A stretch of 64,000 nt of DNA. Origin: Pseudoalteromonas piratica (GTDB lineage Bacteria > Pseudomonadota > Gammaproteobacteria > Enterobacterales > Alteromonadaceae). Below are positions 1 through 64,000 of the stretch, piece by piece. Where the stretch lies: NCBI RefSeq assembly GCF_000788395.1, contig NZ_CP009889.1, positions 124,001-188,000 on the forward strand, in the 5' to 3' direction. Each line of letters starts with the position of its first letter. Position 1 is the stretch's first letter. A model generated the notes under the pieces. The model searched no databases. It had not been told where the DNA came from and worked only from the letters and a program-made list of their open reading frames with translations. Made by a program: the position numbers and the translations under genes.

Positions 1-235
1 CATGCCAACAACCTAAAGATTGAGTGTACTGTGATGGATCTTGATCGTACGCTTCCATATCCTTTCGCATAATATCTGCTGTGTAGCGAGCAATCTCTAA
101 ACCATTTTGAAAGCGGTTTTGTAAACGCATACGTGCAGCCGACTCAGGGTTAATGTTTTGCCATTTCTTTTCGCCTACTTCTTTTAACGTTGCAATGCGA
201 TCGATTTCTTGTTGGTAAGTTAATTGTGTAGCCAT
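1..235 (-). CDS. aceA: Isocitrate lyase, N-terminal part (cut by window edge)
   Basis: The first 78 codons are visible; the rest lies outside the window. The translation begins MATQLTYQQEIDRIATLKE and contains NPESAARMRLQNRFQ and QYTQSLGCWH, the pattern I know from the longer AceA type of Pseudomonas and marine gammaproteobacteria. The enzyme splits isocitrate into glyoxylate and succinate in the cytoplasmic glyoxylate shunt. An AAGGAA ribosome binding site precedes the ATG by a few bases. It is divergent from malate synthase G, which uses its product. The catalytic KKCGH region is beyond the edge, so activity cannot be judged here. Confidence 0.88.
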   Translation of the reverse strand, partial: MATQLTYQQEIDRIATLKEVGEKKWQNINPESAARMRLQNRFQNGLEIARYTADIMRKDMEAYDQDPSQYTQSLGCWH

Positions 236-488
236 CGTTGTAATTCCTTCATCTTGTTTATTGGATGGCGCTGGTGTTATTACCTCGCAGAGCAACAACA
301 TTGAACGGGTAGCGCCTTTACATCTAAGTTAGGCTGAATCGTAATAATTTATGAAATTTATAGTTTTTATCACCAATATTTATCTAATGAATGCCAAAAA
401 CAAGCTTTCTTGTGTAAGTTAGATAGAATCAAGTAACCAAATTATTTAAACGCATACAATTGTGTGCCACTTCAAGGTGAGAAAACTT
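236..488. promoter_or_regulatory. Divergent promoter region of aceA and glcB
   Basis: This 253-base gap separates two glyoxylate-shunt genes that point away from each other, so both promoters should lie here. It is AT-rich, especially at 340-450. I could not fix convincing -35/-10 boxes or an operator by eye. Shared control by carbon source is an inference from the gene pair. Confidence 0.5.
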
Positions 489-2657
489 ATGACAACACGA
501 ATTCACCACGCAGGGTTAGCAGTAGACCCGAGCTTATATGCTTTTATTAACCATCAGGTTATTCCAGGCACGGGTGTCGATGTAGAGCACTTTTGGCAAG
601 GTTTTGCAAAAATTGTGTCAGAAATGACACCAATAAACCGTGCTCTTCTGGTGAAACGTGATGACCTGCAAGTACAAATTGACCAATATCATCAAGCTCA
701 TTCGAACTTTGATTTCGAGCATTACAAACAATTCCTTCAGCAAATTGGCTATCTCAAAGAAGCACCAAATGATGTGACTATTAGCACGCAAAAGGTGGAA
801 CCAGAAATCGCAAACATGGCTGGACCACAACTGGTAGTGCCTGTGAGCAACGCTCGCTTTGCACTTAATGCGGCCAATGCGCGTTGGGGGTCGTTGTATG
901 ATGCTTTGTATGGTACTGATGCTATTTCTTATGAAAATGGCCGAGAAGTAGGTAATGCATATAATCCTGTGCGCGGTAATGCAGTAATTGATTTTGGCCG
1001 TGAATTTTTAGATCAGGCATTGCCTTTAAGTTATGGGTCACACAAAGACGCCAGCGACTATGCAATCGTTGATGGTAAGCTCATTGTTACCTTAAATAAT
1101 GTAAGTCAAAGTGGTTTGCAATCTCCCGAGCAGTTAGTGGGCTATAACGGTACCAAGCAGCAGCCAAAAGAATTAATTCTTCAAAATAATGGCTTACATA
1201 TTATTATTCAATTTGATGAAAACCATCAAATAGGTAAGCAAGATAGTGCGCATATTAAAGATGTTGTACTTGAGTCAGCACTTACTACCATAATGGATTG
1301 CGAAGACTCAGTCGCTGCAGTAGATGCAGAAGATAAATTAGGTGTTTACAGTAACTGGCTAGGCCTCAATAAAGGGGATTTATCAGTAGAGTTTGAAAAA
1401 GGTGGCAAGGTACTGACTCGAGCGCTTAATCCGGACAAAAGCTATGTTGATTTGAGTGGTAAAGAACAAAGTTTAAAAGGCCGCAGCTTAATGTTAGTGC
1501 GCAATGTTGGCCACTTAATGACTAACCCAGCCATTATAGATAAAAATGGCGACGAAATTTTCGAAGGGATCATGGATGCTGTTATCACATCATTAATTGC
1601 ATTGCATGACCTAAGAGGCAATGGCAAGGCCGGTAATAGCCGTGCTGATAGCATTAATATTGTGAAACCTAAAATGCACGGCCCTGAAGAAGTAGCCTAT
1701 GCGAATACTTTATTTAGCAAAGTGGAAAATCTACTCAACCTGCCAGAAAACACTCTAAAAATGGGCATCATGGATGAAGAGCGCCGAACCTCTGTTAACC
1801 TTGCCGCGTGTATTTTTGAGGCAAAAGAGCGCGTTATCTTTATCAATACAGGTTTCTTAGATAGAACTGGGGATGAAATCCACACCAGTATGCTGGCTGG
1901 ACCAATGTTACCTAAAGAGCAAATTAAAGCGCAAAAATGGATAGGGGCATACGAAAACAATAATGTTGATGTAGGACTTGCTTGTGGCTTGAGCGGTAAA
2001 GCGCAGATAGGTAAAGGTATGTGGCCAATGCCGGATGAAATGGCCAAAATGCTTGCGCAAAAAACAGCACATGTTCAAAGTGGCGCGAATACAGCATGGG
2101 TTCCCTCACCCACAGCTGCGACGTTACATGCGCTTCACTATCATCAACAAGATGTGTTTAGTCTACAACAAGAAATTAAACAACGTGTTGCTGCCAATGT
2201 AGATGATATTTTATGTCCACCGCTGCATCCAGAACCAAAATCGATGACCCAAGATGACATTCAAAATGAGTTAAATAACAACGCTCAGGGTATTTTAGGT
2301 TATATGGTACGTTGGGTTGAGCAGGGCGTAGGCTGCTCTAAAGTACCTGATATTAATAATATTGGTCTAATGGAAGACCGTGCAACACTAAGAATATCTT
2401 CTCAGCATATGACTAACTGGTTATGTCATGGCATTTGTAATGAAAAACAGATCGTCGATACCTTGCAAGCGATGGCTAAAGTAGTTGATAAGCAAAATGA
2501 AGGTGATGAAAATTACCGTAATATGGCTGATAACTACGCTCAAAGTGTTGCTTTTCAAGCTGCTTTAGAGTTGGTGCTGACAGGAACAAAACAGCCAAAT
2601 GGTTATACAGAGCCAGTGCTTCACCGTCGCCGTTTAGAGTTTAAAGCGGCACACTAA
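489..2657 (+). CDS. glcB: Malate synthase G
   Basis: Condenses glyoxylate with acetyl-CoA to malate in the cytoplasm, completing the glyoxylate shunt begun by the divergent isocitrate lyase. The frame stays open from a GTG at 462, but the ATG at 489 has a better ribosome binding site (AAGGTGAG) and gives 722 residues, matching the E. coli enzyme (723). Family motifs are intact: [16 protein letters not shown], the catalytic arginine in [10 protein letters not shown] near residue 337, the metal-binding acidic residues in GIMDEERRT and [27 protein letters not shown], and the catalytic aspartate in [13 protein letters not shown] near residue 629. It is monocistronic and ends at a clear terminator. 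Confidence 0.96.
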
Positions 2658-2684
2658 ATGTGCTGATTTATCAAGCTCAGTTAC

Positions 2685-2714
2685 AAAAAAGGCCTGAATA
2701 ATCAGGCCTTTTTT
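2685..2714. terminator. Bidirectional terminator between glcB and the YebC-family gene
   Basis: GGCCTGA and TCAGGCC pair around a four-base loop, with an A-run on the left and a T-run on the right. The hairpin therefore works as an intrinsic terminator on both strands and serves these convergent genes. Confidence 0.9.
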
Positions 2715-2735
2715 ATTAATTCATTTTACGATGAA

Positions 2736-3458
2736 TTAGTCTTTCACAATTGCGTTGTGATAGATGTTTTGCACATCATCGCTATCGTTCAGCATATCCA
2801 TAAACTTCTGGAACAGTGGAATGTCATCACCTTCAATATCCACGTTTGTTTGTGGTACAAAGGTAATTTCTTCTACATCCAGTTTTACGTCAGGGAATGC
2901 GTCTGCTAATGCTGTTTTCACGTTGAAAAATTCAGTATGAGGTGCAAACACTGACACAACACCATCTTCAACCTCTACATCGGTCACGTCAACGTCTGCC
3001 ATCATTAGTGCTTCAAGCACTTCTTCGTCGTTATCGCCTGCAAATGCAAATACTGCTTGGTGATCAAAACTGTGTGCAGCAGTACCTGGACCACCAATTT
3101 TTGAGTTAGTTTTAGTAAATGCTAAACGTACATCTTTAATCGTACGGTTTGGGTTATCCGTTAAACAATCGATAATAACCATGCAGTTACCTGGACCAAA
3201 GCCTTCGTAGCGTGCTGGTTGGTAATCTTCGCCCGCACCGCCTTTTGCTTTTTCAATCGCTTTGTCGATTACGTGTGCAGGTACTTGGTCTTTCTTTGCT
3301 TTTTCGATAAGGCGCTTTAACGTTAAGTTAGTATCTAGTTCTGCGCCGCCATTTTTAGCTGCTACATAGATTTCTTTACCGTATTTAGAGTTTACTTTTG
3401 TTTTTGCGGCTGCTGTTTTTGCCATCGCGTTCTTGCGAACTTCAAACGCTCTTCCCAT
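2736..3458 (-). CDS. YebC/PmpR-family protein (YeeN-like)
   Basis: A 240-residue member of the YebC/TACO1 family. Recognisable segments are [54 protein letters not shown] and [13 protein letters not shown], in the usual order. Family members have been described as DNA-binding regulators (PmpR) and more recently as ribosome-associated factors that help translation of proline-rich stretches; which applies here is not visible. The N-terminus ([19 protein letters not shown]) resembles E. coli YeeN more than YebC. It is a single gene on the minus strand, ending at the terminator it shares with glcB. Confidence 0.9.
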
Positions 3459-3756
3459 CTTAATTCACTCTCTATTCTCGCAGGAAATTTAGTTGCATGA
3501 TTTTAACAAGTCATTGCAAAAACGGCTAGTGTTAAGGCATTTGCTTTCGTATCTAGCCCTTTGCGCACTAATAAAAGTGGTAATTGGCTCATAAAATTTA
3601 ACAAAAATAAAAGTGATATATGCTTTCTATTTTAACTATTCATCTGGTGAATGTTTAAAGCGACATTTTTTGGTGCAAATTAATAAGTTCAGCGTTTAGC
3701 TTGAGCAGAATAGTAATAATGGATTTGATTTTTAGTTAAATAAGAAATGGAGGTTA
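3459..3756. other. Intergenic region without a recognised gene
   Basis: About 300 AT-rich bases between the barrel gene and the YebC-family gene. The promoter of the YebC-family gene must lie at its left end. I see no ORF with a ribosome binding site, no strong hairpin and no repeat. Confidence 0.4.
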
Positions 3757-4626
3757 TTAAAAACGATAGCCAACTCGCCAGCTGAAACTTGAATAATTAT
3801 CTTGCGGCAGAAATGCCACACTCGTATCTAACTCTATCATCCACTGAGCGGTGATATCGTAAGTGATAAAAAAGCTTAACTCAGCAAAGTCGTCATCGCT
3901 ATTAACCGTATGTGATTGGCGGCCTGCAAAACTGAGCACGCCTTCGGGCTTTTCAGGTCCATCGCCGTGAAACAATGCATTCCAACGCATGATCCCGCCA
4001 ATCAATAAATATTCTTCCTCAGTCATCTGAACAACTTTTGAAGCCGATAGCAAACCACTGATGACCACACTTTCATCTTCTAAAGAATCTGATAGTGAAA
4101 AACCAAGATCATTATTTACAAGTTTGTCGCGATAACGCCACTCATTATATTGCAGCGAAATAGCAGGTTCGATTACCCAGTCTTGCCAAAAAATACCGTA
4201 TCCCAAAGAAACACCATAGCTTGGTGCATAGGTTGATTGTTTTACAATTGGCAGATCTATCAAGATTTCACTGTAATCACTTTGCCAATAAGTATAATTT
4301 GCTGATAACGCGAAGTTATCAACGAAATAGCTCAGTGTTGCTGCATAAGAGGTTGAGTCTATTGTGAGGTCATTTAATTTGCCTGAAATATGGGTTTTAT
4401 CCCAATCAATATAATCGAGGCTTAAGCGAAAACTGTCGTTGATGTCGTGCGCTAGTGAAATTGATGTGCCGCCAGGAGCTACGCTCGTCAAAGTACCTGA
4501 TTGGTCTAGTGGTAAATCAGAATAGTTTTGGCCTAGCTTAATTTCAAATCCATGCAAGGTCATAGACATACCAAGCAAAGTGCTTGGTAAAATAAAGCGA
4601 TTAGCAAAGAAACGAAAATGACACAT
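3757..4626 (-). CDS. Predicted outer-membrane beta-barrel protein
   Basis: A 289-residue protein of unknown function. It has a hydrophobic N-terminal segment that could be a signal peptide (residues about 6-25), then many alternating polar/apolar stretches rich in aromatic residues, and ends in WRVGYRF. A C-terminal aromatic strand ending in Phe is the usual recognition signal for outer-membrane barrel assembly. Repeated patterns such as LSLDYIDWDKT, LSANYTYWQSDYS and ISLQYNEWRYRD look like successive barrel strands. The start codon is uncertain because the ribosome binding site is weak. No partner gene is adjacent. Function cannot be assigned; a porin-like or autotransporter-type barrel is the best structural guess. 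Confidence 0.6.
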   Translation of the reverse strand: MCHFRFFANRFILPSTLLGMSMTLHGFEIKLGQNYSDLPLDQSGTLTSVAPGGTSISLAHDINDSFRLSLDYIDWDKTHISGKLNDLTIDSTSYAATLSYFVDNFALSANYTYWQSDYSEILIDLPIVKQSTYAPSYGVSLGYGIFWQDWVIEPAISLQYNEWRYRDKLVNNDLGFSLSDSLEDESVVISGLLSASKVVQMTEEEYLLIGGIMRWNALFHGDGPEKPEGVLSFAGRQSHTVNSDDDFAELSFFITYDITAQWMIELDTSVAFLPQDNYSSFSWRVGYRF

Positions 4627-4786
4627 AGCGAACTCATATTAGTACTGCGATGGTGATAATAACAACAAATCTCTGACTAACTTAGTAGAAAATGCTAATA
4701 AAGTGTGAAATTTTGTAATTCAATTAAGCTGCCATTAAGTTGAAAGAGTCTAATTTACAAGTGAGAGTGAAAGTATGAGGTGTTTT

Positions 4787-5029
4787 ATGGAGTATTTTAT
4801 TCTTGCTAAAAACCGCGAAATTGCAGCGATCCCTGCTGATAGAAAGCTTTTCTTAACTTATCAAAAATTGGGCTACCGTTTTGTAGAAAAAACACAATCA
4901 TGTGATGAAAAAACAGCGTTAGCAAATGCCCAGCGCAAATATAACCATACGCGCAATTACAAATTGATTTTCTCATTGGTAACCGTGTTTTTGGCGTATT
5001 GGCTGTATTTTTACTTATTACTAGCGTAA
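4787..5029 (+). CDS. Small single-pass membrane protein, paralogue 1
   Basis: An 80-residue protein with a soluble N-terminal part (about 55 residues) and one C-terminal hydrophobic helix (about residues 59-78). It aligns from its first residue with the gene at 5281: MEYFILAKNREIAAIPADRK against MDFYILKKGDELKAIPADKA, followed by an L/SY-KxGYxxxxK pattern. I chose the ATG at 4787 over the one at 4775 because a GAGG box lies six bases upstream and because the paralogue starts at the same residue. I do not recognise the family. The topology suggests a tail-anchored inner-membrane protein with the N-terminal part in the cytoplasm. Confidence 0.7.
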   Translation: MEYFILAKNREIAAIPADRKLFLTYQKLGYRFVEKTQSCDEKTALANAQRKYNHTRNYKLIFSLVTVFLAYWLYFYLLLA

Positions 5030-5076
5030 TACTTCTCAATAAAATATAAATTTAAACAAATGGTTAAATAGTAGAT

Positions 5077-5107
5077 AAGGCAGCAATTGACGCTGCCTTT
5101 CTTTATT
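5077..5107 (+). terminator. Terminator after small membrane protein 1
   Basis: AAGGCAGC and GCTGCCTT form an eight-base stem with a seven-base loop, followed by a T-rich run. It separates the two small paralogues, so they are probably transcribed independently. Confidence 0.8.
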
Positions 5108-5280
5108 CTCTTGAATAAAGTTATTTTGTCACAATTATTTGCCTGTGGAATTTTCTTCACTATTGCTAATTGTGTATTGCACTTTGCTTTTACTTAGTAT
5201 TTAATAGCCGCCACTTTTTTGCCTTGTGTAAAAAATACCGAAGTTAGTGTTGGTTTGAGAAATAAGAATAACGGTGCGTT

Positions 5281-5514
5281 ATGGATTTTTATATCCTAAA
5301 AAAAGGTGATGAGCTAAAAGCCATCCCTGCAGATAAAGCAATTTGTAAAAGCTACGAAAAATCAGGTTATAGTTACATTGATAAAGTGGCTGCATGTACA
5401 GAACAAGCTGCAATAAACAAACTAAAAGGTAAAACGTTTGAAACACTTAAGGGTCCATTGATCCGTTTAAGTGTCGTTATTTTTGCATTGGCTTTGTTGT
5501 GGTGGGTGAGCTAA
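5281..5514 (+). CDS. Small single-pass membrane protein, paralogue 2
   Basis: A 77-residue paralogue of the protein encoded at 4787. It has the same plan: a soluble N-terminal part with the shared core AIPAD, the pattern SYEKSGYSYIDKV, and one hydrophobic helix at the C-terminus (about residues 59-76). The two copies differ most in the membrane helix and least in the AIPAD/GY region, so the soluble part is probably the functional one. Its own promoter should lie in the 250 bases upstream, since a terminator follows copy 1. The family is unknown to me. Confidence 0.7.
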   Translation: MDFYILKKGDELKAIPADKAICKSYEKSGYSYIDKVAACTEQAAINKLKGKTFETLKGPLIRLSVVIFALALLWWVS

Positions 5515-5524
5515 CCACCACAAC
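5496..5524. terminator. Hairpin at the convergent end of paralogue 2 and the transglycosylase gene
   Basis: GTTGTGGTGG and CCACCACAAC form a perfect ten-base stem around a nine-base loop that includes the stop codon of paralogue 2. No T-run follows on either strand, so it is only a weak terminator candidate. It may instead protect the 3' end of the message. Confidence 0.35.
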
Positions 5525-5535
5525 TTAGGTATTAT

Positions 5536-6159
5536 TTAGCTTGGTGAAATCTTTCTTTTCTTTTTATTGAGCGCCACTCGATAACGATTGTGTAGAATAC
5601 CTACTCGTTCAACATATGCTTTCGTTTCAGCAAAAGGTGGAATGCCTTTATATTTCTTAATTGTACTTGGTCCTGCATTATATGCAGCGGTTGCCAAACG
5701 CACATTGCCATTAAATTTATCTAATAAATAAGACAGATATTTAACACCACCAAAAATATTTTGTGCTGGCAAGTTAGGCCGTTTAACTCCCATATATTTA
5801 GCAGTCGCAGGCATTAATTGCATTAATCCTATAGCCCCTTTTTTTGATCGCGCATTTGCTTTAAATGCCGATTCAGCATGGATCATGGCTCTCACCAATG
5901 CGGGGTCAACATTGTGTTGCTTGCTGGCCTTTGCAATTTCCAAATGGTATTTGTCAGGATAAATAGGGATTTTGTGCCAATTTAAAGACGAGCGCAGTTG
6001 GCAGGCATAGCAACCAGTACGATAGATACTGTAACTGTGTTTAACGGGTTTACGGTCTGTGAATGCAATTGAACCATCACTTTTTACATATTGGTAAATC
6101 GGTTTAGCAGACACTGAAAACGCAAAACACAATAAAAGAGCAAGTAATTTGTTGTTCAT
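5536..6159 (-). CDS. Secreted lytic transglycosylase (SLT domain)
   Basis: A 207-residue exported enzyme that cleaves peptidoglycan glycan strands with formation of anhydro-muramic ends. Residues 1-18 form a signal peptide ending in SVSA. A short DUF4124-like segment follows (PIYQYVKSDGSIAFTDRKP). The SLT fold begins near residue 72: the catalytic glutamate is E96 in MIHAESAFKANA, followed by KKGAIGLMQLMPATA and the AAYNAGP motif, all intact. A basic tail (KKKRK) may bind the wall. It is monocistronic. AnmK, which recycles anhydro-MurNAc made by such enzymes, is also encoded in the window. Confidence 0.9.
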   Translation of the reverse strand: MNNKLLALLLCFAFSVSAKPIYQYVKSDGSIAFTDRKPVKHSYSIYRTGCYACQLRSSLNWHKIPIYPDKYHLEIAKASKQHNVDPALVRAMIHAESAFKANARSKKGAIGLMQLMPATAKYMGVKRPNLPAQNIFGGVKYLSYLLDKFNGNVRLATAAYNAGPSTIKKYKGIPPFAETKAYVERVGILHNRYRVALNKKKRKISPS

Positions 6160-6300
6160 GTGTGATGTGGCGTAGCTTATTGTTCTAATTATGGCCGTTA
6201 AAGGGAGATTATCAAGCCCTTATAACAGTCGACACTTTACCTGTTTTTTTGTTCGCTTTGTACCCTAGTTACAATGAATAAAGATGTTAAATGATAAAAA

Positions 6301-6327
6301 AGTAAAAAGGCGCAATATGCGCCTTTA
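6301..6327 (-). terminator. Terminator of fabY
   Basis: AAAGGCGCA and TGCGCCTTT form a nine-base stem with a three-base loop. On the minus strand it is followed by a short T-run, just downstream of the fabY stop codon. Confidence 0.85.
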
Positions 6328-6370
6328 GGAGATGACAGAGTGTCCTTTTAACAAAGGAGAATGAATTTGC

Positions 6371-8269
6371 TTACACCATATCATCGAAAGGGTTAGTTGC
6401 TTTTAACTTCACTGATTGGGCGAAGCCCGGTAATGAAAGTATTTCTTGTGTTAGTTCAATTTCATTTTCATCTATCAAACCATCACCAAAGCGATAAATT
6501 AACTGGTAGTCGCCGCTATTTGCAGCATCACTGTATGCGTCTTGTTGTTGTTTTGTGGTTGTGAGCTTATCACGGTAGTTTGCCATTGCCGTTTCGCCAT
6601 GACGTTTTGTTAGCATATCCAGTGTAACAGAGGCCGAAAACATGGGTGCTGTTGCATTATTGCCACCAAAGCCTTTGGAATTAATAAATGCAATATCTTG
6701 GCTCTCGCAAGCGTAATGTTCAGTGCGAATATCAAGACGATCCGCAAAAACATCATCAGCAACTTTATTGATAGTAGTGATGCCCGGCATGATGTTGTGA
6801 CTAAAAATACCCAATGCCATTGCCATTTGATCACCGCTTGCGGGGCCAATGGTGTGACCAACAAACGCTTTAGGTGCTGCAAGCTTCCAATTATCAATAT
6901 TAAATGCTTTTGCTACACGATCGTAAATGATTGATTCTGTTACACGGTTTTGTGGTGTACTTGAACCATGTGCCAGAATATAACTGCGTTTTTGTACCGC
7001 TTCTTCACCTAGAATACTGCTTGCCAGTGCAACCGATTTTGCCATGGTGATATAGTTTCCTGGGCCTGGTGCGGTAATTGACTTTTTAATGCCATCGGCA
7101 TTGACGAAAACATCAGGCACAGAGCCCATTACATCAGCACCTAATTCCAGAGCGAGCGTATCATCCATTAAAACAGCAAATTGGGCGCCTTCACCAATGG
7201 TAAAACCACAGTTTTCGCCAAAAGGTCGGCTAGTACGGCGCAAGTCAGGAGTATCACTATTATCAAGTTTTTTCAAACCATCAACATTGGCAAGCGCACT
7301 CATATTGCCAAAGCCTTCAACAATTTCAGGAGTTATGGCGCAATCTACACTGCCTACAATTGCCACGCGTGTACGCCCTGCTTTAATATCATGCACAGCT
7401 GCACGTAGGTTATATAAGAAAGTGGCACAAGCACCAGATGTGGTGAACGTTGTACCCACATTGCCTGTAACATAGGCATTAATAAAGTCAGTAGACATGG
7501 TATTTAAACCAAGTGCTAAGTTTTTAGTACTGACACGGTCGCCTTTTAAGCGATTTTTCATCATGCCACCAAATGCTTCTTCTTGCATTTGACCGGCAAC
7601 CGATGCTGAATAAGTACCGATTTGATCAGGGTCAACTACCGCTAACACAGCATCCCAATCTAGGCCCGTTGACTTAATTGCGTCTGTTGCGGCAAAAATG
7701 GTTGCTTGCAAACCTCGCGGTTGATAACGGCTGTTATAAAGAGTGCTGGGATCAAAGCCAGTAGGAAATTGGCCTGCTGCTTTAATTGGGTTATCTCGAA
7801 AAGTATCGTGCTTTAACGATAACTCACCTGAAATTGATACTTTAACTTTACCACTTTCAAGTGATTCAACATGCCAATCTCTAGGTAATGGAGTTGGTAA
7901 ATGACGTGCGCTTGTTTCAAATACAATTTGCTCACCCTCAGCAGGCAAAACCGTCATTTTTTGATGACCATGGGTTGCATCAACATCAAAATGGTTGTCT
8001 TCAATTTTACGAATTAGCGTACCGGCTAGAATTTGTTCACCATATTTGCTTTCAATATTTGATGCAGTGATTGGCTGATTTTCATGATCGATTAATGCCC
8101 CGTTTTCTTGGCGAACTAAATTCATTAAAGTCGCAAGACCAAGAAATGTCTCTTGTCGTGCTTCTTGTGTTAGTTTGTCTAAAACGATGCGACGAAACCC
8201 CTGATGACCAGAAGTTCGTCCTGCGGCATTAATACCACCCATTCCAACAACAATAGGTAATGCAGTCAT
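6371..8269 (-). CDS. fabY: Beta-ketoacyl-ACP synthase FabY-like
   Basis: A 632-residue thiolase-fold condensing enzyme. Its length and motifs match FabY of Pseudomonas aeruginosa, which starts fatty-acid synthesis by condensing acetyl-CoA with malonyl-ACP in place of FabH. The catalytic cysteine is C281 in TTSGACATFLYN. The two histidine motifs appear as ILAHGSSTPQNRVTE and AFVGHTIGPASGD, and a FINSKGFGGNNA loop follows. The long N-terminal extension of about 170 residues before the ketosynthase core fits this family and is absent from FabB/FabF. It is divergent from an AraC-type regulator, which may control it. Assignment rests on remembered family features; substrate is inferred. Confidence 0.85.
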   Translation of the reverse strand: MTALPIVVGMGGINAAGRTSGHQGFRRIVLDKLTQEARQETFLGLATLMNLVRQENGALIDHENQPITASNIESKYGEQILAGTLIRKIEDNHFDVDATHGHQKMTVLPAEGEQIVFETSARHLPTPLPRDWHVESLESGKVKVSISGELSLKHDTFRDNPIKAAGQFPTGFDPSTLYNSRYQPRGLQATIFAATDAIKSTGLDWDAVLAVVDPDQIGTYSASVAGQMQEEAFGGMMKNRLKGDRVSTKNLALGLNTMSTDFINAYVTGNVGTTFTTSGACATFLYNLRAAVHDIKAGRTRVAIVGSVDCAITPEIVEGFGNMSALANVDGLKKLDNSDTPDLRRTSRPFGENCGFTIGEGAQFAVLMDDTLALELGADVMGSVPDVFVNADGIKKSITAPGPGNYITMAKSVALASSILGEEAVQKRSYILAHGSSTPQNRVTESIIYDRVAKAFNIDNWKLAAPKAFVGHTIGPASGDQMAMALGIFSHNIMPGITTINKVADDVFADRLDIRTEHYACESQDIAFINSKGFGGNNATAPMFSASVTLDMLTKRHGETAMANYRDKLTTTKQQQDAYSDAANSGDYQLIYRFGDGLIDENEIELTQEILSLPGFAQSVKLKATNPFDDMV

Positions 8270-8397
8270 AAAAGCCCTAAATTCATAAAAATTACGTTAT
8301 TTAGGGACAGTTTATTTTGATTTTATGTTTATGTTTGTGTTTAATTGGTCATAACTTTGGTTTATGTGGCCATTTTAAACTGGTTTGAGCAGTTGAT

Positions 8398-9390
8398 ATG
8401 ACAAAAATGACAAAAGTAAGGCTGTTGCTATACCCGCAAGTGCTAGCAACAAGTGTGACATTGCCCGTCGAGATGTTAAAAGCTGGTGACGCCTCTAATT
8501 ATAAGAGACATGGGACATCCCTCGATATTAAATTTGTATCAACTGAGCAAACAATTATTAAATGTCGTGCTGGTTGTGCTTTTGTGCCTGATCTGACAGT
8601 AAATAATGATGATGAAGCAGACTTTATTATCGTGCCAGGCATTTGGCGAAACCCAAGGCCTGTGATTAAGCATAACCAAACCGCAATTTCGTATTTAGCA
8701 AGGCAGTGGCAACAAGGCGCAACTATTGTGGGTGTAGGAACAGGTAATTGTTTACTGGCTGAAGCGGGGTTATTAGATAATCATGCAGCGACTACACATT
8801 GGCATTACGCAAAACAATTTCGAAAAGACTATCCGCGTGTTAATTTAAAACCAGAGTTTTTTATCACCCAATCAGAGCGCATCTTTTGCGCTGCTAGTTT
8901 AAATTCACTGGCAGACATTATGGTGCATTTAATCGCCCAGTTATATGGTCGAGAAGCGGCACAAAACGTAGAACGGAATTTTTCACATGAAATTAGAAAG
9001 CCCTACGAAGAGCAACGCTACTTGGAGGGTGCTGTGGATAGGCATCCGGATGAATTAATTGCACAAATACAGTTTTGGCTTAAGAACAACCTTACCAGTG
9101 ATTTTTCATTACATGATGTTGCTGAGCAATTTGGCATCAGTCAGCGCACACTTTCACGACGTTTTAAGGCGGCAACGGGATCAACAGCAAATCACTATTT
9201 GCAAAAAATGCGCCTTGAGATGGCGCAAGAATTATTATCATCCACCAATTTAACAGTACAAGATGTTGCTGTTGAAGTTGGTTATATTGATCAAGGTTAT
9301 TTAACAAAAGTGTTCAAACGAGAACTCAACCAGACGCCGTCAGATTATCGGCTTTTGGTTCGAAAAAAACTGTTTAAAACCGATTCATAA
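8398..9390 (+). CDS. GlxA-type AraC-family transcriptional regulator
   Basis: A 330-residue regulator with an N-terminal DJ-1/PfpI (class I glutamine amidotransferase-like) domain at about 6-195 and a C-terminal AraC double helix-turn-helix at about 225-325 (HDVAEQFGISQRTLSRRFK and VQDVAVEVGYIDQGYLTKVF). In many relatives the elbow reads GxCSGA with a nucleophilic cysteine; here it reads VGVGTGNCLLAEAGLLD, so that cysteine is replaced and the domain is probably a ligand sensor rather than an enzyme. It is transcribed divergently from fabY across 128 bases, so it may regulate fabY and itself. The ligand is unknown. Confidence 0.9.
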   Translation: MTKMTKVRLLLYPQVLATSVTLPVEMLKAGDASNYKRHGTSLDIKFVSTEQTIIKCRAGCAFVPDLTVNNDDEADFIIVPGIWRNPRPVIKHNQTAISYLARQWQQGATIVGVGTGNCLLAEAGLLDNHAATTHWHYAKQFRKDYPRVNLKPEFFITQSERIFCAASLNSLADIMVHLIAQLYGREAAQNVERNFSHEIRKPYEEQRYLEGAVDRHPDELIAQIQFWLKNNLTSDFSLHDVAEQFGISQRTLSRRFKAATGSTANHYLQKMRLEMAQELLSSTNLTVQDVAVEVGYIDQGYLTKVFKRELNQTPSDYRLLVRKKLFKTDS

Positions 9391-9410
9391 CAGTATTAAT
9401 TACACTAGAG

Positions 9411-9640
9411 CGTGTTGATCTTTGTGGTCTAAATTCTGTTCAAATACAAAGCTTTTTGATCGCGGCGTTGCTTTGTAGGCTTAGCGGGCTAAGTCAAGAA
9501 GCAGCAACAAAGAACAAAACGCTTTGGGTTGAACCTTTTAGGCAGCGCTTGTTTGGCATTTATACTGCGTTGCCCTATATGGATGTAGGGTAAGGTGACT
9601 TTGCAGGAGCACAAAGTTTTTATCGCTCATTTATGTAAAT
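9411..9640. repeat. Candidate dispersed non-coding repeat
   Basis: This part of the 600-base gap looks unlike the AT-rich sequence on either side. It has a higher GC share, several short hairpins (TTAGCGGGCTAA at 9481-9492) and two similar direct words, ACAAAGCTTTTTGATCGC near 9436 and ACAAAGTTTTTATCGC near 9611. There is no ORF with a ribosome binding site. It resembles intergenic repeat families seen in Alteromonadales genomes, but I have only one copy here, so this is a weak call. Confidence 0.25.
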
Positions 9641-9987
9641 TAACTGCTAACAATTGGTTTATTGCAAGCTAAATCTGAGAATTTATAACTCGAAATCAGT
9701 GACTGCATATTTAATTGTTTGCAGTGCAATATAGCCTAATGCTCTATGTTATTTCTTTTTTTGTTAATAATGTGTAAATAACTGTAAATGCATATTTTTC
9801 AATAACTTAAAGACTTATTCAGCATTCAAAAAAGACAGCGTTGTCATTATTTAATTATTTTAAATCATGTGGTTAGCTATTTTTCTTCTGATTTTTTACT
9901 GAAAATAGCGCAGGCGTTTCTTTTTATTTTTTGTCGGTTTTTAATAGGCGTCCCGATTGTGGGGTAAAACGAATTTCAGGGGACAAA
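9641..9987 (+). promoter_or_regulatory. AT-rich upstream region of the first kexin-like protease gene
   Basis: About 350 very AT-rich bases with no gene. They should hold the promoter of the protease/chaperone operon. A frame remains open from a TTG at 9931, but the AGGGGA box at 9979-9984 clearly points to the ATG at 9988. No operator was recognised. Confidence 0.4.
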
Positions 9988-11799
9988 ATGAAAATAAAAA
10001 CACCTTTGTTGGCGGCGAGCTTAATCATCGCTTGTACGCCGGCAATAGCTAAAATCACCGATTCAACTTTTCCGCTTGTTACGGGAGATCCGCTTGTTTC
10101 TCAACAGTGGCATTTACAAAACACAGGGCAAACAGGTTTTTCTCAGTCTTCAGGTGTTGCTGGTAATGACTTAGATTTAGATTTCACTCACTTGATGGGA
10201 ATTAAAGGTCGTGGCATTACTGTTTCGATAATTGATTCTGGCGTAGAAATTGACCACCCAGATTTAAGAACGAATGTTGTTGATGGTTCTATCAACCTTG
10301 GCGACGGTTCAAATTACCCGCAAGATGATGATGGTCACGGTACTTCAGTGTCTGGTTTGATTGCTGCTACTGAAGCAAATGGCTTAGGTGGCCGCGGTGT
10401 TGCACCACATGCAAATATTATTGGTTTTAACTATTTACCAAATCAGACGGTAGGTAATTGGCTGGTGGCGCATGGTTTATCAGAAGACTTTCGTCAATTA
10501 GATCGTTTTACAGACCCACGTGTATTTAACCAAAGTTATGGTAGTACACCGGCAAGCCCGCGCGTTCACGATTACTCACTTGATCCGTGGCAAGAACTGC
10601 AAGATTCTGTATACCAAGACATCACAGAAAATAGTCACTGGGGACGTGGTTCAGTTTATGTAAAATCTGCTGGCAACTCTTTTGAAGTATATAATGCATT
10701 CTATCGAGGTTATCGCATTTTAGTATTACCTTATGAGAATAATCAGTTTTTCAATAACCAAGGTTTACCATTTCACAATGCAAACATTTCATCAGACAAT
10801 ACAAACCATTGGAACTTGGTTGTTTCAGCACTGAATGCTGAAGGCAAGTTAAGTTCATATTCGTCTGTTGGTTCAAATGTGTTTGTAGCTGCTCCTGGTG
10901 GGGAGTTTGGCGAAGCAGCGCCAGCAATGGTTACGATTGACTTACAGGGCTGTGATGCAGGAAGCAATGTAGCAGGTGAACATGGTAATGCACTTCATGG
11001 CGGTAGTGAATTAGATCCAAATTGTGACTATACAGGCACAATGAATGGCACATCATCTGCTGCGCCAAATACATCGGGGGCGATTGCCAATATTATGTCG
11101 GCAAATCACGCGTTAGATGCGCGCGCTATTCGTCATATTCTCGCGCAAACAGCGCGTAAAACAGATGTTGAACACCCTGGCGTTGATTTAACATTTGAAA
11201 ATGCGAATGGTGAATTAGTGACCTATAATGCGATCCCTGCATGGCAGACCAATGCCGCTGGTTATAACTTCCATCAGTATTATGGTTTTGGTGCCGTAGA
11301 TGTTGATGATGCGGTCTATAAAGCGCTCTTTACCCCGGCTGCGCCATTACCTGAACAAGTTATTACTCCTTGGCAGCTGCAAACGGCAAATGTTGAAATT
11401 CCAGATGCGAGTTTAGTAGGTGCAACAAGTGCGCTTTCATTTGAACAAGATGTAACCGTTGAAGCTGTTCAAGTGAAGTTGAATATTGATCACTCTCGTC
11501 TGCGTGATCTTGCGATTGAACTAATTTCACCGTCGGGTACACGCTCAATTTTAATGAGTGCGCGCACAGGTTGGTTATCGAGTACACAAGGTGGTTATAC
11601 TGATACTTTACTACTTAGTAATCACTTCTACGGTGAATCTGCAAAAGGTGAGTGGCAGTTAAAAGTAATTGATACTGATAAAGGCAACAGTTTTACTTTA
11701 GGTTATAACGCTGCAATTGGTTTAATTGGCTTTAATCGCGATAACAATACCGAAAATGGTATGTTAAAAGATTGGTCGCTTCGTGTAATTGGTCACTAG
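9988..11799 (+). CDS. Secreted kexin-like subtilase with P domain (S8 family)
   Basis: A 603-residue exported serine protease. A signal peptide (residues 1-20, ending in TPAIA) runs almost directly into QQWHLQNTGQ, the start of the catalytic domain, so no classical propeptide is present. The triad is intact: D83 (SIIDSG), H117 (DGHGTS), S356 (NGTSSAAP), with oxyanion Asn N230 (SAGNSF). A P domain covers about 461-603 (VEIPDAS, ELISPSGTRS, FYGESAKGEW). This is the plan of the Aeromonas sobria protease ASP, which needs a separate chaperone encoded just downstream; here a small secreted protein follows after nine bases. Kexin-like specificity for basic P1 residues is known for the family but inferred here. 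Confidence 0.93.
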   Translation: MKIKTPLLAASLIIACTPAIAKITDSTFPLVTGDPLVSQQWHLQNTGQTGFSQSSGVAGNDLDLDFTHLMGIKGRGITVSIIDSGVEIDHPDLRTNVVDGSINLGDGSNYPQDDDGHGTSVSGLIAATEANGLGGRGVAPHANIIGFNYLPNQTVGNWLVAHGLSEDFRQLDRFTDPRVFNQSYGSTPASPRVHDYSLDPWQELQDSVYQDITENSHWGRGSVYVKSAGNSFEVYNAFYRGYRILVLPYENNQFFNNQGLPFHNANISSDNTNHWNLVVSALNAEGKLSSYSSVGSNVFVAAPGGEFGEAAPAMVTIDLQGCDAGSNVAGEHGNALHGGSELDPNCDYTGTMNGTSSAAPNTSGAIANIMSANHALDARAIRHILAQTARKTDVEHPGVDLTFENANGELVTYNAIPAWQTNAAGYNFHQYYGFGAVDVDDAVYKALFTPAAPLPEQVITPWQLQTANVEIPDASLVGATSALSFEQDVTVEAVQVKLNIDHSRLRDLAIELISPSGTRSILMSARTGWLSSTQGGYTDTLLLSNHFYGESAKGEWQLKVIDTDKGNSFTLGYNAAIGLIGFNRDNNTENGMLKDWSLRVIGH

Positions 11800-11808
11800 G
11801 AGTAAAAA

Positions 11809-12249
11809 ATGAAAAAAGTAATTTTGATGGCGGCACTTGCTGCAACGACACACATTGCAATGGCAACCTCTGCAGATCAATTAAAAGGCTTAACCATTAC
11901 ACCTGTTGAGCAATTAGCGTTATCTGATTCTGAGGTGATTGTTAACAATAAAAAGTTTAAAACGAATGGTGCAAATACAGTTGTACCAGGATTAGAAATA
12001 TTTGATGAGAATGGCTTTAATGCTTATACCGTCACTGGTGAAATCATTGTGAAGCTGTCTGGTGATGTAGATTTTGAGCAGTTTAATCAAGATAACGACT
12101 TGATCATAAAACAGGCTTATAAATCTTACTACATTCTTAAATCTCAAAGTGATCGCAACTTATTATCTTTAGTTGATGCTTTGAAAAAGCTAGAGGGTGT
12201 GAGTTCAGTAACTCTTGAGCTTGCCGACAAGGGCATCATTGAGAAGTAA
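11809..12249 (+). CDS. Probable external chaperone (ASP ORF2-like) for the upstream subtilase
   Basis: A 146-residue exported protein with a signal peptide of about 19 residues (ending in IAMA). It lies nine bases after the protease stop and is clearly in the same operon. The C-terminal 75 residues (from about EIIVKLSGDVDFEQF to the end) look like a stand-alone subtilase-propeptide fold: two beta-alpha-beta units with KLEGVSSVTLELADKG resembling the last strand of a propeptide. It corresponds in position, size and shape to ORF2 of Aeromonas sobria, which folds and then inhibits its propeptide-less protease. Sequence identity to ORF2 was not measured. It resembles the protein encoded at 19405 in plan and in the C-terminal part. 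Confidence 0.72.
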   Translation: MKKVILMAALAATTHIAMATSADQLKGLTITPVEQLALSDSEVIVNNKKFKTNGANTVVPGLEIFDENGFNAYTVTGEIIVKLSGDVDFEQFNQDNDLIIKQAYKSYYILKSQSDRNLLSLVDALKKLEGVSSVTLELADKGIIEK

Positions 12250-12261
12250 GTAATATCAAAT

Positions 12262-12300
12262 AAAAACGCCTGCGAATTGGGCTAAGTAGCAGGCGTTTTA
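12262..12300. terminator. Bidirectional terminator between the chaperone and GGDEF-EAL genes
   Basis: AAAACGCCTGC and GCAGGCGTTTT form an eleven-base stem with flanking A and T runs. One arm encodes the last codons (Thr-Pro-Ala) of the convergent GGDEF-EAL gene, whose stop codon falls in the loop. Confidence 0.85.
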
Positions 12301-14408
12301 TTCTTTTTAGCGTGAGTCTTGTGCTCTACAGAAAACGGATCGTCACTTTTGAGCTCATTATCAAAGTCTACATGACTAATCGGTTTTGATATGAAATAAC
12401 CTTGTGCGTAATCACAATCGGCGGCTTCTAAAATGGCCAGTTGTTCTCGTGTTTCAACTCCTTCTGCAATCACCTTTAATCCAAGTTTATGAGCCATCAC
12501 AATAATTGCTTCACATAGCGCCTGGTTTTGTTTAGATTCTTCTAAATTCATTACAAACGCGCGATCAATTTTTAAATAATCAATATCAAATTTGGTTAAA
12601 TATGACAGTGCAGCATAACCCGTTCCAAAGTCATCCAACGAGATAGCTACACCAGCAGACTGGAACTTTTTTAAAGTTTCTTTTATGAACTCGTCATCAT
12701 CGAGTAGTAACCCTTCTGTAATCTCAATGCAAATGCCGTGTTTTAAACCAAGTTGTAACAGTGTATTGAGCCATATTACATCATGCTGCGTGGTATTTAC
12801 CTGAAATTGCGCTGGAGAGCGGTTAACACTTATTTGAAACTGTTCGTTGTAGCTTTGCTGCCATTTTTTAACTTGCTCTGCAGCCTGTTGAAATACCCAA
12901 TTACCAATGTCGATAATCATGCCAGACGTTTCAGCTAAGGGAATAAACTCGGCTGGGCTGACCATACCAAGCTCTGGGTGATGCCAGCGAATAAGTGCTT
13001 CAGCTTTATGAATGGTTTTATCTGAAATACACAAAATTGGCTGATAAAGTACTTCAAATTGTTGGTTAATAACAGCTAGTCGCAGCTCTTGCGTCAATAA
13101 ATGCGCTTTTTCTGTTTTCTCTTGCAATGTTTTATTAAAGTGACGGTACTGTTTTCGTCCTTCTTCTTTCGATAAGTACATGGCTTGATCGGCAAACCTC
13201 AGTAACTCATCCATTTTCTCACTGTGATCAGGAAAAACAGTGATGCCGATACTAGCAGAGATAAAAATTGATTCATTATTGATATAAAAAGGCATTTCAA
13301 TTGCTTGGATCAACTTACCTGCGATGTTTTCTACATCAGCCAGACTATAAATATTACACAGCAAGGCTGTGAACTCGTCTCCGCCGATACGCGCAACCGT
13401 GTCCGTTTCACGCAAAATAACTTTTAAGCGTTCAGAAACCTCCACAAGTAGCAAATCACCCGCGTTATGACCTAAGGTGTCATTAACTTCTTTGAAGTGG
13501 TCTAAATCAATAAAAAGAAGTGCAAATTTACTACCTGAACGTTTGCTTTTAATAATTTCCTGGTTAAGCCTATCTGTAAACATGTTGCGATTAGGCAGTT
13601 GCGTTAACGCATCAAAGTTGGCCTGATGCCAAATAACTTGCTGAGATTGCTTTTTCTCAGTGATGTCTGACATTGAGCCCACCATACGATAGGGCTTACC
13701 TTTGTCATCGCGTAATGCTTCGCCAACAATGTGGAACCAGAGCTCATGTTGCTTGGCACTGTACATGCGAACTTCAATGTCAAAAATTTCAAATGGATCT
13801 GATAAGTGAACATCAAGATTTGCATTAAACTGAGCAAGATCGTCTGGGTGTATTTGTTCTGTGAATGAGGCGAAATCATTGCCAAAAGCTAAGTTATCAA
13901 AGCCAAGTAATTCTGTGAACTTTGTTGAGTAAAACACCTCGTTTGAAACAATGTCCCAATCCCACACGCCTGCACTTGCCCCTTTTGCTGCAAGTTCGTA
14001 GCGTTGCTGACTTAAATAAAGTTTACGCTCGGTTTCATTTATTGCAGTGACGTCTTCAATAATGCCTAAATAAGCAACCAAACGTTCATCTTCAAGTAGC
14101 GGAATGGCATGGATCGCGAGTAGTTTTCCTTTGCTTTTAGATAAAGAGCGAAATGTGTAATGGAATGGTTTGCCTTTAGCTGTACTTTCGTACCATTGTT
14201 TAATCGCACCTTGACGGTCGTCAGGATGCATTGCAGAAATATAGCTGTTTCCAACAATATTTGTATTGAGTAGATTTAACACTTTATAGAGTGCATGGTT
14301 GGCAAAAATGCATTCTCCGTTAGGTTTGGCGACAAACAAACCTATTGGGGCATGCTCAAGAAGGACTTCAGGAGCAACAACACTATTTTTGACTAAGTTC
14401 CGTACCAA
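12282..14408 (-). CDS. PAS-PAS-GGDEF-EAL cyclic-di-GMP protein
   Basis: A 708-residue cytoplasmic signalling protein without obvious membrane segments. Order: PAS domain at about 10-125, second PAS with PAC motif at about 135-250, GGDEF at about 265-425, EAL at about 440-690. The cyclase motif RIGGDEF is intact. The phosphodiesterase motifs are also intact: KAEALIRWHHPELG, EITEG, LDDFGTGYAALSYL, KIDRAFV, AEGVET and QGYFISKP. Both making and breaking cyclic-di-GMP are possible; the PAS domains would choose between them. The gene sits between the two protease/chaperone pairs but on the opposite strand, so a functional link is not shown. Confidence 0.93.
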   Translation of the reverse strand: MVRNLVKNSVVAPEVLLEHAPIGLFVAKPNGECIFANHALYKVLNLLNTNIVGNSYISAMHPDDRQGAIKQWYESTAKGKPFHYTFRSLSKSKGKLLAIHAIPLLEDERLVAYLGIIEDVTAINETERKLYLSQQRYELAAKGASAGVWDWDIVSNEVFYSTKFTELLGFDNLAFGNDFASFTEQIHPDDLAQFNANLDVHLSDPFEIFDIEVRMYSAKQHELWFHIVGEALRDDKGKPYRMVGSMSDITEKKQSQQVIWHQANFDALTQLPNRNMFTDRLNQEIIKSKRSGSKFALLFIDLDHFKEVNDTLGHNAGDLLLVEVSERLKVILRETDTVARIGGDEFTALLCNIYSLADVENIAGKLIQAIEMPFYINNESIFISASIGITVFPDHSEKMDELLRFADQAMYLSKEEGRKQYRHFNKTLQEKTEKAHLLTQELRLAVINQQFEVLYQPILCISDKTIHKAEALIRWHHPELGMVSPAEFIPLAETSGMIIDIGNWVFQQAAEQVKKWQQSYNEQFQISVNRSPAQFQVNTTQHDVIWLNTLLQLGLKHGICIEITEGLLLDDDEFIKETLKKFQSAGVAISLDDFGTGYAALSYLTKFDIDYLKIDRAFVMNLEESKQNQALCEAIIVMAHKLGLKVIAEGVETREQLAILEAADCDYAQGYFISKPISHVDFDNELKSDDPFSVEHKTHAKKNKTPAT

Positions 14409-14510
14409 AATAACAATTCCATTGATAAAGTTGACACTAAGCTTTTAATAATTGTAGTCAAAATTCCATTGCATGCCCTAATTCACTTATATTTTTATGT
14501 AATTTTTTGA

Positions 14511-15077
14511 TTACAAATCGGGCAAATGAAAATCTTTAAGGTCAATTGAGTGTGAGTGCAGCATTTGTTGGCACATTTGCGCTAGAAACGCGATTTTCAT
14601 ATTTGACAGTTGTCGGTAATCAAGAAACGGACAAACGATGAGTTTATTTTCAATATCAAATGCAAATTCATTGTTTAGCCATACTAGCTGCACATTCTTC
14701 AGTGACTTAATCAGCAGTTTTTTGGCATAACTACGCCCAGCAATGATGTGAAAAACATTCTTTTTGCTTAGGTTTGGAGGGCTAAACAGTAATGCGGTAT
14801 GGGAGTCCTGTTGCAAAAGGTGTTTGTCGCGGAAGAGTTGCCAGCTTGTTTCTTTTTCCCGCCCATCAAATACATTTGGTTGAAGAGCGTAAATAAACTT
14901 AGCAAAAACATTAAATTGTTTACGCCAACCATTTCCACATTGCATCCCTATTTCATTTATGGCGCCAGTTGGCAATGCAATCAAGCTTTTTGGGTTAGCA
15001 AATTGTGAGTACGATGGTGCATTTTCAACATAAAAAGCAATGCGATAGCGGTTGCATCCAAATCCAACTTCTGACAT
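14511..15077 (-). CDS. Conserved-looking protein of unknown function
   Basis: A 188-residue soluble protein with no signal peptide or membrane segment. It begins MSEVGFGCNRYRIAFYVENA and contains KSLIALPTGAINEIG, HIIAGRSYAKKLLI and VWLNNEFAFDIENKLIVCPF. Codon use and composition fit the surrounding genes, so I take it to be real. I do not recognise a catalytic motif. It is separated by 102 bases from the GGDEF-EAL gene downstream on the same strand and by 56 bases from the divergent GGCT-like gene, which suggests shared or overlapping promoters with that gene. Confidence 0.65.
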   Translation of the reverse strand: MSEVGFGCNRYRIAFYVENAPSYSQFANPKSLIALPTGAINEIGMQCGNGWRKQFNVFAKFIYALQPNVFDGREKETSWQLFRDKHLLQQDSHTALLFSPPNLSKKNVFHIIAGRSYAKKLLIKSLKNVQLVWLNNEFAFDIENKLIVCPFLDYRQLSNMKIAFLAQMCQQMLHSHSIDLKDFHLPDL

Positions 15078-15133
15078 GTTTCAACAGCATTTAATTATTT
15101 TTATTACTGTAACAAAATTCAAAAGGATGCGAT

Positions 15134-15487
15134 ATGGAACGCTTGTTTAGTTATGGCACTTTACAACAAGAAAATGTACAGCAGTCAAACTTTGGTCGGA
15201 AATTAGCGGGTGAAGAAGCAGTTCTAACAGGCTATCGCTTGTCAGAAATTAAAATTAGTGACGCAAATGTTGTAAAGCAAAGTGGCAAGGCATACCACCC
15301 TATTTTAATATTTACAGGCAGTGTGAGTGACGAAGTTAAAGGAAGCTGTTTTTGGCTGACACCTGAAGAGCTTGCTCAGGTTGATCGTTATGAGGTCGCT
15401 GAGTACACACGTATAAATGCCACCACGAAAGATGGCAAATCATGTTGGATTTATGCCGCATCTTCGGAAGTGTCTGCTGATTTATGA
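15134..15487 (+). CDS. Gamma-glutamylcyclotransferase-like (AIG2/GGCT fold) protein
   Basis: A 117-residue cytoplasmic protein of the GGCT/AIG2-like fold. The fold's N-terminal signature is LFSYGTLQQENVQ, and the conserved acidic residue that serves as general acid/base in active members is present in QVDRYEVAEYTR. Such enzymes act on gamma-glutamyl peptides or amines; the substrate here is unknown. An AAGGATGC-type ribosome binding site precedes the ATG. It is divergent from an unknown protein gene. Length is typical for the shortest members of the fold. Confidence 0.85.
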   Translation: MERLFSYGTLQQENVQQSNFGRKLAGEEAVLTGYRLSEIKISDANVVKQSGKAYHPILIFTGSVSDEVKGSCFWLTPEELAQVDRYEVAEYTRINATTKDGKSCWIYAASSEVSADL

Positions 15488-15517
15488 AGTATTCACTGAC
15501 ATATTTCATAAATCCAA

Positions 15518-15628
15518 CTAATGGTGGCTGTCATCATTGGCACAGTTAATTTGTTCTATATCCCATTGTCGCAGGTTGAGGTGGCAGACTTGATAGATAA
15601 ATAAGTAAGTTTCTTTGAGTTTATTCAT
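15518..15628 (-). CDS. Candidate 36-residue small protein
   Basis: A short ORF, MNKLKETYLFIYQVCHLNLR followed by 16 more residues ending CANDDSHH. The evidence for translation is a near-ideal ribosome binding site, AAGGAGAAG, seven bases before the ATG, and its position alone in an otherwise empty 270-base gap. The N-terminal half could form an amphipathic or weakly hydrophobic helix (residues 6-20). The tail carries one Cys and two His that might bind metal, which is speculation. It is transcribed toward the end of the GGCT-like gene. No family is recognised. Confidence 0.5.
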   Translation of the reverse strand: MNKLKETYLFIYQVCHLNLRQWDIEQINCANDDSHH

Positions 15629-15732
15629 AATCACTTCTCCTTTTTCTATTTACCTATATAGAAAAACCATGCCATCTTTAAAAAGCATTAATAATCAATA
15701 GTTTAATGTTTTTTATCAGAGCCTCTAGGCTA

Positions 15733-15756
15733 TGTTGGTGCAAGCTTGCACCAACA
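15733..15756. repeat. Perfect 24-base palindrome downstream of anmK
   Basis: TGTTGGTGCAAG is followed directly by its reverse complement CTTGCACCAACA, only a few bases after the anmK stop codon. There is no T-run on either strand, so it is not a standard intrinsic terminator. It could be a binding site for a dimeric protein or an RNA-stabilising hairpin. Confidence 0.6.
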
Positions 15757-15761
15757 AATGG

Positions 15762-16877
15762 CTAAGGTGCATAAGTGATTTGACCCAAAATAGCAGCTTT
15801 TTGAGCACCAGTGACAGACGGGGCGTTTGAGGGCAAGCCATTTAAAGTTCGATATGCCATCCAAGCAAATGCCATCGCTTCCATAAAATCGGCACTAATG
15901 GCGAAATCATCACTGCTGGCAACGCGCCATTTTGGTAGATAAGACTTAATGCGTTCAACAAGTAATGCGTTTTTAGCGCCACCACCGCATAAAATCAGTA
16001 AGCCGCTTTTTGCTTTTAACGTTTGTGTCATCGTTATCGCTGTTAACTCGGTCACAGTGGCTAAAATGTCATACGCATTGATGTTGGCATATTCTTCAAA
16101 AGACGCTAGCCAAGAAAGATTAAAGTATTCGCGTCCAGTACTTTTTGGTATCTCACTTTGAAAGTATGGGTCTGTTAACATTGCTTCAAGAAAAGCTGAA
16201 TTCACGTTTCCTTTTCTTGCTAGCGCACCATTGTGATCAAACTCTTTTTCAAATCGCGTTTGGACTATGATGTCTATCAGTGTATTGCCCGGTCCTGAAT
16301 CAAAACCAAGCAAGTTGTCTTTATCACATATTGATAAATTTGCGATTCCCCCAATATTGGCAAACACAAGTGATTCTTCAGGTAATTCAATAGCCAATTG
16401 AGGGCGTAAGCTTTGATGAAATAAAGGCACTAATGGGGCGCCTTGACCGCCTAAAGCAATGTCCATTTCACGAAAGTTATGCACACAATTGATACCTGTT
16501 TTTACGGCTAATACACTTGCATTAACCAGTTGTAATGAATGTGGATAGTTACTTTCTGGGTGATGAAATACGGTTTGCCCATGAACTCCAATTGCTGTAA
16601 CAGCAGATGCAGAGACTTTATTTTCATTTAATAAATAATTTACAGCATTAGCATATTCATCTGCTAATTGATACGAAAGGTCACCTATGGTTGCTAAGTC
16701 GCATTGTTTTGATGTTATTAGGCTGCTGAGTTGCTGTTTGAGTGACGGTGTAAAGGGGGTTTCCAAACTTGCAATTAGGCGAGTTTGATTATCGGTTATT
16801 TCAACTAGGGCGATGTCGATACCATCTAGGCTTGTTCCCGACATGATTCCAATGTAGAGAGATGAATGTGCGTTCAT
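15762..16877 (-). CDS. anmK: Anhydro-N-acetylmuramic acid kinase
   Basis: A 371-residue cytoplasmic kinase of the peptidoglycan recycling pathway. It opens the 1,6-anhydro ring of anhydro-MurNAc and phosphorylates it to MurNAc-6-phosphate. Diagnostic segments are GIMSGTSLDGIDIALVEI near the N-terminus (phosphate-binding loop), AIGVHGQTVFHHP, ALGGQGAPLVPLFH, FANIGGIANLSI, GFDSGPGNTLID and LILCGGGAKNALL. Length is normal for the family (about 370). Its substrate derives from lytic transglycosylases such as the one encoded at 5536. It is transcribed alone. Confidence 0.96.
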   Translation of the reverse strand: MNAHSSLYIGIMSGTSLDGIDIALVEITDNQTRLIASLETPFTPSLKQQLSSLITSKQCDLATIGDLSYQLADEYANAVNYLLNENKVSASAVTAIGVHGQTVFHHPESNYPHSLQLVNASVLAVKTGINCVHNFREMDIALGGQGAPLVPLFHQSLRPQLAIELPEESLVFANIGGIANLSICDKDNLLGFDSGPGNTLIDIIVQTRFEKEFDHNGALARKGNVNSAFLEAMLTDPYFQSEIPKSTGREYFNLSWLASFEEYANINAYDILATVTELTAITMTQTLKAKSGLLILCGGGAKNALLVERIKSYLPKWRVASSDDFAISADFMEAMAFAWMAYRTLNGLPSNAPSVTGAQKAAILGQITYAP

Positions 16878-17049
16878 AGGTATTGTGTTTGAAAGTAATA
16901 AGATGATTGTAAAGCTTAATTAAACTATATAAAGCCGTAGACCATAAATATGTAAAAAAATATTTAAAATGCAAATGGTTGTAAACAGCATGTTGTCTGA
17001 ATTGTTGTGTCTTGTTAATTTGCCACTAATCTAAAAACAAGGGTTGATT

Positions 17050-19392
17050 ATGAAAAATAATAAACTGAAGTTATCAGCACTAAGCGCAGCTATTTTAATT
17101 TCTCTAGCTGGTTGTGGTAGTGACAATGATAACAAAACAACAGTTGCACCTGATGTTGCACCTACAGCTAACGATGTAATGGTTACTGATGCCATGCAAT
17201 GGATGGTATCAGAGGGCGCTCTAAATGCACGTGATGGTAATTATGACGAGCTGTCAGTTACGTTTAATGAAGCTGGTGAGACTGTAAGTGCTGAAGATGG
17301 TGTTTACACCTTTTCTCATGGTGTACTAGAGCTTGATGGTCTTAACTTTAAGTACGTTAACATTTCTGGCGAAGATGCAGAAATTGATTATACAGTAACA
17401 GCAAATGGCAAATCAGCATCTGCTAAACTAGTTGTTTCGGGTGTTAAAGGCGATCCTCTGGCTAAACATCAATGGCATCTGCGTAATACAGGTCAAAAAG
17501 CATTCGCTTTAAGTGATGAAATGAAGCAAGGTCTAATCGATTTATACGTAAACGATTTAGGCATTATGACTGAAGAAGAAGCAAAAGCATATTGGGATGC
17601 TGAATTTGCTGATGCAGAAGCTCATTATTTAGTTGCTGGTGAAGACATCAAAGCAGTTGAAGCATACAAACAAGGTGTAACTGGTGCTGGTGTAACGGCG
17701 GTTGTTGTGGATTCTGGTCTTGAAATTCGTCATGAAGATTTAGCACCAAATGTACTGCCTAATCGTTCTTTGAACTTAGTTCAGGGTGCACTTGATAAAA
17801 CGGATCCTACTAGCCCAGCGGTAAATGGCGACCATGGTACAAGTGTAGCAGGTCTAATTGCAGCTAAAGGTTGGAATGGCTTAGGCGGCCGTGGTGTTGC
17901 TCCAAACACTGGTCTAATCGGTATGAACTATTTAGGTTCTGGTGATAAAGTTGCTCAAACAGACTTCTTAGTACATGGTTTCCCAGGTTCTGGTATTACT
18001 GCGAATGAAGAAATCTCAGCGTTTAACCGCAGCTATGGTATCACTTTCCCAGTGTATATTGGCTATTCAGAATTAGATGAGCAAATCGAATCGTATCCGA
18101 ATCTATACCTTCGTGGTGGTAAAGGTGCGACTAATATCAAATCTAGCGGTAACAGTTTTGAAGATGGTGGTCCAGAAGGTTCTTTCTGTGCAGACAATGG
18201 CGCGAATGATTTAGGCCTTACTTGTTATAACGGTAACAGCGAACCTAGCCAAGCGCACCCTTACTACTTCTCAGTGGGTGCAGTTAATTCAAATGGTAAA
18301 CACACAAGTTACTCTTCAGCAGGTGCTAACGTTTTAGTTGCTGCTCCATCTGGTGAGTTTGGTCGTTGGGCACCTGCGATGGTTACAACAGATCCAATGA
18401 CATGTTTAAGTGGCGTATCTGGTTACGAAGGCCGTAATATTGCAGGTTGGAGTGCTGCTTATGGTGAAGCATTTGCTGCAAGCCAATATGTATTCGATTA
18501 CCCTGGTCACCCAGAAAATTCAAGCTGTAACTATCGCTCTACAATGAATGGTACATCATCTGCAGCGCCTAATGCGGCAGGTGTAGTTTCACTTATTTTA
18601 TCTGCAAACAAAGACTTAACATGGCGTGATGTACGTCATATTTTAGCTAATACGTCGACTAAAAATGATGCTAGCGATGAGGCGATTACACTATCTGTAG
18701 GTAAAGGTGATGAGGTAGGTGAATTTGTTGCACACGCTGGTTGGATTGAGAATGCTGCAGGTTATAAGTTTAATAACCTTTACGGCTTTGGACGTGTAGA
18801 TGCTGGCGCTGCTGTCGCTATGGCAAAAGCATATGATACTAGCCTAGGTGAAGAAGTTGTAAGCGATTGGATTGGTGCTGGTTCTGTTGTTGGTCAAGAA
18901 GACTTAATGGTAGAAATTCCAGACAACAATGCTGAAGGTGTATCTTATAAAGTCACTATTGAAGAAGATGTTAAAGTTGAAGCAATTCAGTTTAAGTTCG
19001 ATATTTTCAGCAAAGAAATGGGCTTTGGTTTTGATACAGCAAATGGTCCAGTTCAAACTACAGCGGGTACTGACTTAGCAATTGAAGTTACATCTCCAAG
19101 CGGTACACGTAGTGTATTACTATCGTCGAAACAAGCGCTTGTTTACCCAGCATTTGATTTCTACAGTGGTTGGCAACCTGGTTATATCTTGAAAAATGGT
19201 ACTTTCCTTGCAAATGCGTTCTATGGTGAATCAGCGAAAGGTGAGTGGACTATTCGTTTAGTTGATACATCTGGTGATAGCTTCGCAACTGCTGATGGTG
19301 GTTCGTTTGGCTTTATCGGCTATGTTAATAACACAACCCCAACTACGATGACTGGTGCTGCGGTTCGTGTATTTGGTCATGCGGCAAACTAA
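17050..19392 (+). CDS. Kexin-like subtilase with P domain, predicted lipoprotein
   Basis: A 780-residue S8 protease. The signal peptide ends in a lipobox, LISLAGC, so the mature protein should be lipid-anchored at Cys23 or so. Residues about 30-135 form an extra N-terminal domain of beta character that I do not recognise; it does not look like an inhibitor-I9 propeptide. The catalytic domain begins at HQWHLRNTGQ. The triad is D221 (VVDSG), H262 (GDHGTS) and S503 (NGTSSAAP), with N368 (SSGNSF). A P domain covers about 618-780. The frame is open from a TTG at 17044, but the ATG at 17050 gives the natural lipoprotein start. A chaperone-like gene follows after 12 bases. Confidence 0.93.
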   Translation: MKNNKLKLSALSAAILISLAGCGSDNDNKTTVAPDVAPTANDVMVTDAMQWMVSEGALNARDGNYDELSVTFNEAGETVSAEDGVYTFSHGVLELDGLNFKYVNISGEDAEIDYTVTANGKSASAKLVVSGVKGDPLAKHQWHLRNTGQKAFALSDEMKQGLIDLYVNDLGIMTEEEAKAYWDAEFADAEAHYLVAGEDIKAVEAYKQGVTGAGVTAVVVDSGLEIRHEDLAPNVLPNRSLNLVQGALDKTDPTSPAVNGDHGTSVAGLIAAKGWNGLGGRGVAPNTGLIGMNYLGSGDKVAQTDFLVHGFPGSGITANEEISAFNRSYGITFPVYIGYSELDEQIESYPNLYLRGGKGATNIKSSGNSFEDGGPEGSFCADNGANDLGLTCYNGNSEPSQAHPYYFSVGAVNSNGKHTSYSSAGANVLVAAPSGEFGRWAPAMVTTDPMTCLSGVSGYEGRNIAGWSAAYGEAFAASQYVFDYPGHPENSSCNYRSTMNGTSSAAPNAAGVVSLILSANKDLTWRDVRHILANTSTKNDASDEAITLSVGKGDEVGEFVAHAGWIENAAGYKFNNLYGFGRVDAGAAVAMAKAYDTSLGEEVVSDWIGAGSVVGQEDLMVEIPDNNAEGVSYKVTIEEDVKVEAIQFKFDIFSKEMGFGFDTANGPVQTTAGTDLAIEVTSPSGTRSVLLSSKQALVYPAFDFYSGWQPGYILKNGTFLANAFYGESAKGEWTIRLVDTSGDSFATADGGSFGFIGYVNNTTPTTMTGAAVRVFGHAAN

Positions 19393-19404
19393 GGAGTTTA
19401 TGCA

Positions 19405-19941
19405 ATGAAACTTAAATTATTATCAATGACAGTAGCTGCTATGACGTTATCAACTCAAGCTACTGCGGTATCAAAGTTTGACGCTGGAGTTGCTGATAAG
19501 GTTGATACACAAAAGCAAGTACGACAATTATCTAAAGCTGATTTTGGCATGTATAAGGTTGAAAAAGGTTTAGCATTAGTACCTTCATCAATTGCGGCTG
19601 CTGATAGTGTGATTTCTTCAAAAGGTGAAAATGCAGTTGTTGCTCTTGAAGTTCCAAATGACTTAGTAAAGCCTGGTAGTCTTGTACGTAACATTTTTAC
19701 AGGTAATTTAGCGCCTATATCAGGTAACATCTCTATTTTACTTAAGAAAGGTGTTTCGGCTAATGATGTTGCAGCTGCAACTGGTTTAAAGCTGGAGTCA
19801 AGCTTTTCTGGTACTGACTTAGCTGTTGTTTCTGTTGCAGAAAACCAAGATGTTTTAAAAGCGCAAGAGCTATTAAAAGCATCAGGTCTTATTAAAGAAG
19901 CACGTATTGAAGTATTAGAGGCACGCCATACAGCGCGTTAA
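19405..19941 (+). CDS. Probable external chaperone (ASP ORF2-like) for the lipoprotein subtilase
   Basis: A 178-residue exported protein with a signal peptide of about 21 residues (ending in STQATA). AAGGAG lies eight bases upstream of the ATG and overlaps the region just after the protease stop, so both are in one operon. The C-terminal 75 residues (from NISILLKKGVSANDVAAATG to the end) have the same beta-alpha-beta propeptide-like pattern as the protein at 11809, with GLIKEARIEVLEARH as the final strand. It ends in an arginine (HTAR). The function as a folding aid and inhibitor is inferred from the Aeromonas sobria ASP/ORF2 pair. Confidence 0.72.
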   Translation: MKLKLLSMTVAAMTLSTQATAVSKFDAGVADKVDTQKQVRQLSKADFGMYKVEKGLALVPSSIAAADSVISSKGENAVVALEVPNDLVKPGSLVRNIFTGNLAPISGNISILLKKGVSANDVAAATGLKLESSFSGTDLAVVSVAENQDVLKAQELLKASGLIKEARIEVLEARHTAR

Positions 19942-19960
19942 TCTGATTACTTAACTTGTT

Positions 19961-19986
19961 AAGCCCGCCATTAGCGGGCTTTTTTG
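19961..19986 (+). terminator. Terminator of the second protease/chaperone operon
   Basis: AAGCCCGC and GCGGGCTT pair around a short loop and are followed by a T-run. It lies 20 bases after the chaperone stop codon. Confidence 0.92.
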
Positions 19987-20259
19987 TTTAAATATAAAAA
20001 TGCCATAAAATTGATATGCATTTAAAAATTTTTTTGAGTAGTATTTAAGATTATTTATTGCTAATACCATATTGAAAAGATTACTTTTTTTTCTATTACC
20101 TCTTTAGTTGCTACCAAGTTTAGCTTTTGCATAAAGCTTTCTAATTAATTTTTCTTAAAAATTTGTAAATGACGTGTTGCTGTTTGTTTCTTATGTTGTT
20201 AATTTTAGTAATCCAATAAAAAGGTTTATCTAAAATTATTTTCCTAGAGGGAAGTCACA
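19987..20259 (+). promoter_or_regulatory. AT-rich upstream region of the third subtilase gene
   Basis: About 270 strongly AT-rich bases with no ORF. Transcription from upstream is blocked by the terminator at 19961, so the protease gene must have its own promoter here. A GAGGGAAG ribosome binding site precedes the start. No operator was recognised. Confidence 0.45.
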
Positions 20260-23200
20260 ATGACAAAATTTGGAACAAAAAGAACAGTAATTGCTCTATC
20301 TGTTGCGTCAGCAATTGCTACAACGGCGGTAAATGCAGCAACATTTGAACAGTATAATTACAGTGGTGCTAAAGCAATCAAGGCACAGGCAACAAAAAAT
20401 AGTGATGGCCAAGAAGCTAGAGAAGCAACAGCTTGGTTAGTTAAACTGAATACTCCTGCAATTGCCCAAGCAAAAACAGCAAACATTGCTAAACAAACTG
20501 CATCAATTATGGCATCTCAAGCTGTCGTTGAGTCTGCCATTCAAAGCCAAGATCTGAACATTACGATTGTCGCTAAAACGTCGAAACTTGTGAATGGTCT
20601 TCTTGTTAAGGGTGATAAAAACGAAATTGACCAACTTGTTTCACATAACGAAGTTGATGGTATTTTCCCAATATACGACTCAAAACTTCATATCGCTGAT
20701 AGTGCTGACTATATTAAGGCAACAGAGGTAGTTGCATCTGGTGTTGCAAAAGGTAACGGTGTTAAAGTTGCTGTTCTTGATACGGGTATTGACTACACGC
20801 ATGCGGCATTTGGTGGCGAAGGCACCGAAGCAGCTTATATAGCTGCAGCTGAAGATCCAACAGATGCAGTTGCTTGGCCACAAGGTCAAGTGATGGGGGG
20901 CTATGATTTCTACAATATGGATCCAGACCCAATTGATGCTGGAACCAGCCACGGTACTCATGTATCTCACTCTGTTTCAGGTATTGCACCAAATGTAGAA
21001 CTTTATGCATATTCAGTATGTGCTGGTGGTTGTCCAGGTGTTGCACAGTTTATGGCACTTGAAGCTGCTATGGATCCAAACAATGACGGTGATATTTCTG
21101 ACCGTGTTGATGTAATTAATATGTCTCTTGGTGGTGACTTTGGTGATATTGCTACAGATGGTGTAGGCCTTGCAATTAACCAAGCTGTTAAATTAGGTAC
21201 TACAGTTGTTATTTCAGCTGGTAACGATGGCGCTTATCCGTTTATCGTTGGTGGTCCAAGTACGTCTGAAAACGCGCTGTCAGTTGGTGCGATGACTCAC
21301 CCAACAGATGAGTCGCTTATTCCAAGTGGTACGATTAATGGTGAAGAAGCAATTATTCAAATTGCATCATTTGGCCCGCGAGAAGCTTACAGTTTATCAA
21401 ACACTGATCTTGAAGTGGTTTATCCTGACGCAAACCAAACTGCATGTGAAGCATTTGCAGATGGTACAGACTTCACAGGCAAAGCAGTTGTACTTGACCG
21501 TGGTGGCTGTGCGTTCGTAACAAAAGTATTGATGGCGCAAGAAAAAGGCGCTGAGTTTGTATTTATTGCAAATAACAATGATGATGGTACGCCTGCGCCT
21601 ATGGGTGGTAGCAGCTCAGAAGTGACAATTCCATCTGTTGGTATTACCTATCAAGCAGGTATGGCGCTAAAAGAGTCAGGTATCTTCTCAGTTAATGTTG
21701 AAGCAATTGTGACTTCAGGTGCTATCGCATCATTTACATCACGCGGTCCTTCAATGGATGGTTTATTAAAGCCAGAAATTACAGCACCGGGTGTAAATAT
21801 TATGACTGCACACCCAGGTACCGGTGATGGCCTTTCTGGCGCAACAGGTACGTCATTCTCAGGCCCTATGACTGCAGGTGCAATGAGCTTGTTAAAAGAA
21901 GCACATCCTAATCGTAATGCATATGAGCTGAAAGCAACGATTATGAACACGGCTAACCTAGATGTGACAATGGAGCCACGTTCACTTAACCCAGATACAG
22001 AACTTGCACCTATCAGTTATATTGGTGCTGGCCTTGTTGATGTAAACAAAGCTGCTCATCTACCTGTTGCTGCGTGGGCCAAAGACACCAAGCAAGGTGC
22101 ACTCTCTCTTGGTCTAGTTAACCCGTCACAAGCTACTGACTATGTTAAAACAGTTCAAGTTAAGAACTTTACAAATGAAACCAAGACTTATTCTCTAAGC
22201 CTTGAGCAACGTTTTGCAAATGATATTGAACGTGGCGCGTTAATGGTTTCACATCCTGAATCGATTACGGTTCCTGGTGGTCAAACTGTATCATTTGATG
22301 TGACATTTAATATTGACCCAGCAAAACTTCCTGAGTGGACTCTTGACCAATCAAATATTGGTACACGTGATGCGACAGCTGATCTTACTAATTTAGAGTT
22401 AGATGGTGCACTTATTTTCTCTGAAGGCGGTGAAAAAGCATTCCACCTTGTTTACCACACTCTACCTAAAGCGGCTGCAGAGCTAGCATTTGAGCCGGTT
22501 AAAATGGAAGGTGGTACAGCACATAAGGTTACTAACATTGGTGCAGCTGATTTCGAACCATTCTTCGCACCAACTACAGTTGTTGATGATGTTGATGGCA
22601 ACCGTCTAGATCTAGTAGGTGGTTCAGTTGAGATGATCCCTGTACCAGCTGAGTTCTGTGAGACTGGTTATGCTGTATTCTCTACACTGGCTATGAATGA
22701 AGGTGTTAACCACAGCTACATTGGTGGCTTTATGGTTGATTTCGACTTAGACCGCGATGGCGAATACGATGTTACTGCACAAAATGGTAAATTAGAGTGG
22801 TTCTATGATGTTGAACCAACGCAAATCTCGTTTACGCATGGCTATGGTTCTACAAGTGGCTGGTTAGGTAATATGTTCCATACAACTGGTAACAATTACA
22901 TGACCATTATGTCGTGTTTAGGTGCATTTGGCTTAACCGCTGACGATATGGGTATCACCGCAGATGTGCGTTTCCGCATCGAAGAATACACATGGTCACC
23001 AATCGCTTATGATTCATTAGACAATGCAATGGGTACCTTTACATTTACGCCTTCACAACCAATAGCTGCTCTTATGACAGCTGATGGTAATTTGGTTGAA
23101 TCACTGGCAACTGGCGAATCTGCTTACCTAGCACACGCTGGTCAAGATTTCATGATTCTTTCTGAGTCTGGTTCAAAAGCGATTAATGCTACACCAAGTG

Positions 23201-23637
23201 CTGACCGTGCTGTTGCGCCTATGCTTGCTGACGCTGAGTTCTCAATTGCTGAAAATTCAGAAGATGGCACGGTAGTAGGTATGCTAGAAGTTTCATACGG
23301 CGCTGAACTTGCTAATATGGTTTCTGAGTTTATTGTTGTGAACCAAACTTCTACAGCAGTAAAACTAGAACAAACAGGTGAGATTGTGGTGGCAGATAAG
23401 TCTGTTCTTGATTACGAGGCGGGCCTAACTGAAATCGAGATGGAAGTTGTAGTAACTGATACTGCAGGTAATATTTCAGAGCCAGCAATGGTGAAAATTA
23501 TGGTAACGGATGTGAACGAAAACCCATTACCAGAGCCAATTACACCACCAACAACTAAAAAATCATCAGGTTCGTTTGGTTGGTTAGCACTATTAGCTGC
23601 ACCATTAGCGTTTATTCGCCGTAGAAAAATGAAGTAA
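20260..23637 (+). CDS. Large secreted subtilase with propeptide, PA domain and GlyGly-CTERM tail
   Basis: A 1125-residue exported S8 protease. Order: signal peptide (1-26), inhibitor-I9-like propeptide (about 45-145), catalytic domain with D174 (AVLDTGID), H231 (SHGTHV), N322 (SAGNDG) and S532 (GTSFSGP), a PA domain inserted between Asn and Ser (about 375-485, LDRGGCAFVTKVLMAQEKGA), Fn3-like and further beta domains, a cadherin-like segment near 1000-1095, then a tail with SGSFGWLALLAAPLAF and RRRK. That tail fits the GlyGly-CTERM sorting signal, normally handled by rhombosortase with type II secretion. Unlike the two upstream subtilases it carries its own propeptide and has no chaperone gene. 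Confidence 0.94.
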   Translation: MTKFGTKRTVIALSVASAIATTAVNAATFEQYNYSGAKAIKAQATKNSDGQEAREATAWLVKLNTPAIAQAKTANIAKQTASIMASQAVVESAIQSQDLNITIVAKTSKLVNGLLVKGDKNEIDQLVSHNEVDGIFPIYDSKLHIADSADYIKATEVVASGVAKGNGVKVAVLDTGIDYTHAAFGGEGTEAAYIAAAEDPTDAVAWPQGQVMGGYDFYNMDPDPIDAGTSHGTHVSHSVSGIAPNVELYAYSVCAGGCPGVAQFMALEAAMDPNNDGDISDRVDVINMSLGGDFGDIATDGVGLAINQAVKLGTTVVISAGNDGAYPFIVGGPSTSENALSVGAMTHPTDESLIPSGTINGEEAIIQIASFGPREAYSLSNTDLEVVYPDANQTACEAFADGTDFTGKAVVLDRGGCAFVTKVLMAQEKGAEFVFIANNNDDGTPAPMGGSSSEVTIPSVGITYQAGMALKESGIFSVNVEAIVTSGAIASFTSRGPSMDGLLKPEITAPGVNIMTAHPGTGDGLSGATGTSFSGPMTAGAMSLLKEAHPNRNAYELKATIMNTANLDVTMEPRSLNPDTELAPISYIGAGLVDVNKAAHLPVAAWAKDTKQGALSLGLVNPSQATDYVKTVQVKNFTNETKTYSLSLEQRFANDIERGALMVSHPESITVPGGQTVSFDVTFNIDPAKLPEWTLDQSNIGTRDATADLTNLELDGALIFSEGGEKAFHLVYHTLPKAAAELAFEPVKMEGGTAHKVTNIGAADFEPFFAPTTVVDDVDGNRLDLVGGSVEMIPVPAEFCETGYAVFSTLAMNEGVNHSYIGGFMVDFDLDRDGEYDVTAQNGKLEWFYDVEPTQISFTHGYGSTSGWLGNMFHTTGNNYMTIMSCLGAFGLTADDMGITADVRFRIEEYTWSPIAYDSLDNAMGTFTFTPSQPIAALMTADGNLVESLATGESAYLAHAGQDFMILSESGSKAINATPSADRAVAPMLADAEFSIAENSEDGTVVGMLEVSYGAELANMVSEFIVVNQTSTAVKLEQTGEIVVADKSVLDYEAGLTEIEMEVVVTDTAGNISEPAMVKIMVTDVNENPLPEPITPPTTKKSSGSFGWLALLAAPLAFIRRRKMK

Positions 23638-23653
23638 TTATTTCATTTTGCTG

Positions 23654-23682
23654 AAAAAGCCCGCAAATGCGGGCTTTTTTTA
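23654..23682 (+). terminator. Terminator of the third subtilase gene
   Basis: AAAAAGCCCGCA and TGCGGGCTTTTT form a twelve-base stem with a tiny loop, followed by further T residues. It lies 17 bases after the stop codon. Confidence 0.93.
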
Positions 23683-23827
23683 ATTCTTTTTTCTGACGCA
23701 TCAAATGCTTAGTTGTGTGTATACTACATCTCCCCCGAATTGCACTCTGAAAAAGCTGCAGTGTGCTTACTGTGTACTACAATTTATTTAACTAGATAAT
23801 TTTTATGATTTTTATTGGCATCGTGTT

Positions 23828-25408
23828 ATGAAAAAGAATCAATCCATTACAGGGAATGAAGTAAAGCTAAGGTCAACTCAGCGTATTGTCTCTACCACTG
23901 ACCTAAAAGGCCGGATTACTTATGCTAACCAAGATTTTATTGATATAAGTGGCTACAGCAAGGAAGAGTTGGTTGATCATGGACATAACATAGTTCGTCA
24001 CCCAAATATGCCTGCGCTAGCATTTAAAGATCTTTGGGACACCATCAAACAAGGCAAACCTTGGATGGGCATTGTTGATAACCGCTGTAAAAATGGAGAC
24101 AACTACTGGGTTGATGCTTATGTGACAGCAGTGATGGAAGGAAAACAAGTTGTTGGTTATCAATCTGTACGCTTAAAACCTGAAGAAGATTATATAAAAC
24201 GAGCGCGAAGCCTTTATAAAATGGTAAACCAAGGCGCAAGTTTAAGCCAAAAATTGCAAAGCGCGCTATCTTTTAAGTTGATGGGAAAACTGGCTTTTTC
24301 AAGTGCTTTAGCCGTTATAATCCCGAGTTTGATAGCTTTGATGTTTGGCGTGTCTTTCGGCCAGCTTTGGCCTTTATTGTTTGCCTTCATTTTATTTATT
24401 ATTTGCTCAGGCTTCATAGCCAAACCCTATCAAGACGCAGCATCAAAAGCGCGTGAAGTATTTGATAATGATATTGCCAAACAAGTTTATACGGGCAGAA
24501 CTGATGAACTTGGACAGTTGCAACTCACCATCAAAATGCTACAAACGCAACAAGAAACTATCGTATGGCGTATTAACGATGCAACTTCAGGCTTAGATAC
24601 AGTTGCACATAGCACGATGGATACCGCCGAAAAAACGAATCAATTAATGCAGCAACAAAACCGCGAAGTGGAACAAGTTGCAGCCGCGATTAATCAAATG
24701 TCAGCCACGGTTAAAGAAGTTGCACAAAATGCATCCTTGACCGCCGATGCTACTCAAGTTGCTGATAATGAGGTGATTGAGGGACAAAAAGTAGTTGATA
24801 GAACCACTTCGGATATTAACGAACTGGTTCGTGAAGTGGAATCTGCGGTGGAGGTTATTAACAAACTAGCATCAGATAGCCAACAAATTGGTACTGTGGT
24901 TGATGTTATTCGTGGCATCGCTGAACAAACCAACTTACTTGCGTTAAATGCCGCGATTGAGGCAGCAAGGGCTGGCGAACAAGGGCGCGGGTTTGCAGTG
25001 GTAGCTGATGAAGTACGAACACTTGCTGCACGCACGCAATCATCGACAGAAGAGATTCAACAAATGGTTGCAACCTTGCAACAATCGGCAGGTGAAGCTG
25101 TTTCTGCGATGCAACAAGGGCAAAATAGAGCGGAGCAAAGTGCTGATCAAGCACAATTGGCGAAAGCATCGCTGAGCCGTATTTTAGATGCTGTTAATAC
25201 GATTACAGATATGAGCGCACAAATTGCCACAGCTGCAGAAGAGCAGTCTGCTGTCTCCGATGAAATCACCAAAAATGTGATCAATATTGATAATGCTAGT
25301 AAAGAAACTCTTGATGCATCTGAGCACGCATTTGAGTCAACTGAGAAGTTACTTAACGAAGCGGAGCGTTTAACGACGATGGCAAAACAGTTTAGCCAGC
25401 ATCGTTAA
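23828..25408 (+). CDS. Aer-like PAS methyl-accepting chemotaxis protein
   Basis: A 526-residue chemoreceptor of the aerotaxis (Aer) plan. An N-terminal cytoplasmic PAS domain (about 18-125, with [20 protein letters not shown] and [14 protein letters not shown]) is followed by two membrane helices (about 158-200), a HAMP-like linker, and a long coiled-coil signalling domain. The hairpin tip motif [18 protein letters not shown] is intact, as is [15 protein letters not shown]. In Aer the PAS domain binds FAD and reads redox state; FAD binding here is inferred. It is monocistronic and ends at a bidirectional terminator. Confidence 0.93.
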
Positions 25409-25436
25409 ATATTAAACTGATGTAGTTATTACAAAC

Positions 25437-25465
25437 AAAAATGCCGCGACTATCGCGGCATTTTT
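25437..25465. terminator. Bidirectional terminator between the Aer-like gene and dcp
   Basis: AAAAATGCCGCGA and TCGCGGCATTTTT form a thirteen-base stem with a three-base loop. A and T runs on the two sides make it active on both strands for these convergent genes. Confidence 0.93.
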
Positions 25466-25480
25466 ATATTTGTGTCCCAA

Positions 25481-27658
25481 TTACTTAACAGGGAAACCGC
25501 GGTCGCGCATCAACGCTTCAACCTTGGCATCACGTCCTCTAAATAAACGGTACGCCTCAGCTGGGTCCATTGCATTTCGGATAGAGAATAGGTGCTTAAC
25601 AAGTTTGTCAGCGAGTGCTTTATCATAAAAGCCACCCGGTGCTTCAGCAAAGGCTTCTGATGCATCAGATGTCAGTACTTCAGCCCATAAATAGCCGTAA
25701 TAACCTGCAGAGTAACCCTCACCAGAGAAAATATGACCAAAGTGTGTGCTGCGGTGGCGCATTACTAATTCACTCGGCATGCCAATCGCGTCAAGTTGCT
25801 CTTTTTCAAATTTAGCAGGGTCAATCTTTGCAGGATCGGTTGTATGGTAAAGCATATCCATGATCGCTGATGCTAAATATTCCGTTGTTTTAAAACCTTG
25901 GTTAAAGGTTGCTGACTTCTTAATTTTAGCCACCAACTCTTTAGGCATTGCCTCGCCTGTTTTGTAGTGCACGAGATAGTTGTTAATCACTTCATCCGTT
26001 GTTAACCAACGCTCAAGTAATTGCGATTGGAATTCAGTGTAGTCGCGAACACCTGAGTGCGATTTAGGATACGCAACCGTTGCTGATAAGAAGTGTAGTG
26101 CATGGCCAAATTCATGGAAATAGGTTTCGGCATCTGACCAAGAAATCAGTGTTGGCTCACCTTCAGGGCCTTTAACAAAGTTTGAGTTATTTGATGACAA
26201 TACGGTTTTCTTTCCATCAAATGTAGTGTGGCTACGGTAGGTTGTTGCCCACGCACCAGAACGCTTACCTTTACGGCCGAATGGATCAAGGTACCAAAGG
26301 CCAATGTGCTCACCTGTGGTTTTGTCTGTTACATCCCATACACGCACATCTTCATGGAATACAGGTACAGAGCCTGCAGCTACTTCTTTAAACTCAAAGT
26401 TAAATAAGCGACCCGCAACATAGAACATTGCATCGCGAAGTTTATCTAGCTGTAAGTACTGCTTAACTTCGTTTGAATCAAGATCGTATTTTGCTTTACG
26501 CACTTTTTCTGCGTAATAACGGTAATCCCATGGAGCAATCTTAATATTTGCGCCTTCGCTGTCAGCAATCGCTTGCATATCAGCAACTTCTTCTTCAACA
26601 CGCGCAATCGCCGCTGGCCATACTTTATCCATTAATGCTTTGGCATTTTCAGGCGTTTTCGCCATACGGTCTTCTAAACGCCACTGGGCGTAGTTGTCGT
26701 AACCTAATAACTGCATACGCTCGTGACGAAGCGTTAAGATGTCTTTAATGGTTTGATTATTGTCGTACTCGTCGCCATTACCACCACGGTTATAGTAGTT
26801 TTTCCATACTTGTTCGCGCAGTGCGCGTTCATCTGAGTAGGTTAAAAATGGATCCATCGATGAGCGAGAATTAGTGATAGCAAACATTTCTGGTTTGCCA
26901 CGTTCTTTTGCAGCAGCCTTAGCCGCAGAAACCAGTGACTCAGGCAAACCTGAGAGCTGCTCTTGTGTTAAATACACCACATAGTTTTCTTCATCTGCTA
27001 ATACATTGTTTGCAAACTTAGTGTGAAGACCTGCAAGCTCTTGATTGATTTCTGCAAAGCGTGCTTTTGATGGTTTGTCTAGCGTTGCGCCATTACGTGC
27101 AAAGCTGTTGTAAGTTAACCAAGTAACGCGTTGTTGTTCAGCTGAAAGTGATTTAAGGGCTTCGCTTTCATACACGTTTTTAATGCGCGCAAAAAGCTTT
27201 TCATTTTGCGTAATTTTTGAATTGAAAGCCGAAAGTTTAGGTGCCATTTCTTTTTGAATTGCACGGAATTCAACGCTTGAGACGTTAGAGCGCCAGATAC
27301 CATAATAGGTGTAAACACGGCTTAATAAACTGCCAGAACGCTCTAGTGCCGCAATGGTATTTTCGAAAGTTGCCGGTTCAGGGTTATTTGCAATCGCATC
27401 TACTTCAGCTAATTTTTGCGCCATAGCTGCGTCGAAAGCTGGCTTTAATTCGCTCAATTTTACTTTGTCGAATGCAGGTACCCCATTATAAGGACCACTA
27501 AACTCAGCAAGAATAGCGTTATCGTTTTTATTTTCTGCCGCAACTGTTTGCTCTGCTGTTGGGGCTGTGTTTGTTGTAGTTGGTGTTGACTTTTCGCCAC
27601 AGCCAGATAAAGCGAATACCGTCGCTATCGCAACTAGCGAAAGGTTTAGTTTTTTCAT
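25481..27658 (-). CDS. dcp: Peptidyl-dipeptidase Dcp, M3 family, predicted lipoprotein
   Basis: A 725-residue zinc metallopeptidase that removes C-terminal dipeptides. The zinc motif is HEFGH at H515-H519, within YFHEFGHALHFLSA. The downstream glutamate ligand probably lies in TEFQSQLLERW. Other family segments are FARNGATLDKPSKARF and FGHIFSGEGYSAGYYGYLW. The N-terminus has a lipobox, FALSGCGEK, followed by a Thr/Ala-rich linker, so it should be a periplasmic lipoprotein, as in many marine relatives and unlike the E. coli enzyme. It lies 78 bases downstream of the S66 peptidase gene on the same strand and may be cotranscribed with it. Confidence 0.94.
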   Translation of the reverse strand: MKKLNLSLVAIATVFALSGCGEKSTPTTTNTAPTAEQTVAAENKNDNAILAEFSGPYNGVPAFDKVKLSELKPAFDAAMAQKLAEVDAIANNPEPATFENTIAALERSGSLLSRVYTYYGIWRSNVSSVEFRAIQKEMAPKLSAFNSKITQNEKLFARIKNVYESEALKSLSAEQQRVTWLTYNSFARNGATLDKPSKARFAEINQELAGLHTKFANNVLADEENYVVYLTQEQLSGLPESLVSAAKAAAKERGKPEMFAITNSRSSMDPFLTYSDERALREQVWKNYYNRGGNGDEYDNNQTIKDILTLRHERMQLLGYDNYAQWRLEDRMAKTPENAKALMDKVWPAAIARVEEEVADMQAIADSEGANIKIAPWDYRYYAEKVRKAKYDLDSNEVKQYLQLDKLRDAMFYVAGRLFNFEFKEVAAGSVPVFHEDVRVWDVTDKTTGEHIGLWYLDPFGRKGKRSGAWATTYRSHTTFDGKKTVLSSNNSNFVKGPEGEPTLISWSDAETYFHEFGHALHFLSATVAYPKSHSGVRDYTEFQSQLLERWLTTDEVINNYLVHYKTGEAMPKELVAKIKKSATFNQGFKTTEYLASAIMDMLYHTTDPAKIDPAKFEKEQLDAIGMPSELVMRHRSTHFGHIFSGEGYSAGYYGYLWAEVLTSDASEAFAEAPGGFYDKALADKLVKHLFSIRNAMDPAEAYRLFRGRDAKVEALMRDRGFPVK

Positions 27659-27736
27659 TGTATATTCCTAAAATTCTTTTTTTGAGCGCACCCATGCATG
27701 CTAAAAAGCTTTGCGCCTAAGTACAATGCTTTTGCG

Positions 27737-28744
27737 TTAAACAAGCGTTTGCTTAAGCTCAAGCTCTGGTGTGATCTCGCATAATGCCCCGTTAATTAAT
27801 GTTAGGTTTGGCGCTTGGTGGCCAATATCCATATCATAAATAACTGGAATGCTTATGTCGGCTTGTTGCAATGCCTGGTGAAAATCTAATTGCTTATCCC
27901 CCATTAAAGCAGCATGTCGACCAATGAGCAGCGCTTTTATCTGAGATAAGTGACCTCTGAATTTGAGCATAAGTAACGCGCGTAGCCAAGCGGTGGGGGA
28001 TAGCTCAGCATTCTCAATATATAAAATCACTCCCTCTTGCTGATAGCGCTCGCAAAAGCTGCCGAGGTCAAAATAGGGGCTATCTAAAGTAAAGATAATG
28101 GTGTCTAAACAGCCACCAATTAAACGCCCAGAAACCCCAGAATTTGGCCAGTTTAGCGTGTGCCAAGTAGTTGGCTCATTTAAGTTATAAGGCAGTTCTG
28201 GATTTTCAATAATATTACTGTATTCGTTTTCAAAGGAAGTGGACGATGTTTGTGAAAAACTCTGTTCTTTGCTTAGCGTAATTGCTTGATAAAAGGCACG
28301 TGTTACTTCATCTTGTTGCTTGGGCACAAGTTGCATTAGATTGGCGGTGTGCATGCTTGCCCAATTTAATCGAGTGGAGATGGCTATTTGTAACGTGCTG
28401 ATATCGGAAAAGCCAATAATCCACTTTGGTTTAGCAGAAGCTAGCCTGTCAAAATCAAGCAGCTCAAGTACCTCCATTGCAAATTCGCCGCCCCATGGCG
28501 GCATAATGGCAGCAATGCTATCGTCAAGCAGATACTGCATTAACTGTTTGGCTCTAACTGCTTTTGGTGCACTTACATGTTGATGATTGTGCGTTAAGTT
28601 TGGATCTAACACCAATTCAAAGCCTAATGCTTCAAAATGACTGAGCGCGATGGCTAATCTTGGCTGAAACGCTTCAGCCACGCCAGAAGAACATGCACAA
28701 ACAGCAATTTTACTGCCTGCAATCAGTGCATTAGGGTATTGCAT
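27737..28744 (-). CDS. S66-family serine peptidase (LD-carboxypeptidase/MccF-like)
   Basis: A 335-residue cytoplasmic peptidase. The S66 triad can be placed: nucleophile S113 in IIGFSDIST, glutamate in YIENAELSP, histidine in DMDIGHQAPNLT. The oxyanion region MPPWGGEFAMEVLELLDF is typical, though relatives often read R/W-GGYG. Members either trim murein tetrapeptides (LdcA) or cleave amide-linked toxins such as microcin C (MccF); the sequence does not decide between them. Its ATG overlaps the stop of the upstream reductase gene (TAATG), which points to translational coupling. Confidence 0.88.
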   Translation of the reverse strand: MQYPNALIAGSKIAVCACSSGVAEAFQPRLAIALSHFEALGFELVLDPNLTHNHQHVSAPKAVRAKQLMQYLLDDSIAAIMPPWGGEFAMEVLELLDFDRLASAKPKWIIGFSDISTLQIAISTRLNWASMHTANLMQLVPKQQDEVTRAFYQAITLSKEQSFSQTSSTSFENEYSNIIENPELPYNLNEPTTWHTLNWPNSGVSGRLIGGCLDTIIFTLDSPYFDLGSFCERYQQEGVILYIENAELSPTAWLRALLMLKFRGHLSQIKALLIGRHAALMGDKQLDFHQALQQADISIPVIYDMDIGHQAPNLTLINGALCEITPELELKQTLV

Positions 28745-29277
28745 TACCTGTCTCTTACATAATGATTTTGCACCACTGTATCGAGATACATTTTACTTGC
28801 CAAGAGTTTGAAGCCTAAAGGTTCAGGTAAATCGCCAAATAGCGGATAACCGCCGCCTAACAGCACAGGGAGCCGGGTAAGAATCATTTCATCGACTAAG
28901 TCTTCTTTTAAGAAGCTTTGAATCGTTTTACCACCATCAATGTATAAATTGTGATAACCCAATTCCGTTAAGTTTTTTAAGATGTTTTGCAATTCACCAT
29001 TAACAAAAAACACCTTACCCTCATACCCTTTGGGTATGTGCGTTAATGTGCTGCTTAGTACAAATACTGGTTTGCTGTAGGGCCACTCAACATCAAAAGA
29101 CAACACCATTTCGAAAGTGTTTCTACCCATTAGTAAGGCATCTATCCCTTCGAAAAACGCATCAAACCCAAGATCATCTCCTGTGGGATTTGGTAATTGA
29201 TGAAGCCAATCTATTTTATTATTTTTATCAGCGATATACCCATCAAGGCTAGTTGCAATAAATACTTTATTTGCCAT
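28744..29277 (-). CDS. RibD C-terminal/dihydrofolate reductase-like protein
   Basis: A 177-residue protein of the DHFR-like RibD C-terminal family (YyaP/YwjB type). Segments include VFIATSLDGYIADKNNKIDW, DALLMGRNTFEMVL, NLYIDGGKTIQSFL and LTRLPVLLGGGYPLFG, covering the NADPH-binding fold. I used the ATG at 29277 rather than the GTG at 29280. It is not a housekeeping DHFR by sequence pattern. Substrates of this family are mostly unknown. It is coupled to the S66 peptidase gene by a one-base overlap. Confidence 0.88.
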   Translation of the reverse strand: MANKVFIATSLDGYIADKNNKIDWLHQLPNPTGDDLGFDAFFEGIDALLMGRNTFEMVLSFDVEWPYSKPVFVLSSTLTHIPKGYEGKVFFVNGELQNILKNLTELGYHNLYIDGGKTIQSFLKEDLVDEMILTRLPVLLGGGYPLFGDLPEPLGFKLLASKMYLDTVVQNHYVRDR

Positions 29278-29551
29278 CACAATATCTTCTTTTAGTTATT
29301 AAATTTAATGGTTTTATTATTTTATTCGGCCAAAAAGCATAGGCATCTCGAACAAATTCTAACTTAGCGCAAAAGTGAACGTGGTGCTAATAACAGTTAG
29401 TTGTTTAGAACCGAGCGATTAAATTTTAGTTGGTTATAAAAAATTCAAAACATATGTGTTTTTAATCAATAGAAGGGTTTTGGTGTAATTTCGCATTTAT
29501 GAGCGAATTTAGTTAAAGCTTCTATACTTAAAGCTGTTTCGAAAGGAAAGT

Positions 29552-30280
29552 ATGATGCTTCGCTTGCTATTTTTCATCTGCTGTTTTTGTAGTCTCAAAG
29601 TAACCGCTGAGACATTTACTGTGCTTAGTTACCATAGTGCAAACCCACCTTATACTTTTATTCAAAACAAAAAAATGAAGGGAATTTTCCCTGATATTTT
29701 TAATCGAATTTCAGAATTGACAGGGCATCAATTTAATTTTGTTAGTTTTTCCGTTGCGCGCGGCCTTAATTTATTTGATCAGGGCAAAATTGACATTGAA
29801 CCCGGCGTTAATCCGCTTTGGCGTCGCCATACTAAATTGCCTGGCATTTATACTGATTTTTATGCGCTTTCTCGGGAAGTGGTGATTAGCAAAAAGTACA
29901 ATCAAGAAAAAAGTCCACTGGATCTCTATGGCAAGGTGTTGGGCATTGTACGTGGGTATCGCTATGGTGATTTTGAAACGCACTTTGCAGATAACAAGAT
30001 TGTAAAAATTGACGTTCGCTCTGAACTAGAATTGTTGACACAACTAAACCATGGCCGCATCGATCATGCCATTATGGGTGAAGCAACCGCTGACTATTAT
30101 CAAAAAGTTAACCATGCTATGCAATTTACCCCTGTTTTGATGGTAAGCGAATTACCGGTTGCTATGCGTTTACAACCGCATTTAACGTCATTACAAGCGC
30201 AGTTGAATGATGTTTTACAAAAAATGACTGAAAATGGGGAAATTGCTAAAATTTACGCAAAATATGGGACGCGACCCTAG
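29552..30280 (+). CDS. Periplasmic solute-binding protein, family 3 type
   Basis: A 242-residue exported protein. A signal peptide (about 1-19, ending in KVTA) precedes a periplasmic binding fold: FTVLSYHSANPPYTFIQNKK, GIFPDIFNRISELTGH, LDLYGKVLGIVRGYRYGDF and ENGEIAKIYAKYGT. This is the amino-acid-binding SBP family 3. No ABC permease or ATPase gene is nearby, and the downstream gene is an EamA transporter, so it may act alone as a sensor or stray binding protein. An AAGGAAAG site fits either of two adjacent ATG codons (29552 or 29555). Confidence 0.85.
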   Translation: MMLRLLFFICCFCSLKVTAETFTVLSYHSANPPYTFIQNKKMKGIFPDIFNRISELTGHQFNFVSFSVARGLNLFDQGKIDIEPGVNPLWRRHTKLPGIYTDFYALSREVVISKKYNQEKSPLDLYGKVLGIVRGYRYGDFETHFADNKIVKIDVRSELELLTQLNHGRIDHAIMGEATADYYQKVNHAMQFTPVLMVSELPVAMRLQPHLTSLQAQLNDVLQKMTENGEIAKIYAKYGTRP

Positions 30281-30499
30281 CGATTAGCGTATGCTTAAGC
30301 CCCCTCTTCCAGCTTGTGCATTTTATGAAATACGCTTTTCACAACACACCACCAGATAGTTTGTATGTAAACGAGGTTAAGGCAAACTGTTGGCCAAGAT
30401 CATTTTCTTATTCTGATTTTAAGTCCTTGTTAAAATGGCTGTTGAAAACTCTTATACTTGATTCAAGCGCTGCTTGTTCATGTTTACAAGGCAAACAAT

Positions 30500-31411
30500 A
30501 TGACCAATAGGCAGTTTTTTTTATTATTATTGTTGGCAGCTATTTGGGGTGCCTCATTTTTACTTATTCGCATTGCAGTCGATAGTTTTGCGCCAGTTTT
30601 TCTTATTGAGGCGCGGGTTTTATTTGCTGCTGTGAGCCTTTCATTAATGGCAATTTTGATGCGCCGCAAAGTGTTGATTAAAGGGCTCGGTCGGCATTAT
30701 TTTATTGTCGGACTATTTAATTCAGCAATTCCATGGATGTTATTTGCCTACGCAGCACAAACGCTCACTGTTGCGATGTTAGCCATTTTAAATGCGACTG
30801 CGCCAATTTGGGGTAGCTTAATTGGTCGAATTTGGCATGGACAGCATATCTCAAAGCAAGGCTGGTGTGGTCTTGGTTTAGGTATTTTAGGTGTTATCTT
30901 GATGGTGGGGCTTGCGCCAGAGATGATTAATTCAGAGAGCCTGAGCGCATTACTCGCAGCAACCTTTGCCGCTGGGTGTTATGGCATTGCAACTAACTAT
31001 ACAAAGCATGTGAAACTTCAGGTTTCAGGCTTTGATACCTCACATGGCAGTTTATGGGCCACAGTGGTTCTACTGCTCCCTTTGCTTCCATTTTTTCCAA
31101 TGAATCATCTTCCTACATCAGATGAGTGGTTAGCCGTTGTTATTTTAGGCATTGTTTGCACGGGCATTGCGCTTATTTTTTACTTTGATTTGGTGGCGGA
31201 AATAGGTTCAGCTTCGGCATTATCTGTGACTTTTTTAATACCAGGGTTTGCAGCCATTTGGGGTTATATTGTGTTAGGCGAAGCGCTTACGTTTAATGTT
31301 GTTGTTGGCATTATTACCGTATTGCTAGGAACCATGTTAGTGACAGGCTTTTCACCAATGCGCTTTCTCAAAAAGCGTAAAGGGGATTTACAGGCATCAA
31401 GTAAACTGTGA
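30500..31411 (+). CDS. EamA/DMT-family transporter
   Basis: A 303-residue inner-membrane protein with about ten hydrophobic helices and two EamA repeats. The first starts LLLLAAIWGASFLLIRIAVD and the second is visible around GCYGIATNYTKHVK to LGEALTFNVVVGIITVLLGT. The frame is open from 30458, but the ATG at 30500 places the first helix correctly and follows CAAGGCAAA. Members export metabolites or amino acids; the substrate is unknown. It lies 220 bases after the solute-binding protein gene, so cotranscription is uncertain. Confidence 0.9.
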   Translation: MTNRQFFLLLLLAAIWGASFLLIRIAVDSFAPVFLIEARVLFAAVSLSLMAILMRRKVLIKGLGRHYFIVGLFNSAIPWMLFAYAAQTLTVAMLAILNATAPIWGSLIGRIWHGQHISKQGWCGLGLGILGVILMVGLAPEMINSESLSALLAATFAAGCYGIATNYTKHVKLQVSGFDTSHGSLWATVVLLLPLLPFFPMNHLPTSDEWLAVVILGIVCTGIALIFYFDLVAEIGSASALSVTFLIPGFAAIWGYIVLGEALTFNVVVGIITVLLGTMLVTGFSPMRFLKKRKGDLQASSKL

Positions 31412-31435
31412 CATATTGTCGCAGTTTGCGCTTTT
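31403..31435 (+). terminator. Possible terminator of the EamA gene
   Basis: AAACTGTGACA and TGTCGCAGTTT form an imperfect eleven-base stem that includes the stop codon, followed by GCGCTTTTTA. One mismatch in the stem and a displaced T-run make it a moderate candidate. Confidence 0.5.
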
Positions 31436-31497
31436 TACTTTGTGTTTAATCACGGGATTACAGAAAATTTCCGTTAGTTTGTATACGGAAGTTTTTT

Positions 31498-33543
31498 ATG
31501 AAAAGTACCTTAAACGCAATTACCTTATGTATTCTCTCTCTTCCATCCTCATTTGCATTGGCAAATGGCGAAATGGAAGTCATTACGGTCAGGGCGCAAG
31601 CAAACCAATTCGATATTTCAACTCAGCAGGCAACTGCGAGTGTCTCTTTACCTGATGTATCAGATTGGTTGCTGTCAGTGCCTGGGGCGAATGCCAACAA
31701 AAATGGTCAAATTTCAGGTATAGCTCAATATCGTGGTTATTACGGTGATCAAGTAGCAGTAGCTATTGATGGGGTCAAGCAAATTGGTGCTGGTCCAAAT
31801 GCGATGGATGCACCGTTAAGTTATGCCTCGCCATTGTTGATAGAGTCGGTTGATGTTTATCGTGGTATTGCACCTGTAAGTAGTGCACTTGATTCAATGG
31901 GTGGCGTGGTGAAAGTGAATCAAAAACGCGCTGCTGATATTGAAAATAATGAACGCAACTTGGCATTGAATGGTGCGTACCTGAATAACTTTGATGGTTA
32001 CAATGTTTCTGCTGTGGCAGGCGCAGGCTTTGAATCATTTGCTGTTAACAGTTATGTTGCAATACAAAATGCCGATGATTATCAGGATGGCGAGGGTAGG
32101 GAAGTAAAGTCGTCGCAAATTGAAAGAGTGCAATATGGTGTGGATGCGGCATATCGTAATACACAGTCAAGTTTAGGTTTAATTTGGCAACGAACCGATA
32201 CCAAACCAACAGGTACTGTTGCGCTGCCAATGGACATTGATTATGTGGAAAGTGATCGCGTTAAGCTTGATTATCAAACTAATATAAATGAGATATCCGT
32301 TGATGCTTTCGTTGCTTACCATCAAGCAGAACATGGTATGGATAATTTTTCACAAAGGCTTAATAACAATGGTCAAAAACACCGATATAACACAACGGAT
32401 GTTGAAAACCTAAGTTACTTTGCGGCTGCAAAATTTGACCACTGGCAATTTGGTTTGGAGGGGTATGTTAGCGAACACGGATCGCGTATCACAAATCCAA
32501 ACAACGCAATGTTTTACGTCGAAAACTTCAATCACGTTGAAGATAACCGCCATTCTTTATTTGCTGAGTGGCAAGCAAAAGTTAATAAGCTGAGGCATTT
32601 AGTCGGTGCACGTATTAAATACAATGACGCTGATGCGGGGATTGTTTCCAGCTCTATGGCGATGATGAACCCGAATATTAAGGCGTTACAAGAACAATTT
32701 AATAACGCGGATCGCAGTGTCAGTGATACCACGGTTGATATTAGCTACTCTGGCAAATTACAACATGCAGAGCATTACGCTAGTGAACTGAGTTTTGGGT
32801 TTAAACAACGTGCAGCATCTTACCAACAACGTTACCTGTGGTTACCCATGCAGGCAACAGGCGGCTTGGCAGATGGCAAAACGTATATTGGTAATATCAA
32901 CCTAAATCCAGAAACAGCGTATCAAGTTAATCTATCTTGGCAATATCAAGTTGATAGCTTTAGTATTTCACCACAAATTTTTTATCATCAAATTGATGAC
33001 TACATTCAAGGTACACCTTCGCAAAACATGCCAGCCAATATGGTGGGTAACATGATGGCAGGGCAGGCACCTTTGCAATTCAATAATATCGATGCTTATT
33101 TATATGGTGGCGATGTCAACATGGCTTGGCGTTTAAATAATGCGTGGCATTTCACCAGTGTGGTGAGTTATGTTAAAGGTAAACGCGACGATATAAAGGA
33201 TGATTTATACCGTATTGCCCCGTTAAATGGGCGGATCACCGCATTTTACAGACAGGGTGATTGGCAGTCTCTGTTAACTGTGAGCGCTTATGCAAAACAA
33301 ACAAATGTGAGCGAACTGAATAACGAGAAAGAATCAGCAGGTTATGCCACTTTGGATTGGCAACTCGATTACGATGTTAATTCGCAATTACGTTTAAATG
33401 TGGGTATCTCCAACTTGTTGGATAAAGCATATAGCCCGCATTTAAATGGCAAAAACCGTGCTATGGGCAGTGATATAAATGTAGGTGAAGGTGTTCCAGA
33501 GGTCGGTAGAAACGCGTTTGTTGGCTTTAACTATTCTTTATAA
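31498..33543 (+). CDS. TonB-dependent outer-membrane receptor, possibly metal-related
   Basis: A 681-residue receptor. A signal peptide (1-22, ending in FALA) is followed by a TonB-box-like MEVITVRAQ, a plug domain (about 40-145, with AQYRGYYGDQVAVAIDGVKQ and VDVYRGIAPVSS) and a beta-barrel ending in VGRNAFVGFNYSL. Methionines cluster in predicted loops: SSSMAMMNPN and NMPANMVGNMMAGQ. Together with the GPNAMDAPLSY segment this recalls the copper receptors OprC/NosA, but without the cysteine ligand known for OprC, so substrate is only a guess. A terminator follows directly. Confidence 0.88.
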   Translation: MKSTLNAITLCILSLPSSFALANGEMEVITVRAQANQFDISTQQATASVSLPDVSDWLLSVPGANANKNGQISGIAQYRGYYGDQVAVAIDGVKQIGAGPNAMDAPLSYASPLLIESVDVYRGIAPVSSALDSMGGVVKVNQKRAADIENNERNLALNGAYLNNFDGYNVSAVAGAGFESFAVNSYVAIQNADDYQDGEGREVKSSQIERVQYGVDAAYRNTQSSLGLIWQRTDTKPTGTVALPMDIDYVESDRVKLDYQTNINEISVDAFVAYHQAEHGMDNFSQRLNNNGQKHRYNTTDVENLSYFAAAKFDHWQFGLEGYVSEHGSRITNPNNAMFYVENFNHVEDNRHSLFAEWQAKVNKLRHLVGARIKYNDADAGIVSSSMAMMNPNIKALQEQFNNADRSVSDTTVDISYSGKLQHAEHYASELSFGFKQRAASYQQRYLWLPMQATGGLADGKTYIGNINLNPETAYQVNLSWQYQVDSFSISPQIFYHQIDDYIQGTPSQNMPANMVGNMMAGQAPLQFNNIDAYLYGGDVNMAWRLNNAWHFTSVVSYVKGKRDDIKDDLYRIAPLNGRITAFYRQGDWQSLLTVSAYAKQTNVSELNNEKESAGYATLDWQLDYDVNSQLRLNVGISNLLDKAYSPHLNGKNRAMGSDINVGEGVPEVGRNAFVGFNYSL

Positions 33544-33552
33544 AATGGTTTT

Positions 33553-33577
33553 AAAAAGGAGCTTATAGCTCCTTTTT
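33553..33577 (+). terminator. Terminator of the TonB receptor gene
   Basis: AAAAAGGAGCT and AGCTCCTTTTT form an eleven-base stem with a three-base loop and a terminal T-run, ten bases after the stop codon. Confidence 0.92.
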
Positions 33578-33626
33578 ATGTCATCACTTTCAAATATATA
33601 ACTTTCGTTTTTAACTATCTGAAGCA

Positions 33627-35252
33627 TTACACTTTAAAAATACTAATATCTTTATCAAGTTTTCCTGAGAGCTCAGAGAGTGTGCGCCCTGTTTGTGCCA
33701 TATCAGAAGCGCTTACTGTCACGCTGCGGATACTGTCGCTAAACTCATTGATATTTTGTGAAATCTCTGCCGCAACTGTTGTTTGCTCTTCCGTTGAGGT
33801 AGAAACCACAATATTCATGTCAGCTATTTCAGTGATTGCATCGGCAATGGATTGAATGGAGCTTGCTGATGCAGCTGCAATATCGACACTCATATTGGCT
33901 TTACTTGACGCATCTTCCATACTTGATACTGCGCGCTGTGAAGCATCTTGTAAGGCAACAATCATAGAACTGATTTGTTCGGTTGCCTTCTGCGTATTAT
34001 GCGCCAATTGACGCACTTCATCTGCTACAACAGCAAACCCTCGACCTGACTCACCTGCACGAGCTGCCTCTATTGCTGCGTTCAGCGCTAGCAAGTTTGT
34101 TTGTTCTGCCACGTTTTGAATTATCTGAACCACTGAGTTAATTTCATTACTTTTTTCACTCAACAAATCAATGTCTTTTTGAGTGTGACGAATAACCTCA
34201 TTTAACTGGTTAATGGAATCAATATTTTCCTGTACTTTTGCCAAGCCATGTTTTGCCGTGTCGTCTGATTCATTAGCTTTGTGCGATGTACTGACTGCGT
34301 TAGATGCCACTTCACCAATGGCTGCGCTCATTTCAGTAATGGCCGTCGCAATCATCGCGGTTTGGTGCTCTTGCTGCTCAGTGGTGGCAGCAACTTGACC
34401 ACTGCTGCGCGACATCTGTTCTGATTCACTGCTCAAGGTTTTAACAGCGTTAAGTAACTCTTCAATTAAGGATTGAAAGTGACTTATCATGGTATTTACG
34501 CTCACAGCGGTGCTTGAAAACTCATCGTTACCTTGCACTGCAACACGTAAAGTTAAGTCTGTATTGTTAGCGATGTTTGCCATGGTCGTGCCAATATTTC
34601 TTATCGGCGTAATAATGGATCTGTAGATGGCTAGTGCCATAACTGTGGTAGAAATAAGTAGAAAAATACATGCAATAATTAAAGCTGTTTGTTCAGACTC
34701 ATAAGTTGCCGTTGCACTATCGGTGAACTCTTGTGAGGTATTGAGTTGTAGGTCAATCAAATCATTTAAGCTACTGCTGAAAGGATCAAACACATCATAC
34801 ATTTCTTTGACAAACAGTTCCGGTGAACTTGAAAGTGGTTGATTACTGACAAGCTGGTTTTTATACCAGTTCACTTTTTGCTTAACCTTATCAAATAACC
34901 TTTCGCTAGTTTGAATAAGGCGTGACTCCTCAGGTGTCAGCTCTGTTTGTAAATAAGCTTGCCAGTTTTCTTTTGCTACTTTTTCTGCACTATCAATAGC
35001 GTTAAGCAACTGGCTTTTGGACATTAACTGAGCATTATATTTATGTAAATTATCAACAATACTTACCGCGTAATTATCTGATACAACTTTGATTTGTTTG
35101 AGAGGCACTACGCGATCATTATTAATGCTTTGAATACCAGAGACTAAGGATTTTGTGAGTCCTAATGTGACAAATGCAAGAACAATAAACGCCACAATGG
35201 GCACTGTGATGAGGATTGTGAGTCTGCTTTTAACACTTACAGTATTGAGCAT
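33627..35252 (-). CDS. Methyl-accepting chemotaxis protein with 4-helix-bundle sensor
   Basis: A 541-residue transmembrane chemoreceptor. First membrane helix at about 11-32, periplasmic all-helical sensor domain at about 33-187 (4HB_MCP type by its helix pattern and lack of beta motifs), second helix at about 188-208, HAMP from about 210 to 262, then the signalling coiled coil. The tip motif is [20 protein letters not shown] with [15 protein letters not shown]. The ligand is unknown. It is monocistronic, with a 348-base gap before the kinase gene. Confidence 0.93.
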
Positions 35253-35600
35253 AATAGTACCCTTGAACGTTGGTAACGCTTAGTGTTGTTAAGTCGTTAC
35301 GTCAGGTTTCGATTAATACCCTTCGACATGCTTGCTTTGTTTATTTAGTCCTCCTTGTCTTATGCCTCAAACAAAACAATGTCATAAAACATTCCTAAGT
35401 ATGGTTTATTGTTGTGAAAAGTACATTGTTGCGGTTATATTGACTTTGCTTTGTTACAAAAAAATTAATTAGTTACTTAGATTCAAAGAGTTAATTTATA
35501 AATGAGCTTTTTGGAAGTGTGGTTAGTACTAAAGTTATATGAGATTATTGCTTGCTTTTCGCTTAGTCTTAGATGATGCAACCTAATAAAAACGAAAATA
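35253..35600. promoter_or_regulatory. Divergent promoter region of the chemoreceptor and CrbS-like kinase genes
   Basis: About 350 AT-rich bases between two divergent genes. Both promoters must lie here. I see no ORF with a ribosome binding site, and no clear inverted repeat. The kinase start has only a weak ribosome binding site. Confidence 0.4.
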
Positions 35601-38600
35601 ATGCTTACAATTTGGTCGGTTAGTGCAATTGCATTTGTTTATTTAGCTGTACTCTTTGCTATAGCTTACTTTAGCGAAAAATACAAAGTGCAGTCGTTTA
35701 AATCATTGGTTTATGGTTTAACGCTAGCGGTTTATTGTACTTCTTGGTCTTTTTATGGCACCACTGCACAGGCCGCAAACAACGGCTGGTGGCTAGCGCC
35801 CACTTATGTGGGGAGTTTGCTTTTATTTATTTTCGGCTGGCAAGTTTATTTAAAGATCAGCGAAATTTGCCAGACACATAAAATCACTTCTATTTCCGAT
35901 TTTATTGCTACCCGCTATGGGCAATCCAGCTCGCTCGCTGGCATTATCACCGCCATATCGGTATTTGCTATTATTCCTTATATTTCGTTGCAATTAAGTG
36001 CTATTAGCCAAAGTACCATGTTGATTGCAGGTGGAAATACAGACGCAGCTCAGTCAATTTTTCAAGACGGTACGTTTTATATAACACTGGTATTGGCCAT
36101 ATTTGCCATTTTATTTGGTGCCAACAAGCTGCGCCCCAATGCCCATAATCTGGGGTTAATGAACTCCATTGCTTTTGAATCACTCCTCAAGTTATTTGCC
36201 TTTTTAGCTATCGGTTTGTATGTCTGTTTCGGTTTATTTGAAAGCCCGAGTGCACTAATGCAAGCAGCAAAAAGTGCTGACTTGCAAAACCAAGTAGCTG
36301 AGCGAGGCAGCGCAAATTATGTCTATATCAGTCATATGATTTTGGGTTTATTGGCCATGCTGTGTTTGCCACGTCAATTCCATGTCAGTTTTGTTGAACG
36401 TGATGAGCAAACCGATATAAAAAAAGCGCGTTGGATTTTTCCGCTTTATTTACTGCTATTAAACGTATGTACATTACCAATTGGCTATGCAGGCTTGTTA
36501 TTACTTGATCAGCAAAGTGTGGCTTTTGATACCTTTGTACTGGCATTGCCGTTGGCATTCGATAATCAGGGCTTAGCGCTCACAGCATATTTAGGCGGCT
36601 TTTCCGCCGCTATTAGTATGGTGATTCTCTCTGCAATTGTGCTTTCTGTGATGATCACTAACGATATTATTAACCCATTACTGCTAACTAAAAGCAAAAC
36701 AAAAAACGCTGAGTCAGGACTTTCGCCCGAAGGCATTTTAATGGCGCGTAAAGTGGTGATTTTAGGTGTGCTGATTGCCAGTTATTTTTGCCATAAGTTA
36801 CTTAGTAGTACCAATAGCTTAGCAAATGTTGGGTTGATGTCTTTCACCCTCGTGGCGCAATTTGCACCTGCGTTGTTGCTCGGTCTAGTTTGGCGAGGAG
36901 CTGCCCGAAAAGCTGCAAAATATGCCATTTTAACAGGCTTCGCAGTATGGGTTTACAGTCTGCTCTTGCCCTCAATTGCAACTAGCTTAAATTGGCAAAT
37001 GTCTTGGTTAACTTTAGGTCCTCTTGGCTTAGGTTTTTTAGCACCAGCAGACTTTTTAGGGCTTGGCCTAGATAGTATTTCGCAAACCTTATTATTATCA
37101 CTCACCTTTAATACCTTAGTGTTTGTCTATATTTCATTAAAGCGAGGTGCAGAAGTTGCAGAACAATTACAAGCTGAGAAGTTTGTGTTTTCTGTGGAGC
37201 AACAACACGCAAATAACATCAAGCATCAACTGAGTGTGGATGAGTTGAGTCGTTTATTGCTGCGGTTTGTTGATGGCACAACTGGCCAGCAAATTATTGA
37301 GTACAACTTCCCAACACAAGGTGCTGATTGGTTAAAACCTGCAGATGCTAAGTTAGAAACTATCGTTGCGCGCGAAATGGCTGCCGTAATTGGTGGTGCT
37401 TCAGCGAATTTGGTACTGACAGCCGCGAAGAATAAACAACACGGACAATTAAGTGAAGTCGCCAATATTGTTGATGAGGCAAGCCAAGTGCTCAAATTCA
37501 ACCGTGACTTACTGCAATCGACCATAGAAAATGTCAATCAGGGGATCAGTGTAGTGGACGGTGACTTAAACTTAGTTGCCTGGAATAGTGTTTACCAAAC
37601 CATGTTTCACTACCCCGAAAATGCACTGTATATTGGCCGACCAATCGCAGATATTATTCGCTTTAATGCTGAGCGAGGCTTATTTAAAACAAACAACATT
37701 GAAAACGAAATCACTAAACGATTAGCGTTTTTAAAAACCGGTAGTGCCTATAAATATCAGCGTGCACATCAAAATGGGCGTGTATTTGAAATGCAAGGCA
37801 ACCCACTGCCAAGCGGCGGCTTTGTTACCACTTTTAGTGATGTCACTGAGTTTGTGAATACACAAGATGCACTGAAAGAAGCTAATACTAATCTTGAGCA
37901 AAAAGTAAATGAGCGAACTCACGCACTAACCCAAGCAAACTTAGATTTAGCAGAAGCAACCGAAAGTAAAACCCGCTTTTTTGCAGCGGCGAGCCATGAT
38001 TTGTTACAGCCGTTTAATGCGGCGAGCTTATTTTGTTCAGTAATGGAAGAGAAGTCACAGGGTTCAGAATATGCTGAGCTTGCCAGTAATATTAAAAATT
38101 CACTTACTTCAGCAGAAGAATTACTAAGTAGTATTTTAGAACTCACGAAACTTGAGTCGGGCAATCTAAAAATAGAGAAAAGCCAATTTTCAATAGCGAA
38201 ATTATTAACACCCCTAAGTGCCGAATTTTCGGCACTAGCTAGTGAAAAAGGCCTTACTTTTAAATCACATTTTGATGAGATAATGGTAAATTGCGACCGT
38301 ACTTTACTGCGAAGAGTGGTTCAAAATTTATTAAGTAATGCGGTGCGTTATACCCAAACTGGAGAAGTGACGCTGAATTGTGAAAAAGCAGGCAAGTACT
38401 TAGTGTTATCTGTGACAGATACGGGCCCAGGTATTGCCAGCGAAGATCAGAGCCTGATTTTCCAAGAATTCAAACAGCTAGATGGACAAGATAAGGCACA
38501 GGGACTTGGCCTAGGTTTAGCCATAACAAAACGTATTTCAGATGCGCTTCAGTTAGCACTTACAGTTCAATCTAAAGTTGGTCATGGATCGCAGTTCTCG

Positions 38601-39041
38601 ATTCAAATGCCAATTGCAGCAGAGGGTGAGCACAATCAGGAGCATACTTCGCTATCACCAAATATTGAGCAATCAGCAAGCTTTAATGGGCTCACTGTAT
38701 GGCTAATTGATAACGATAAGACGGTATTACAAGCTCTAGCAAAACGTTTACAAACCTGGGGCTGTGATGTGAAAACTGCCACAAATAAAAGTCAGCTAGA
38801 AGCACTTAAAGAGAATAAGCCACTACCAATGTTAATTATTGCTGATTACCATTTAGATGACGGTATAACCGGTGTGACGCTTTTGGACGAATGCGGACTG
38901 AGTCATTTACCGTGTATTATTAACACCGCAGAACACGATGAATCGGTGCGTGAATTGATAAGTGATGCGGGGTATCCGCTTCTTTATAAACCGGTAAAAG
39001 CGCCGGCGTTAAAGCGGTTAATTAAAAAGTTATGTGCCTAA
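35601..39041 (+). CDS. crbS: CrbS/MxtR-like symporter-linked hybrid histidine kinase
   Basis: An 1146-residue inner-membrane sensor. Residues about 1-515 form a sodium:solute symporter-like domain with some 13 helices. Then come a linker of STAC type, a PAS domain (about 635-755), a coiled coil, HisKA with phospho-acceptor H799 (AAASHDLLQPFNAA), the ATP-binding domain (NLLSNAVRYTQTG, VTDTGPGIAS, GLGLGLAI) and a receiver with D1082 (IIADYHLDDG). This matches CrbS of Vibrio and MxtR of Pseudomonas, which with the LuxR-type regulator CrbR/ErdR control acetate use through acs. A matching regulator lies at 49689. Signal and targets here are inferred. Confidence 0.9.
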   Translation: MLTIWSVSAIAFVYLAVLFAIAYFSEKYKVQSFKSLVYGLTLAVYCTSWSFYGTTAQAANNGWWLAPTYVGSLLLFIFGWQVYLKISEICQTHKITSISDFIATRYGQSSSLAGIITAISVFAIIPYISLQLSAISQSTMLIAGGNTDAAQSIFQDGTFYITLVLAIFAILFGANKLRPNAHNLGLMNSIAFESLLKLFAFLAIGLYVCFGLFESPSALMQAAKSADLQNQVAERGSANYVYISHMILGLLAMLCLPRQFHVSFVERDEQTDIKKARWIFPLYLLLLNVCTLPIGYAGLLLLDQQSVAFDTFVLALPLAFDNQGLALTAYLGGFSAAISMVILSAIVLSVMITNDIINPLLLTKSKTKNAESGLSPEGILMARKVVILGVLIASYFCHKLLSSTNSLANVGLMSFTLVAQFAPALLLGLVWRGAARKAAKYAILTGFAVWVYSLLLPSIATSLNWQMSWLTLGPLGLGFLAPADFLGLGLDSISQTLLLSLTFNTLVFVYISLKRGAEVAEQLQAEKFVFSVEQQHANNIKHQLSVDELSRLLLRFVDGTTGQQIIEYNFPTQGADWLKPADAKLETIVAREMAAVIGGASANLVLTAAKNKQHGQLSEVANIVDEASQVLKFNRDLLQSTIENVNQGISVVDGDLNLVAWNSVYQTMFHYPENALYIGRPIADIIRFNAERGLFKTNNIENEITKRLAFLKTGSAYKYQRAHQNGRVFEMQGNPLPSGGFVTTFSDVTEFVNTQDALKEANTNLEQKVNERTHALTQANLDLAEATESKTRFFAAASHDLLQPFNAASLFCSVMEEKSQGSEYAELASNIKNSLTSAEELLSSILELTKLESGNLKIEKSQFSIAKLLTPLSAEFSALASEKGLTFKSHFDEIMVNCDRTLLRRVVQNLLSNAVRYTQTGEVTLNCEKAGKYLVLSVTDTGPGIASEDQSLIFQEFKQLDGQDKAQGLGLGLAITKRISDALQLALTVQSKVGHGSQFSIQMPIAAEGEHNQEHTSLSPNIEQSASFNGLTVWLIDNDKTVLQALAKRLQTWGCDVKTATNKSQLEALKENKPLPMLIIADYHLDDGITGVTLLDECGLSHLPCIINTAEHDESVRELISDAGYPLLYKPVKAPALKRLIKKLCA

Positions 39042-39183
39042 TGGTGTCGATGTTGCTATTTGGAGCAACGCCTTTGTGATTTATAAAGCAAAAACACAAC
39101 GCATTTAGGCTCGATATTGTTAAGAGCTAAAGCAACCTTAGGTTTTGAGCTTTAATGCTCCCTTAATGCTCCCAGCTCAATAA

Positions 39184-41181
39184 CTAATATTCGGGTTGTT
39201 TCGTTTTTAGTTTGTATCGTTCAATAAGGTCATCCATATTCATCGAAGACTCTGCAATATGAGAAGCTGCAACCGCTATTTGTTCTGCGCCCACAACGTT
39301 TTCTGAGGCTTTTTGGAATATTTCAAAAATCTTTTCGTTCACTTCATCAATTGCATCACGCTGATGTTGCGTGCTCACTGAAACTTCCCCCATATTAGTT
39401 TCCACTTGCTTCGCTTGCTCAACTATTTCACCCAGTGCCGTTCTTATTTCGTCAGCACGATCCGCTGCTTGCAAAGCATTCTCTTTGCCTTGTGTTATGA
39501 CTCTTGCAGCTTCAATAGAACTCTCTTGCAGTTGTTCGACTAATGCTGAAATTTCTTCCGTTGATTGTTGTGTTCGACTAGCTAAGTTGCGAACTTCGTC
39601 GGCAACAACGGCAAACCCTCTGCCTTGTTCTCCAGCTCGCGCGGCTTCAATAGCCGCATTGAGGGCGAGCAGGTTTGTTTGCTCTGCAATGCCTCGGATT
39701 AGGTCAACCATAGAGGTTATACTGCCTACTTTTTCGTTTAGCTCGTTCACTTTATTGGCTGAAAGTGCCATATCTTCCGACGCTTTTTGAATAACTCCCA
39801 CCGCATCAGTCACAACTTCCTGACCTTTAAAAGAAGCCATGTATACTTGCTTTGCGGACTCTGCACTTTGCGCCATAGAATCAACGATATGTTGAACATT
39901 ATTACCCATTTGTTCAGCTGCTGAGGCGATTGTCTGAACCCCTTCTTGTTGTTCTACTAAATTGGTTTTGCTTTGGCTAATTGCAACAGCAGTTTCATGA
40001 GTTGAAGTGGTAATTTTTCGTGATGCATTGATAAATTCGACTAAATCCGTTTCAAACTGACTCGTTAAAGCGTTGACTCGTGTCGCTGTTACACCTAAGT
40101 CATCGCTGGATAAAATTTCAATTTCGTCAGCAAGATCGCGATGCGTGATAGCCACCTCAATACCTTTTGCAATCGCATTACCTTGTTGATCTCTTAGTTT
40201 TAAAGATAGAAAGATTGCTACCGTTGTTAACGCACCAATAATTAAAATTATTATCTCAATAACTAGTATATTTAATGCATCATGCTGAATTTTGATGGCT
40301 GTGTTATCCACTTGTATCAGCGCTTTTTCTTCAGCTTGCTTAAGTCTGTTAATGCGTTTGGTAGCGGCTGCAAACCATTCAGTTGCGTCTATGTTAAATC
40401 CATTATCTTTACTATCTGCGGCATTTCGAAAAGGTTCTACGCTCTTTAATTCTGGTGAAGAGAGTGCTTGTTCGAAAATGTCACGGATACCTTCGGGCGC
40501 TGAATCGACGGCTTCGAATAAGTAAACCGATTGTTTTGTTTTTAGCTCAACGTATTTGTTGCGAAGTGAAGGGGTAAACGCGTCGTTTGCAAATACATTT
40601 GATAGTACAGCGCGTTCAATACCCGCGGATTCTTTTGCACTTGAAATGTTGTGAATACTATAAAGCTCTGACGAGATAATTTGCTCTTTACTTAGGCGAG
40701 ATGCGACATTAACAATGTGTAACCCCTTAGAGTTAATGTCGGTATAAAATTTAAGTACGTCGGCAAGCGGAATAGATTGTTGTTTAACAGATTGTCTAAC
40801 CTGATTTAGCCGATTAAATTTAAGTAAAAAACCCTCGAGCTCTCGCTGCATTTCGTCGGATAAGGTCCAACTTGATTGTGTGTTTTTTAATTTAGCGAGT
40901 ACTTCATCTGTATTGCGATGTTGAGACGACAGTTCAGACGAAAATTGTTGCCCTTTTGAAGCGAGAAACCCTGCAGAAGTGCCTCGCTCTTTTTGTGTTT
41001 CATGAATCAGAGACAGTACATGATGACTGACAAATGCATTGTATTCACTGTAAAGAGCGTCTTGCATGCGTTTATAAGAAACAGATACATCATAGAAAAC
41101 AACCATTGCGAGTAAAACACACGGTAGCAAAACCACAAATACCACATGTTTAGAGATAAACTTCAAAACTCGATTATGCAT
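39184..41181 (-). CDS. Methyl-accepting chemotaxis protein with NIT sensor domain
   Basis: A 665-residue transmembrane chemoreceptor. First helix at about 10-31, then a long periplasmic domain (about 32-305) with the NIT signature [21 protein letters not shown] domains are linked to nitrate/nitrite sensing. Second helix at about 307-328, a HAMP-like segment, then the signalling domain with [18 protein letters not shown] and [15 protein letters not shown]. Nitrate or nitrite as ligand is inferred from the domain. It is monocistronic and convergent with the kinase gene. Confidence 0.92.
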
Positions 41182-41408
41182 ACTACTGCGTCTCCAACAA
41201 CGATACTGCTCTATGGGAGTCTTTGATTAATAATGAATTTATTATTAAATTTAATTTTTTTAGCACGCCGAAAGCAGTCTTAACTTTAACAAGACATTAA
41301 CTAATAATAGGTGAAAAATTAAAATTTAAACAATTAGATTCATTTTATTTCGCTATTAATTTCGCACTGTATGGCAGAACAAGTTTCTTGTTCTAAGTAA
41401 ATAATTGC

Positions 41409-41780
41409 TCAGAGCAAACTTGCGATCAAACCATAATGCTTGATTAGTATCATGCCAGATAAAACGAGTGTGATGAGTGCGGGTACTGCATCTTTAAACG
41501 TGTCATATCGAAAGTGAAAATAAAGCGCACCAAGAGATGTAAACGCAATTCCTAATGCGCCTAACACCATGAGTAAATCTAGCTTTAATATGAGTGAGGC
41601 AAGCAATAAAATAGCTGCAGCCATTTCAATCAATCCGACTAAATACATATGGGTACGCGTAAGCCCATACTTTTTAAAAAAGGCTAATTGAGTATTAAAG
41701 ATAAACGGTTGCCAACCCAGCACTTTGATTGAGCTTGCAAATAGAAAAAATAGAAATAGCACGGATGTAATTATAGTCAT
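41409..41780 (-). CDS. DoxX-like membrane protein
   Basis: A 123-residue inner-membrane protein with four hydrophobic helices, of the DoxX-like family. Segments such as ASSIKVLGWQPFIF, YLVGLIEMAAAILLL and ALYFHFRYDTFKDAVPAL are typical, including the conserved histidine and arginine around helix 3. Family members are often redox- or quinone-related, but the role here is unknown. It is divergent from a LysR-type regulator across 110 bases, the usual sign that the regulator controls it. Confidence 0.85.
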   Translation of the reverse strand: MTIITSVLFLFFLFASSIKVLGWQPFIFNTQLAFFKKYGLTRTHMYLVGLIEMAAAILLLASLILKLDLLMVLGALGIAFTSLGALYFHFRYDTFKDAVPALITLVLSGMILIKHYGLIASLL

Positions 41781-41863
41781 ATTGTGACTCCTTAAAGTAA
41801 TTGTTAGCGCTATTTAAGCATTCCTGTTTTTACTCATAAATGCCTATATAATGATTTATAGTA

Positions 41864-41878
41864 TTCCCAATTGGAATG
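41864..41878. promoter_or_regulatory. Candidate LysR operator
   Basis: ATTCC and GGAAT flank a CAATT core, forming a nearly perfect palindrome 13 bases before the LysR gene start and upstream of the divergent DoxX-like gene. It fits the T-N11-A form of LysR binding sites. Binding is inferred. Confidence 0.5.
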
Positions 41879-41890
41879 TATGGGTAGAAG

Positions 41891-42769
41891 ATGGATAAAC
41901 TCGAATGTATTAATTTATTTTGCGTGGTGGCAAGGCTTAATAGTTTCACAGCCGCAGCCAATGAGCTTAATGTGACGCAAAGTGCAGTGAGCAAAAAGAT
42001 TGCGTGGTTAGAGCACAAGTTGGGCTTTAACTTATTTGAAAGAAGTGCACGAAAAATAAACTTAACGGATGCAGGAAAATCTTATTTAGCATTTTGTGTG
42101 CAATTAGTTGAGCAAATTAATGTCACCGAACAAACGTTAAAGGGTGAACAGGCAAAGGTTTCGGGAAGATTAAAAATATCCGCTCCATCAGCGTTTGCAA
42201 CGAACATGCTTTCACAGCCCGTGGCAGAGTTTTTATCACAACATCCTGAGGTTAAGTTAGAAGTCTCTGTAAATGATCAGCAAGTGGACTTATATAAAGA
42301 CGATATTGATATTGCACTTAGAGCCGCACATTTACCTGATTCAGGGCTGAAAGCAAAAAGAATATTGGATCACGAGTTGTGTTATTTTGCTGCGCCTGAT
42401 TACTTGGAACATAATGGCCATCCTTCAGCGCTTTCAGATTTGGCGCACCATCAATGTATTACTTACTCGCTTAGTCGGCCATCGAATGTGTGGTTTATTA
42501 ATCAGCAAAAGCATTCGGTTTTAGAGTTTATTAAAAGTGATAGCCCAGAATTTATTGTGAAAATGGCTCTGATGGGCTGTGGAATTGCGGGAATGCCTAA
42601 ATGGATGGTTCAAGATAAGTTGAATGAAGGTGCATTGGTAGAGCTATTTACTGATTGTGAAAAGGCTTCTCTCCCGATGTATGCAGTATATAAAAATGCA
42701 GACTATATCCCGTTTAAAATCCGCGCTTTTGTGGATTACTTATCGCGTTATTTTACTGAGCAGGTCTGA
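41891..42769 (+). CDS. LysR-family transcriptional regulator
   Basis: A 292-residue regulator. The N-terminal winged helix-turn-helix (residues about 3-60) reads CINLFCVVARLNSFTAAANE and VTQSAVSKKIAWLEHKLG. The effector-binding periplasmic-binding-like domain (about 88-290) begins VSGRLKISAPSAFATN, which is the pattern of the AaeR/DsdC-like subgroup common in proteobacteria. It is divergent from the DoxX-like gene, its most likely target. Between the two genes, ATTCCCAATTGGAAT at 41864-41878 is a good inverted repeat of the T-N11-A kind bound by LysR proteins. Confidence 0.92.
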   Translation: MDKLECINLFCVVARLNSFTAAANELNVTQSAVSKKIAWLEHKLGFNLFERSARKINLTDAGKSYLAFCVQLVEQINVTEQTLKGEQAKVSGRLKISAPSAFATNMLSQPVAEFLSQHPEVKLEVSVNDQQVDLYKDDIDIALRAAHLPDSGLKAKRILDHELCYFAAPDYLEHNGHPSALSDLAHHQCITYSLSRPSNVWFINQQKHSVLEFIKSDSPEFIVKMALMGCGIAGMPKWMVQDKLNEGALVELFTDCEKASLPMYAVYKNADYIPFKIRAFVDYLSRYFTEQV

Positions 42770-42955
42770 ACCCTGTTGTGCAAGCTAAGTGAGGGGGCAT
42801 TTACGACACGGCTTTAATTCATCAACATGTTTTGTTTGCTCAAACGGCTTGGCTGGCGTAGTCTTAATGAAAGTGTTGATAATTTAGTCAGAAATCATAG
42901 TTGATACAATTTAAATCACTCTGTTAGAGCTTTCACTACTCAATTGGCTGTACTT

Positions 42956-44197
42956 ATGACGAAACCTGTAACCCAGTTTATTGCACGACAAGCCATTCTT
43001 GATGCATCGAAGCAAATCTTTGCTTATGAGTTGCTGTATCGAGATTCAGACAATAATGCTTTTCCTGTTGGTGTGACCGATGAGCAAGCAACGGGACGAA
43101 TGTTTTTTAACTCACTGATTTTAGTTGGTAAAGATAAGTTAGTTGCTAACCATTGTGCATTTATCAACTTATCTGACACTACGTTGTTACAGGAAATTCC
43201 GCGTTTACTCAAACCCGATAACTTGGTGCTTGAAATTGTTGAACGCTCTCAGAACATTGAGGAATTACTGGCGATTGTAAAAACGCTCAGAAAACAAAAT
43301 TACAAATTTGCGCTTGATGATTACGACAAAGATCCAAGATGGGAGCCTTTGTTACCTTACATGTCTTACGTTAAATTAGAGCTTGAGCACCCGATTTTAA
43401 AAACCACCACCTTAGCTAAGAAGCTAAAGCGTTTGTACCCCAAACTTAAAATTGTTGTTGAACGAATAGAAACCTACGAAGACTTTAACTACTTACAACA
43501 AGCAGGCGTTGATTTGTTTCAAGGCTACTTTTTTGCCAAACCCGAAATGCTAACCCATGGCAATGTTGAACCATCAAAGCTGGTGGTATTTGATTTATTA
43601 AAATCGACCACTCGACCTAACCTCAATTTCAAAGAGATCGAAAGCAAGATTGCCAAAGACTTAAGTCTGACTGCGCGCGTGCTAAAACTGGTTAATGCCC
43701 ATTCCGGCCTTGATAAGCAAGAAATGAAGTCAATTTCGCAGGCTGTGGTGTATTTGGGAGAAGATACCCTTAGGCAGTTTATACGGGTATTAGCACTCAG
43801 TGACTTGGGGGTTGATAAGCCTTCAGAGTTGACCAAATTTGGCCTAATGCGCGCCCAGTTTATGTCGCTATTTCTAGCACCGGGCGGTAAAGAGATGGCC
43901 GAGCAGGGGTACCTGATTGGTTTAATGTCTATTTTAGGCGCTGTATTAGATATGGATCTTAATACCGTTATTAGTGAGTTTTCATTGGATAGTAATTCAA
44001 GCGGGGCACTATTAAATTATGACGGTCTTCTCGGTGGCGCATTAAAAATCGCGATGGCGATTGAAGAAAATAATTGGCAAGCCGCCGAATCCATTTTAGC
44101 AGAAGTAAGACCTGCAACACCCATCTCGAGCATTTTTGAATTGGCAGAGCAAAGCCGCACGTATGCAGATGATGTGTTTGCAGTTGTATCTGGGTAA
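42956..44197 (+). CDS. EAL-HDOD signalling protein (CdgJ-like)
   Basis: A 413-residue cytoplasmic protein with an EAL-type domain (about 5-200) and a HDOD domain (about 205-395), the plan of CdgJ in Vibrio. The EAL motif reads FAYELLYRDSD rather than EALLR, and the later motifs read INLSD, LEIVERS, LDDYDKDPRW and VVERIET. Most metal-binding acidic residues are kept but DDFG has become DDYD, so phosphodiesterase activity is possible but not certain. HDOD domains lack the HD catalytic pair and mediate protein contacts. The frame opens at a TTG (42944); the ATG at 42956 is preferred. Confidence 0.9.
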   Translation: MTKPVTQFIARQAILDASKQIFAYELLYRDSDNNAFPVGVTDEQATGRMFFNSLILVGKDKLVANHCAFINLSDTTLLQEIPRLLKPDNLVLEIVERSQNIEELLAIVKTLRKQNYKFALDDYDKDPRWEPLLPYMSYVKLELEHPILKTTTLAKKLKRLYPKLKIVVERIETYEDFNYLQQAGVDLFQGYFFAKPEMLTHGNVEPSKLVVFDLLKSTTRPNLNFKEIESKIAKDLSLTARVLKLVNAHSGLDKQEMKSISQAVVYLGEDTLRQFIRVLALSDLGVDKPSELTKFGLMRAQFMSLFLAPGGKEMAEQGYLIGLMSILGAVLDMDLNTVISEFSLDSNSSGALLNYDGLLGGALKIAMAIEENNWQAAESILAEVRPATPISSIFELAEQSRTYADDVFAVVSG

Positions 44198-44349
44198 GAA
44201 GGCTTAGAATTCGCGCCATAAAACGTTAAAGAATCGGTTTTAAACTGCTCAAGTGGAATAAAGGCCGCTTTTCCACCCCATTTAATTTTTGATATAGCAT
44301 TTAGCCATATTTGTCTTTGCTTCTAACATCTTACAAAGATTAGAAGCAA

Positions 44350-44513
44350 TCATAACGCGGTTTCGTTGTAACTTGATCTGAGTTTAGCAGTGACCGATGG
44401 AACCAAGCCTTATGGATAAATTATTACTCAAGGCTACTTTATGCTAGTTACCTTAAGGCAGCTAAATGACAAATACTTGAGGTCGATTGCAGCGCCTTAT
44501 TATGCCGTTATTC
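44350..44513 (-). other. attC-like site of cassette 1 (DinB-like gene)
   Basis: On the minus strand it starts with GAATAACGGC, which contains the DinB-like gene's TAA stop, and ends at CGCGTTATGA. At 164 bases it is longer than the others, and the pairing of its ends is weaker. It forms the near boundary of the cassette cluster. Confidence 0.4.
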
Positions 44514-45035
44514 ACTGGGTATAAGCGCCAATAGATCAGTTTCACCAACATCAATGCCAGATTGAAAAAGAATTGTAGTTACTTGCCCTCTATGATGCGT
44601 TTGATGATTAAATAAGTGCTGGATAATAAAGCCAAGATTTTTTGTAAACTTATTGCCTTTGGTATTGATGTAGTCTAACTCGCTCAAGATTGATTCTTCC
44701 GAAATCTCATTAATGAAATTAATTATGGCTTCATCAATAACTTTTCTAGATTGAGCCAAAGACTCTAAATCTGGATGAACAATCTCACTCAAAGAAACCG
44801 GATCAGCAAATTTCTTCATCAGTTTAAGCGATTCAAAACTATCTGGGTGATTAGATATGCGTTTAAGCCAAATAATGTCACCGACCAAAATATGATTAAG
44901 GGTACCAATAATTGAACTGAAATAGGCTCCCTTATCTTTCGATAGGTCTTCGGGGTCGAGCTTATTGGCAGAATCATAGATTTTTTGATTGATCCACAAA
45001 TTATAGTTGGCTAATAACTCAAAGTTTGATTTCAC
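44508..45035 (-). CDS. DinB-family protein (cassette 1)
   Basis: A 175-residue four-helix protein of the DinB/YfiT fold. The metal-binding histidines are visible in GTLNHILVGDIIWLKR and in FNHQTHHRGQVTTIL. DinB relatives include thiol-dependent S-transferases; the role here is unknown. The frame extends further upstream, but that part would lie inside the neighbouring attC site. The GTG at 45035 is preceded by GGAGAG and starts VKSNFELLANYNLWINQ, the normal N-terminus of the fold. The stop codon sits inside the first core of its attC site. Confidence 0.85.
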   Translation of the reverse strand: MKSNFELLANYNLWINQKIYDSANKLDPEDLSKDKGAYFSSIIGTLNHILVGDIIWLKRISNHPDSFESLKLMKKFADPVSLSEIVHPDLESLAQSRKVIDEAIINFINEISEESILSELDYINTKGNKFTKNLGFIIQHLFNHQTHHRGQVTTILFQSGIDVGETDLLALIPSE

Positions 45036-45064
45036 TAAATATACTCTCCAAGGGCATAAAGCCC

Positions 45065-45140
45065 GCATAACTAGCTAATAAAGCTTGGCTAAAATTAGCA
45101 ACCAAGAAGCACAGCCAAGCGTTTTGATATGGGTATTACA
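45065..45140 (-). other. attC-like site of cassette 2
   Basis: On the minus strand it runs from the TAATACCC at the end of the frameshifted gene to TAGTTATGC. The middle reads CAAAACGCTTGGCTGTGC and GCTAATTTTAGCCAAGC, closely matching the attC at 46190. The outer core near the stop codon is degenerate. Confidence 0.6.
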
Positions 45141-45677
45141 TCACAGCCGAGCTAAGAGCAATTTGATAGCTACCAGTTGTTTGATAAGTTGCGCTAAGAA
45201 TAATATTAACTTTCTTACCCTCTTTTGATTGCCCTGTTACATTGAATGATTTTAGTTCAGTTTTTCCAGCAAAATTGGGGACTTTGCTAGGTGAAAAAGA
45301 CCAACCAACGTTTTTATTTATTCTGGCAAGGTTAACATTAACCTCTGAAATGAATTTGCCTGCATTGGCTTTTTTGACAAAAACAGTACAGACTCCATTT
45401 TTTGAAAAGTAATTGCATATTGACCATTTGGTGCTGTGAAAGACCATGCTTTCCCTTTATTGCCATTTAAAAATTGATCTGCGAATTTGGGGGTTAATTG
45501 ATTGATCCCTTTTTTTTGGAACAGATTGGATAAAGTTCTTTCATCTCCAGCATGTCTAACGCATGTTGCAAATGAAAAATTAGCTGCAAATTTTTCAATT
45601 GAAGCATAAGCTGGTTTGATAAAAGTTAAAGTGGTTAACATTAAAACGGATAACAGAGGTAACTGGGTTAACTTCAT
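45136..45677 (-). pseudogene. Secreted protein gene with frameshift (cassette 2)
   Basis: Two overlapping frames together encode one protein of about 180 residues: signal peptide (ending in KPAYA), then SIEKFAANFSFATCVRHAGD, FTAPNGQYAITFQK, then in the next frame NGVCTVFVKKANAGKF and finally SYQIALSSAVM. The frames meet at a run of six A residues (45398-45403 on the minus strand). One extra A would restore a single ORF. It is either a true frameshift mutation, a slippage-prone or phase-variable site, or a sequencing error. AAGGAA lies upstream of the ATG. Function is unknown. Confidence 0.75.
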
Positions 45678-45700
45678 TGTTGGTCGATTCCTTGATTTAC

Positions 45701-45787
45701 ATATAACGCTTTGCTAAGCGGTGAGCGTTAGCGAGTCCAGTGGAGGCCGTCTTTTGGCCGGAACGATGCTTGAGCAACTTGTTAGAA
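45701..45787 (-). other. attC-like site of cassette 3
   Basis: On the minus strand it begins TTCTAACAAGTTGCTCAAGC and ends CGCTTAGCAAAGCGTTATAT. The two ends pair over some 17 positions with a few unpaired bases, the standard attC form, and the middle contains a further CCGGCCAAAAGACGGCC hairpin. It is the clearest site by its outer cores. Confidence 0.75.
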
Positions 45788-45790
45788 GTT

Positions 45791-46180
45791 TTAGTTTGCA
45801 AAGAACGCCCTTACTGTTTTAGCAATGTTTTCGGTTTGGCTTGCATCTAAGCCAAGGGTGACATTTGAACCCCAGACTTCGGGGCCATCAAATTCACTGA
45901 TTTTTATGTTCAAGGTCACGTGCCCAAGAGCATCTGATGTAGCAGATATTGCAAACTCACCTTCGATTGATGCCCACTCTTGAACACCTTGCCAACCTTT
46001 CCATTCTTTTGCGATGAATGAGAATAGATTAACCAAGAATTCGCAGTCAGTGTAACCCCAAACACGTTTCCTAAGCTTAACCGCTGGCGACTCATAGAGC
46101 ACAGTGAAGTAATCAGCCTCTCTTTCGCAGAAAGTAAGTGTTGCTGATGTATTTCCTGATTTAATGACTGCTGTATCCAT
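45791..46180 (-). CDS. Cassette protein of unknown function (cassette 3)
   Basis: A 129-residue soluble protein starting MDTAVIKSGNTSATLTFCE. It is rich in beta-type segments and aromatic residues (YFTVLYESPAVKLRKRVWGY, EWKGWQGVQEWASIEGEF) and has no signal peptide. Longer starts would run into the attC site at 46190, which supports the ATG at 46180. I do not recognise the family; a small beta-sandwich or immunity-like fold is possible but not shown. It is one of the single-gene cassettes. Confidence 0.75.
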   Translation of the reverse strand: MDTAVIKSGNTSATLTFCEREADYFTVLYESPAVKLRKRVWGYTDCEFLVNLFSFIAKEWKGWQGVQEWASIEGEFAISATSDALGHVTLNIKISEFDGPEVWGSNVTLGLDASQTENIAKTVRAFFAN

Positions 46181-46189
46181 ACTCTTTAC

Positions 46190-46292
46190 TTCTAACGCCG
46201 CCATATGGGGCGAAAAAATGCTTAGCTAACATTAGCGAAGAATGAGCGCAAGCCAAGCGTTTTGCGTCCCTGCCATAATGGCTTTGTTATAC
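46190..46292 (-). other. attC-like site of cassette 4
   Basis: On the minus strand it begins GTATAACAAAGCCATTATGG and ends CCATATGGCGGCGTTAGAA. The ends pair as an imperfect stem (AACAAAGCCAT with AACGCCGCCAT read on the opposite strand). The stop codon of the cassette gene lies within the first core (GTATAAC). The middle shares CAAAACGCTTGGCT with the site at 45065. Confidence 0.8.
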
Positions 46293-46511
46293 GTTTTGTA
46301 ACTCAGTTAACAGATTATCAAGAGCTGGTTTTATATTGCTTTCAACAGAATTCATATTTAGAGCATTTAAGAGATATTCGCTAACTAATGCGCGTTTTTC
46401 AGTTGGAATATCGCTTATAGTTTTAGTTGATAGATCTAAATTTAACTTAGTTGCAGACTCAGCATCTATAAAATGCTCTTCTGGTAGAGCTAAAAATTGC
46501 TTCAAATTCAT
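46287..46511 (-). CDS. Small cassette protein of unknown function (cassette 4)
   Basis: A 74-residue acidic, mainly helical protein starting MNLKQFLALPEEHFIDAES. GAGGAAG lies a few bases before the ATG. There is no signal peptide or membrane segment. The TAA stop is embedded in the first core of its attC site, as with the DinB-like gene. The family is not recognised. Its size and position are typical of integron cassette genes. Confidence 0.65.
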   Translation of the reverse strand: MNLKQFLALPEEHFIDAESATKLNLDLSTKTISDIPTEKRALVSEYLLNALNMNSVESNIKPALDNLLTELQNV

Positions 46512-46630
46512 ATTTTAACTTCCTCGGTACCAATTTTGAGAAACGTATAACAGCTTATTAGTGCGCATTTCGATTTAAGGAAGTTATTCACAACCTAAAA
46601 TTGCCAGACCAATAAGTAATTTTATTTAAT

Positions 46631-46652
46631 ATTATCAGTAGATTATCAGTAG
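46631..46652. repeat. Tandem 11-base repeat, two copies
   Basis: ATTATCAGTAG is present twice in direct tandem. A related word ATCAGTAGATTA recurs at 46761. Confidence 0.8.
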
Positions 46653-46680
46653 TTTATTGCCCTAGCAATTTATAATTTGG

Positions 46681-46793
46681 TTTAGATAATCGAGTCATCA
46701 CTTAATCGCGCAATTAGAAGACCGTTATGTAATGTTACTCTTAAGTATTTACCCATTTAAATCAGTAGATTACATTTTTTATTTAGATAATCG
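46681..46793. repeat. Spaced direct repeat TTTAGATAATCG
   Basis: The 12-base word TTTAGATAATCG occurs at 46681-46692 and again at 46782-46793 in the same orientation. Confidence 0.75.
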
Positions 46794-46904
46794 CGCCAAA
46801 AAAATTTATATAACGTGCCATGTTCATAAGCAAAAGTGGATGTTTGATTGGGTAATATGCTGTTGAGGTTAGTTTGAACAATCACCAGTATTGTTCATTA
46901 CTTC

Positions 46905-47786
46905 TCAGCGCTGTTTTAAAACGGGTAACACTTCTGCTATTTCACTATCTAACATATCCAGTACACTCGCGAAGCCATGCTTTGGCTGCCAACCAAACTT
47001 GGCTTGTGCAGCTGATGAGTCATACACGCGGTCTAAACTTGTTGGCAAACGCCAACCTCTTTGTTTAAACGCTGATGTTATCTCTGGGCACTTTTCTTTT
47101 ATGACTTCACTTGCATGATTGTAAAGGTGTTCGCAGTCATTTTGATTAAATGGTGTAAACCCAGAAATAATGAAACGTTTAAAGCCGTTTAATCGTTTAT
47201 CTATGGCACATGCATGCGCACTTGCGACATCACGCACATCTATACCGCGAGTAAGGCGATAGATTGCCATTAAGTCAGCGGGTTCGGGAAAACATCGAGA
47301 CATTTGTAATACGGTAACTGGAAGATTGAAGAGCTTTGAAATTTCATTCAGCTTGTTTTCTGCAAGTATTTTACTTTTATGATAGATAGACTTAGGTTGA
47401 GGCTCAACTTGCTCCGTAATCCAACTGGTGTCACCTTCAGAGGATGAAGCATAACCATAAAGTGCGGTTGTACTGGTAAAAACAAAGTGCTTAATGCCTG
47501 CTTTGATGCCAGCTAAGGCTAGCTTTTCGGTTGCATCGACATTGATGGTTAGAAACTCTTTATCAGCTATTAGCCCAACATGGGGTGCATGAAGTGCCGC
47601 GGTATGAACAATAACGTCCACACTTTCAAGTGCTTTAGAAATTAATTCGCCATCGCAAATATCACCGATAAGGTCTACCGTTGAGCAAGGGGTTTTATCT
47701 AAACCTACTACATCATGATCTCTCATTAATTTGATATAAATAGCACGCCCGACTCTACCTGCAGAACCTGTTACCAATATTTTCAT
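46905..47786 (-). CDS. NAD-dependent epimerase/dehydratase-family protein
   Basis: A 293-residue extended short-chain dehydrogenase. The Rossmann motif GSAGRVGR lies at residues 7-14, and the active-site Tyr/Lys pair is in SIYHKSKILAE with Thr/Ser in FTSTTALYGY. The C-terminal half ends in FGWQPKHGFASVLDMLDSE, typical of nucleotide-sugar epimerase relatives. No other sugar-nucleotide gene is nearby, so the substrate is unknown. It lies 44 bases downstream of the EamA gene on the same strand and could be cotranscribed. Confidence 0.88.
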   Translation of the reverse strand: MKILVTGSAGRVGRAIYIKLMRDHDVVGLDKTPCSTVDLIGDICDGELISKALESVDVIVHTAALHAPHVGLIADKEFLTINVDATEKLALAGIKAGIKHFVFTSTTALYGYASSSEGDTSWITEQVEPQPKSIYHKSKILAENKLNEISKLFNLPVTVLQMSRCFPEPADLMAIYRLTRGIDVRDVASAHACAIDKRLNGFKRFIISGFTPFNQNDCEHLYNHASEVIKEKCPEITSAFKQRGWRLPTSLDRVYDSSAAQAKFGWQPKHGFASVLDMLDSEIAEVLPVLKQR

Positions 47787-47830
47787 TTTGTGCCTTTTAC
47801 TATGTGAAACGCGATGCAGCCATCTAAGTA

Positions 47831-48772
47831 TTATGAAGTAAGCTGATTATTATTGTCACTGAGTGAAGTGTTAATTTTTGGCAGATTAATGGACTGAATA
47901 ACCAAGCAAAGTAAAACTAACAATGCGCCCATCCAACCCATTAGCTTAAAACTTTCCCCCAACAGCAAAACCGCCAATATTGTTGCTATTAAAGGCTCCA
48001 GCAACGTTATTAATGTCGCATTGCTTGTTTCAATAAATGTTAAGCCATATGCAAATAATAAATATCCTAGAAACATTGGGATAATTGCCATATAAAGTGA
48101 AACAACGCTATTGGTGATGTTTAAAAATAAATTCTCACCTGTAAAAAATAGAGAAGGTAATAGCAGAATTGCCGCTCCCCCGAATAACCCTGACATGGCG
48201 GCTTTAGAATCAATGCCTTTCGTTATAAAGGATTTTGCTACCCACGAATAACAGGCGTAAGTTAACCCAGCGATACAGCCTAAGACAATTCCTATTGAAT
48301 TGAGAAATAAATTAGATGTGTCATCAAATGCGGGTTTTTTACCGTGAGTGAGCAAAATGACACCAATCACACCAAACGTAAAACTTACCCCCCATTTTCT
48401 TGAAATTGATTTTTGATTAAAAAGACGCTCAAGAAGGGCGGCAAACATGGGCGCAGTGGCTATTGGCACAATAGTACCTATCGCAACGCCAGATAAGTGC
48501 ATAGCGGAATAAAATGCCAGAGGATATATTGCAACTGATAAGGCGCCAGCAGCGAATAGTCCCTTTCGTTTGATAAGCTGTCGATAGTTTGCAAGTAGAC
48601 TTCGAATGTTGGTTAGTACCATCAATACACCGCCAACACCCATTGCGAATGCGCCAATGGCTAGGGGGCTTACATCACTTGAAAAGCTTGCAACAGTGCC
48701 GGTCGTACCCCAAAGAAAACTAGCAATAACAATCGCTAAAGTACCTTTAATCATTTTTGACTCAACAAACAT
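47831..48772 (-). CDS. EamA/DMT-family transporter
   Basis: A 313-residue inner-membrane protein with about ten hydrophobic helices in two EamA repeats (IASFLWGTTGTVASF near the start, GLTYACYSWVAKSFITKGID in the middle, LLEPLIATILAVLLLGE near the end). It resembles YicL/YdcZ-like exporters rather than the EamA protein at 30500. The alternative start at 48754 (MIKGTLAIVI) is also possible. An AraC-type regulator gene lies just upstream on the same strand and is a likely controller. Confidence 0.9.
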   Translation of the reverse strand: MFVESKMIKGTLAIVIASFLWGTTGTVASFSSDVSPLAIGAFAMGVGGVLMVLTNIRSLLANYRQLIKRKGLFAAGALSVAIYPLAFYSAMHLSGVAIGTIVPIATAPMFAALLERLFNQKSISRKWGVSFTFGVIGVILLTHGKKPAFDDTSNLFLNSIGIVLGCIAGLTYACYSWVAKSFITKGIDSKAAMSGLFGGAAILLLPSLFFTGENLFLNITNSVVSLYMAIIPMFLGYLLFAYGLTFIETSNATLITLLEPLIATILAVLLLGESFKLMGWMGALLVLLCLVIQSINLPKINTSLSDNNNQLTS

Positions 48773-48871
48773 AATAACTTCTCAGATTAATATTTGAAGG
48801 CTAAATAATATGTTTTTTAGAGACTTAATTTTTGACTATTCGGACGGAATTCTTATCAAATTGGACAGACA

Positions 48872-49579
48872 TTAATTTTTGAAATTTTTAGGAGATAAAC
48901 CAAAATACTGTTTGAATTTACGGCTAAATGCCGATAAATCTTTATAGCCAACTTTCTCACCAACTATCTGTAGCGAGTAGTCTGTATGCGTAAGTAATGC
49001 CTGTGCTTTTTCCATTCTAAGTTGGGTAATATGCTCAAGCACAGTTACACCCAATTGTGCTTTAAATATTTTTTTAAATTGAGTTGGACTTAAATAAGCG
49101 ACTTCAGCCAGTGTCGCAATATTAAGTGGTTCGGTAATGTGTTCAGTAATGTAAAGCAGTGCATTGTTAATTCTCGCATCTAGCTTAGGCAGCAAGTTCT
49201 GGCTTTCTAACAATAGATAAAATGTTTCGTACATTGACTGTTCAATAAGCGGGTTGATTTGATTTTCTAACTGGCTCTCGATAAAAAGTAGATAATTTAA
49301 CAAAGGCTTATTTATTTCAAAAACAATCTGCTCTGACGAAATAAGATTGTTAGGTAGGTTGCGCATATCAGCAACAATAAAGCGTGCCTCCCGTTCTGCT
49401 GCAAATAAATGCTTCTCATTGGCTCGAATAACGACACATTCTCGCGGCGCGACCTTACCGCTAAAATCGTCAACGTGTATGTTGATGACTCCTCGCAAGG
49501 GTAAAACAATTTGATTGAACTCATGAGAGTGAGAAACAGGGTTTGCACTATAAGAGCGAATAGATAATAGATTTGGCAT
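48872..49579 (-). CDS. AraC-family regulator with cupin sensor domain
   Basis: A 235-residue regulator. The N-terminal part (about 10-90) is a cupin (SHSHEFNQIVLPLRGVINI) that binds an unknown ligand. The C-terminal AraC domain (about 140-233) has both helix-turn-helix units: IATLAEVAYLSPTQFKKIFK and IVGEKVGYKDLSAFSRKFKQ. It lies 99 bases upstream of the EamA transporter gene, so that exporter is the likely target. It is shorter than most AraC proteins because the sensor is a minimal cupin. Confidence 0.9.
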   Translation of the reverse strand: MPNLLSIRSYSANPVSHSHEFNQIVLPLRGVINIHVDDFSGKVAPRECVVIRANEKHLFAAEREARFIVADMRNLPNNLISSEQIVFEINKPLLNYLLFIESQLENQINPLIEQSMYETFYLLLESQNLLPKLDARINNALLYITEHITEPLNIATLAEVAYLSPTQFKKIFKAQLGVTVLEHITQLRMEKAQALLTHTDYSLQIVGEKVGYKDLSAFSRKFKQYFGLSPKNFKN

Positions 49580-49688
49580 GCCAACTACATCAAATTGTGA
49601 TAATTCATAGCAATTTAATCGGTAATTTACGCCGCGACAAGAGGCGTTTTACCTTTGAATGAGTTTAAACCGATATCACGATAGGCGG

Positions 49689-50360
49689 TCAAGCAAAGCC
49701 CTCGGCCGATATAGTATCTACTTGGCTGAGTTGATTAAATAAAATACCGGCTTGGGTGCGGTTGTTTAGGTCAAGTTTACGTAAAATGGCGGATACATGT
49801 TGTTTTACTGTGGTTTCTTGCACAGACATTTCATAAGCAATTTGTTTGTTTAACAGGCCGTCGGCAATCATCGCCAGTACCTTGTATTGCTGTGGTGTAA
49901 GCTTTTCTAAGTTTTGTGCAAATTCGGTTTGTTCGTTGTCGATTGGGTGCGCTTCTAGATCTAGATTTTCAGGCAGCCAGGTGTCGCCATCAATCACGAC
50001 TTCAATGGCTTTGCCAATATTGCTCAGCGAGGTCGATTTTGGAATGTAGGCGCAGGCACCAGCTTCCATGGCGTGGTTAATTATTTTGGCGTCTTCCGTT
50101 GCCGATACCATAATCACTAAGATATCAGGGTATTGGTTGCGAATTTGCGTGAGCCCTTGCAGGCCTTTGGCGCCAGGAATATTTAAATCGAGAAAAATGA
50201 GTTCGGTTTCTGGGTGAGTTTCCAGCAAAGAAAACAAGCTCGCTAAATCATAACACTCTTGAATATTGTCTTCTTCGAGATAGTTTGCCGCTGCTTGGCT
50301 TAAAGCACTGCGAAATAGCGGGTGATCGTCTGCGATAATGGCTTTCACTTGCGTTGTCAT
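49689..50360 (-). CDS. crbR: CrbR/ErdR-like response regulator (NarL/LuxR type)
   Basis: A 223-residue two-component regulator. The receiver (about 5-120) has the acidic pair in IIADDHPLF, phospho-acceptor D58 (IFLDLNIPG) and the conserved Lys in AYIPKSTS. The LuxR-type helix-turn-helix (about 150-212) reads LTPQQYKVLAMIADGLLNKQ and VQETTVKQHVSAILRKL. This receiver and linker pattern fits ErdR/AgmR and CrbR, partners of the symporter-kinase MxtR/CrbS encoded here at 35601. CrbR activates acs and other two-carbon genes. It sits next to the 3-hydroxybutyrate locus, which may be a target; that is inferred. Confidence 0.85.
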   Translation of the reverse strand: MTTQVKAIIADDHPLFRSALSQAAANYLEEDNIQECYDLASLFSLLETHPETELIFLDLNIPGAKGLQGLTQIRNQYPDILVIMVSATEDAKIINHAMEAGACAYIPKSTSLSNIGKAIEVVIDGDTWLPENLDLEAHPIDNEQTEFAQNLEKLTPQQYKVLAMIADGLLNKQIAYEMSVQETTVKQHVSAILRKLDLNNRTQAGILFNQLSQVDTISAEGFA

Positions 50361-50470
50361 CCAATTAACTCCAATTCTTCCTGTTATAAGGTATTCGATA
50401 TACGGTTACAAGCATTTCCCCAAAGCTGGGCCACCAAACTAGGTGTTGGCGACCCAAGGGGGAGTGTTAA

Positions 50471-52783
50471 TTAAAAGCGGTAATTAACGGTGAGCGTAAC
50501 GGTACGCGGGTCGCCGTAATAACCAATTAAGGTATTGTCACCACCTAACCCCGGCGTATATTTGCTTGTATCCGTTGGGTCAGTAGGATCAGGGGTGACA
50601 AATTGATAACCGCCAACAAGGTATTCTTCGTCGGTGAGGTTTTTACCCGTTAGTGATGCACTCCAGTGGCCATCATTCGAGTACCAAGTTACACCTAAAT
50701 TTACTAAACCGTAGGCATCTTGCGAAAGTAGGCTGGCTTCTTCAAACAGCACGTAATCGCCGCGATGGTAGTAGTTACCGTTTACTACAAAGTCACCAAA
50801 TGATGATTCAATTGAGTAATCAAATCCTAGGTTAAAGGTTAAATCTGGGGTGTTGGCAATATCAAATTGGTCTGATTTATCAAACTCTTCGCCTGTTTCT
50901 GGGTCGGTGTCGATCACTTCAGTAAATTCAGCATCGATATAACCAATCGAGGCATTAAAATTAAGGTTGTCAGTGGCAACATAAGTAAATTCGGCTTCTA
51001 TGCCTTGCGACTCTGAGCGGCCAATATTGCCAAGGCGCTGGTTGAGATCGGCTGAGGTTTCGCCCGGTAAAATCGAAATATACTGGCGATCTTTATGCAG
51101 CAATGAGAACAAGGTGATGTTAGCTCGCAGGTTATCGTTCCACTCGCTTTTCATACCGAGTTCAAATGAATCTACAATCTCTGGATTGGCAGCGGGCTCT
51201 GCAGTTGTGGCACGCGGGTTATAAGTACCTGACTTAAATCCTTGTGCGTAGCTTGCAAAAAACATCATGTCATCTGAATGCTGATATTCCACACCAAGGC
51301 GTGGCGTAAAGCGCGACCAATCTTCGTTATCGTTCAGTACTTCTGGTACTAATTCGCCTGCTGGTCGCTCATAACCTGGGATCCACCCTGAGTATGGGTA
51401 GACAGTTTCAAATACTAAGCCATTGTTTACGTTTGCTTCTTTTTCATCTTGGGTATAACGGGCACCAAGGGTTGCCGACCACTGCTGGTTAAAGTAGTAG
51501 CTGCCTTGAATATACGCTGCTTTACTTGATGAATTGTTACAACCAGAGACTTCACGGGTTAACCCCGGTAATGAAATAGCATTGCCTAGCACTTCTAAAA
51601 TGGCTTCAAACTGGCCGCATGACTCGCCATCATAGTAATAAAGACCCGACACCAATTTGTAGTTTTCACCTGCGTGGTTTAGTTGTAATTCATGGCTGGT
51701 TTGATTGTCGTCATACACAGCTGGAACATCAAAAATGCGAAGCGGTGTATTATCAAAGTCGATATTAGTTGGCGAATAGCTTTCACGTTTTGATGCAACG
51801 TATTTTAAGCTGGTGGCATCTGTTAAGTCCCAGTTGGCAAGTAGGCTGTAGCCTTCAAGCTCTACCTTGTTCCACGTTGGTAAGCTGGTGTACGAGTCGT
51901 ATACGCTATTTGGCACTGGCGCATCTGTTAATAAACTTGGTAGTAAACGGTAGCCGCCTTTGGCATTTGAGGTATCGTCGGTTTTATCCCAATTTAAGCG
52001 GAAGAATAAATCGTCATTGGCATGCCATTCGAGTGTAACGCGGGCTGCTTCCACTTCTTTGTTGTAGTTTTCGGTATCTTGATTTGGTAAATCAGATTGT
52101 AAATATTCACCAAACCCGTCGCGATTTAAATTGGCATAACCAACGCCAACATAAAGAGTATCTTGAATAAGTGGGTATTGCCCTGTGAGTTTAATATCGC
52201 GCTGGTTATAACTACCTACGCTTGCTGATACATTAAACGTCGCATCTCCTGTCATTTCTTTGGTCACGTATTTAATGGCGCCACCTATGGTGTTTTTGCC
52301 ATACAGTGTGCCTTGCGGACCGCGCAATACTTCAACGCGTTCAACATCGATTAAATCGAGCACGGCACCTTGCGGGCGCGCTAAATACACATCATCAATA
52401 TAAATACCTACACCTGGCTCGTAGCCCCAAAGCGGGTCTTGCTGGCCAACACCACGAATAAACGCGGTAATGGTTGAGTTTGTGCCACGGCTGCGTTGCA
52501 ACGTGGTATTTGGAGAAAATTGCTGTACTTCAATCAGTTCGGCAATGCCTTTTTCGGCAAGCTCAGTAGCACCTATTGAGGTAACGGCCACTGGCACTTG
52601 TTGAAGGTTTTCGACAGTTTTACGTGCGGTTACTTGAATGCGCTCAAGCTCTGCTTTTTTCTCGCCATTTTCCTGTTGATTTGCAAATGTAGGGGTTGCT
52701 AATGCCAATAATACAGCACCACTTACTGCAGACAGTGAGCGCAGGCAAGCGTGTTTGCTGCTGTTGATATTTGCCTTGGTCAT
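50471..52783 (-). CDS. TonB-dependent outer-membrane receptor
   Basis: A 770-residue receptor. After a signal peptide (about 1-35, ending in TPTFA) comes a TonB-box-like ELERIQVTARKTVENLQ, then the plug (about 55-165, with FIRGVGQQDPLWGYEPGVGI and VEVLRGPQGTLYGKNTIGG) and a barrel ending in GDPRTVTLTVNYRF. The plug resembles receptors for small organic compounds in Sphingomonads and Alteromonads rather than siderophore receptors with a CarboxypepD domain. It is divergent from the 3-hydroxybutyrate operon and shares its promoter region, so it may import the same class of substrate. Substrate is inferred. Confidence 0.9.
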   Translation of the reverse strand: MTKANINSSKHACLRSLSAVSGAVLLALATPTFANQQENGEKKAELERIQVTARKTVENLQQVPVAVTSIGATELAEKGIAELIEVQQFSPNTTLQRSRGTNSTITAFIRGVGQQDPLWGYEPGVGIYIDDVYLARPQGAVLDLIDVERVEVLRGPQGTLYGKNTIGGAIKYVTKEMTGDATFNVSASVGSYNQRDIKLTGQYPLIQDTLYVGVGYANLNRDGFGEYLQSDLPNQDTENYNKEVEAARVTLEWHANDDLFFRLNWDKTDDTSNAKGGYRLLPSLLTDAPVPNSVYDSYTSLPTWNKVELEGYSLLANWDLTDATSLKYVASKRESYSPTNIDFDNTPLRIFDVPAVYDDNQTSHELQLNHAGENYKLVSGLYYYDGESCGQFEAILEVLGNAISLPGLTREVSGCNNSSSKAAYIQGSYYFNQQWSATLGARYTQDEKEANVNNGLVFETVYPYSGWIPGYERPAGELVPEVLNDNEDWSRFTPRLGVEYQHSDDMMFFASYAQGFKSGTYNPRATTAEPAANPEIVDSFELGMKSEWNDNLRANITLFSLLHKDRQYISILPGETSADLNQRLGNIGRSESQGIEAEFTYVATDNLNFNASIGYIDAEFTEVIDTDPETGEEFDKSDQFDIANTPDLTFNLGFDYSIESSFGDFVVNGNYYHRGDYVLFEEASLLSQDAYGLVNLGVTWYSNDGHWSASLTGKNLTDEEYLVGGYQFVTPDPTDPTDTSKYTPGLGGDNTLIGYYGDPRTVTLTVNYRF

Positions 52784-52868
52784 AATGTTGTTCCTATCTT
52801 TATTGTTATACGTTACATCGCACAGCCAAGTCAGTTACCAATCTAGTGGGTAATCTTTAAAATAGCTT

Positions 52869-52942
52869 TAGCACTATAGTACTATCCACTGTTAATTTGT
52901 TGTTTTTAAATAACAAATCATTCACATATAACTATAGTGCTA
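52869..52942. promoter_or_regulatory. Inverted repeat in the shared promoter of the TonB receptor and 3-hydroxybutyrate operon
   Basis: TAGCACTATAGT (52869-52880) and ACTATAGTGCTA (52931-52942) are perfect inverted copies 50 bases apart; each contains the self-complementary ACTATAGT. Between them is another AT-rich imperfect inverted repeat (ATTTGTTG...TAACAAAT). It is a good candidate operator for a dimeric regulator controlling both directions. Confidence 0.55.
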
Positions 52943-53041
52943 TTGTTTAAATCGCCACCCTTAGCCACATTGATATGCAGCAGTAATTTGACGCACTAGC
53001 AGCCAAGTCACCCTTGTTAGTGATTCAAATAGGAAGATTTT

Positions 53042-54343
53042 ATGTTAAGTATGCTTGGCCTGATTGGTGGTCTGGCGCTTTTGATTGTGTTGACGCTGCG
53101 CGGCATGAATTTATTTATTGCCGCGCCAGCATGTGCACTCATTGTGGCGCTCACCAGTAATTTGGCGATATTTCCAAGCGCTGGCGCTGATAACTTTATT
53201 CAAGGCTATATGAATGGCTTTGCTAATTTTGTTAGTGCATGGTTTTTTATGTTTTTGCTTGGCAGTTTGTTTGGCAAATTTATGGAAGACACCGGCGCTG
53301 CCGACAGTGTCGCTCGCTATATTGTCGATAAACTCGGTATGAAACACGCAGTATTGGCAATTGTTATTGCCTGTGCCGTATTAACCTATGGTGGTGTTAG
53401 CGTGTTTATTGTGGCGTTTTCGGTGTACCCAATGGCGCTGTCGCTATTTAAAGATGCCAATTTACCGCGCCGTTTTATTCCAGCTACGTTGGCATTTGGT
53501 TCGGTTACCTTCACCATGACATCAGCAGGTTCGCCTGAAATTCAAAACTGGATCCCCATCAAGTATTTAGGCACTTCGCCTTATGCTGCGTGGGAAGTGA
53601 GCCTAGTTGTAGCAATTTTTATGGCGTGTTTTGGCTACTGGTGGCTGAAAAAAATGATTGGTAAAGCGGTGGCTAATGGCGAGCAGTTCGAAGCGCGCGA
53701 TGACGACCCAGAAATCCCCGAGCGTGATTACCCGCACCCAATAACTGGGCTTATTCCGCTATTAGTGGTGTTGGCACTGTCATTTATTTTGCACGATAGC
53801 TTACAGCAGGCCGCTTTGATTGTGGCGTTATTAGGTGGGGTATTGTCAATTGTGGTGATTAACTTTAAACACTTTCACAATCTTGCCAAAGCGACCACCG
53901 AAGGCACTAATGGCGCACTGATTGCGATTGGTAATACCGCCGCTGTTGTGGGGTTTGGTGCCATTGCTAAATCGTCTGAAGCGTTTACCGTGGCAGTTGA
54001 TTTAATGACGCAAATTCCAGGCAACGAGCTGATTGGTGCTGCGGTAGCGGTCAGTGTGATTGCGGGGTTAACGGGCTCAGCCTCCGGCGGGCAAGCCATT
54101 GCGCTGCCATTAGTCGCGCCGCACTATTTAGATGCAGGGGTTAACCCTGAACAATTACACCGAGTGGTATCAATTTCATCGGGTGCGCTTGATACCTTGC
54201 CACATAATGGGTATGTGGTAACTACCATTCGCGCAATTTGTAAAGAAACCCATCAAGCTGCATATTGGTCTATGGCGGCATTAAGTGCGGCGGTACCGTT
54301 ACTTGGCGTTGTGTTGGCATTGTGTTTGTTTATTTGGTTTTAA
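53042..54343 (+). CDS. GntP-family permease, probable 3-hydroxybutyrate transporter
   Basis: A 433-residue inner-membrane transporter with about 12 hydrophobic helices. Family segments include GGVSVFIVAFSVYPMALSLF, PAGSPEIQNW-like SAGSPEIQNWIPIKYLGTS, GLTGSASGGQAIALPLVAPH and SISSGALDTLPHNGYVVTT. The GntP family moves gluconate and other hydroxy-acids by proton symport. The substrate here is predicted to be 3-hydroxybutyrate from the downstream genes. It is the first gene of a five-gene operon; the gap to the next gene is nine bases. A GGAAG site precedes the ATG. Confidence 0.9.
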   Translation: MLSMLGLIGGLALLIVLTLRGMNLFIAAPACALIVALTSNLAIFPSAGADNFIQGYMNGFANFVSAWFFMFLLGSLFGKFMEDTGAADSVARYIVDKLGMKHAVLAIVIACAVLTYGGVSVFIVAFSVYPMALSLFKDANLPRRFIPATLAFGSVTFTMTSAGSPEIQNWIPIKYLGTSPYAAWEVSLVVAIFMACFGYWWLKKMIGKAVANGEQFEARDDDPEIPERDYPHPITGLIPLLVVLALSFILHDSLQQAALIVALLGGVLSIVVINFKHFHNLAKATTEGTNGALIAIGNTAAVVGFGAIAKSSEAFTVAVDLMTQIPGNELIGAAVAVSVIAGLTGSASGGQAIALPLVAPHYLDAGVNPEQLHRVVSISSGALDTLPHNGYVVTTIRAICKETHQAAYWSMAALSAAVPLLGVVLALCLFIWF

Positions 54344-54352
54344 GGGCTGATT

Positions 54353-55528
54353 ATGAAAATAATAAAAATGATTACTTTGGTGTTTTTGCTATGTTGTTTG
54401 CATGTAAATGCCGAAACGCTACTTGTTGAAAAACAAACATTTACTACAAAAAACTTTAAAACCTTTGGTGGTAAAAATATTGCCGAAGTAAAGGTAGGTT
54501 TTGAAAGCTACGGCACGCTTAATGCCAAAAAAGACAATGCTATTTTAATTACCCATTTCTTTTCGGGTAATTCGCACGCGGCGGGCAAATATGCCGAAAG
54601 CGATGCGCTACCAGGTTATTGGGATGCGATTATTGGCCCTGGCAAAACCATTGATACCAATAAATATTTTGTCATTAGTGTGGATTCACTTGCCAATGCC
54701 AATGTAAATGATGGTCACACCATTACTACAGGCCCTTCGTCAATTAACCCTGCCACAAACAAACCGTATGGCCTTGATTTTCCAGTGGTGACCATTCGCG
54801 ATTTTGTTAACGTGCAAAAGTTAGTGCTTGAGAGTTTAGGCATAAAAAGACTGCATGCGGTAATGGGCGCATCAATGGGGTCGTTTCAAGCGCTTGAATG
54901 GGCGGTAACCTACCCAGGTTGGGTTGGCAAATTAGTGCATGTGATCGGCGCTGGCCAAATGGATGCATGGAGTGTCTCGGCGCTAGAGCACTGGGCATTG
55001 CCAATTCGTTTAGATAAAAACTGGAATAATGGTGATTACTATGGCAAAGCTGCGCCTATCGACGGGTTAACTGCCACTATGCTCAATATCACCCAAGATG
55101 CAATGCACCCGAATATGTTTGCGCTGAGCTTCCCTAATTTTAAAGTGCTGGATAAAGGGGCACTTAACGATATTCGCACCCAACCTGAGGTAGTGCAAAC
55201 CCTGTTAAGCCGCGCCAAGCTTCGCGCTAAAACACAAGATGCCAACCATGTGCTTTATTTAGTGCGCGCATCGCAGTTGTTTGTAGCGGGCCATCAAGAT
55301 GACTACTTAGCAAGCCTTAGCAAAATTAGCGCGCCAAGTTTAATTATTCCTGCCAGCAAAGATTTATTGCTACGCCCAGAGATGGGTCGTGCCCTTAATA
55401 GCGCATTAAAAGCGCAAGGAAAACAAACCGATTTGGTAGAGCTCACCGGCGATTGGGGTCATTTAGAAGGGGTATTTGCAATCTCAGCACAAAAAGAACG
55501 TATTCAAGAGTTTTTGGAGGCCGAATAG
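54353..55528 (+). CDS. Exported MetX-like alpha/beta hydrolase
   Basis: A 391-residue alpha/beta hydrolase of the homoserine O-acetyltransferase (MetX)-like group, but with an N-terminal signal peptide (about 1-20, ending in HVNA), so it should act in the periplasm. The triad can be placed: S174 in GASMGSFQALEW, D337 in IPASKDLLLRPE and H370 in TGDWGHLEGVF. MetX normally works in the cytoplasm with acetyl-CoA, which is absent from the periplasm, so hydrolysis of an ester is more likely. Lying between the permease and 3-hydroxybutyrate dehydrogenase, it may split 3-hydroxybutyrate oligomers or esters; this is inferred. Its stop overlaps the next start. Confidence 0.82.
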   Translation: MKIIKMITLVFLLCCLHVNAETLLVEKQTFTTKNFKTFGGKNIAEVKVGFESYGTLNAKKDNAILITHFFSGNSHAAGKYAESDALPGYWDAIIGPGKTIDTNKYFVISVDSLANANVNDGHTITTGPSSINPATNKPYGLDFPVVTIRDFVNVQKLVLESLGIKRLHAVMGASMGSFQALEWAVTYPGWVGKLVHVIGAGQMDAWSVSALEHWALPIRLDKNWNNGDYYGKAAPIDGLTATMLNITQDAMHPNMFALSFPNFKVLDKGALNDIRTQPEVVQTLLSRAKLRAKTQDANHVLYLVRASQLFVAGHQDDYLASLSKISAPSLIIPASKDLLLRPEMGRALNSALKAQGKQTDLVELTGDWGHLEGVFAISAQKERIQEFLEAE

Positions 55529-56289
55529 TGAATAAACATATTTTGATCACCGGCGGTGCCAGTGGTATTGGTTTGGGCATGGCAGAAGCACTTGCCGATA
55601 GCGACACCTTAATTACCGTAACCGATTTAAACCAAGAGGCTGCACTTGAGGCGGCAAAAAAACTCAGTTGCAAAGGCTATCACGCGCTTGGTGTAGCACT
55701 AAATGTGACCGATGAAGCTGCGATTATTCAGCTACTTAGCGAGCTGCCTGCACCGGTTGATGTGTTAATTAATAATGCAGGTATTCAACATGTTGCGGCG
55801 CTTGAAGAGTTTCCGCAAAACCAGTGGCGTTTGCTGGTGGATGTAATGCTTACCGGCACGGCACTAATGACCAAAGCGGTATTACCGAGTATGCGCGAGC
55901 GCAATTTTGGCCGCGTGATTAATATTGGCTCAATTCATAGCTTAGTGGCGTCGCGTTTTAAGTCAGCCTATGTGGCGGCCAAGCATGGTTTAGTTGGCTT
56001 TTCGAAAGTGATGGCGTTAGAAACCGCCGAGCACGATATTACCATCAATACCATTTGCCCAGCGTATGTAAAAACCCCGCTCGTTGAAAAGCAAATTGCC
56101 GATCAGGCAAAAAACCATGGCATTAGCGAGCAACAAGTGATTGAGCAAATTATGCTCGCACCCATGCCAAAAAAATCATTTATCGATATTGCAGAAATAG
56201 CCCACACAGTGCGTTTTTTAATGGCAAAAGAGGCGTGCAATATTACCGGGCAAACCTTGGCGCTAGATGGCGGCTGGACCGCACAATAG
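55528..56289 (+). CDS. bdhA: 3-hydroxybutyrate dehydrogenase
   Basis: A 253-residue short-chain dehydrogenase that oxidises (R)-3-hydroxybutyrate to acetoacetate with NAD. The GTG start at 55528 overlaps the previous stop (TAGTG), with GGAGG seven bases upstream; the frame extends further but inside the hydrolase gene. Motifs: cofactor loop TGGASGIGLGMAEAL, NAGIQHVAALEEFP, catalytic Ser in NIGSIHSLVAS, Tyr/Lys in SAYVAAKHGLVGF, and the family-specific ICPAYVKTPLVEKQIADQ. The latter segment separates it from general SDR enzymes. Its product is the substrate of the CoA-transferase encoded next. Confidence 0.95.
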   Translation: MNKHILITGGASGIGLGMAEALADSDTLITVTDLNQEAALEAAKKLSCKGYHALGVALNVTDEAAIIQLLSELPAPVDVLINNAGIQHVAALEEFPQNQWRLLVDVMLTGTALMTKAVLPSMRERNFGRVINIGSIHSLVASRFKSAYVAAKHGLVGFSKVMALETAEHDITINTICPAYVKTPLVEKQIADQAKNHGISEQQVIEQIMLAPMPKKSFIDIAEIAHTVRFLMAKEACNITGQTLALDGGWTAQ

Positions 56290-56298
56290 GAGTTTAAA

Positions 56299-57003
56299 AT
56301 GGCAGGATTTAATAAGGTAGTTTCAAGTTACAGAGAGGCAATGGCTGGGCTCGAAGATGGCATGACGGTAATTGCGGGCGGTTTTGGCCTGTGTGGTATT
56401 CCAGAAGGTTTAATTAGCGAAATTAAGCGCCAACAAACTAAAGCGCTTACGGTCGTTTCAAACAACTGTGGTGTTGATGGCTTTGGTTTGGGCATTTTGC
56501 TTGAAGACAAGCAAATAAAAAAAATGGTGTCATCGTATGTGGGTGAAAACGCTTTATTTGAGCAGCAACTATTGGCGGGTGAATTGGAGGTACAACTTAC
56601 TCCACAAGGCACGTTGGCTGAAAAAATGCGTGCAGGTGGTGCAGGTATTCCGGCATTTTATACGGCAACAGGTGTGGGTACTTTAGTTGCCGAAGGTAAA
56701 GAAATTAAACAATTTAATGGCCGCGATTATTTGCTCGAGCCAAGTATTGTTGGTGATTTTGCCATTATTAAAGCGTGGAAAGCTGACCGCTATGGCAACA
56801 GTGTTTATCGCCATACTGCAATGAACTTTAACCCCATGGCAGCTACCGCAGGCAAAATTACCGTGGTAGAAGCAGAAGAAATTGTGGAACCTGGTGAGCT
56901 AGCGCCAAGCGAAATTCATACCCCAGGTATTTATGTAAACCGCGTTATTAAAGGTGAATTTGAAAAACGCATTGAGCGTGTTGTGACACAGGAGCAAAAC
57001 TAA
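56299..57003 (+). CDS. scoA: 3-oxoacid CoA-transferase subunit A
   Basis: A 234-residue subunit of succinyl-CoA:3-ketoacid CoA-transferase, which activates acetoacetate to acetoacetyl-CoA. Signatures: [19 protein letters not shown] near residue 20, [32 protein letters not shown] and [19 protein letters not shown]. Length is normal. It lies nine bases after bdhA, and its stop overlaps the start of subunit B (TAATG), consistent with equal production of both. Confidence 0.95.
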
Positions 57004-57662
57004 TGGCGTTAACCAGAGAACAAATTGCACAGCGTGTGGCACGTGAACTTGAAGACGGTTTTTACGTAAACCTTGGCATTGGTATTCCAACACTTGTGGC
57101 AAACTTTGTGCCTGAGGGCATCGAAGTGATGCTGCAATCAGAAAATGGCTTACTTGGCATGGGTCCTTATCCAACAAAAGATCAAGTAGACGCCGATATG
57201 ATAAACGCCGGTAAAGAAACCGTAACCGCAGCTACAGGCGCTGCTATTTTTAGCTCGGCAGAAAGTTTTGCCATGATCCGCGGCGGTCATGTTGATTTAA
57301 CCGTGTTAGGTGCATTCGAAGTGGATCAGCAGGGCAATATTGCCAGCTGGATGATCCCAAAAAAATTGGTCAAGGGCATGGGCGGCGCAATGGATTTAGT
57401 GGCAGGTGCCAAAAACATTATTTGTGTAATGACCCACGCGAACAAACACGGCGAGTCCAAATTACTTAGCCATTGCAGCCTACCGCTAACAGGGGTTAAC
57501 TGCATTAATAAAATTGTTACCGATTTAGCTGTGCTAGAAGTAAAAGACGGTGCATTCCATTTACTAGAGCGCGCACCGGGCATAAGTGTGGATGAAATCA
57601 TCAGCAAAACCCAAGGCAAGTTAGTGGTGCCAGAATGTGTGCCTGAAATGGTGTTTAGTTAA
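57003..57662 (+). CDS. scoB: 3-oxoacid CoA-transferase subunit B
   Basis: A 219-residue catalytic subunit. The nucleophilic glutamate is E47 in LQSENGLLGMGPYP; other family segments are GFYVNLGIGIPTLVANF, MIRGGHVDLTVLGAFEVD and NWMIP-like SWMIPKKLVKGMGGAMDL. Together with ScoA it makes acetoacetyl-CoA, which thiolase would cut to acetyl-CoA; no thiolase gene lies in the window. It is the last gene of the operon and is followed by a strong terminator. Confidence 0.95.
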   Translation: MALTREQIAQRVARELEDGFYVNLGIGIPTLVANFVPEGIEVMLQSENGLLGMGPYPTKDQVDADMINAGKETVTAATGAAIFSSAESFAMIRGGHVDLTVLGAFEVDQQGNIASWMIPKKLVKGMGGAMDLVAGAKNIICVMTHANKHGESKLLSHCSLPLTGVNCINKIVTDLAVLEVKDGAFHLLERAPGISVDEIISKTQGKLVVPECVPEMVFS

Positions 57663-57688
57663 ATTAATTTCCAGTTGTAGCGCAAAAT

Positions 57689-57717
57689 AAAAGGGGAACG
57701 TAATAGTTCCCCTTTTT
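57689..57717. terminator. Bidirectional terminator after scoB
   Basis: AAAAGGGGAAC and GTTCCCCTTTT form an eleven-base stem with a six-base loop, flanked by A and T runs. It serves the convergent scoB and DUF4340 genes. Confidence 0.92.
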
Positions 57718-57736
57718 ATCGAAACATGCAATCAAA

Positions 57737-58813
57737 CTATTCTGATGTTTCAGTATCGGTTTGTTGGCCCGTTTCCTGACTCAATTGCTGCGAATTTTCG
57801 TCATCATCTGGGGTAATGAAAAAGTCATTGGCATTGATTTTAGCCAGGTTGTCAAACTGCGCTTTGCCAAGGCTAAACCAAGGTGCAAAGTCGCTGCGTT
57901 TTACATAATAGCTGTCTTCATGTTGAGCAAACTCAAAGTCGAACTGCTTTCCGTCGGCATCTTTCACGCTGAGCTTTTCAATCTCTGCAAAAGCAATTTC
58001 TTGCTCGGCGATTGCTGTGACCGTTAAACTCGAAAATTGCGCAAGCAGCTCATCAATACGCTCGGTATCGAGTGTTTGACCTTCAGGCAATTTTGCAGGC
58101 GCCTTAACTTGCCATATGGTTTCAATATGGGTCTTTGAGCTGGCGTTTGCATTTATGATATCTGGTAAGGCAGCGCTTTTATCTGTGATAGACTCAGTGC
58201 GTTTGTCTAGGTCAACATCTTGCTGTACTTGGGTTTTTTCAAACGCTAATCCTGCTTGGCTGATTTCGCTGATATCTTTTACCGACAGCAATGACTTACT
58301 CAACCAATCATTTTTATCGACACTAAGCTGATAGCCGCTGAACTCTATGGTGAACACATCGTTATTGTCGCCATTACGCACGTAGAGCTTTTTAAAGCTG
58401 GGTGACTCACCTAACAATATGTCAACTTTATCATCACCAAGCTTGTAGGTAATGCGTTTTTCGAAATTGTCATCGGCCACTTTAAAACGTTCGTGACTAG
58501 CTTCAGTGCGTGACACAGGCCAATTCACCTTGCTGTTGATTAAAGTGTCGGTTAGAGCTGACACTTTATAATCAAGTAAAGGTAAATTTGGGTAATCAGC
58601 CAAATGCCAATCTTCACCGTTCTTCACCAATGTAAGCGGCTTATCATTATCACCTTCTTGTAAGGTAATTTCGTTGATGGTTTGCTGTTCTAGGCTTAAC
58701 AATGACACTGGCGCTTGTGTTTCAAAGCTATTTTGGCCGTTATAAAATAGTGCGCCAGCTAAAATCACTTGTGCGCCTAAAACCACAGATAAAATAGTTA
58801 CTGCTTTATTCAT
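57737..58813 (-). CDS. DUF4340-domain membrane-anchored protein
   Basis: A 358-residue protein with one N-terminal membrane anchor (about 5-25) and a large external part of DUF4340 type, made of repeated beta-rich units (SLLSLEQQTINEITLQEGDN, RFKVADDNFEKRITYKLGDD). The C-terminus is acidic and Gln/Thr-rich. DUF4340 proteins are commonly encoded with Gld-like ABC exporters, as here, but their role is not known. The gene starts ten bases after the permease/GldG fusion gene and is the last of the operon. Confidence 0.85.
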   Translation of the reverse strand: MNKAVTILSVVLGAQVILAGALFYNGQNSFETQAPVSLLSLEQQTINEITLQEGDNDKPLTLVKNGEDWHLADYPNLPLLDYKVSALTDTLINSKVNWPVSRTEASHERFKVADDNFEKRITYKLGDDKVDILLGESPSFKKLYVRNGDNNDVFTIEFSGYQLSVDKNDWLSKSLLSVKDISEISQAGLAFEKTQVQQDVDLDKRTESITDKSAALPDIINANASSKTHIETIWQVKAPAKLPEGQTLDTERIDELLAQFSSLTVTAIAEQEIAFAEIEKLSVKDADGKQFDFEFAQHEDSYYVKRSDFAPWFSLGKAQFDNLAKINANDFFITPDDDENSQQLSQETGQQTDTETSE

Positions 58814-58823
58814 GGTTGCACTC

Positions 58824-61757
58824 CTATTGCGAAATCCAAGTTAAATACTCACGCTGCTTGCGCTTTCTTCGTTGACGATCAAATAGGGCTAAGCCCATTA
58901 ACAATGTGAATGCCAGCGCATAGTTACCGTATTCCCATATAAGCTGCTGGTCGTGCTCCATCGGTGGTAGGGTGCGATTGAAATTGCCGCGCGCGCGAAT
59001 GCTCATTAACGCTCGGTCTTCTAGCGACCAATCCACGGCGTTCATCATCAGCTGCAAACTATTTAAATAATCGTTTTGCGATACGCCTGCGGTCAGTTGC
59101 AGCACTTGGTCTTGTACAAAGTCGTTTGAACTGAACAAGATAATGCGTGCACTGTCTGGCGCATGTTTAATCACACTGCTGACATCAAACTGTGTGTCGC
59201 TCTGGGCTTCACTGTTTTCAGACTCATTCTCAACGTCGTCAGCCGATGCATCGCTTTGAGAATTGGACTCTTTGGCAGCTAAAAGCGGAGAGTTTTTATC
59301 AGCAAAGTATGAGGTAAATTTACCTTGTGCCATCACACCCATTAACTGCTTCGCGGTGTCACCTTCTGAGATGTAACTAGTCTCGCCTTGCGCGTTTAGC
59401 TGCGGCATCACATCAAGAGACGATGACGTCCACGCTTTGTCAGAGCTTTCAATCAATTTAGTGAAAGTTATATTGTCTTTATTCTCTGCAAGTATAATGG
59501 GCGATGACCAAGCCATTGTCAGTTGCGGTAGTTCAGAGGTGATTAAACTGTCTTGATTTAATCCATCACGGATATCTGCAAAGTACGGGTAATCCAACAT
59601 ACGCATTTCTTGCAACTGGAAACCTCCAACATTACGGGTCACCGGAATTGGGAATGCCGCATTGGTGGCATCCATCACTAGGCTGTTTTCAATGTTTAAA
59701 CCATGGTGCGCCAACCAGTCTGTTAGCCCACTGTCGACTGAGCTCATATTCAAACTGCCACCAGCAAGATTGATGCTATAAGGCGACGTTGCTGCGATCA
59801 CTGTCCCACCTTTCATTAAGAATTGGTCTACAGCAAATAACTGTTTCTCGTCCAGTGATTTAGGCGCAACAAGCATTAGGATGTCGGCTTCACCCGATAC
59901 ACTGCCATCGCTTAAATCTTCATTGATGATGTTCAGCTCACTGCCTAGCATGCGCTCTAGCTCTCTAAAGCTGCTGCTTGGCATGCCGTAGCCATAGCTT
60001 GGGGCTGAAGCGGGTTTTACCAGCGCTAAGTTTTTCGTGAACCCTGATGCAAACCGCTTAATTGCCGCATCGAGGTTGCGTTCAAAGCTTGCGTCGCTAA
60101 AGTCATCCAGAGGAATTTGTACGATTTGATCTTCGCCCGCCAAAGTCAGGTAAAAGTAGAAGGTTTGATCTGAGAAAAAGCTGGTTGCCATTGGCTCAAA
60201 GCCATAGTCTTCGGCTATCTGAGTTGCAACTTTACCACCTTCGGCTTCTGGCTCGATAAAATTAACTGCCAGCTTATTGTAAGACGTGGCTTGCACATCA
60301 TTTAAATGCTTTTCAATGCCTTGCTTTAAGGTTTGTAATTGCTCAGGCAATTTGTCATTTGCCGACACATACGCGTTAAACGTCAGTGTTTGCTTCACAG
60401 TGTCGAATAAGTTACCACCGCTTTGATAGTTTTGCAGTACGGTTTTAATCGCGCGGGTAATGTCGTGTTCAGGGTTACGTAACAGCACTTCAACATCTGA
60501 CTCAGCGCGGGCATTAACCTCAATTAAATCCCTAAACCCTAATACTTGATGCTCGTCGCCGTATTGCACCAGAATATTAAAATAAGAGCTGACAATTGAC
60601 GCTTGATAACGGTCGGCCACTTGGAACGGCATTGGTTTAATGCCAAATTGGGTGTTAGCTTCTTCTTCAAGCTCAGGGTGCATTTGCGGGTCAATAAACT
60701 CAACGCGCACTCTGCCATCGGCAACAACTTCGTACTCTTGTAATAAGTCTTTCACTTGGGGCACCAATGGCGCTAGTAACGGGTGGGTTTTATTGCTGAA
60801 ATATCCTCGGATCAACATAGGCTCTTGTAATTGCGCCAAATAAGACTCAGTTGCCTCAGAAATCGAGTATTGTTTGCCTGCGGTGGTGTCTAAACGCAAT
60901 TGTGGTAACTGACTGAGCCACACGTTAGCTGTGAGTAAATTTACTACTAGCAAGCCTGTCACTCGTTGCCAGGTTTTATGGTGCCTTGATTGTATATTTG
61001 CTTTATTGTCGTTTTTCGCCCAGCGCTCTTGCTCTAAAAAGTAAGTATTTAAAGCTAAGAACACCAAAGTTAACGACACATAATACACCAAGTCTCGCAC
61101 ATCAATGACACCACGGGTGATGTCGTCAAAGCGCGCACCGGTGCCGAGTTGTCTTAAAAATTCAGCCCCTTGATGGGAGAAAAAGTCGGTGATCGCAGCA
61201 GTACCAATAAAGTAAAAAATACCACCAATTACACATGCGGTGATCAAACTGACTATTTGATTGTCACTGCGCGCTGATACCGCTAAACCAATGGAAATAT
61301 AGGCACTGCCCAGTAACAACACCGCCAAATAACCCGAAATAACAGGGCCCCAGTCTAACTCGCCTAAAAAACTAACGGTGATCGGTAAAGGCAATGTGAT
61401 TACTAACGCAATCGCCAACAGAGCCAAGCAGCCTAAAAACTTGCCTAGCACAAAATGCCACAAGGGCACCGATAAGGTATGCACGTATTCAATGGTGCCG
61501 CTGCGTCGCTCTTCACTCCAAAGCTTCATGGTTAAGGTTGCCGATAGAAAGATAAGCAGAATGGGCATCCACTCAAACATCGGGCGCACATCGGCAATGT
61601 TACGAGAGAAAAATGCCTCAGCCCAAAAGAAGATAAACAAGGTTAACGACACAAATGCGCCAATAAACAAGTAAGCTATGGGCGATGAGAAAAATAGCGC
61701 GATTTCTTTTTGCGCAATACGAACAGCATTAAACTGCGCTGATTGACTAGGCTGCAT
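58824..61757 (-). CDS. ABC permease fused to GldG-like domain
   Basis: A 977-residue membrane protein. Residues about 1-255 form an ABC-2 permease with six helices like GldF (IAQKEIALFFSSPIAYLFIG at the N-terminus). A further helix near 265-285 leads into a large external GldG-like region (about 290-930; YSISEATESYLAQLQEPMLI, DILMLVAPKSLDEKQLFAVD), and a last helix lies near 945-965 before a basic tail (RQRRKRKQR). In Bacteroidetes GldF and GldG are separate; here they are fused. In non-gliding bacteria the substrate of this exporter is unknown. It overlaps the ATPase gene by 11 bases. Confidence 0.88.
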   Translation of the reverse strand: MQPSQSAQFNAVRIAQKEIALFFSSPIAYLFIGAFVSLTLFIFFWAEAFFSRNIADVRPMFEWMPILLIFLSATLTMKLWSEERRSGTIEYVHTLSVPLWHFVLGKFLGCLALLAIALVITLPLPITVSFLGELDWGPVISGYLAVLLLGSAYISIGLAVSARSDNQIVSLITACVIGGIFYFIGTAAITDFFSHQGAEFLRQLGTGARFDDITRGVIDVRDLVYYVSLTLVFLALNTYFLEQERWAKNDNKANIQSRHHKTWQRVTGLLVVNLLTANVWLSQLPQLRLDTTAGKQYSISEATESYLAQLQEPMLIRGYFSNKTHPLLAPLVPQVKDLLQEYEVVADGRVRVEFIDPQMHPELEEEANTQFGIKPMPFQVADRYQASIVSSYFNILVQYGDEHQVLGFRDLIEVNARAESDVEVLLRNPEHDITRAIKTVLQNYQSGGNLFDTVKQTLTFNAYVSANDKLPEQLQTLKQGIEKHLNDVQATSYNKLAVNFIEPEAEGGKVATQIAEDYGFEPMATSFFSDQTFYFYLTLAGEDQIVQIPLDDFSDASFERNLDAAIKRFASGFTKNLALVKPASAPSYGYGMPSSSFRELERMLGSELNIINEDLSDGSVSGEADILMLVAPKSLDEKQLFAVDQFLMKGGTVIAATSPYSINLAGGSLNMSSVDSGLTDWLAHHGLNIENSLVMDATNAAFPIPVTRNVGGFQLQEMRMLDYPYFADIRDGLNQDSLITSELPQLTMAWSSPIILAENKDNITFTKLIESSDKAWTSSSLDVMPQLNAQGETSYISEGDTAKQLMGVMAQGKFTSYFADKNSPLLAAKESNSQSDASADDVENESENSEAQSDTQFDVSSVIKHAPDSARIILFSSNDFVQDQVLQLTAGVSQNDYLNSLQLMMNAVDWSLEDRALMSIRARGNFNRTLPPMEHDQQLIWEYGNYALAFTLLMGLALFDRQRRKRKQREYLTWISQ

Positions 61758-62700
61758 GCGCGGCTCCTCCCTTAGTGTTATTCGCGGTTGCGACGAATTC
61801 GTCGTTATTGATTTGGTTAAAGACGGTTTCTAGGTCACGTTTTTGCGGGTAAATGGCAAACAATTGCGCGCCACTTTCAATAATGGTGTTGCTGATAGTG
61901 GCCGCTACTTGCTGCATGTTCGACTTGTCTTCTAAACTCACGATGAATTTTTGCGGCTCGTGTTCAACAGCAAAAATGCCTTTGATGTCGGTGAGCTTTT
62001 TCACTTCTGCTAAGTCGCTTTCGACCACCAGCTGTTTGCTTCGCTGCAATGCTTCGAGTTGTTCATCGAGCACCAGTTGCCCCGATTTCAAGATCAACAC
62101 ACGATCACATAAAGCATTCACCTCTTGCATAATATGGGTTGATAGAATCACCGTGGCTTTTTTGGCTATGTCTTTAATCAGCTCACGCATATGCTGTGTT
62201 TGCTCTGGGTCGAGGCCATTGGTTGGCTCATCCAAAATCAATAGTTTTGGTTGCCCCAAAATAGCTTGTGCCACACCCACACGCTGCTTATAACCTCGCG
62301 ATAAGGTTTCGATGGGTGCCAATAATTTTGCAGATAAATCCGTAGCTTTGATGGCACGTTTAATCTCAGCTACTTTAGTGTTGCCCTTTAACCCTTTTAA
62401 ATCTGCGGCGTAATCTAGGTACTCGGCCACGCTCATTTCTGGGTAGACGGGCAAACTTTCGGGTAAATAACCAAGTTGGCTTTGAAGTTTTTTTGGGTCT
62501 TTAGAAAGCGTTACGCCATCTAAGCTGACGTCGCCAGTGTCGGCTTCAAGATAGCCACTGATCATTTTCATTATGGTGGTTTTACCCGCGCCGTTGTGCC
62601 CAAGCAGCCCGATAATTTCACCTTTTTGGATTTTAAAACTCACAGAATCTACAGCTTTAAAACTGCCATAGCTGCGAGTTAAATTACTCACCTCTAACAT
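61747..62700 (-). CDS. ABC transporter ATPase (GldA-like)
   Basis: A 317-residue ATPase, first gene of the three-gene exporter operon. Walker A is GLLGHNGAGKTTIMKMIS, the signature is LSRGYKQRVGVAQAIL, and Walker B is LLILDEPTNGLDPEQ with the switch histidine in ILSTHIMQEV. The C-terminal extension (about 220-317) is usual for exporters of the ABC-2 type such as GldA. Its product must pair with the permease encoded next. The gene ends overlapping the start of the permease gene, so translation is coupled. Confidence 0.94.
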   Translation of the reverse strand: MLEVSNLTRSYGSFKAVDSVSFKIQKGEIIGLLGHNGAGKTTIMKMISGYLEADTGDVSLDGVTLSKDPKKLQSQLGYLPESLPVYPEMSVAEYLDYAADLKGLKGNTKVAEIKRAIKATDLSAKLLAPIETLSRGYKQRVGVAQAILGQPKLLILDEPTNGLDPEQTQHMRELIKDIAKKATVILSTHIMQEVNALCDRVLILKSGQLVLDEQLEALQRSKQLVVESDLAEVKKLTDIKGIFAVEHEPQKFIVSLEDKSNMQQVAATISNTIIESGAQLFAIYPQKRDLETVFNQINNDEFVATANNTKGGAAHAA

Positions 62701-63039
62701 GGAAGTCTCCGAATTAAGCTTATTACTGGTTGTTTATAAATAGATTTTTATTTGAAAAGAGTGCTTGAGATGTTATCGAAAAATACATTGTTATTATCTC
62801 CATAGTTGCAGGGTAAATTCCCCAAACAAAGTAAAGAACGAATCGTATTTTCTGATATGGGCAAATTAAAAAAGTTCAAGAGGGAGTGGTTATTTTTTGT
62901 TGCAATATCAAGTTAGGCAATAGAGCTAACCATAAATAGCGGAAGTTGACGAGTTTGCCTGTGTTGAAAACTGCTTATTTATCTTTAGTTTCAGCAAAAG
63001 GAGGTGGGGGCTAACAGATAAACAATACTTTCCAGCGTG
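62701..63039 (-). promoter_or_regulatory. Intergenic region upstream of the ABC operon
   Basis: About 340 bases between the ATPase start and the end of the STAS-like gene. The operon promoter should be at its left end. I see no ORF with a ribosome binding site and no strong hairpin. No clear terminator of the STAS-like gene was found. Confidence 0.4.
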
Positions 63040-63444
63040 TTAACATTTAGCTAATTGTGCTTTAAGCCAGCTTTCAGCCTCGTCTAATGTTTCAAAAAAC
63101 GCGATATTTTGTTGTTTAAGCGCGGGTGTTCGCGCGAGTAAGATTTGCTTGGTAACATTGTTATCAATGATAAAGGCTTTTGCAATAATCGCCTGTTGAT
63201 TTAACCATTCATTGTACTTATCGAGTGCTTGATATGCGTCTGGCGTGCCCCCTTCGATTTCAAGGTTATTAATTAGCATGGCGAAGGGTTGATTTTGAAA
63301 GCTGTTTACGAGACGTTTAATTTCATTTGCGTAATTTAGCACCGCTGTTTCATTAAAACTACCAATAAATGCAGCCGAAATAATACGTTCATCAATTAAA
63401 TTGATTTCACATTTTCCGTGGCGGTTAGCAGCAATAGACTTCAT
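63040..63444 (-). CDS. Small STAS-like protein of unknown function
   Basis: A 134-residue soluble protein starting MKSIAANRHGKCEINLIDE. The alternating beta and alpha pattern (IISAAFIGSFNETAVLNYAN, FAMLINNLEIEGGTPDAYQA, IAKAFIIDNNVTKQI, NIAFFETLDEAESWLKAQ) recalls the SpoIIAA/STAS-like fold found in many marine bacteria. The final FETLDEAESWL is characteristic of that group. I used the ATG at 63444; a TTG further upstream keeps the frame open. There is no strong ribosome binding site. Function is unknown. Confidence 0.75.
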   Translation of the reverse strand: MKSIAANRHGKCEINLIDERIISAAFIGSFNETAVLNYANEIKRLVNSFQNQPFAMLINNLEIEGGTPDAYQALDKYNEWLNQQAIIAKAFIIDNNVTKQILLARTPALKQQNIAFFETLDEAESWLKAQLAKC

Positions 63445-63532
63445 AAACAAACTACAAAAAGATAAATACTAAGTGTAACGGAAAAATAGCGATAAGAAAG
63501 TTAGCAATTGGTGTTAGATAGCAGGAGGAGCT

Positions 63533-63555
63533 GAGGCAAGTAGATTACTTGCCTC
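63533..63555. other. Hairpin downstream of the cold-shock gene
   Basis: GAGGCAAGTA and TACTTGCCTC form a perfect ten-base stem with a three-base loop, 12 bases beyond the cold-shock stop codon. No T-run follows on the minus strand, so a terminator role is uncertain. Confidence 0.5.
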
Positions 63556-63567
63556 CGGAATTTTTGC

Positions 63568-63777
63568 TTATAAAACCACTAGGTTTTCAGCTTGAGGTCC
63601 TTTTTGACCAGTCGTTACAGTGAACTCAACTTTCTGACCTTCAGTAAGGGTACGGAAGCCGTCACCAGTAATAGCACTAAAGTGTACAAATACGTCTGGG
63701 CCTGATGATTGCTCGATAAAGCCAAAACCTTTTGATTCATTGAACCACTTAACAGTGCCGTTTACTTTTTCTGACAT
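63568..63777 (-). CDS. Cold-shock protein (CspA family)
   Basis: A 69-residue single-stranded nucleic acid-binding protein with one cold-shock domain. RNP1 is KGFGFIE and RNP2 is VFVHFSAI; the N-terminus [17 protein letters not shown] is standard. Such proteins melt RNA structure in the cold or under growth stress. A TTGACT/TACCTT promoter about 160 bases upstream implies a leader of about 150 bases, as in cspA of E. coli. Whether this copy is cold-induced cannot be told from sequence alone. Confidence 0.96.
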
Positions 63778-63936
63778 GATATAAATCCAGTATATAAATT
63801 TGGGTGTAACAATTGCTCATAATGAGCGTGAATAGCGTCAAAATAAAGCAAAGTGTTAGTGACTACAGGACGTCGTACAACATATTCGGCGAAATGAAGA
63901 AATAATACTGTAACTCAACTTATTAGCTACTAACTC

Positions 63937-63965
63937 AAGGTAACTGTCATACAAGGCAAAGTCAA
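63937..63965 (-). promoter_or_regulatory. Probable promoter of the cold-shock gene
   Basis: On the minus strand TTGACT and TACCTT are 17 bases apart, a good sigma-70 spacing. Transcription would start near 63930, giving a leader of about 150 bases that contains a small GCTCATTATGAGC hairpin at 63813-63829. Long leaders are usual for cold-shock mRNAs. Confidence 0.5.
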
Positions 63966-64000
63966 TGATAATTTAATGACAAAATTGAGAAGTTTTTACC

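Follow-up and report, generated by a model that had tools for sequence, protein, structure and literature searches.

The window (i.e., the whole stretch of 64,000 nucleotides of Pseudoalteromonas piratica DNA that was analysed) lies on contig C2 (1.62 Mb) of a host genome, G000, which consists of two contigs and 4.8 Mb. A cluster of gene cassettes runs along its minus strand from the crossover point of an attI site, between 46551 and 46550, down to about 44440, in the order attI, a 74-aa gene, a DUF6228 gene, a broken gene and a DinB gene. The attC sites were searched with R1, a covariance model trained on 10 attCs of intI-linked arrays from this genome (C1) and from the sister genome G099, the attCs of the window being excluded. 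The features are as follows.

46822..46888 (end approximate), minus strand: left arm, common to other intI-less copies of the module and absent from the intI-linked copy
46548..46821, minus strand: attI module of family A (promoter-side region and attI) without intI, recognised by homology to the intI-linked attI of G062:C85
46549..46551, minus strand: attI recombination core G/TT, crossover between 46551 and 46550; homology to the sister species resumes at 46547-46548
46287..46511, minus strand: gene of cassette 1, 74 aa, no Pfam match at E 0.1
46188-46294, minus strand: attC1, R1 92.7 bits, E 5.2e-21
45791..46180, minus strand: gene of cassette 2, DUF6228 (PF19739, E 1.3e-23); the start at 46180 is our own reading
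45699-45789, minus strand: attC2, R1 31.9 bits, E 4.9e-5
45136..45677, minus strand: cassette 3, broken gene in two overlapping frames, 45677-45318 (119 aa) and 45447-45136 (103 aa)
45052-45143, minus strand: attC3, first box degenerate, R1 35.3 bits, E 6.5e-6
45060, minus strand: substituted core base before the DinB cassette, T in G000, G in G096 (GTT) and C in G099
44508..45035, minus strand: DinB-family gene of the last cassette (PF05163, E 5.6e-24); the GTG start at 45035 is our own reading
44350..44514, minus strand: claimed fourth attC, unsupported; no R1 match, and the flank of G062 reaches about 44430-44440

As the earlier note had described, the genes point in one direction and are separated by attC sites. 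Its count of four genes does not stand for four intact ones: cassette 3 holds a gene split between two overlapping frames, each of which was searched separately, and the break (window 45136-45677) may be a sequencing error or a pseudogene. The stop codons of the first and last genes do lie in RYYYAAC-like boxes (GTATAAC and GAATAAC), in agreement with the proposal that stops fall in attC cores. The listed ORF of cassette 2 begins at 46204, ahead of the cassette boundary, and that of the DinB gene at 45068. The DUF6228 gene is present in 2 of the 108 genus genomes. With regard to a cassette promoter (Pc), no sigma-70-like site was found by consensus in 44150-46950, where shuffles gave a mean of 9.0; a consensus scan cannot exclude a promoter, and the apparent depletion against shuffles is recorded as an observation. 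No Rfam family reached its gathering score across the window, and an alpha_tmRNA match at 45506-45678, which appeared at a lax threshold with 18.6 bits against a gathering score of 50, was taken as chance.

In the whole 64 kb, R1 gave only three matches at E<=1, all of them on the minus strand, namely attC1, attC2 and attC3. The scores thus did not fall below threshold for most sites: three of the four claimed after the genes were found, and the one at 44350-44514 was not. Since G062, which has no DinB gene at this locus, aligns with the flank next to the EAL-HDOD gene up to about 44430-44440, most of 44350-44514 is flank, and the right boundary of the cluster lies at about 44440 rather than at the 44350 given previously; that delimitation (44350..46551) also missed the attI module at 46548-46821. 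The shared internal words seen in two sites were confirmed, with 78% identity over 51 nt. That the sites might be chance inverted repeats between ordinary genes has some material behind it, in that the fold z-scores of the four claimed stretches against shuffles are unremarkable (-1.1, -1.2, -0.2 and -0.8), so that folding alone does not discriminate, and a core-pair scan is full of false pairs. Against this, R1 finds only these sites in 64 kb, with a best E of 5.2e-21, and the differences between species break at the cores, which leaves this explanation with a negligible probability. That is to say, the support for the attCs comes from the trained model and from the comparison between species, not from folding. 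The core-pair scan, which was home-made, was dropped for its many false pairs, and the covariance model was used instead.

With the fourth attC absent, and an R1 attC adjoining 1 of 27 DinB homologues, it is the left boundary by itself that argues for the DinB gene being a cassette. One DinB homologue (48% identity; G084:C9:442727-443248, locus L091) lies about 270 nt from an intI, in the position of a first cassette, but without an R1 match for an attC.

The stretch that precedes the first gene of the cluster terminates in TAACTTCCTTAAATCGAAATGCGCACTAATAAGCTG/TTA, and G062:C85 has the same stretch ahead of an intI-linked array. Over 276 nt the attI module is 75.7% identical to the spacer between intI and the first cassette of G062:C85, and the window attI and this intI-linked attI are identical in at least the last 37 nt of the core. 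The shared part ends before the LexA-like box of intI is reached. Upstream of the core, the window shares about 340 nt with the intI-less copy L158 and 275 nt with the intI-linked L072. The window cluster therefore has an attI and no intI: no TIGR02249 match lies on contig C2, all 7 matches being on C1. Together with the three attCs, this makes it a cluster of attC sites lacking an integrase (CALIN) in the formal sense, as had been proposed. Among the parts of a complete integron, the attI ahead of the first cassette is present here, and an intI adjoining the attI is not.

The earlier note had considered integration away from an integron as one origin of such a cluster, and integration at attG-like genomic sites has been reported (described in the available parts of PMC12444791 and PMC12901181). 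At this locus, the acceptor is a homologue of intI-linked attIs over 276 nt and not unrelated DNA, which contradicts that origin and makes it highly improbable. The reports of attG integration (Loot et al. 2024, as conveyed by citing papers) resemble the present case in having cassettes outside an integron and an integrase at a distance; as far as those papers convey it, attG is neither attI nor attC, whereas the acceptor here is an attI.

The integrase gene that the note had suggested looking for does exist elsewhere in the genome, intact, at C1:2434488-2435426 (TIGR02249, 397.8 bits, cut-off 265). Its product is closest in the PDB to IntI4 (2A3V, E 9.5e-82), the Vibrio cholerae protein, and the catalytic motifs are aligned. 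The gene has a CTGT-N8-ACAG box, LexA-like by consensus, and an adjoining array; its attI belongs to family D. An intI match at E<=1e-60 was obtained in 87 of the 108 genus genomes, and in 82 of these it exceeds the cut-off. The IntIs of family A are 56-57% identical to the resident one. The family A intI of G062 is shortened (it covers 1-281 of 315 positions, on a 3.5 kb contig); in G079:C12, where the adjoining attI is again of family A, the intI is of full length. In the spacers between intI and attI of L068, L070, L071, L254 and L009, a family-specific word recurs in inverted form near both ends, e.g., CGACCCAATGGGTCG and CGACCCATTGGGTCG.

The same locus is found in two sister species. With G099 the flanks are 96% identical at the DNA level and the module shows a gap of about 80 nt; with G096 the flank identities are 91% and 95%. 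Both flanks and the last (DinB) cassette are kept in both, the DinB protein being 96-97% identical, while all the cassettes next to attI differ: between attI and DinB there are three cassettes in G000, two others in G099 and one other in G096. Among these proximal cassettes, G000 and G099 share one 42-nt piece of an attC, and the other pairs share nothing at E<=1e-5; the attC of the G096 proximal cassette gives no R1 match. Next to attI the sequences become homologous again at 46547-46548, and next to DinB, in the comparison with G096, at 45059, so the breaks coincide with recombination cores. The genes are accordingly not strictly conserved among relatives, since the DUF6228 gene occurs in 2 of 108 genomes and the proximal cassettes differ in both sister species. 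In summary, the cassette content at this locus has changed after the split of the three species. The G of the core is the base at which crossover takes place, so with this G replaced in front of the DinB cassette, the latter may be fixed in place; it would have stayed there because the core G was lost. As to the flanks, the EAL-HDOD gene on one side (42944-44197) lies on the 1.6 Mb contig in G000 and G099 and on the large contig in G041, and the epimerase gene on the other side (46905-47786) lies on the small contig in G041, so that the platform may stand where relocated DNA was joined.

The chief alternative to an exchange of cassettes is differential loss, starting from a longer array. In this view, a complete integron at this place first lost its intI; deletions or homologous recombination then wore down the long array differently in each lineage, with no new insertion. 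An origin of CALINs from degraded integrons has been proposed (in the part of PMC9024848 available), and different cassettes in different species are also what differential loss would predict. Both attC3 and the core before DinB are degenerate, and cassette deletion is seen to occur at L160. However, the ancestor would need at least six proximal cassettes, none of which is now common to any two of the three species. The intI-less attIs present in many copies, moreover, mostly resemble one another more than they resemble the intI-linked copy, a pattern not expected if intI had been lost separately each time. We therefore hold this course of events to be unlikely. Of the decayed array suggested in the earlier note, what stands is the absence of intI here; the multi-copy intI-less attIs and the change of cassettes since the species split do not fit it.

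The attI module of the window is one of many. An exact-pattern scan for the attI core gave 11 stretches in six genomes, all Pseudoalteromonas, and a 360-nt query of the attI region matched in 12 of the 108 genus genomes; the matches in G013 and G049, which cover about 40 nt and do not lie at the attI end, were taken as chance and left out. Family A thus counts 38 copies in 10 of the 108 genomes, and 2 copies lie within 5 kb of an intI (E<=1e-60). The fetched copies diverge right after the core, two of them having CTGTAA instead of CTGTTA, and in 22 of 26 an R1 attC (E<=0.01) follows within 1.5 kb downstream on the right strand; at L116, L118, L130 and L131 no R1 attC was found in that distance. 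Module A has no match in the plasmid or phage collections.

Within the host genome, R1 recognises at least 31 attCs in at least 12 clusters by our own grouping, three of those scored being single-site; these counts are lower bounds, with 150 first-look candidates scored. Among the clusters scored, 10 of 11 without intI open with an attI module at E<=1e-5, and four families are represented:

Family A: the window, C2:540212 and C2:1120765
Family B: C1:216372 and C2:53120
Family C: C2:206008 and C2:852315
Family D (the family of the resident intI): C2:423859, C1:2551264 and C1:304481

The eleventh, C2:1454957, has the left-end word (see below) only, and no module. In G099, G041, G077 and G079, 14 of 18 further intI-less clusters, chosen from among those listed, have an upstream module at E<=1e-4, although at L237 and L256 the match is in short pieces only, and at L248 the module lies 2.7 kb ahead of the first attC; L244, L250, L251 and L255 have none at this threshold. 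As a control, 450 kb of other sequence from these genomes were searched; three matches fell on the resident intI-linked attI with its LexA-like box, because the control locus L010 overlaps the resident attI, and one further match is 27 nt long (E 0.003). The attC scan also covered control loci, with no site at L008, L010, L011, L065 and L067 and one among the 27 loci L079-L105. On its main replicon, G041 carries a large array (G041:C1:2595478-2622283; locus L242, G041:C1:2618001-2629000) that has no intI match, and a family E attI module stands ahead of its first attC (L242:5259-5115), i.e., it is a large intI-less array with an attI.

In most families, two intI-less copies have longer stretches in common, and are more nearly identical in them, than an intI-less copy and the intI-linked one. 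For family D, intI-less pairs share 399-418 nt at 87-94%, and with the intI-linked copy 230-278 nt at 81-84%; for family B, the values are 181-562 nt at 80-92% and 171-179 nt at 73-80%, respectively. There are two exceptions. The two intI-less copies of family F share 197 nt at 87% with each other and 209-218 nt at 90% with the intI-linked copy, and both retain the CTGT-N8-ACAG box. In family A, L157 and L166 match the intI-linked copy at 92-94% over 126 nt, and the window copy at 82-85%.

In addition, a left-end word, GAGCGAANARCRGYCRTTSA, recurs upstream of the modules of several families. In 878 kb, 21 of its 27 matches lie within 350 nt upstream of a module, a count that includes the source units and same-locus pairs of two species; the word was defined after inspecting alignments of several families. 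A weight matrix derived from five units only, three of family D and two of family B, was run on 52 loci without those units. Of its 12 best matches, 8 are located upstream of a module of another family, where position alone would give about 0.15 (18,936 of 1,468,054 strand positions); this is not a blind test, because the units were chosen after those alignments. The left end of the window's own copy is not among the left-end matches. A left-end word common to several families suggests a common way of spreading.

It also speaks for the second rival, the replacement of whole units, in which attI and its cassettes are inserted or replaced as a block in the manner of a transposable element, and the exchange of single cassettes is minor. 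Five more loci, each present in two or three species, were compared besides the window locus, and the attI itself has changed at 2 of the 6 shared loci, where whole units may have been replaced. At the locus of L200 it belongs to family B in G000 and to family C in G062 and G099, and at that of L206 to family D in G000 and G062 and to family A in G099, the flanks being conserved at both. These family switches favour block replacement, as does the presence of two modules at some loci (L156, L161, L167 and L207). At the window locus, however, the changed cassettes lie between a conserved attI module and a conserved DinB cassette, and around the window cluster no right end, left-right repeat pair, inverted pair or target duplication was found. 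Whole-unit replacement thus seems to us improbable, and rather more so than passive decay. Integrons mobilised by flanking MITE-like elements show that integron parts can be spread by non-autonomous units; these are bracketed on both sides, whereas around the window cluster no such pair was found.

Among 14 loci, repeat pairs flank the unit at L200 and L206 only, and three others gave shorter matches. Next to attI units at L200, L206, L204, L161, L167, L159 and L063 there is a dispersed repeat of 80-300 nt, which at L200 and L206 stands on both sides in inverted order. It may carry the units, or the units may favour its vicinity; the window locus gave no match to it, and many of the matches obtained are situated elsewhere. 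Second attI modules, of the same or another family and tandem-like, were seen at L156:7505, L161:5324/6199/9575, L167:9351 and L207:8841. An empty site for L156 was not recognisable in three relatives, where the left flank is too diverged.

At other shared loci it is the cassettes that differ. L157 and L166 have the attI in common, and their cassettes share nothing; L161 and L169 agree over about 600 nt following attI, beyond which they differ by insertions. L160 was considered as an empty attI and rejected, being instead a deletion, between AATAAGCT-like repeats, of a cassette present in L168. The intI-less G000 locus L205 holds a cassette, about 240 nt between two attCs, that has counterparts of 90-91% identity in the intI-linked arrays of G093, G041 and G043, so that platforms with and without intI share one supply of cassettes; L205 is the only one of 12 G000 cassette regions that matched the intI-linked arrays compared beyond the size of an attC.

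Taken together, the locus is an integron platform without integrase, one of a set dispersed in the genome. The probable reading is that attI units are dispersed without intI and that their cassettes are exchanged by an integrase acting in trans, the exchange being deduced from sequence comparison. An IntI made elsewhere would insert and excise cassettes at this attI, and the candidates are the resident IntI of C1, whose own attI is of family D, or a family A IntI that was present earlier. Given the 56-57% identity of these IntIs, either IntI would tolerate foreign attIs, or the exchanges would date from a time when another IntI was present; that the resident IntI acts on a family A attI would be a guess. 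The attI modules themselves would multiply through genomes as intI-less units. A broader formulation, about which we are more hesitant and which we put at somewhat below an even chance, is a distributed integron of Pseudoalteromonas, i.e., non-autonomous, intI-less attI units with a common left end that have multiplied on both replicons and serve as many parallel entry sites for cassettes, with one or a few integrases acting on them in trans.

Compared with the CALINs and SALINs defined with IntegronFinder (PMC9024848, PMC9229058), the cluster is alike in having attC cassettes without a neighbouring intI, scattered over a genome with an intI elsewhere; it differs in opening with an attI module, since the available parts of those sources describe no attI at CALINs. 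According to the part of PMC9024848 available, the standard program does not detect attI outside class 1, and scattered CALINs and SALINs are described in the accessible text of PMC9229058 and PMC12444791 without attI at them. The CALINs of Xanthomonas (PMC12444791) are likewise recurrent intI-less clusters at the same loci across species, but in the portion at hand their attI is not described, and they are read as the past activity of the ilvD integron. The only precedent found for a CALIN with its own attI is the Shewanella prophage M16-3, where, as far as the available text of PMC9892861 goes, one genome holds a complete integron and an intI-less array with the same attI, and the printed attI end, GCGCACTAATAAAATGTT, resembles the attI end here. 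As reported in that text, it is one case in one prophage, whereas here there are many copies, several attI families and both replicons. Dispersed attIs were not found described in the literature, which was mostly judged by titles and the openings of abstracts, with subscription journals mostly outside.

CALINs are common, and their proposed origins are decay or integration away from an integron, while most of the intI-less clusters examined here open with an attI. If these attIs were used in trans, a genome could capture genes at many points and not at a single one, and a further point would arise whenever a unit of a few hundred bases was duplicated. The recurrence of intI-less entry sites with other genes in this genome and its relatives suggests a capture system spread over many places. 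In the intI-linked array L055 (G093:C10), one cassette stands in three similar copies, and it also occurs in the arrays of G041 and G043 and in L205.
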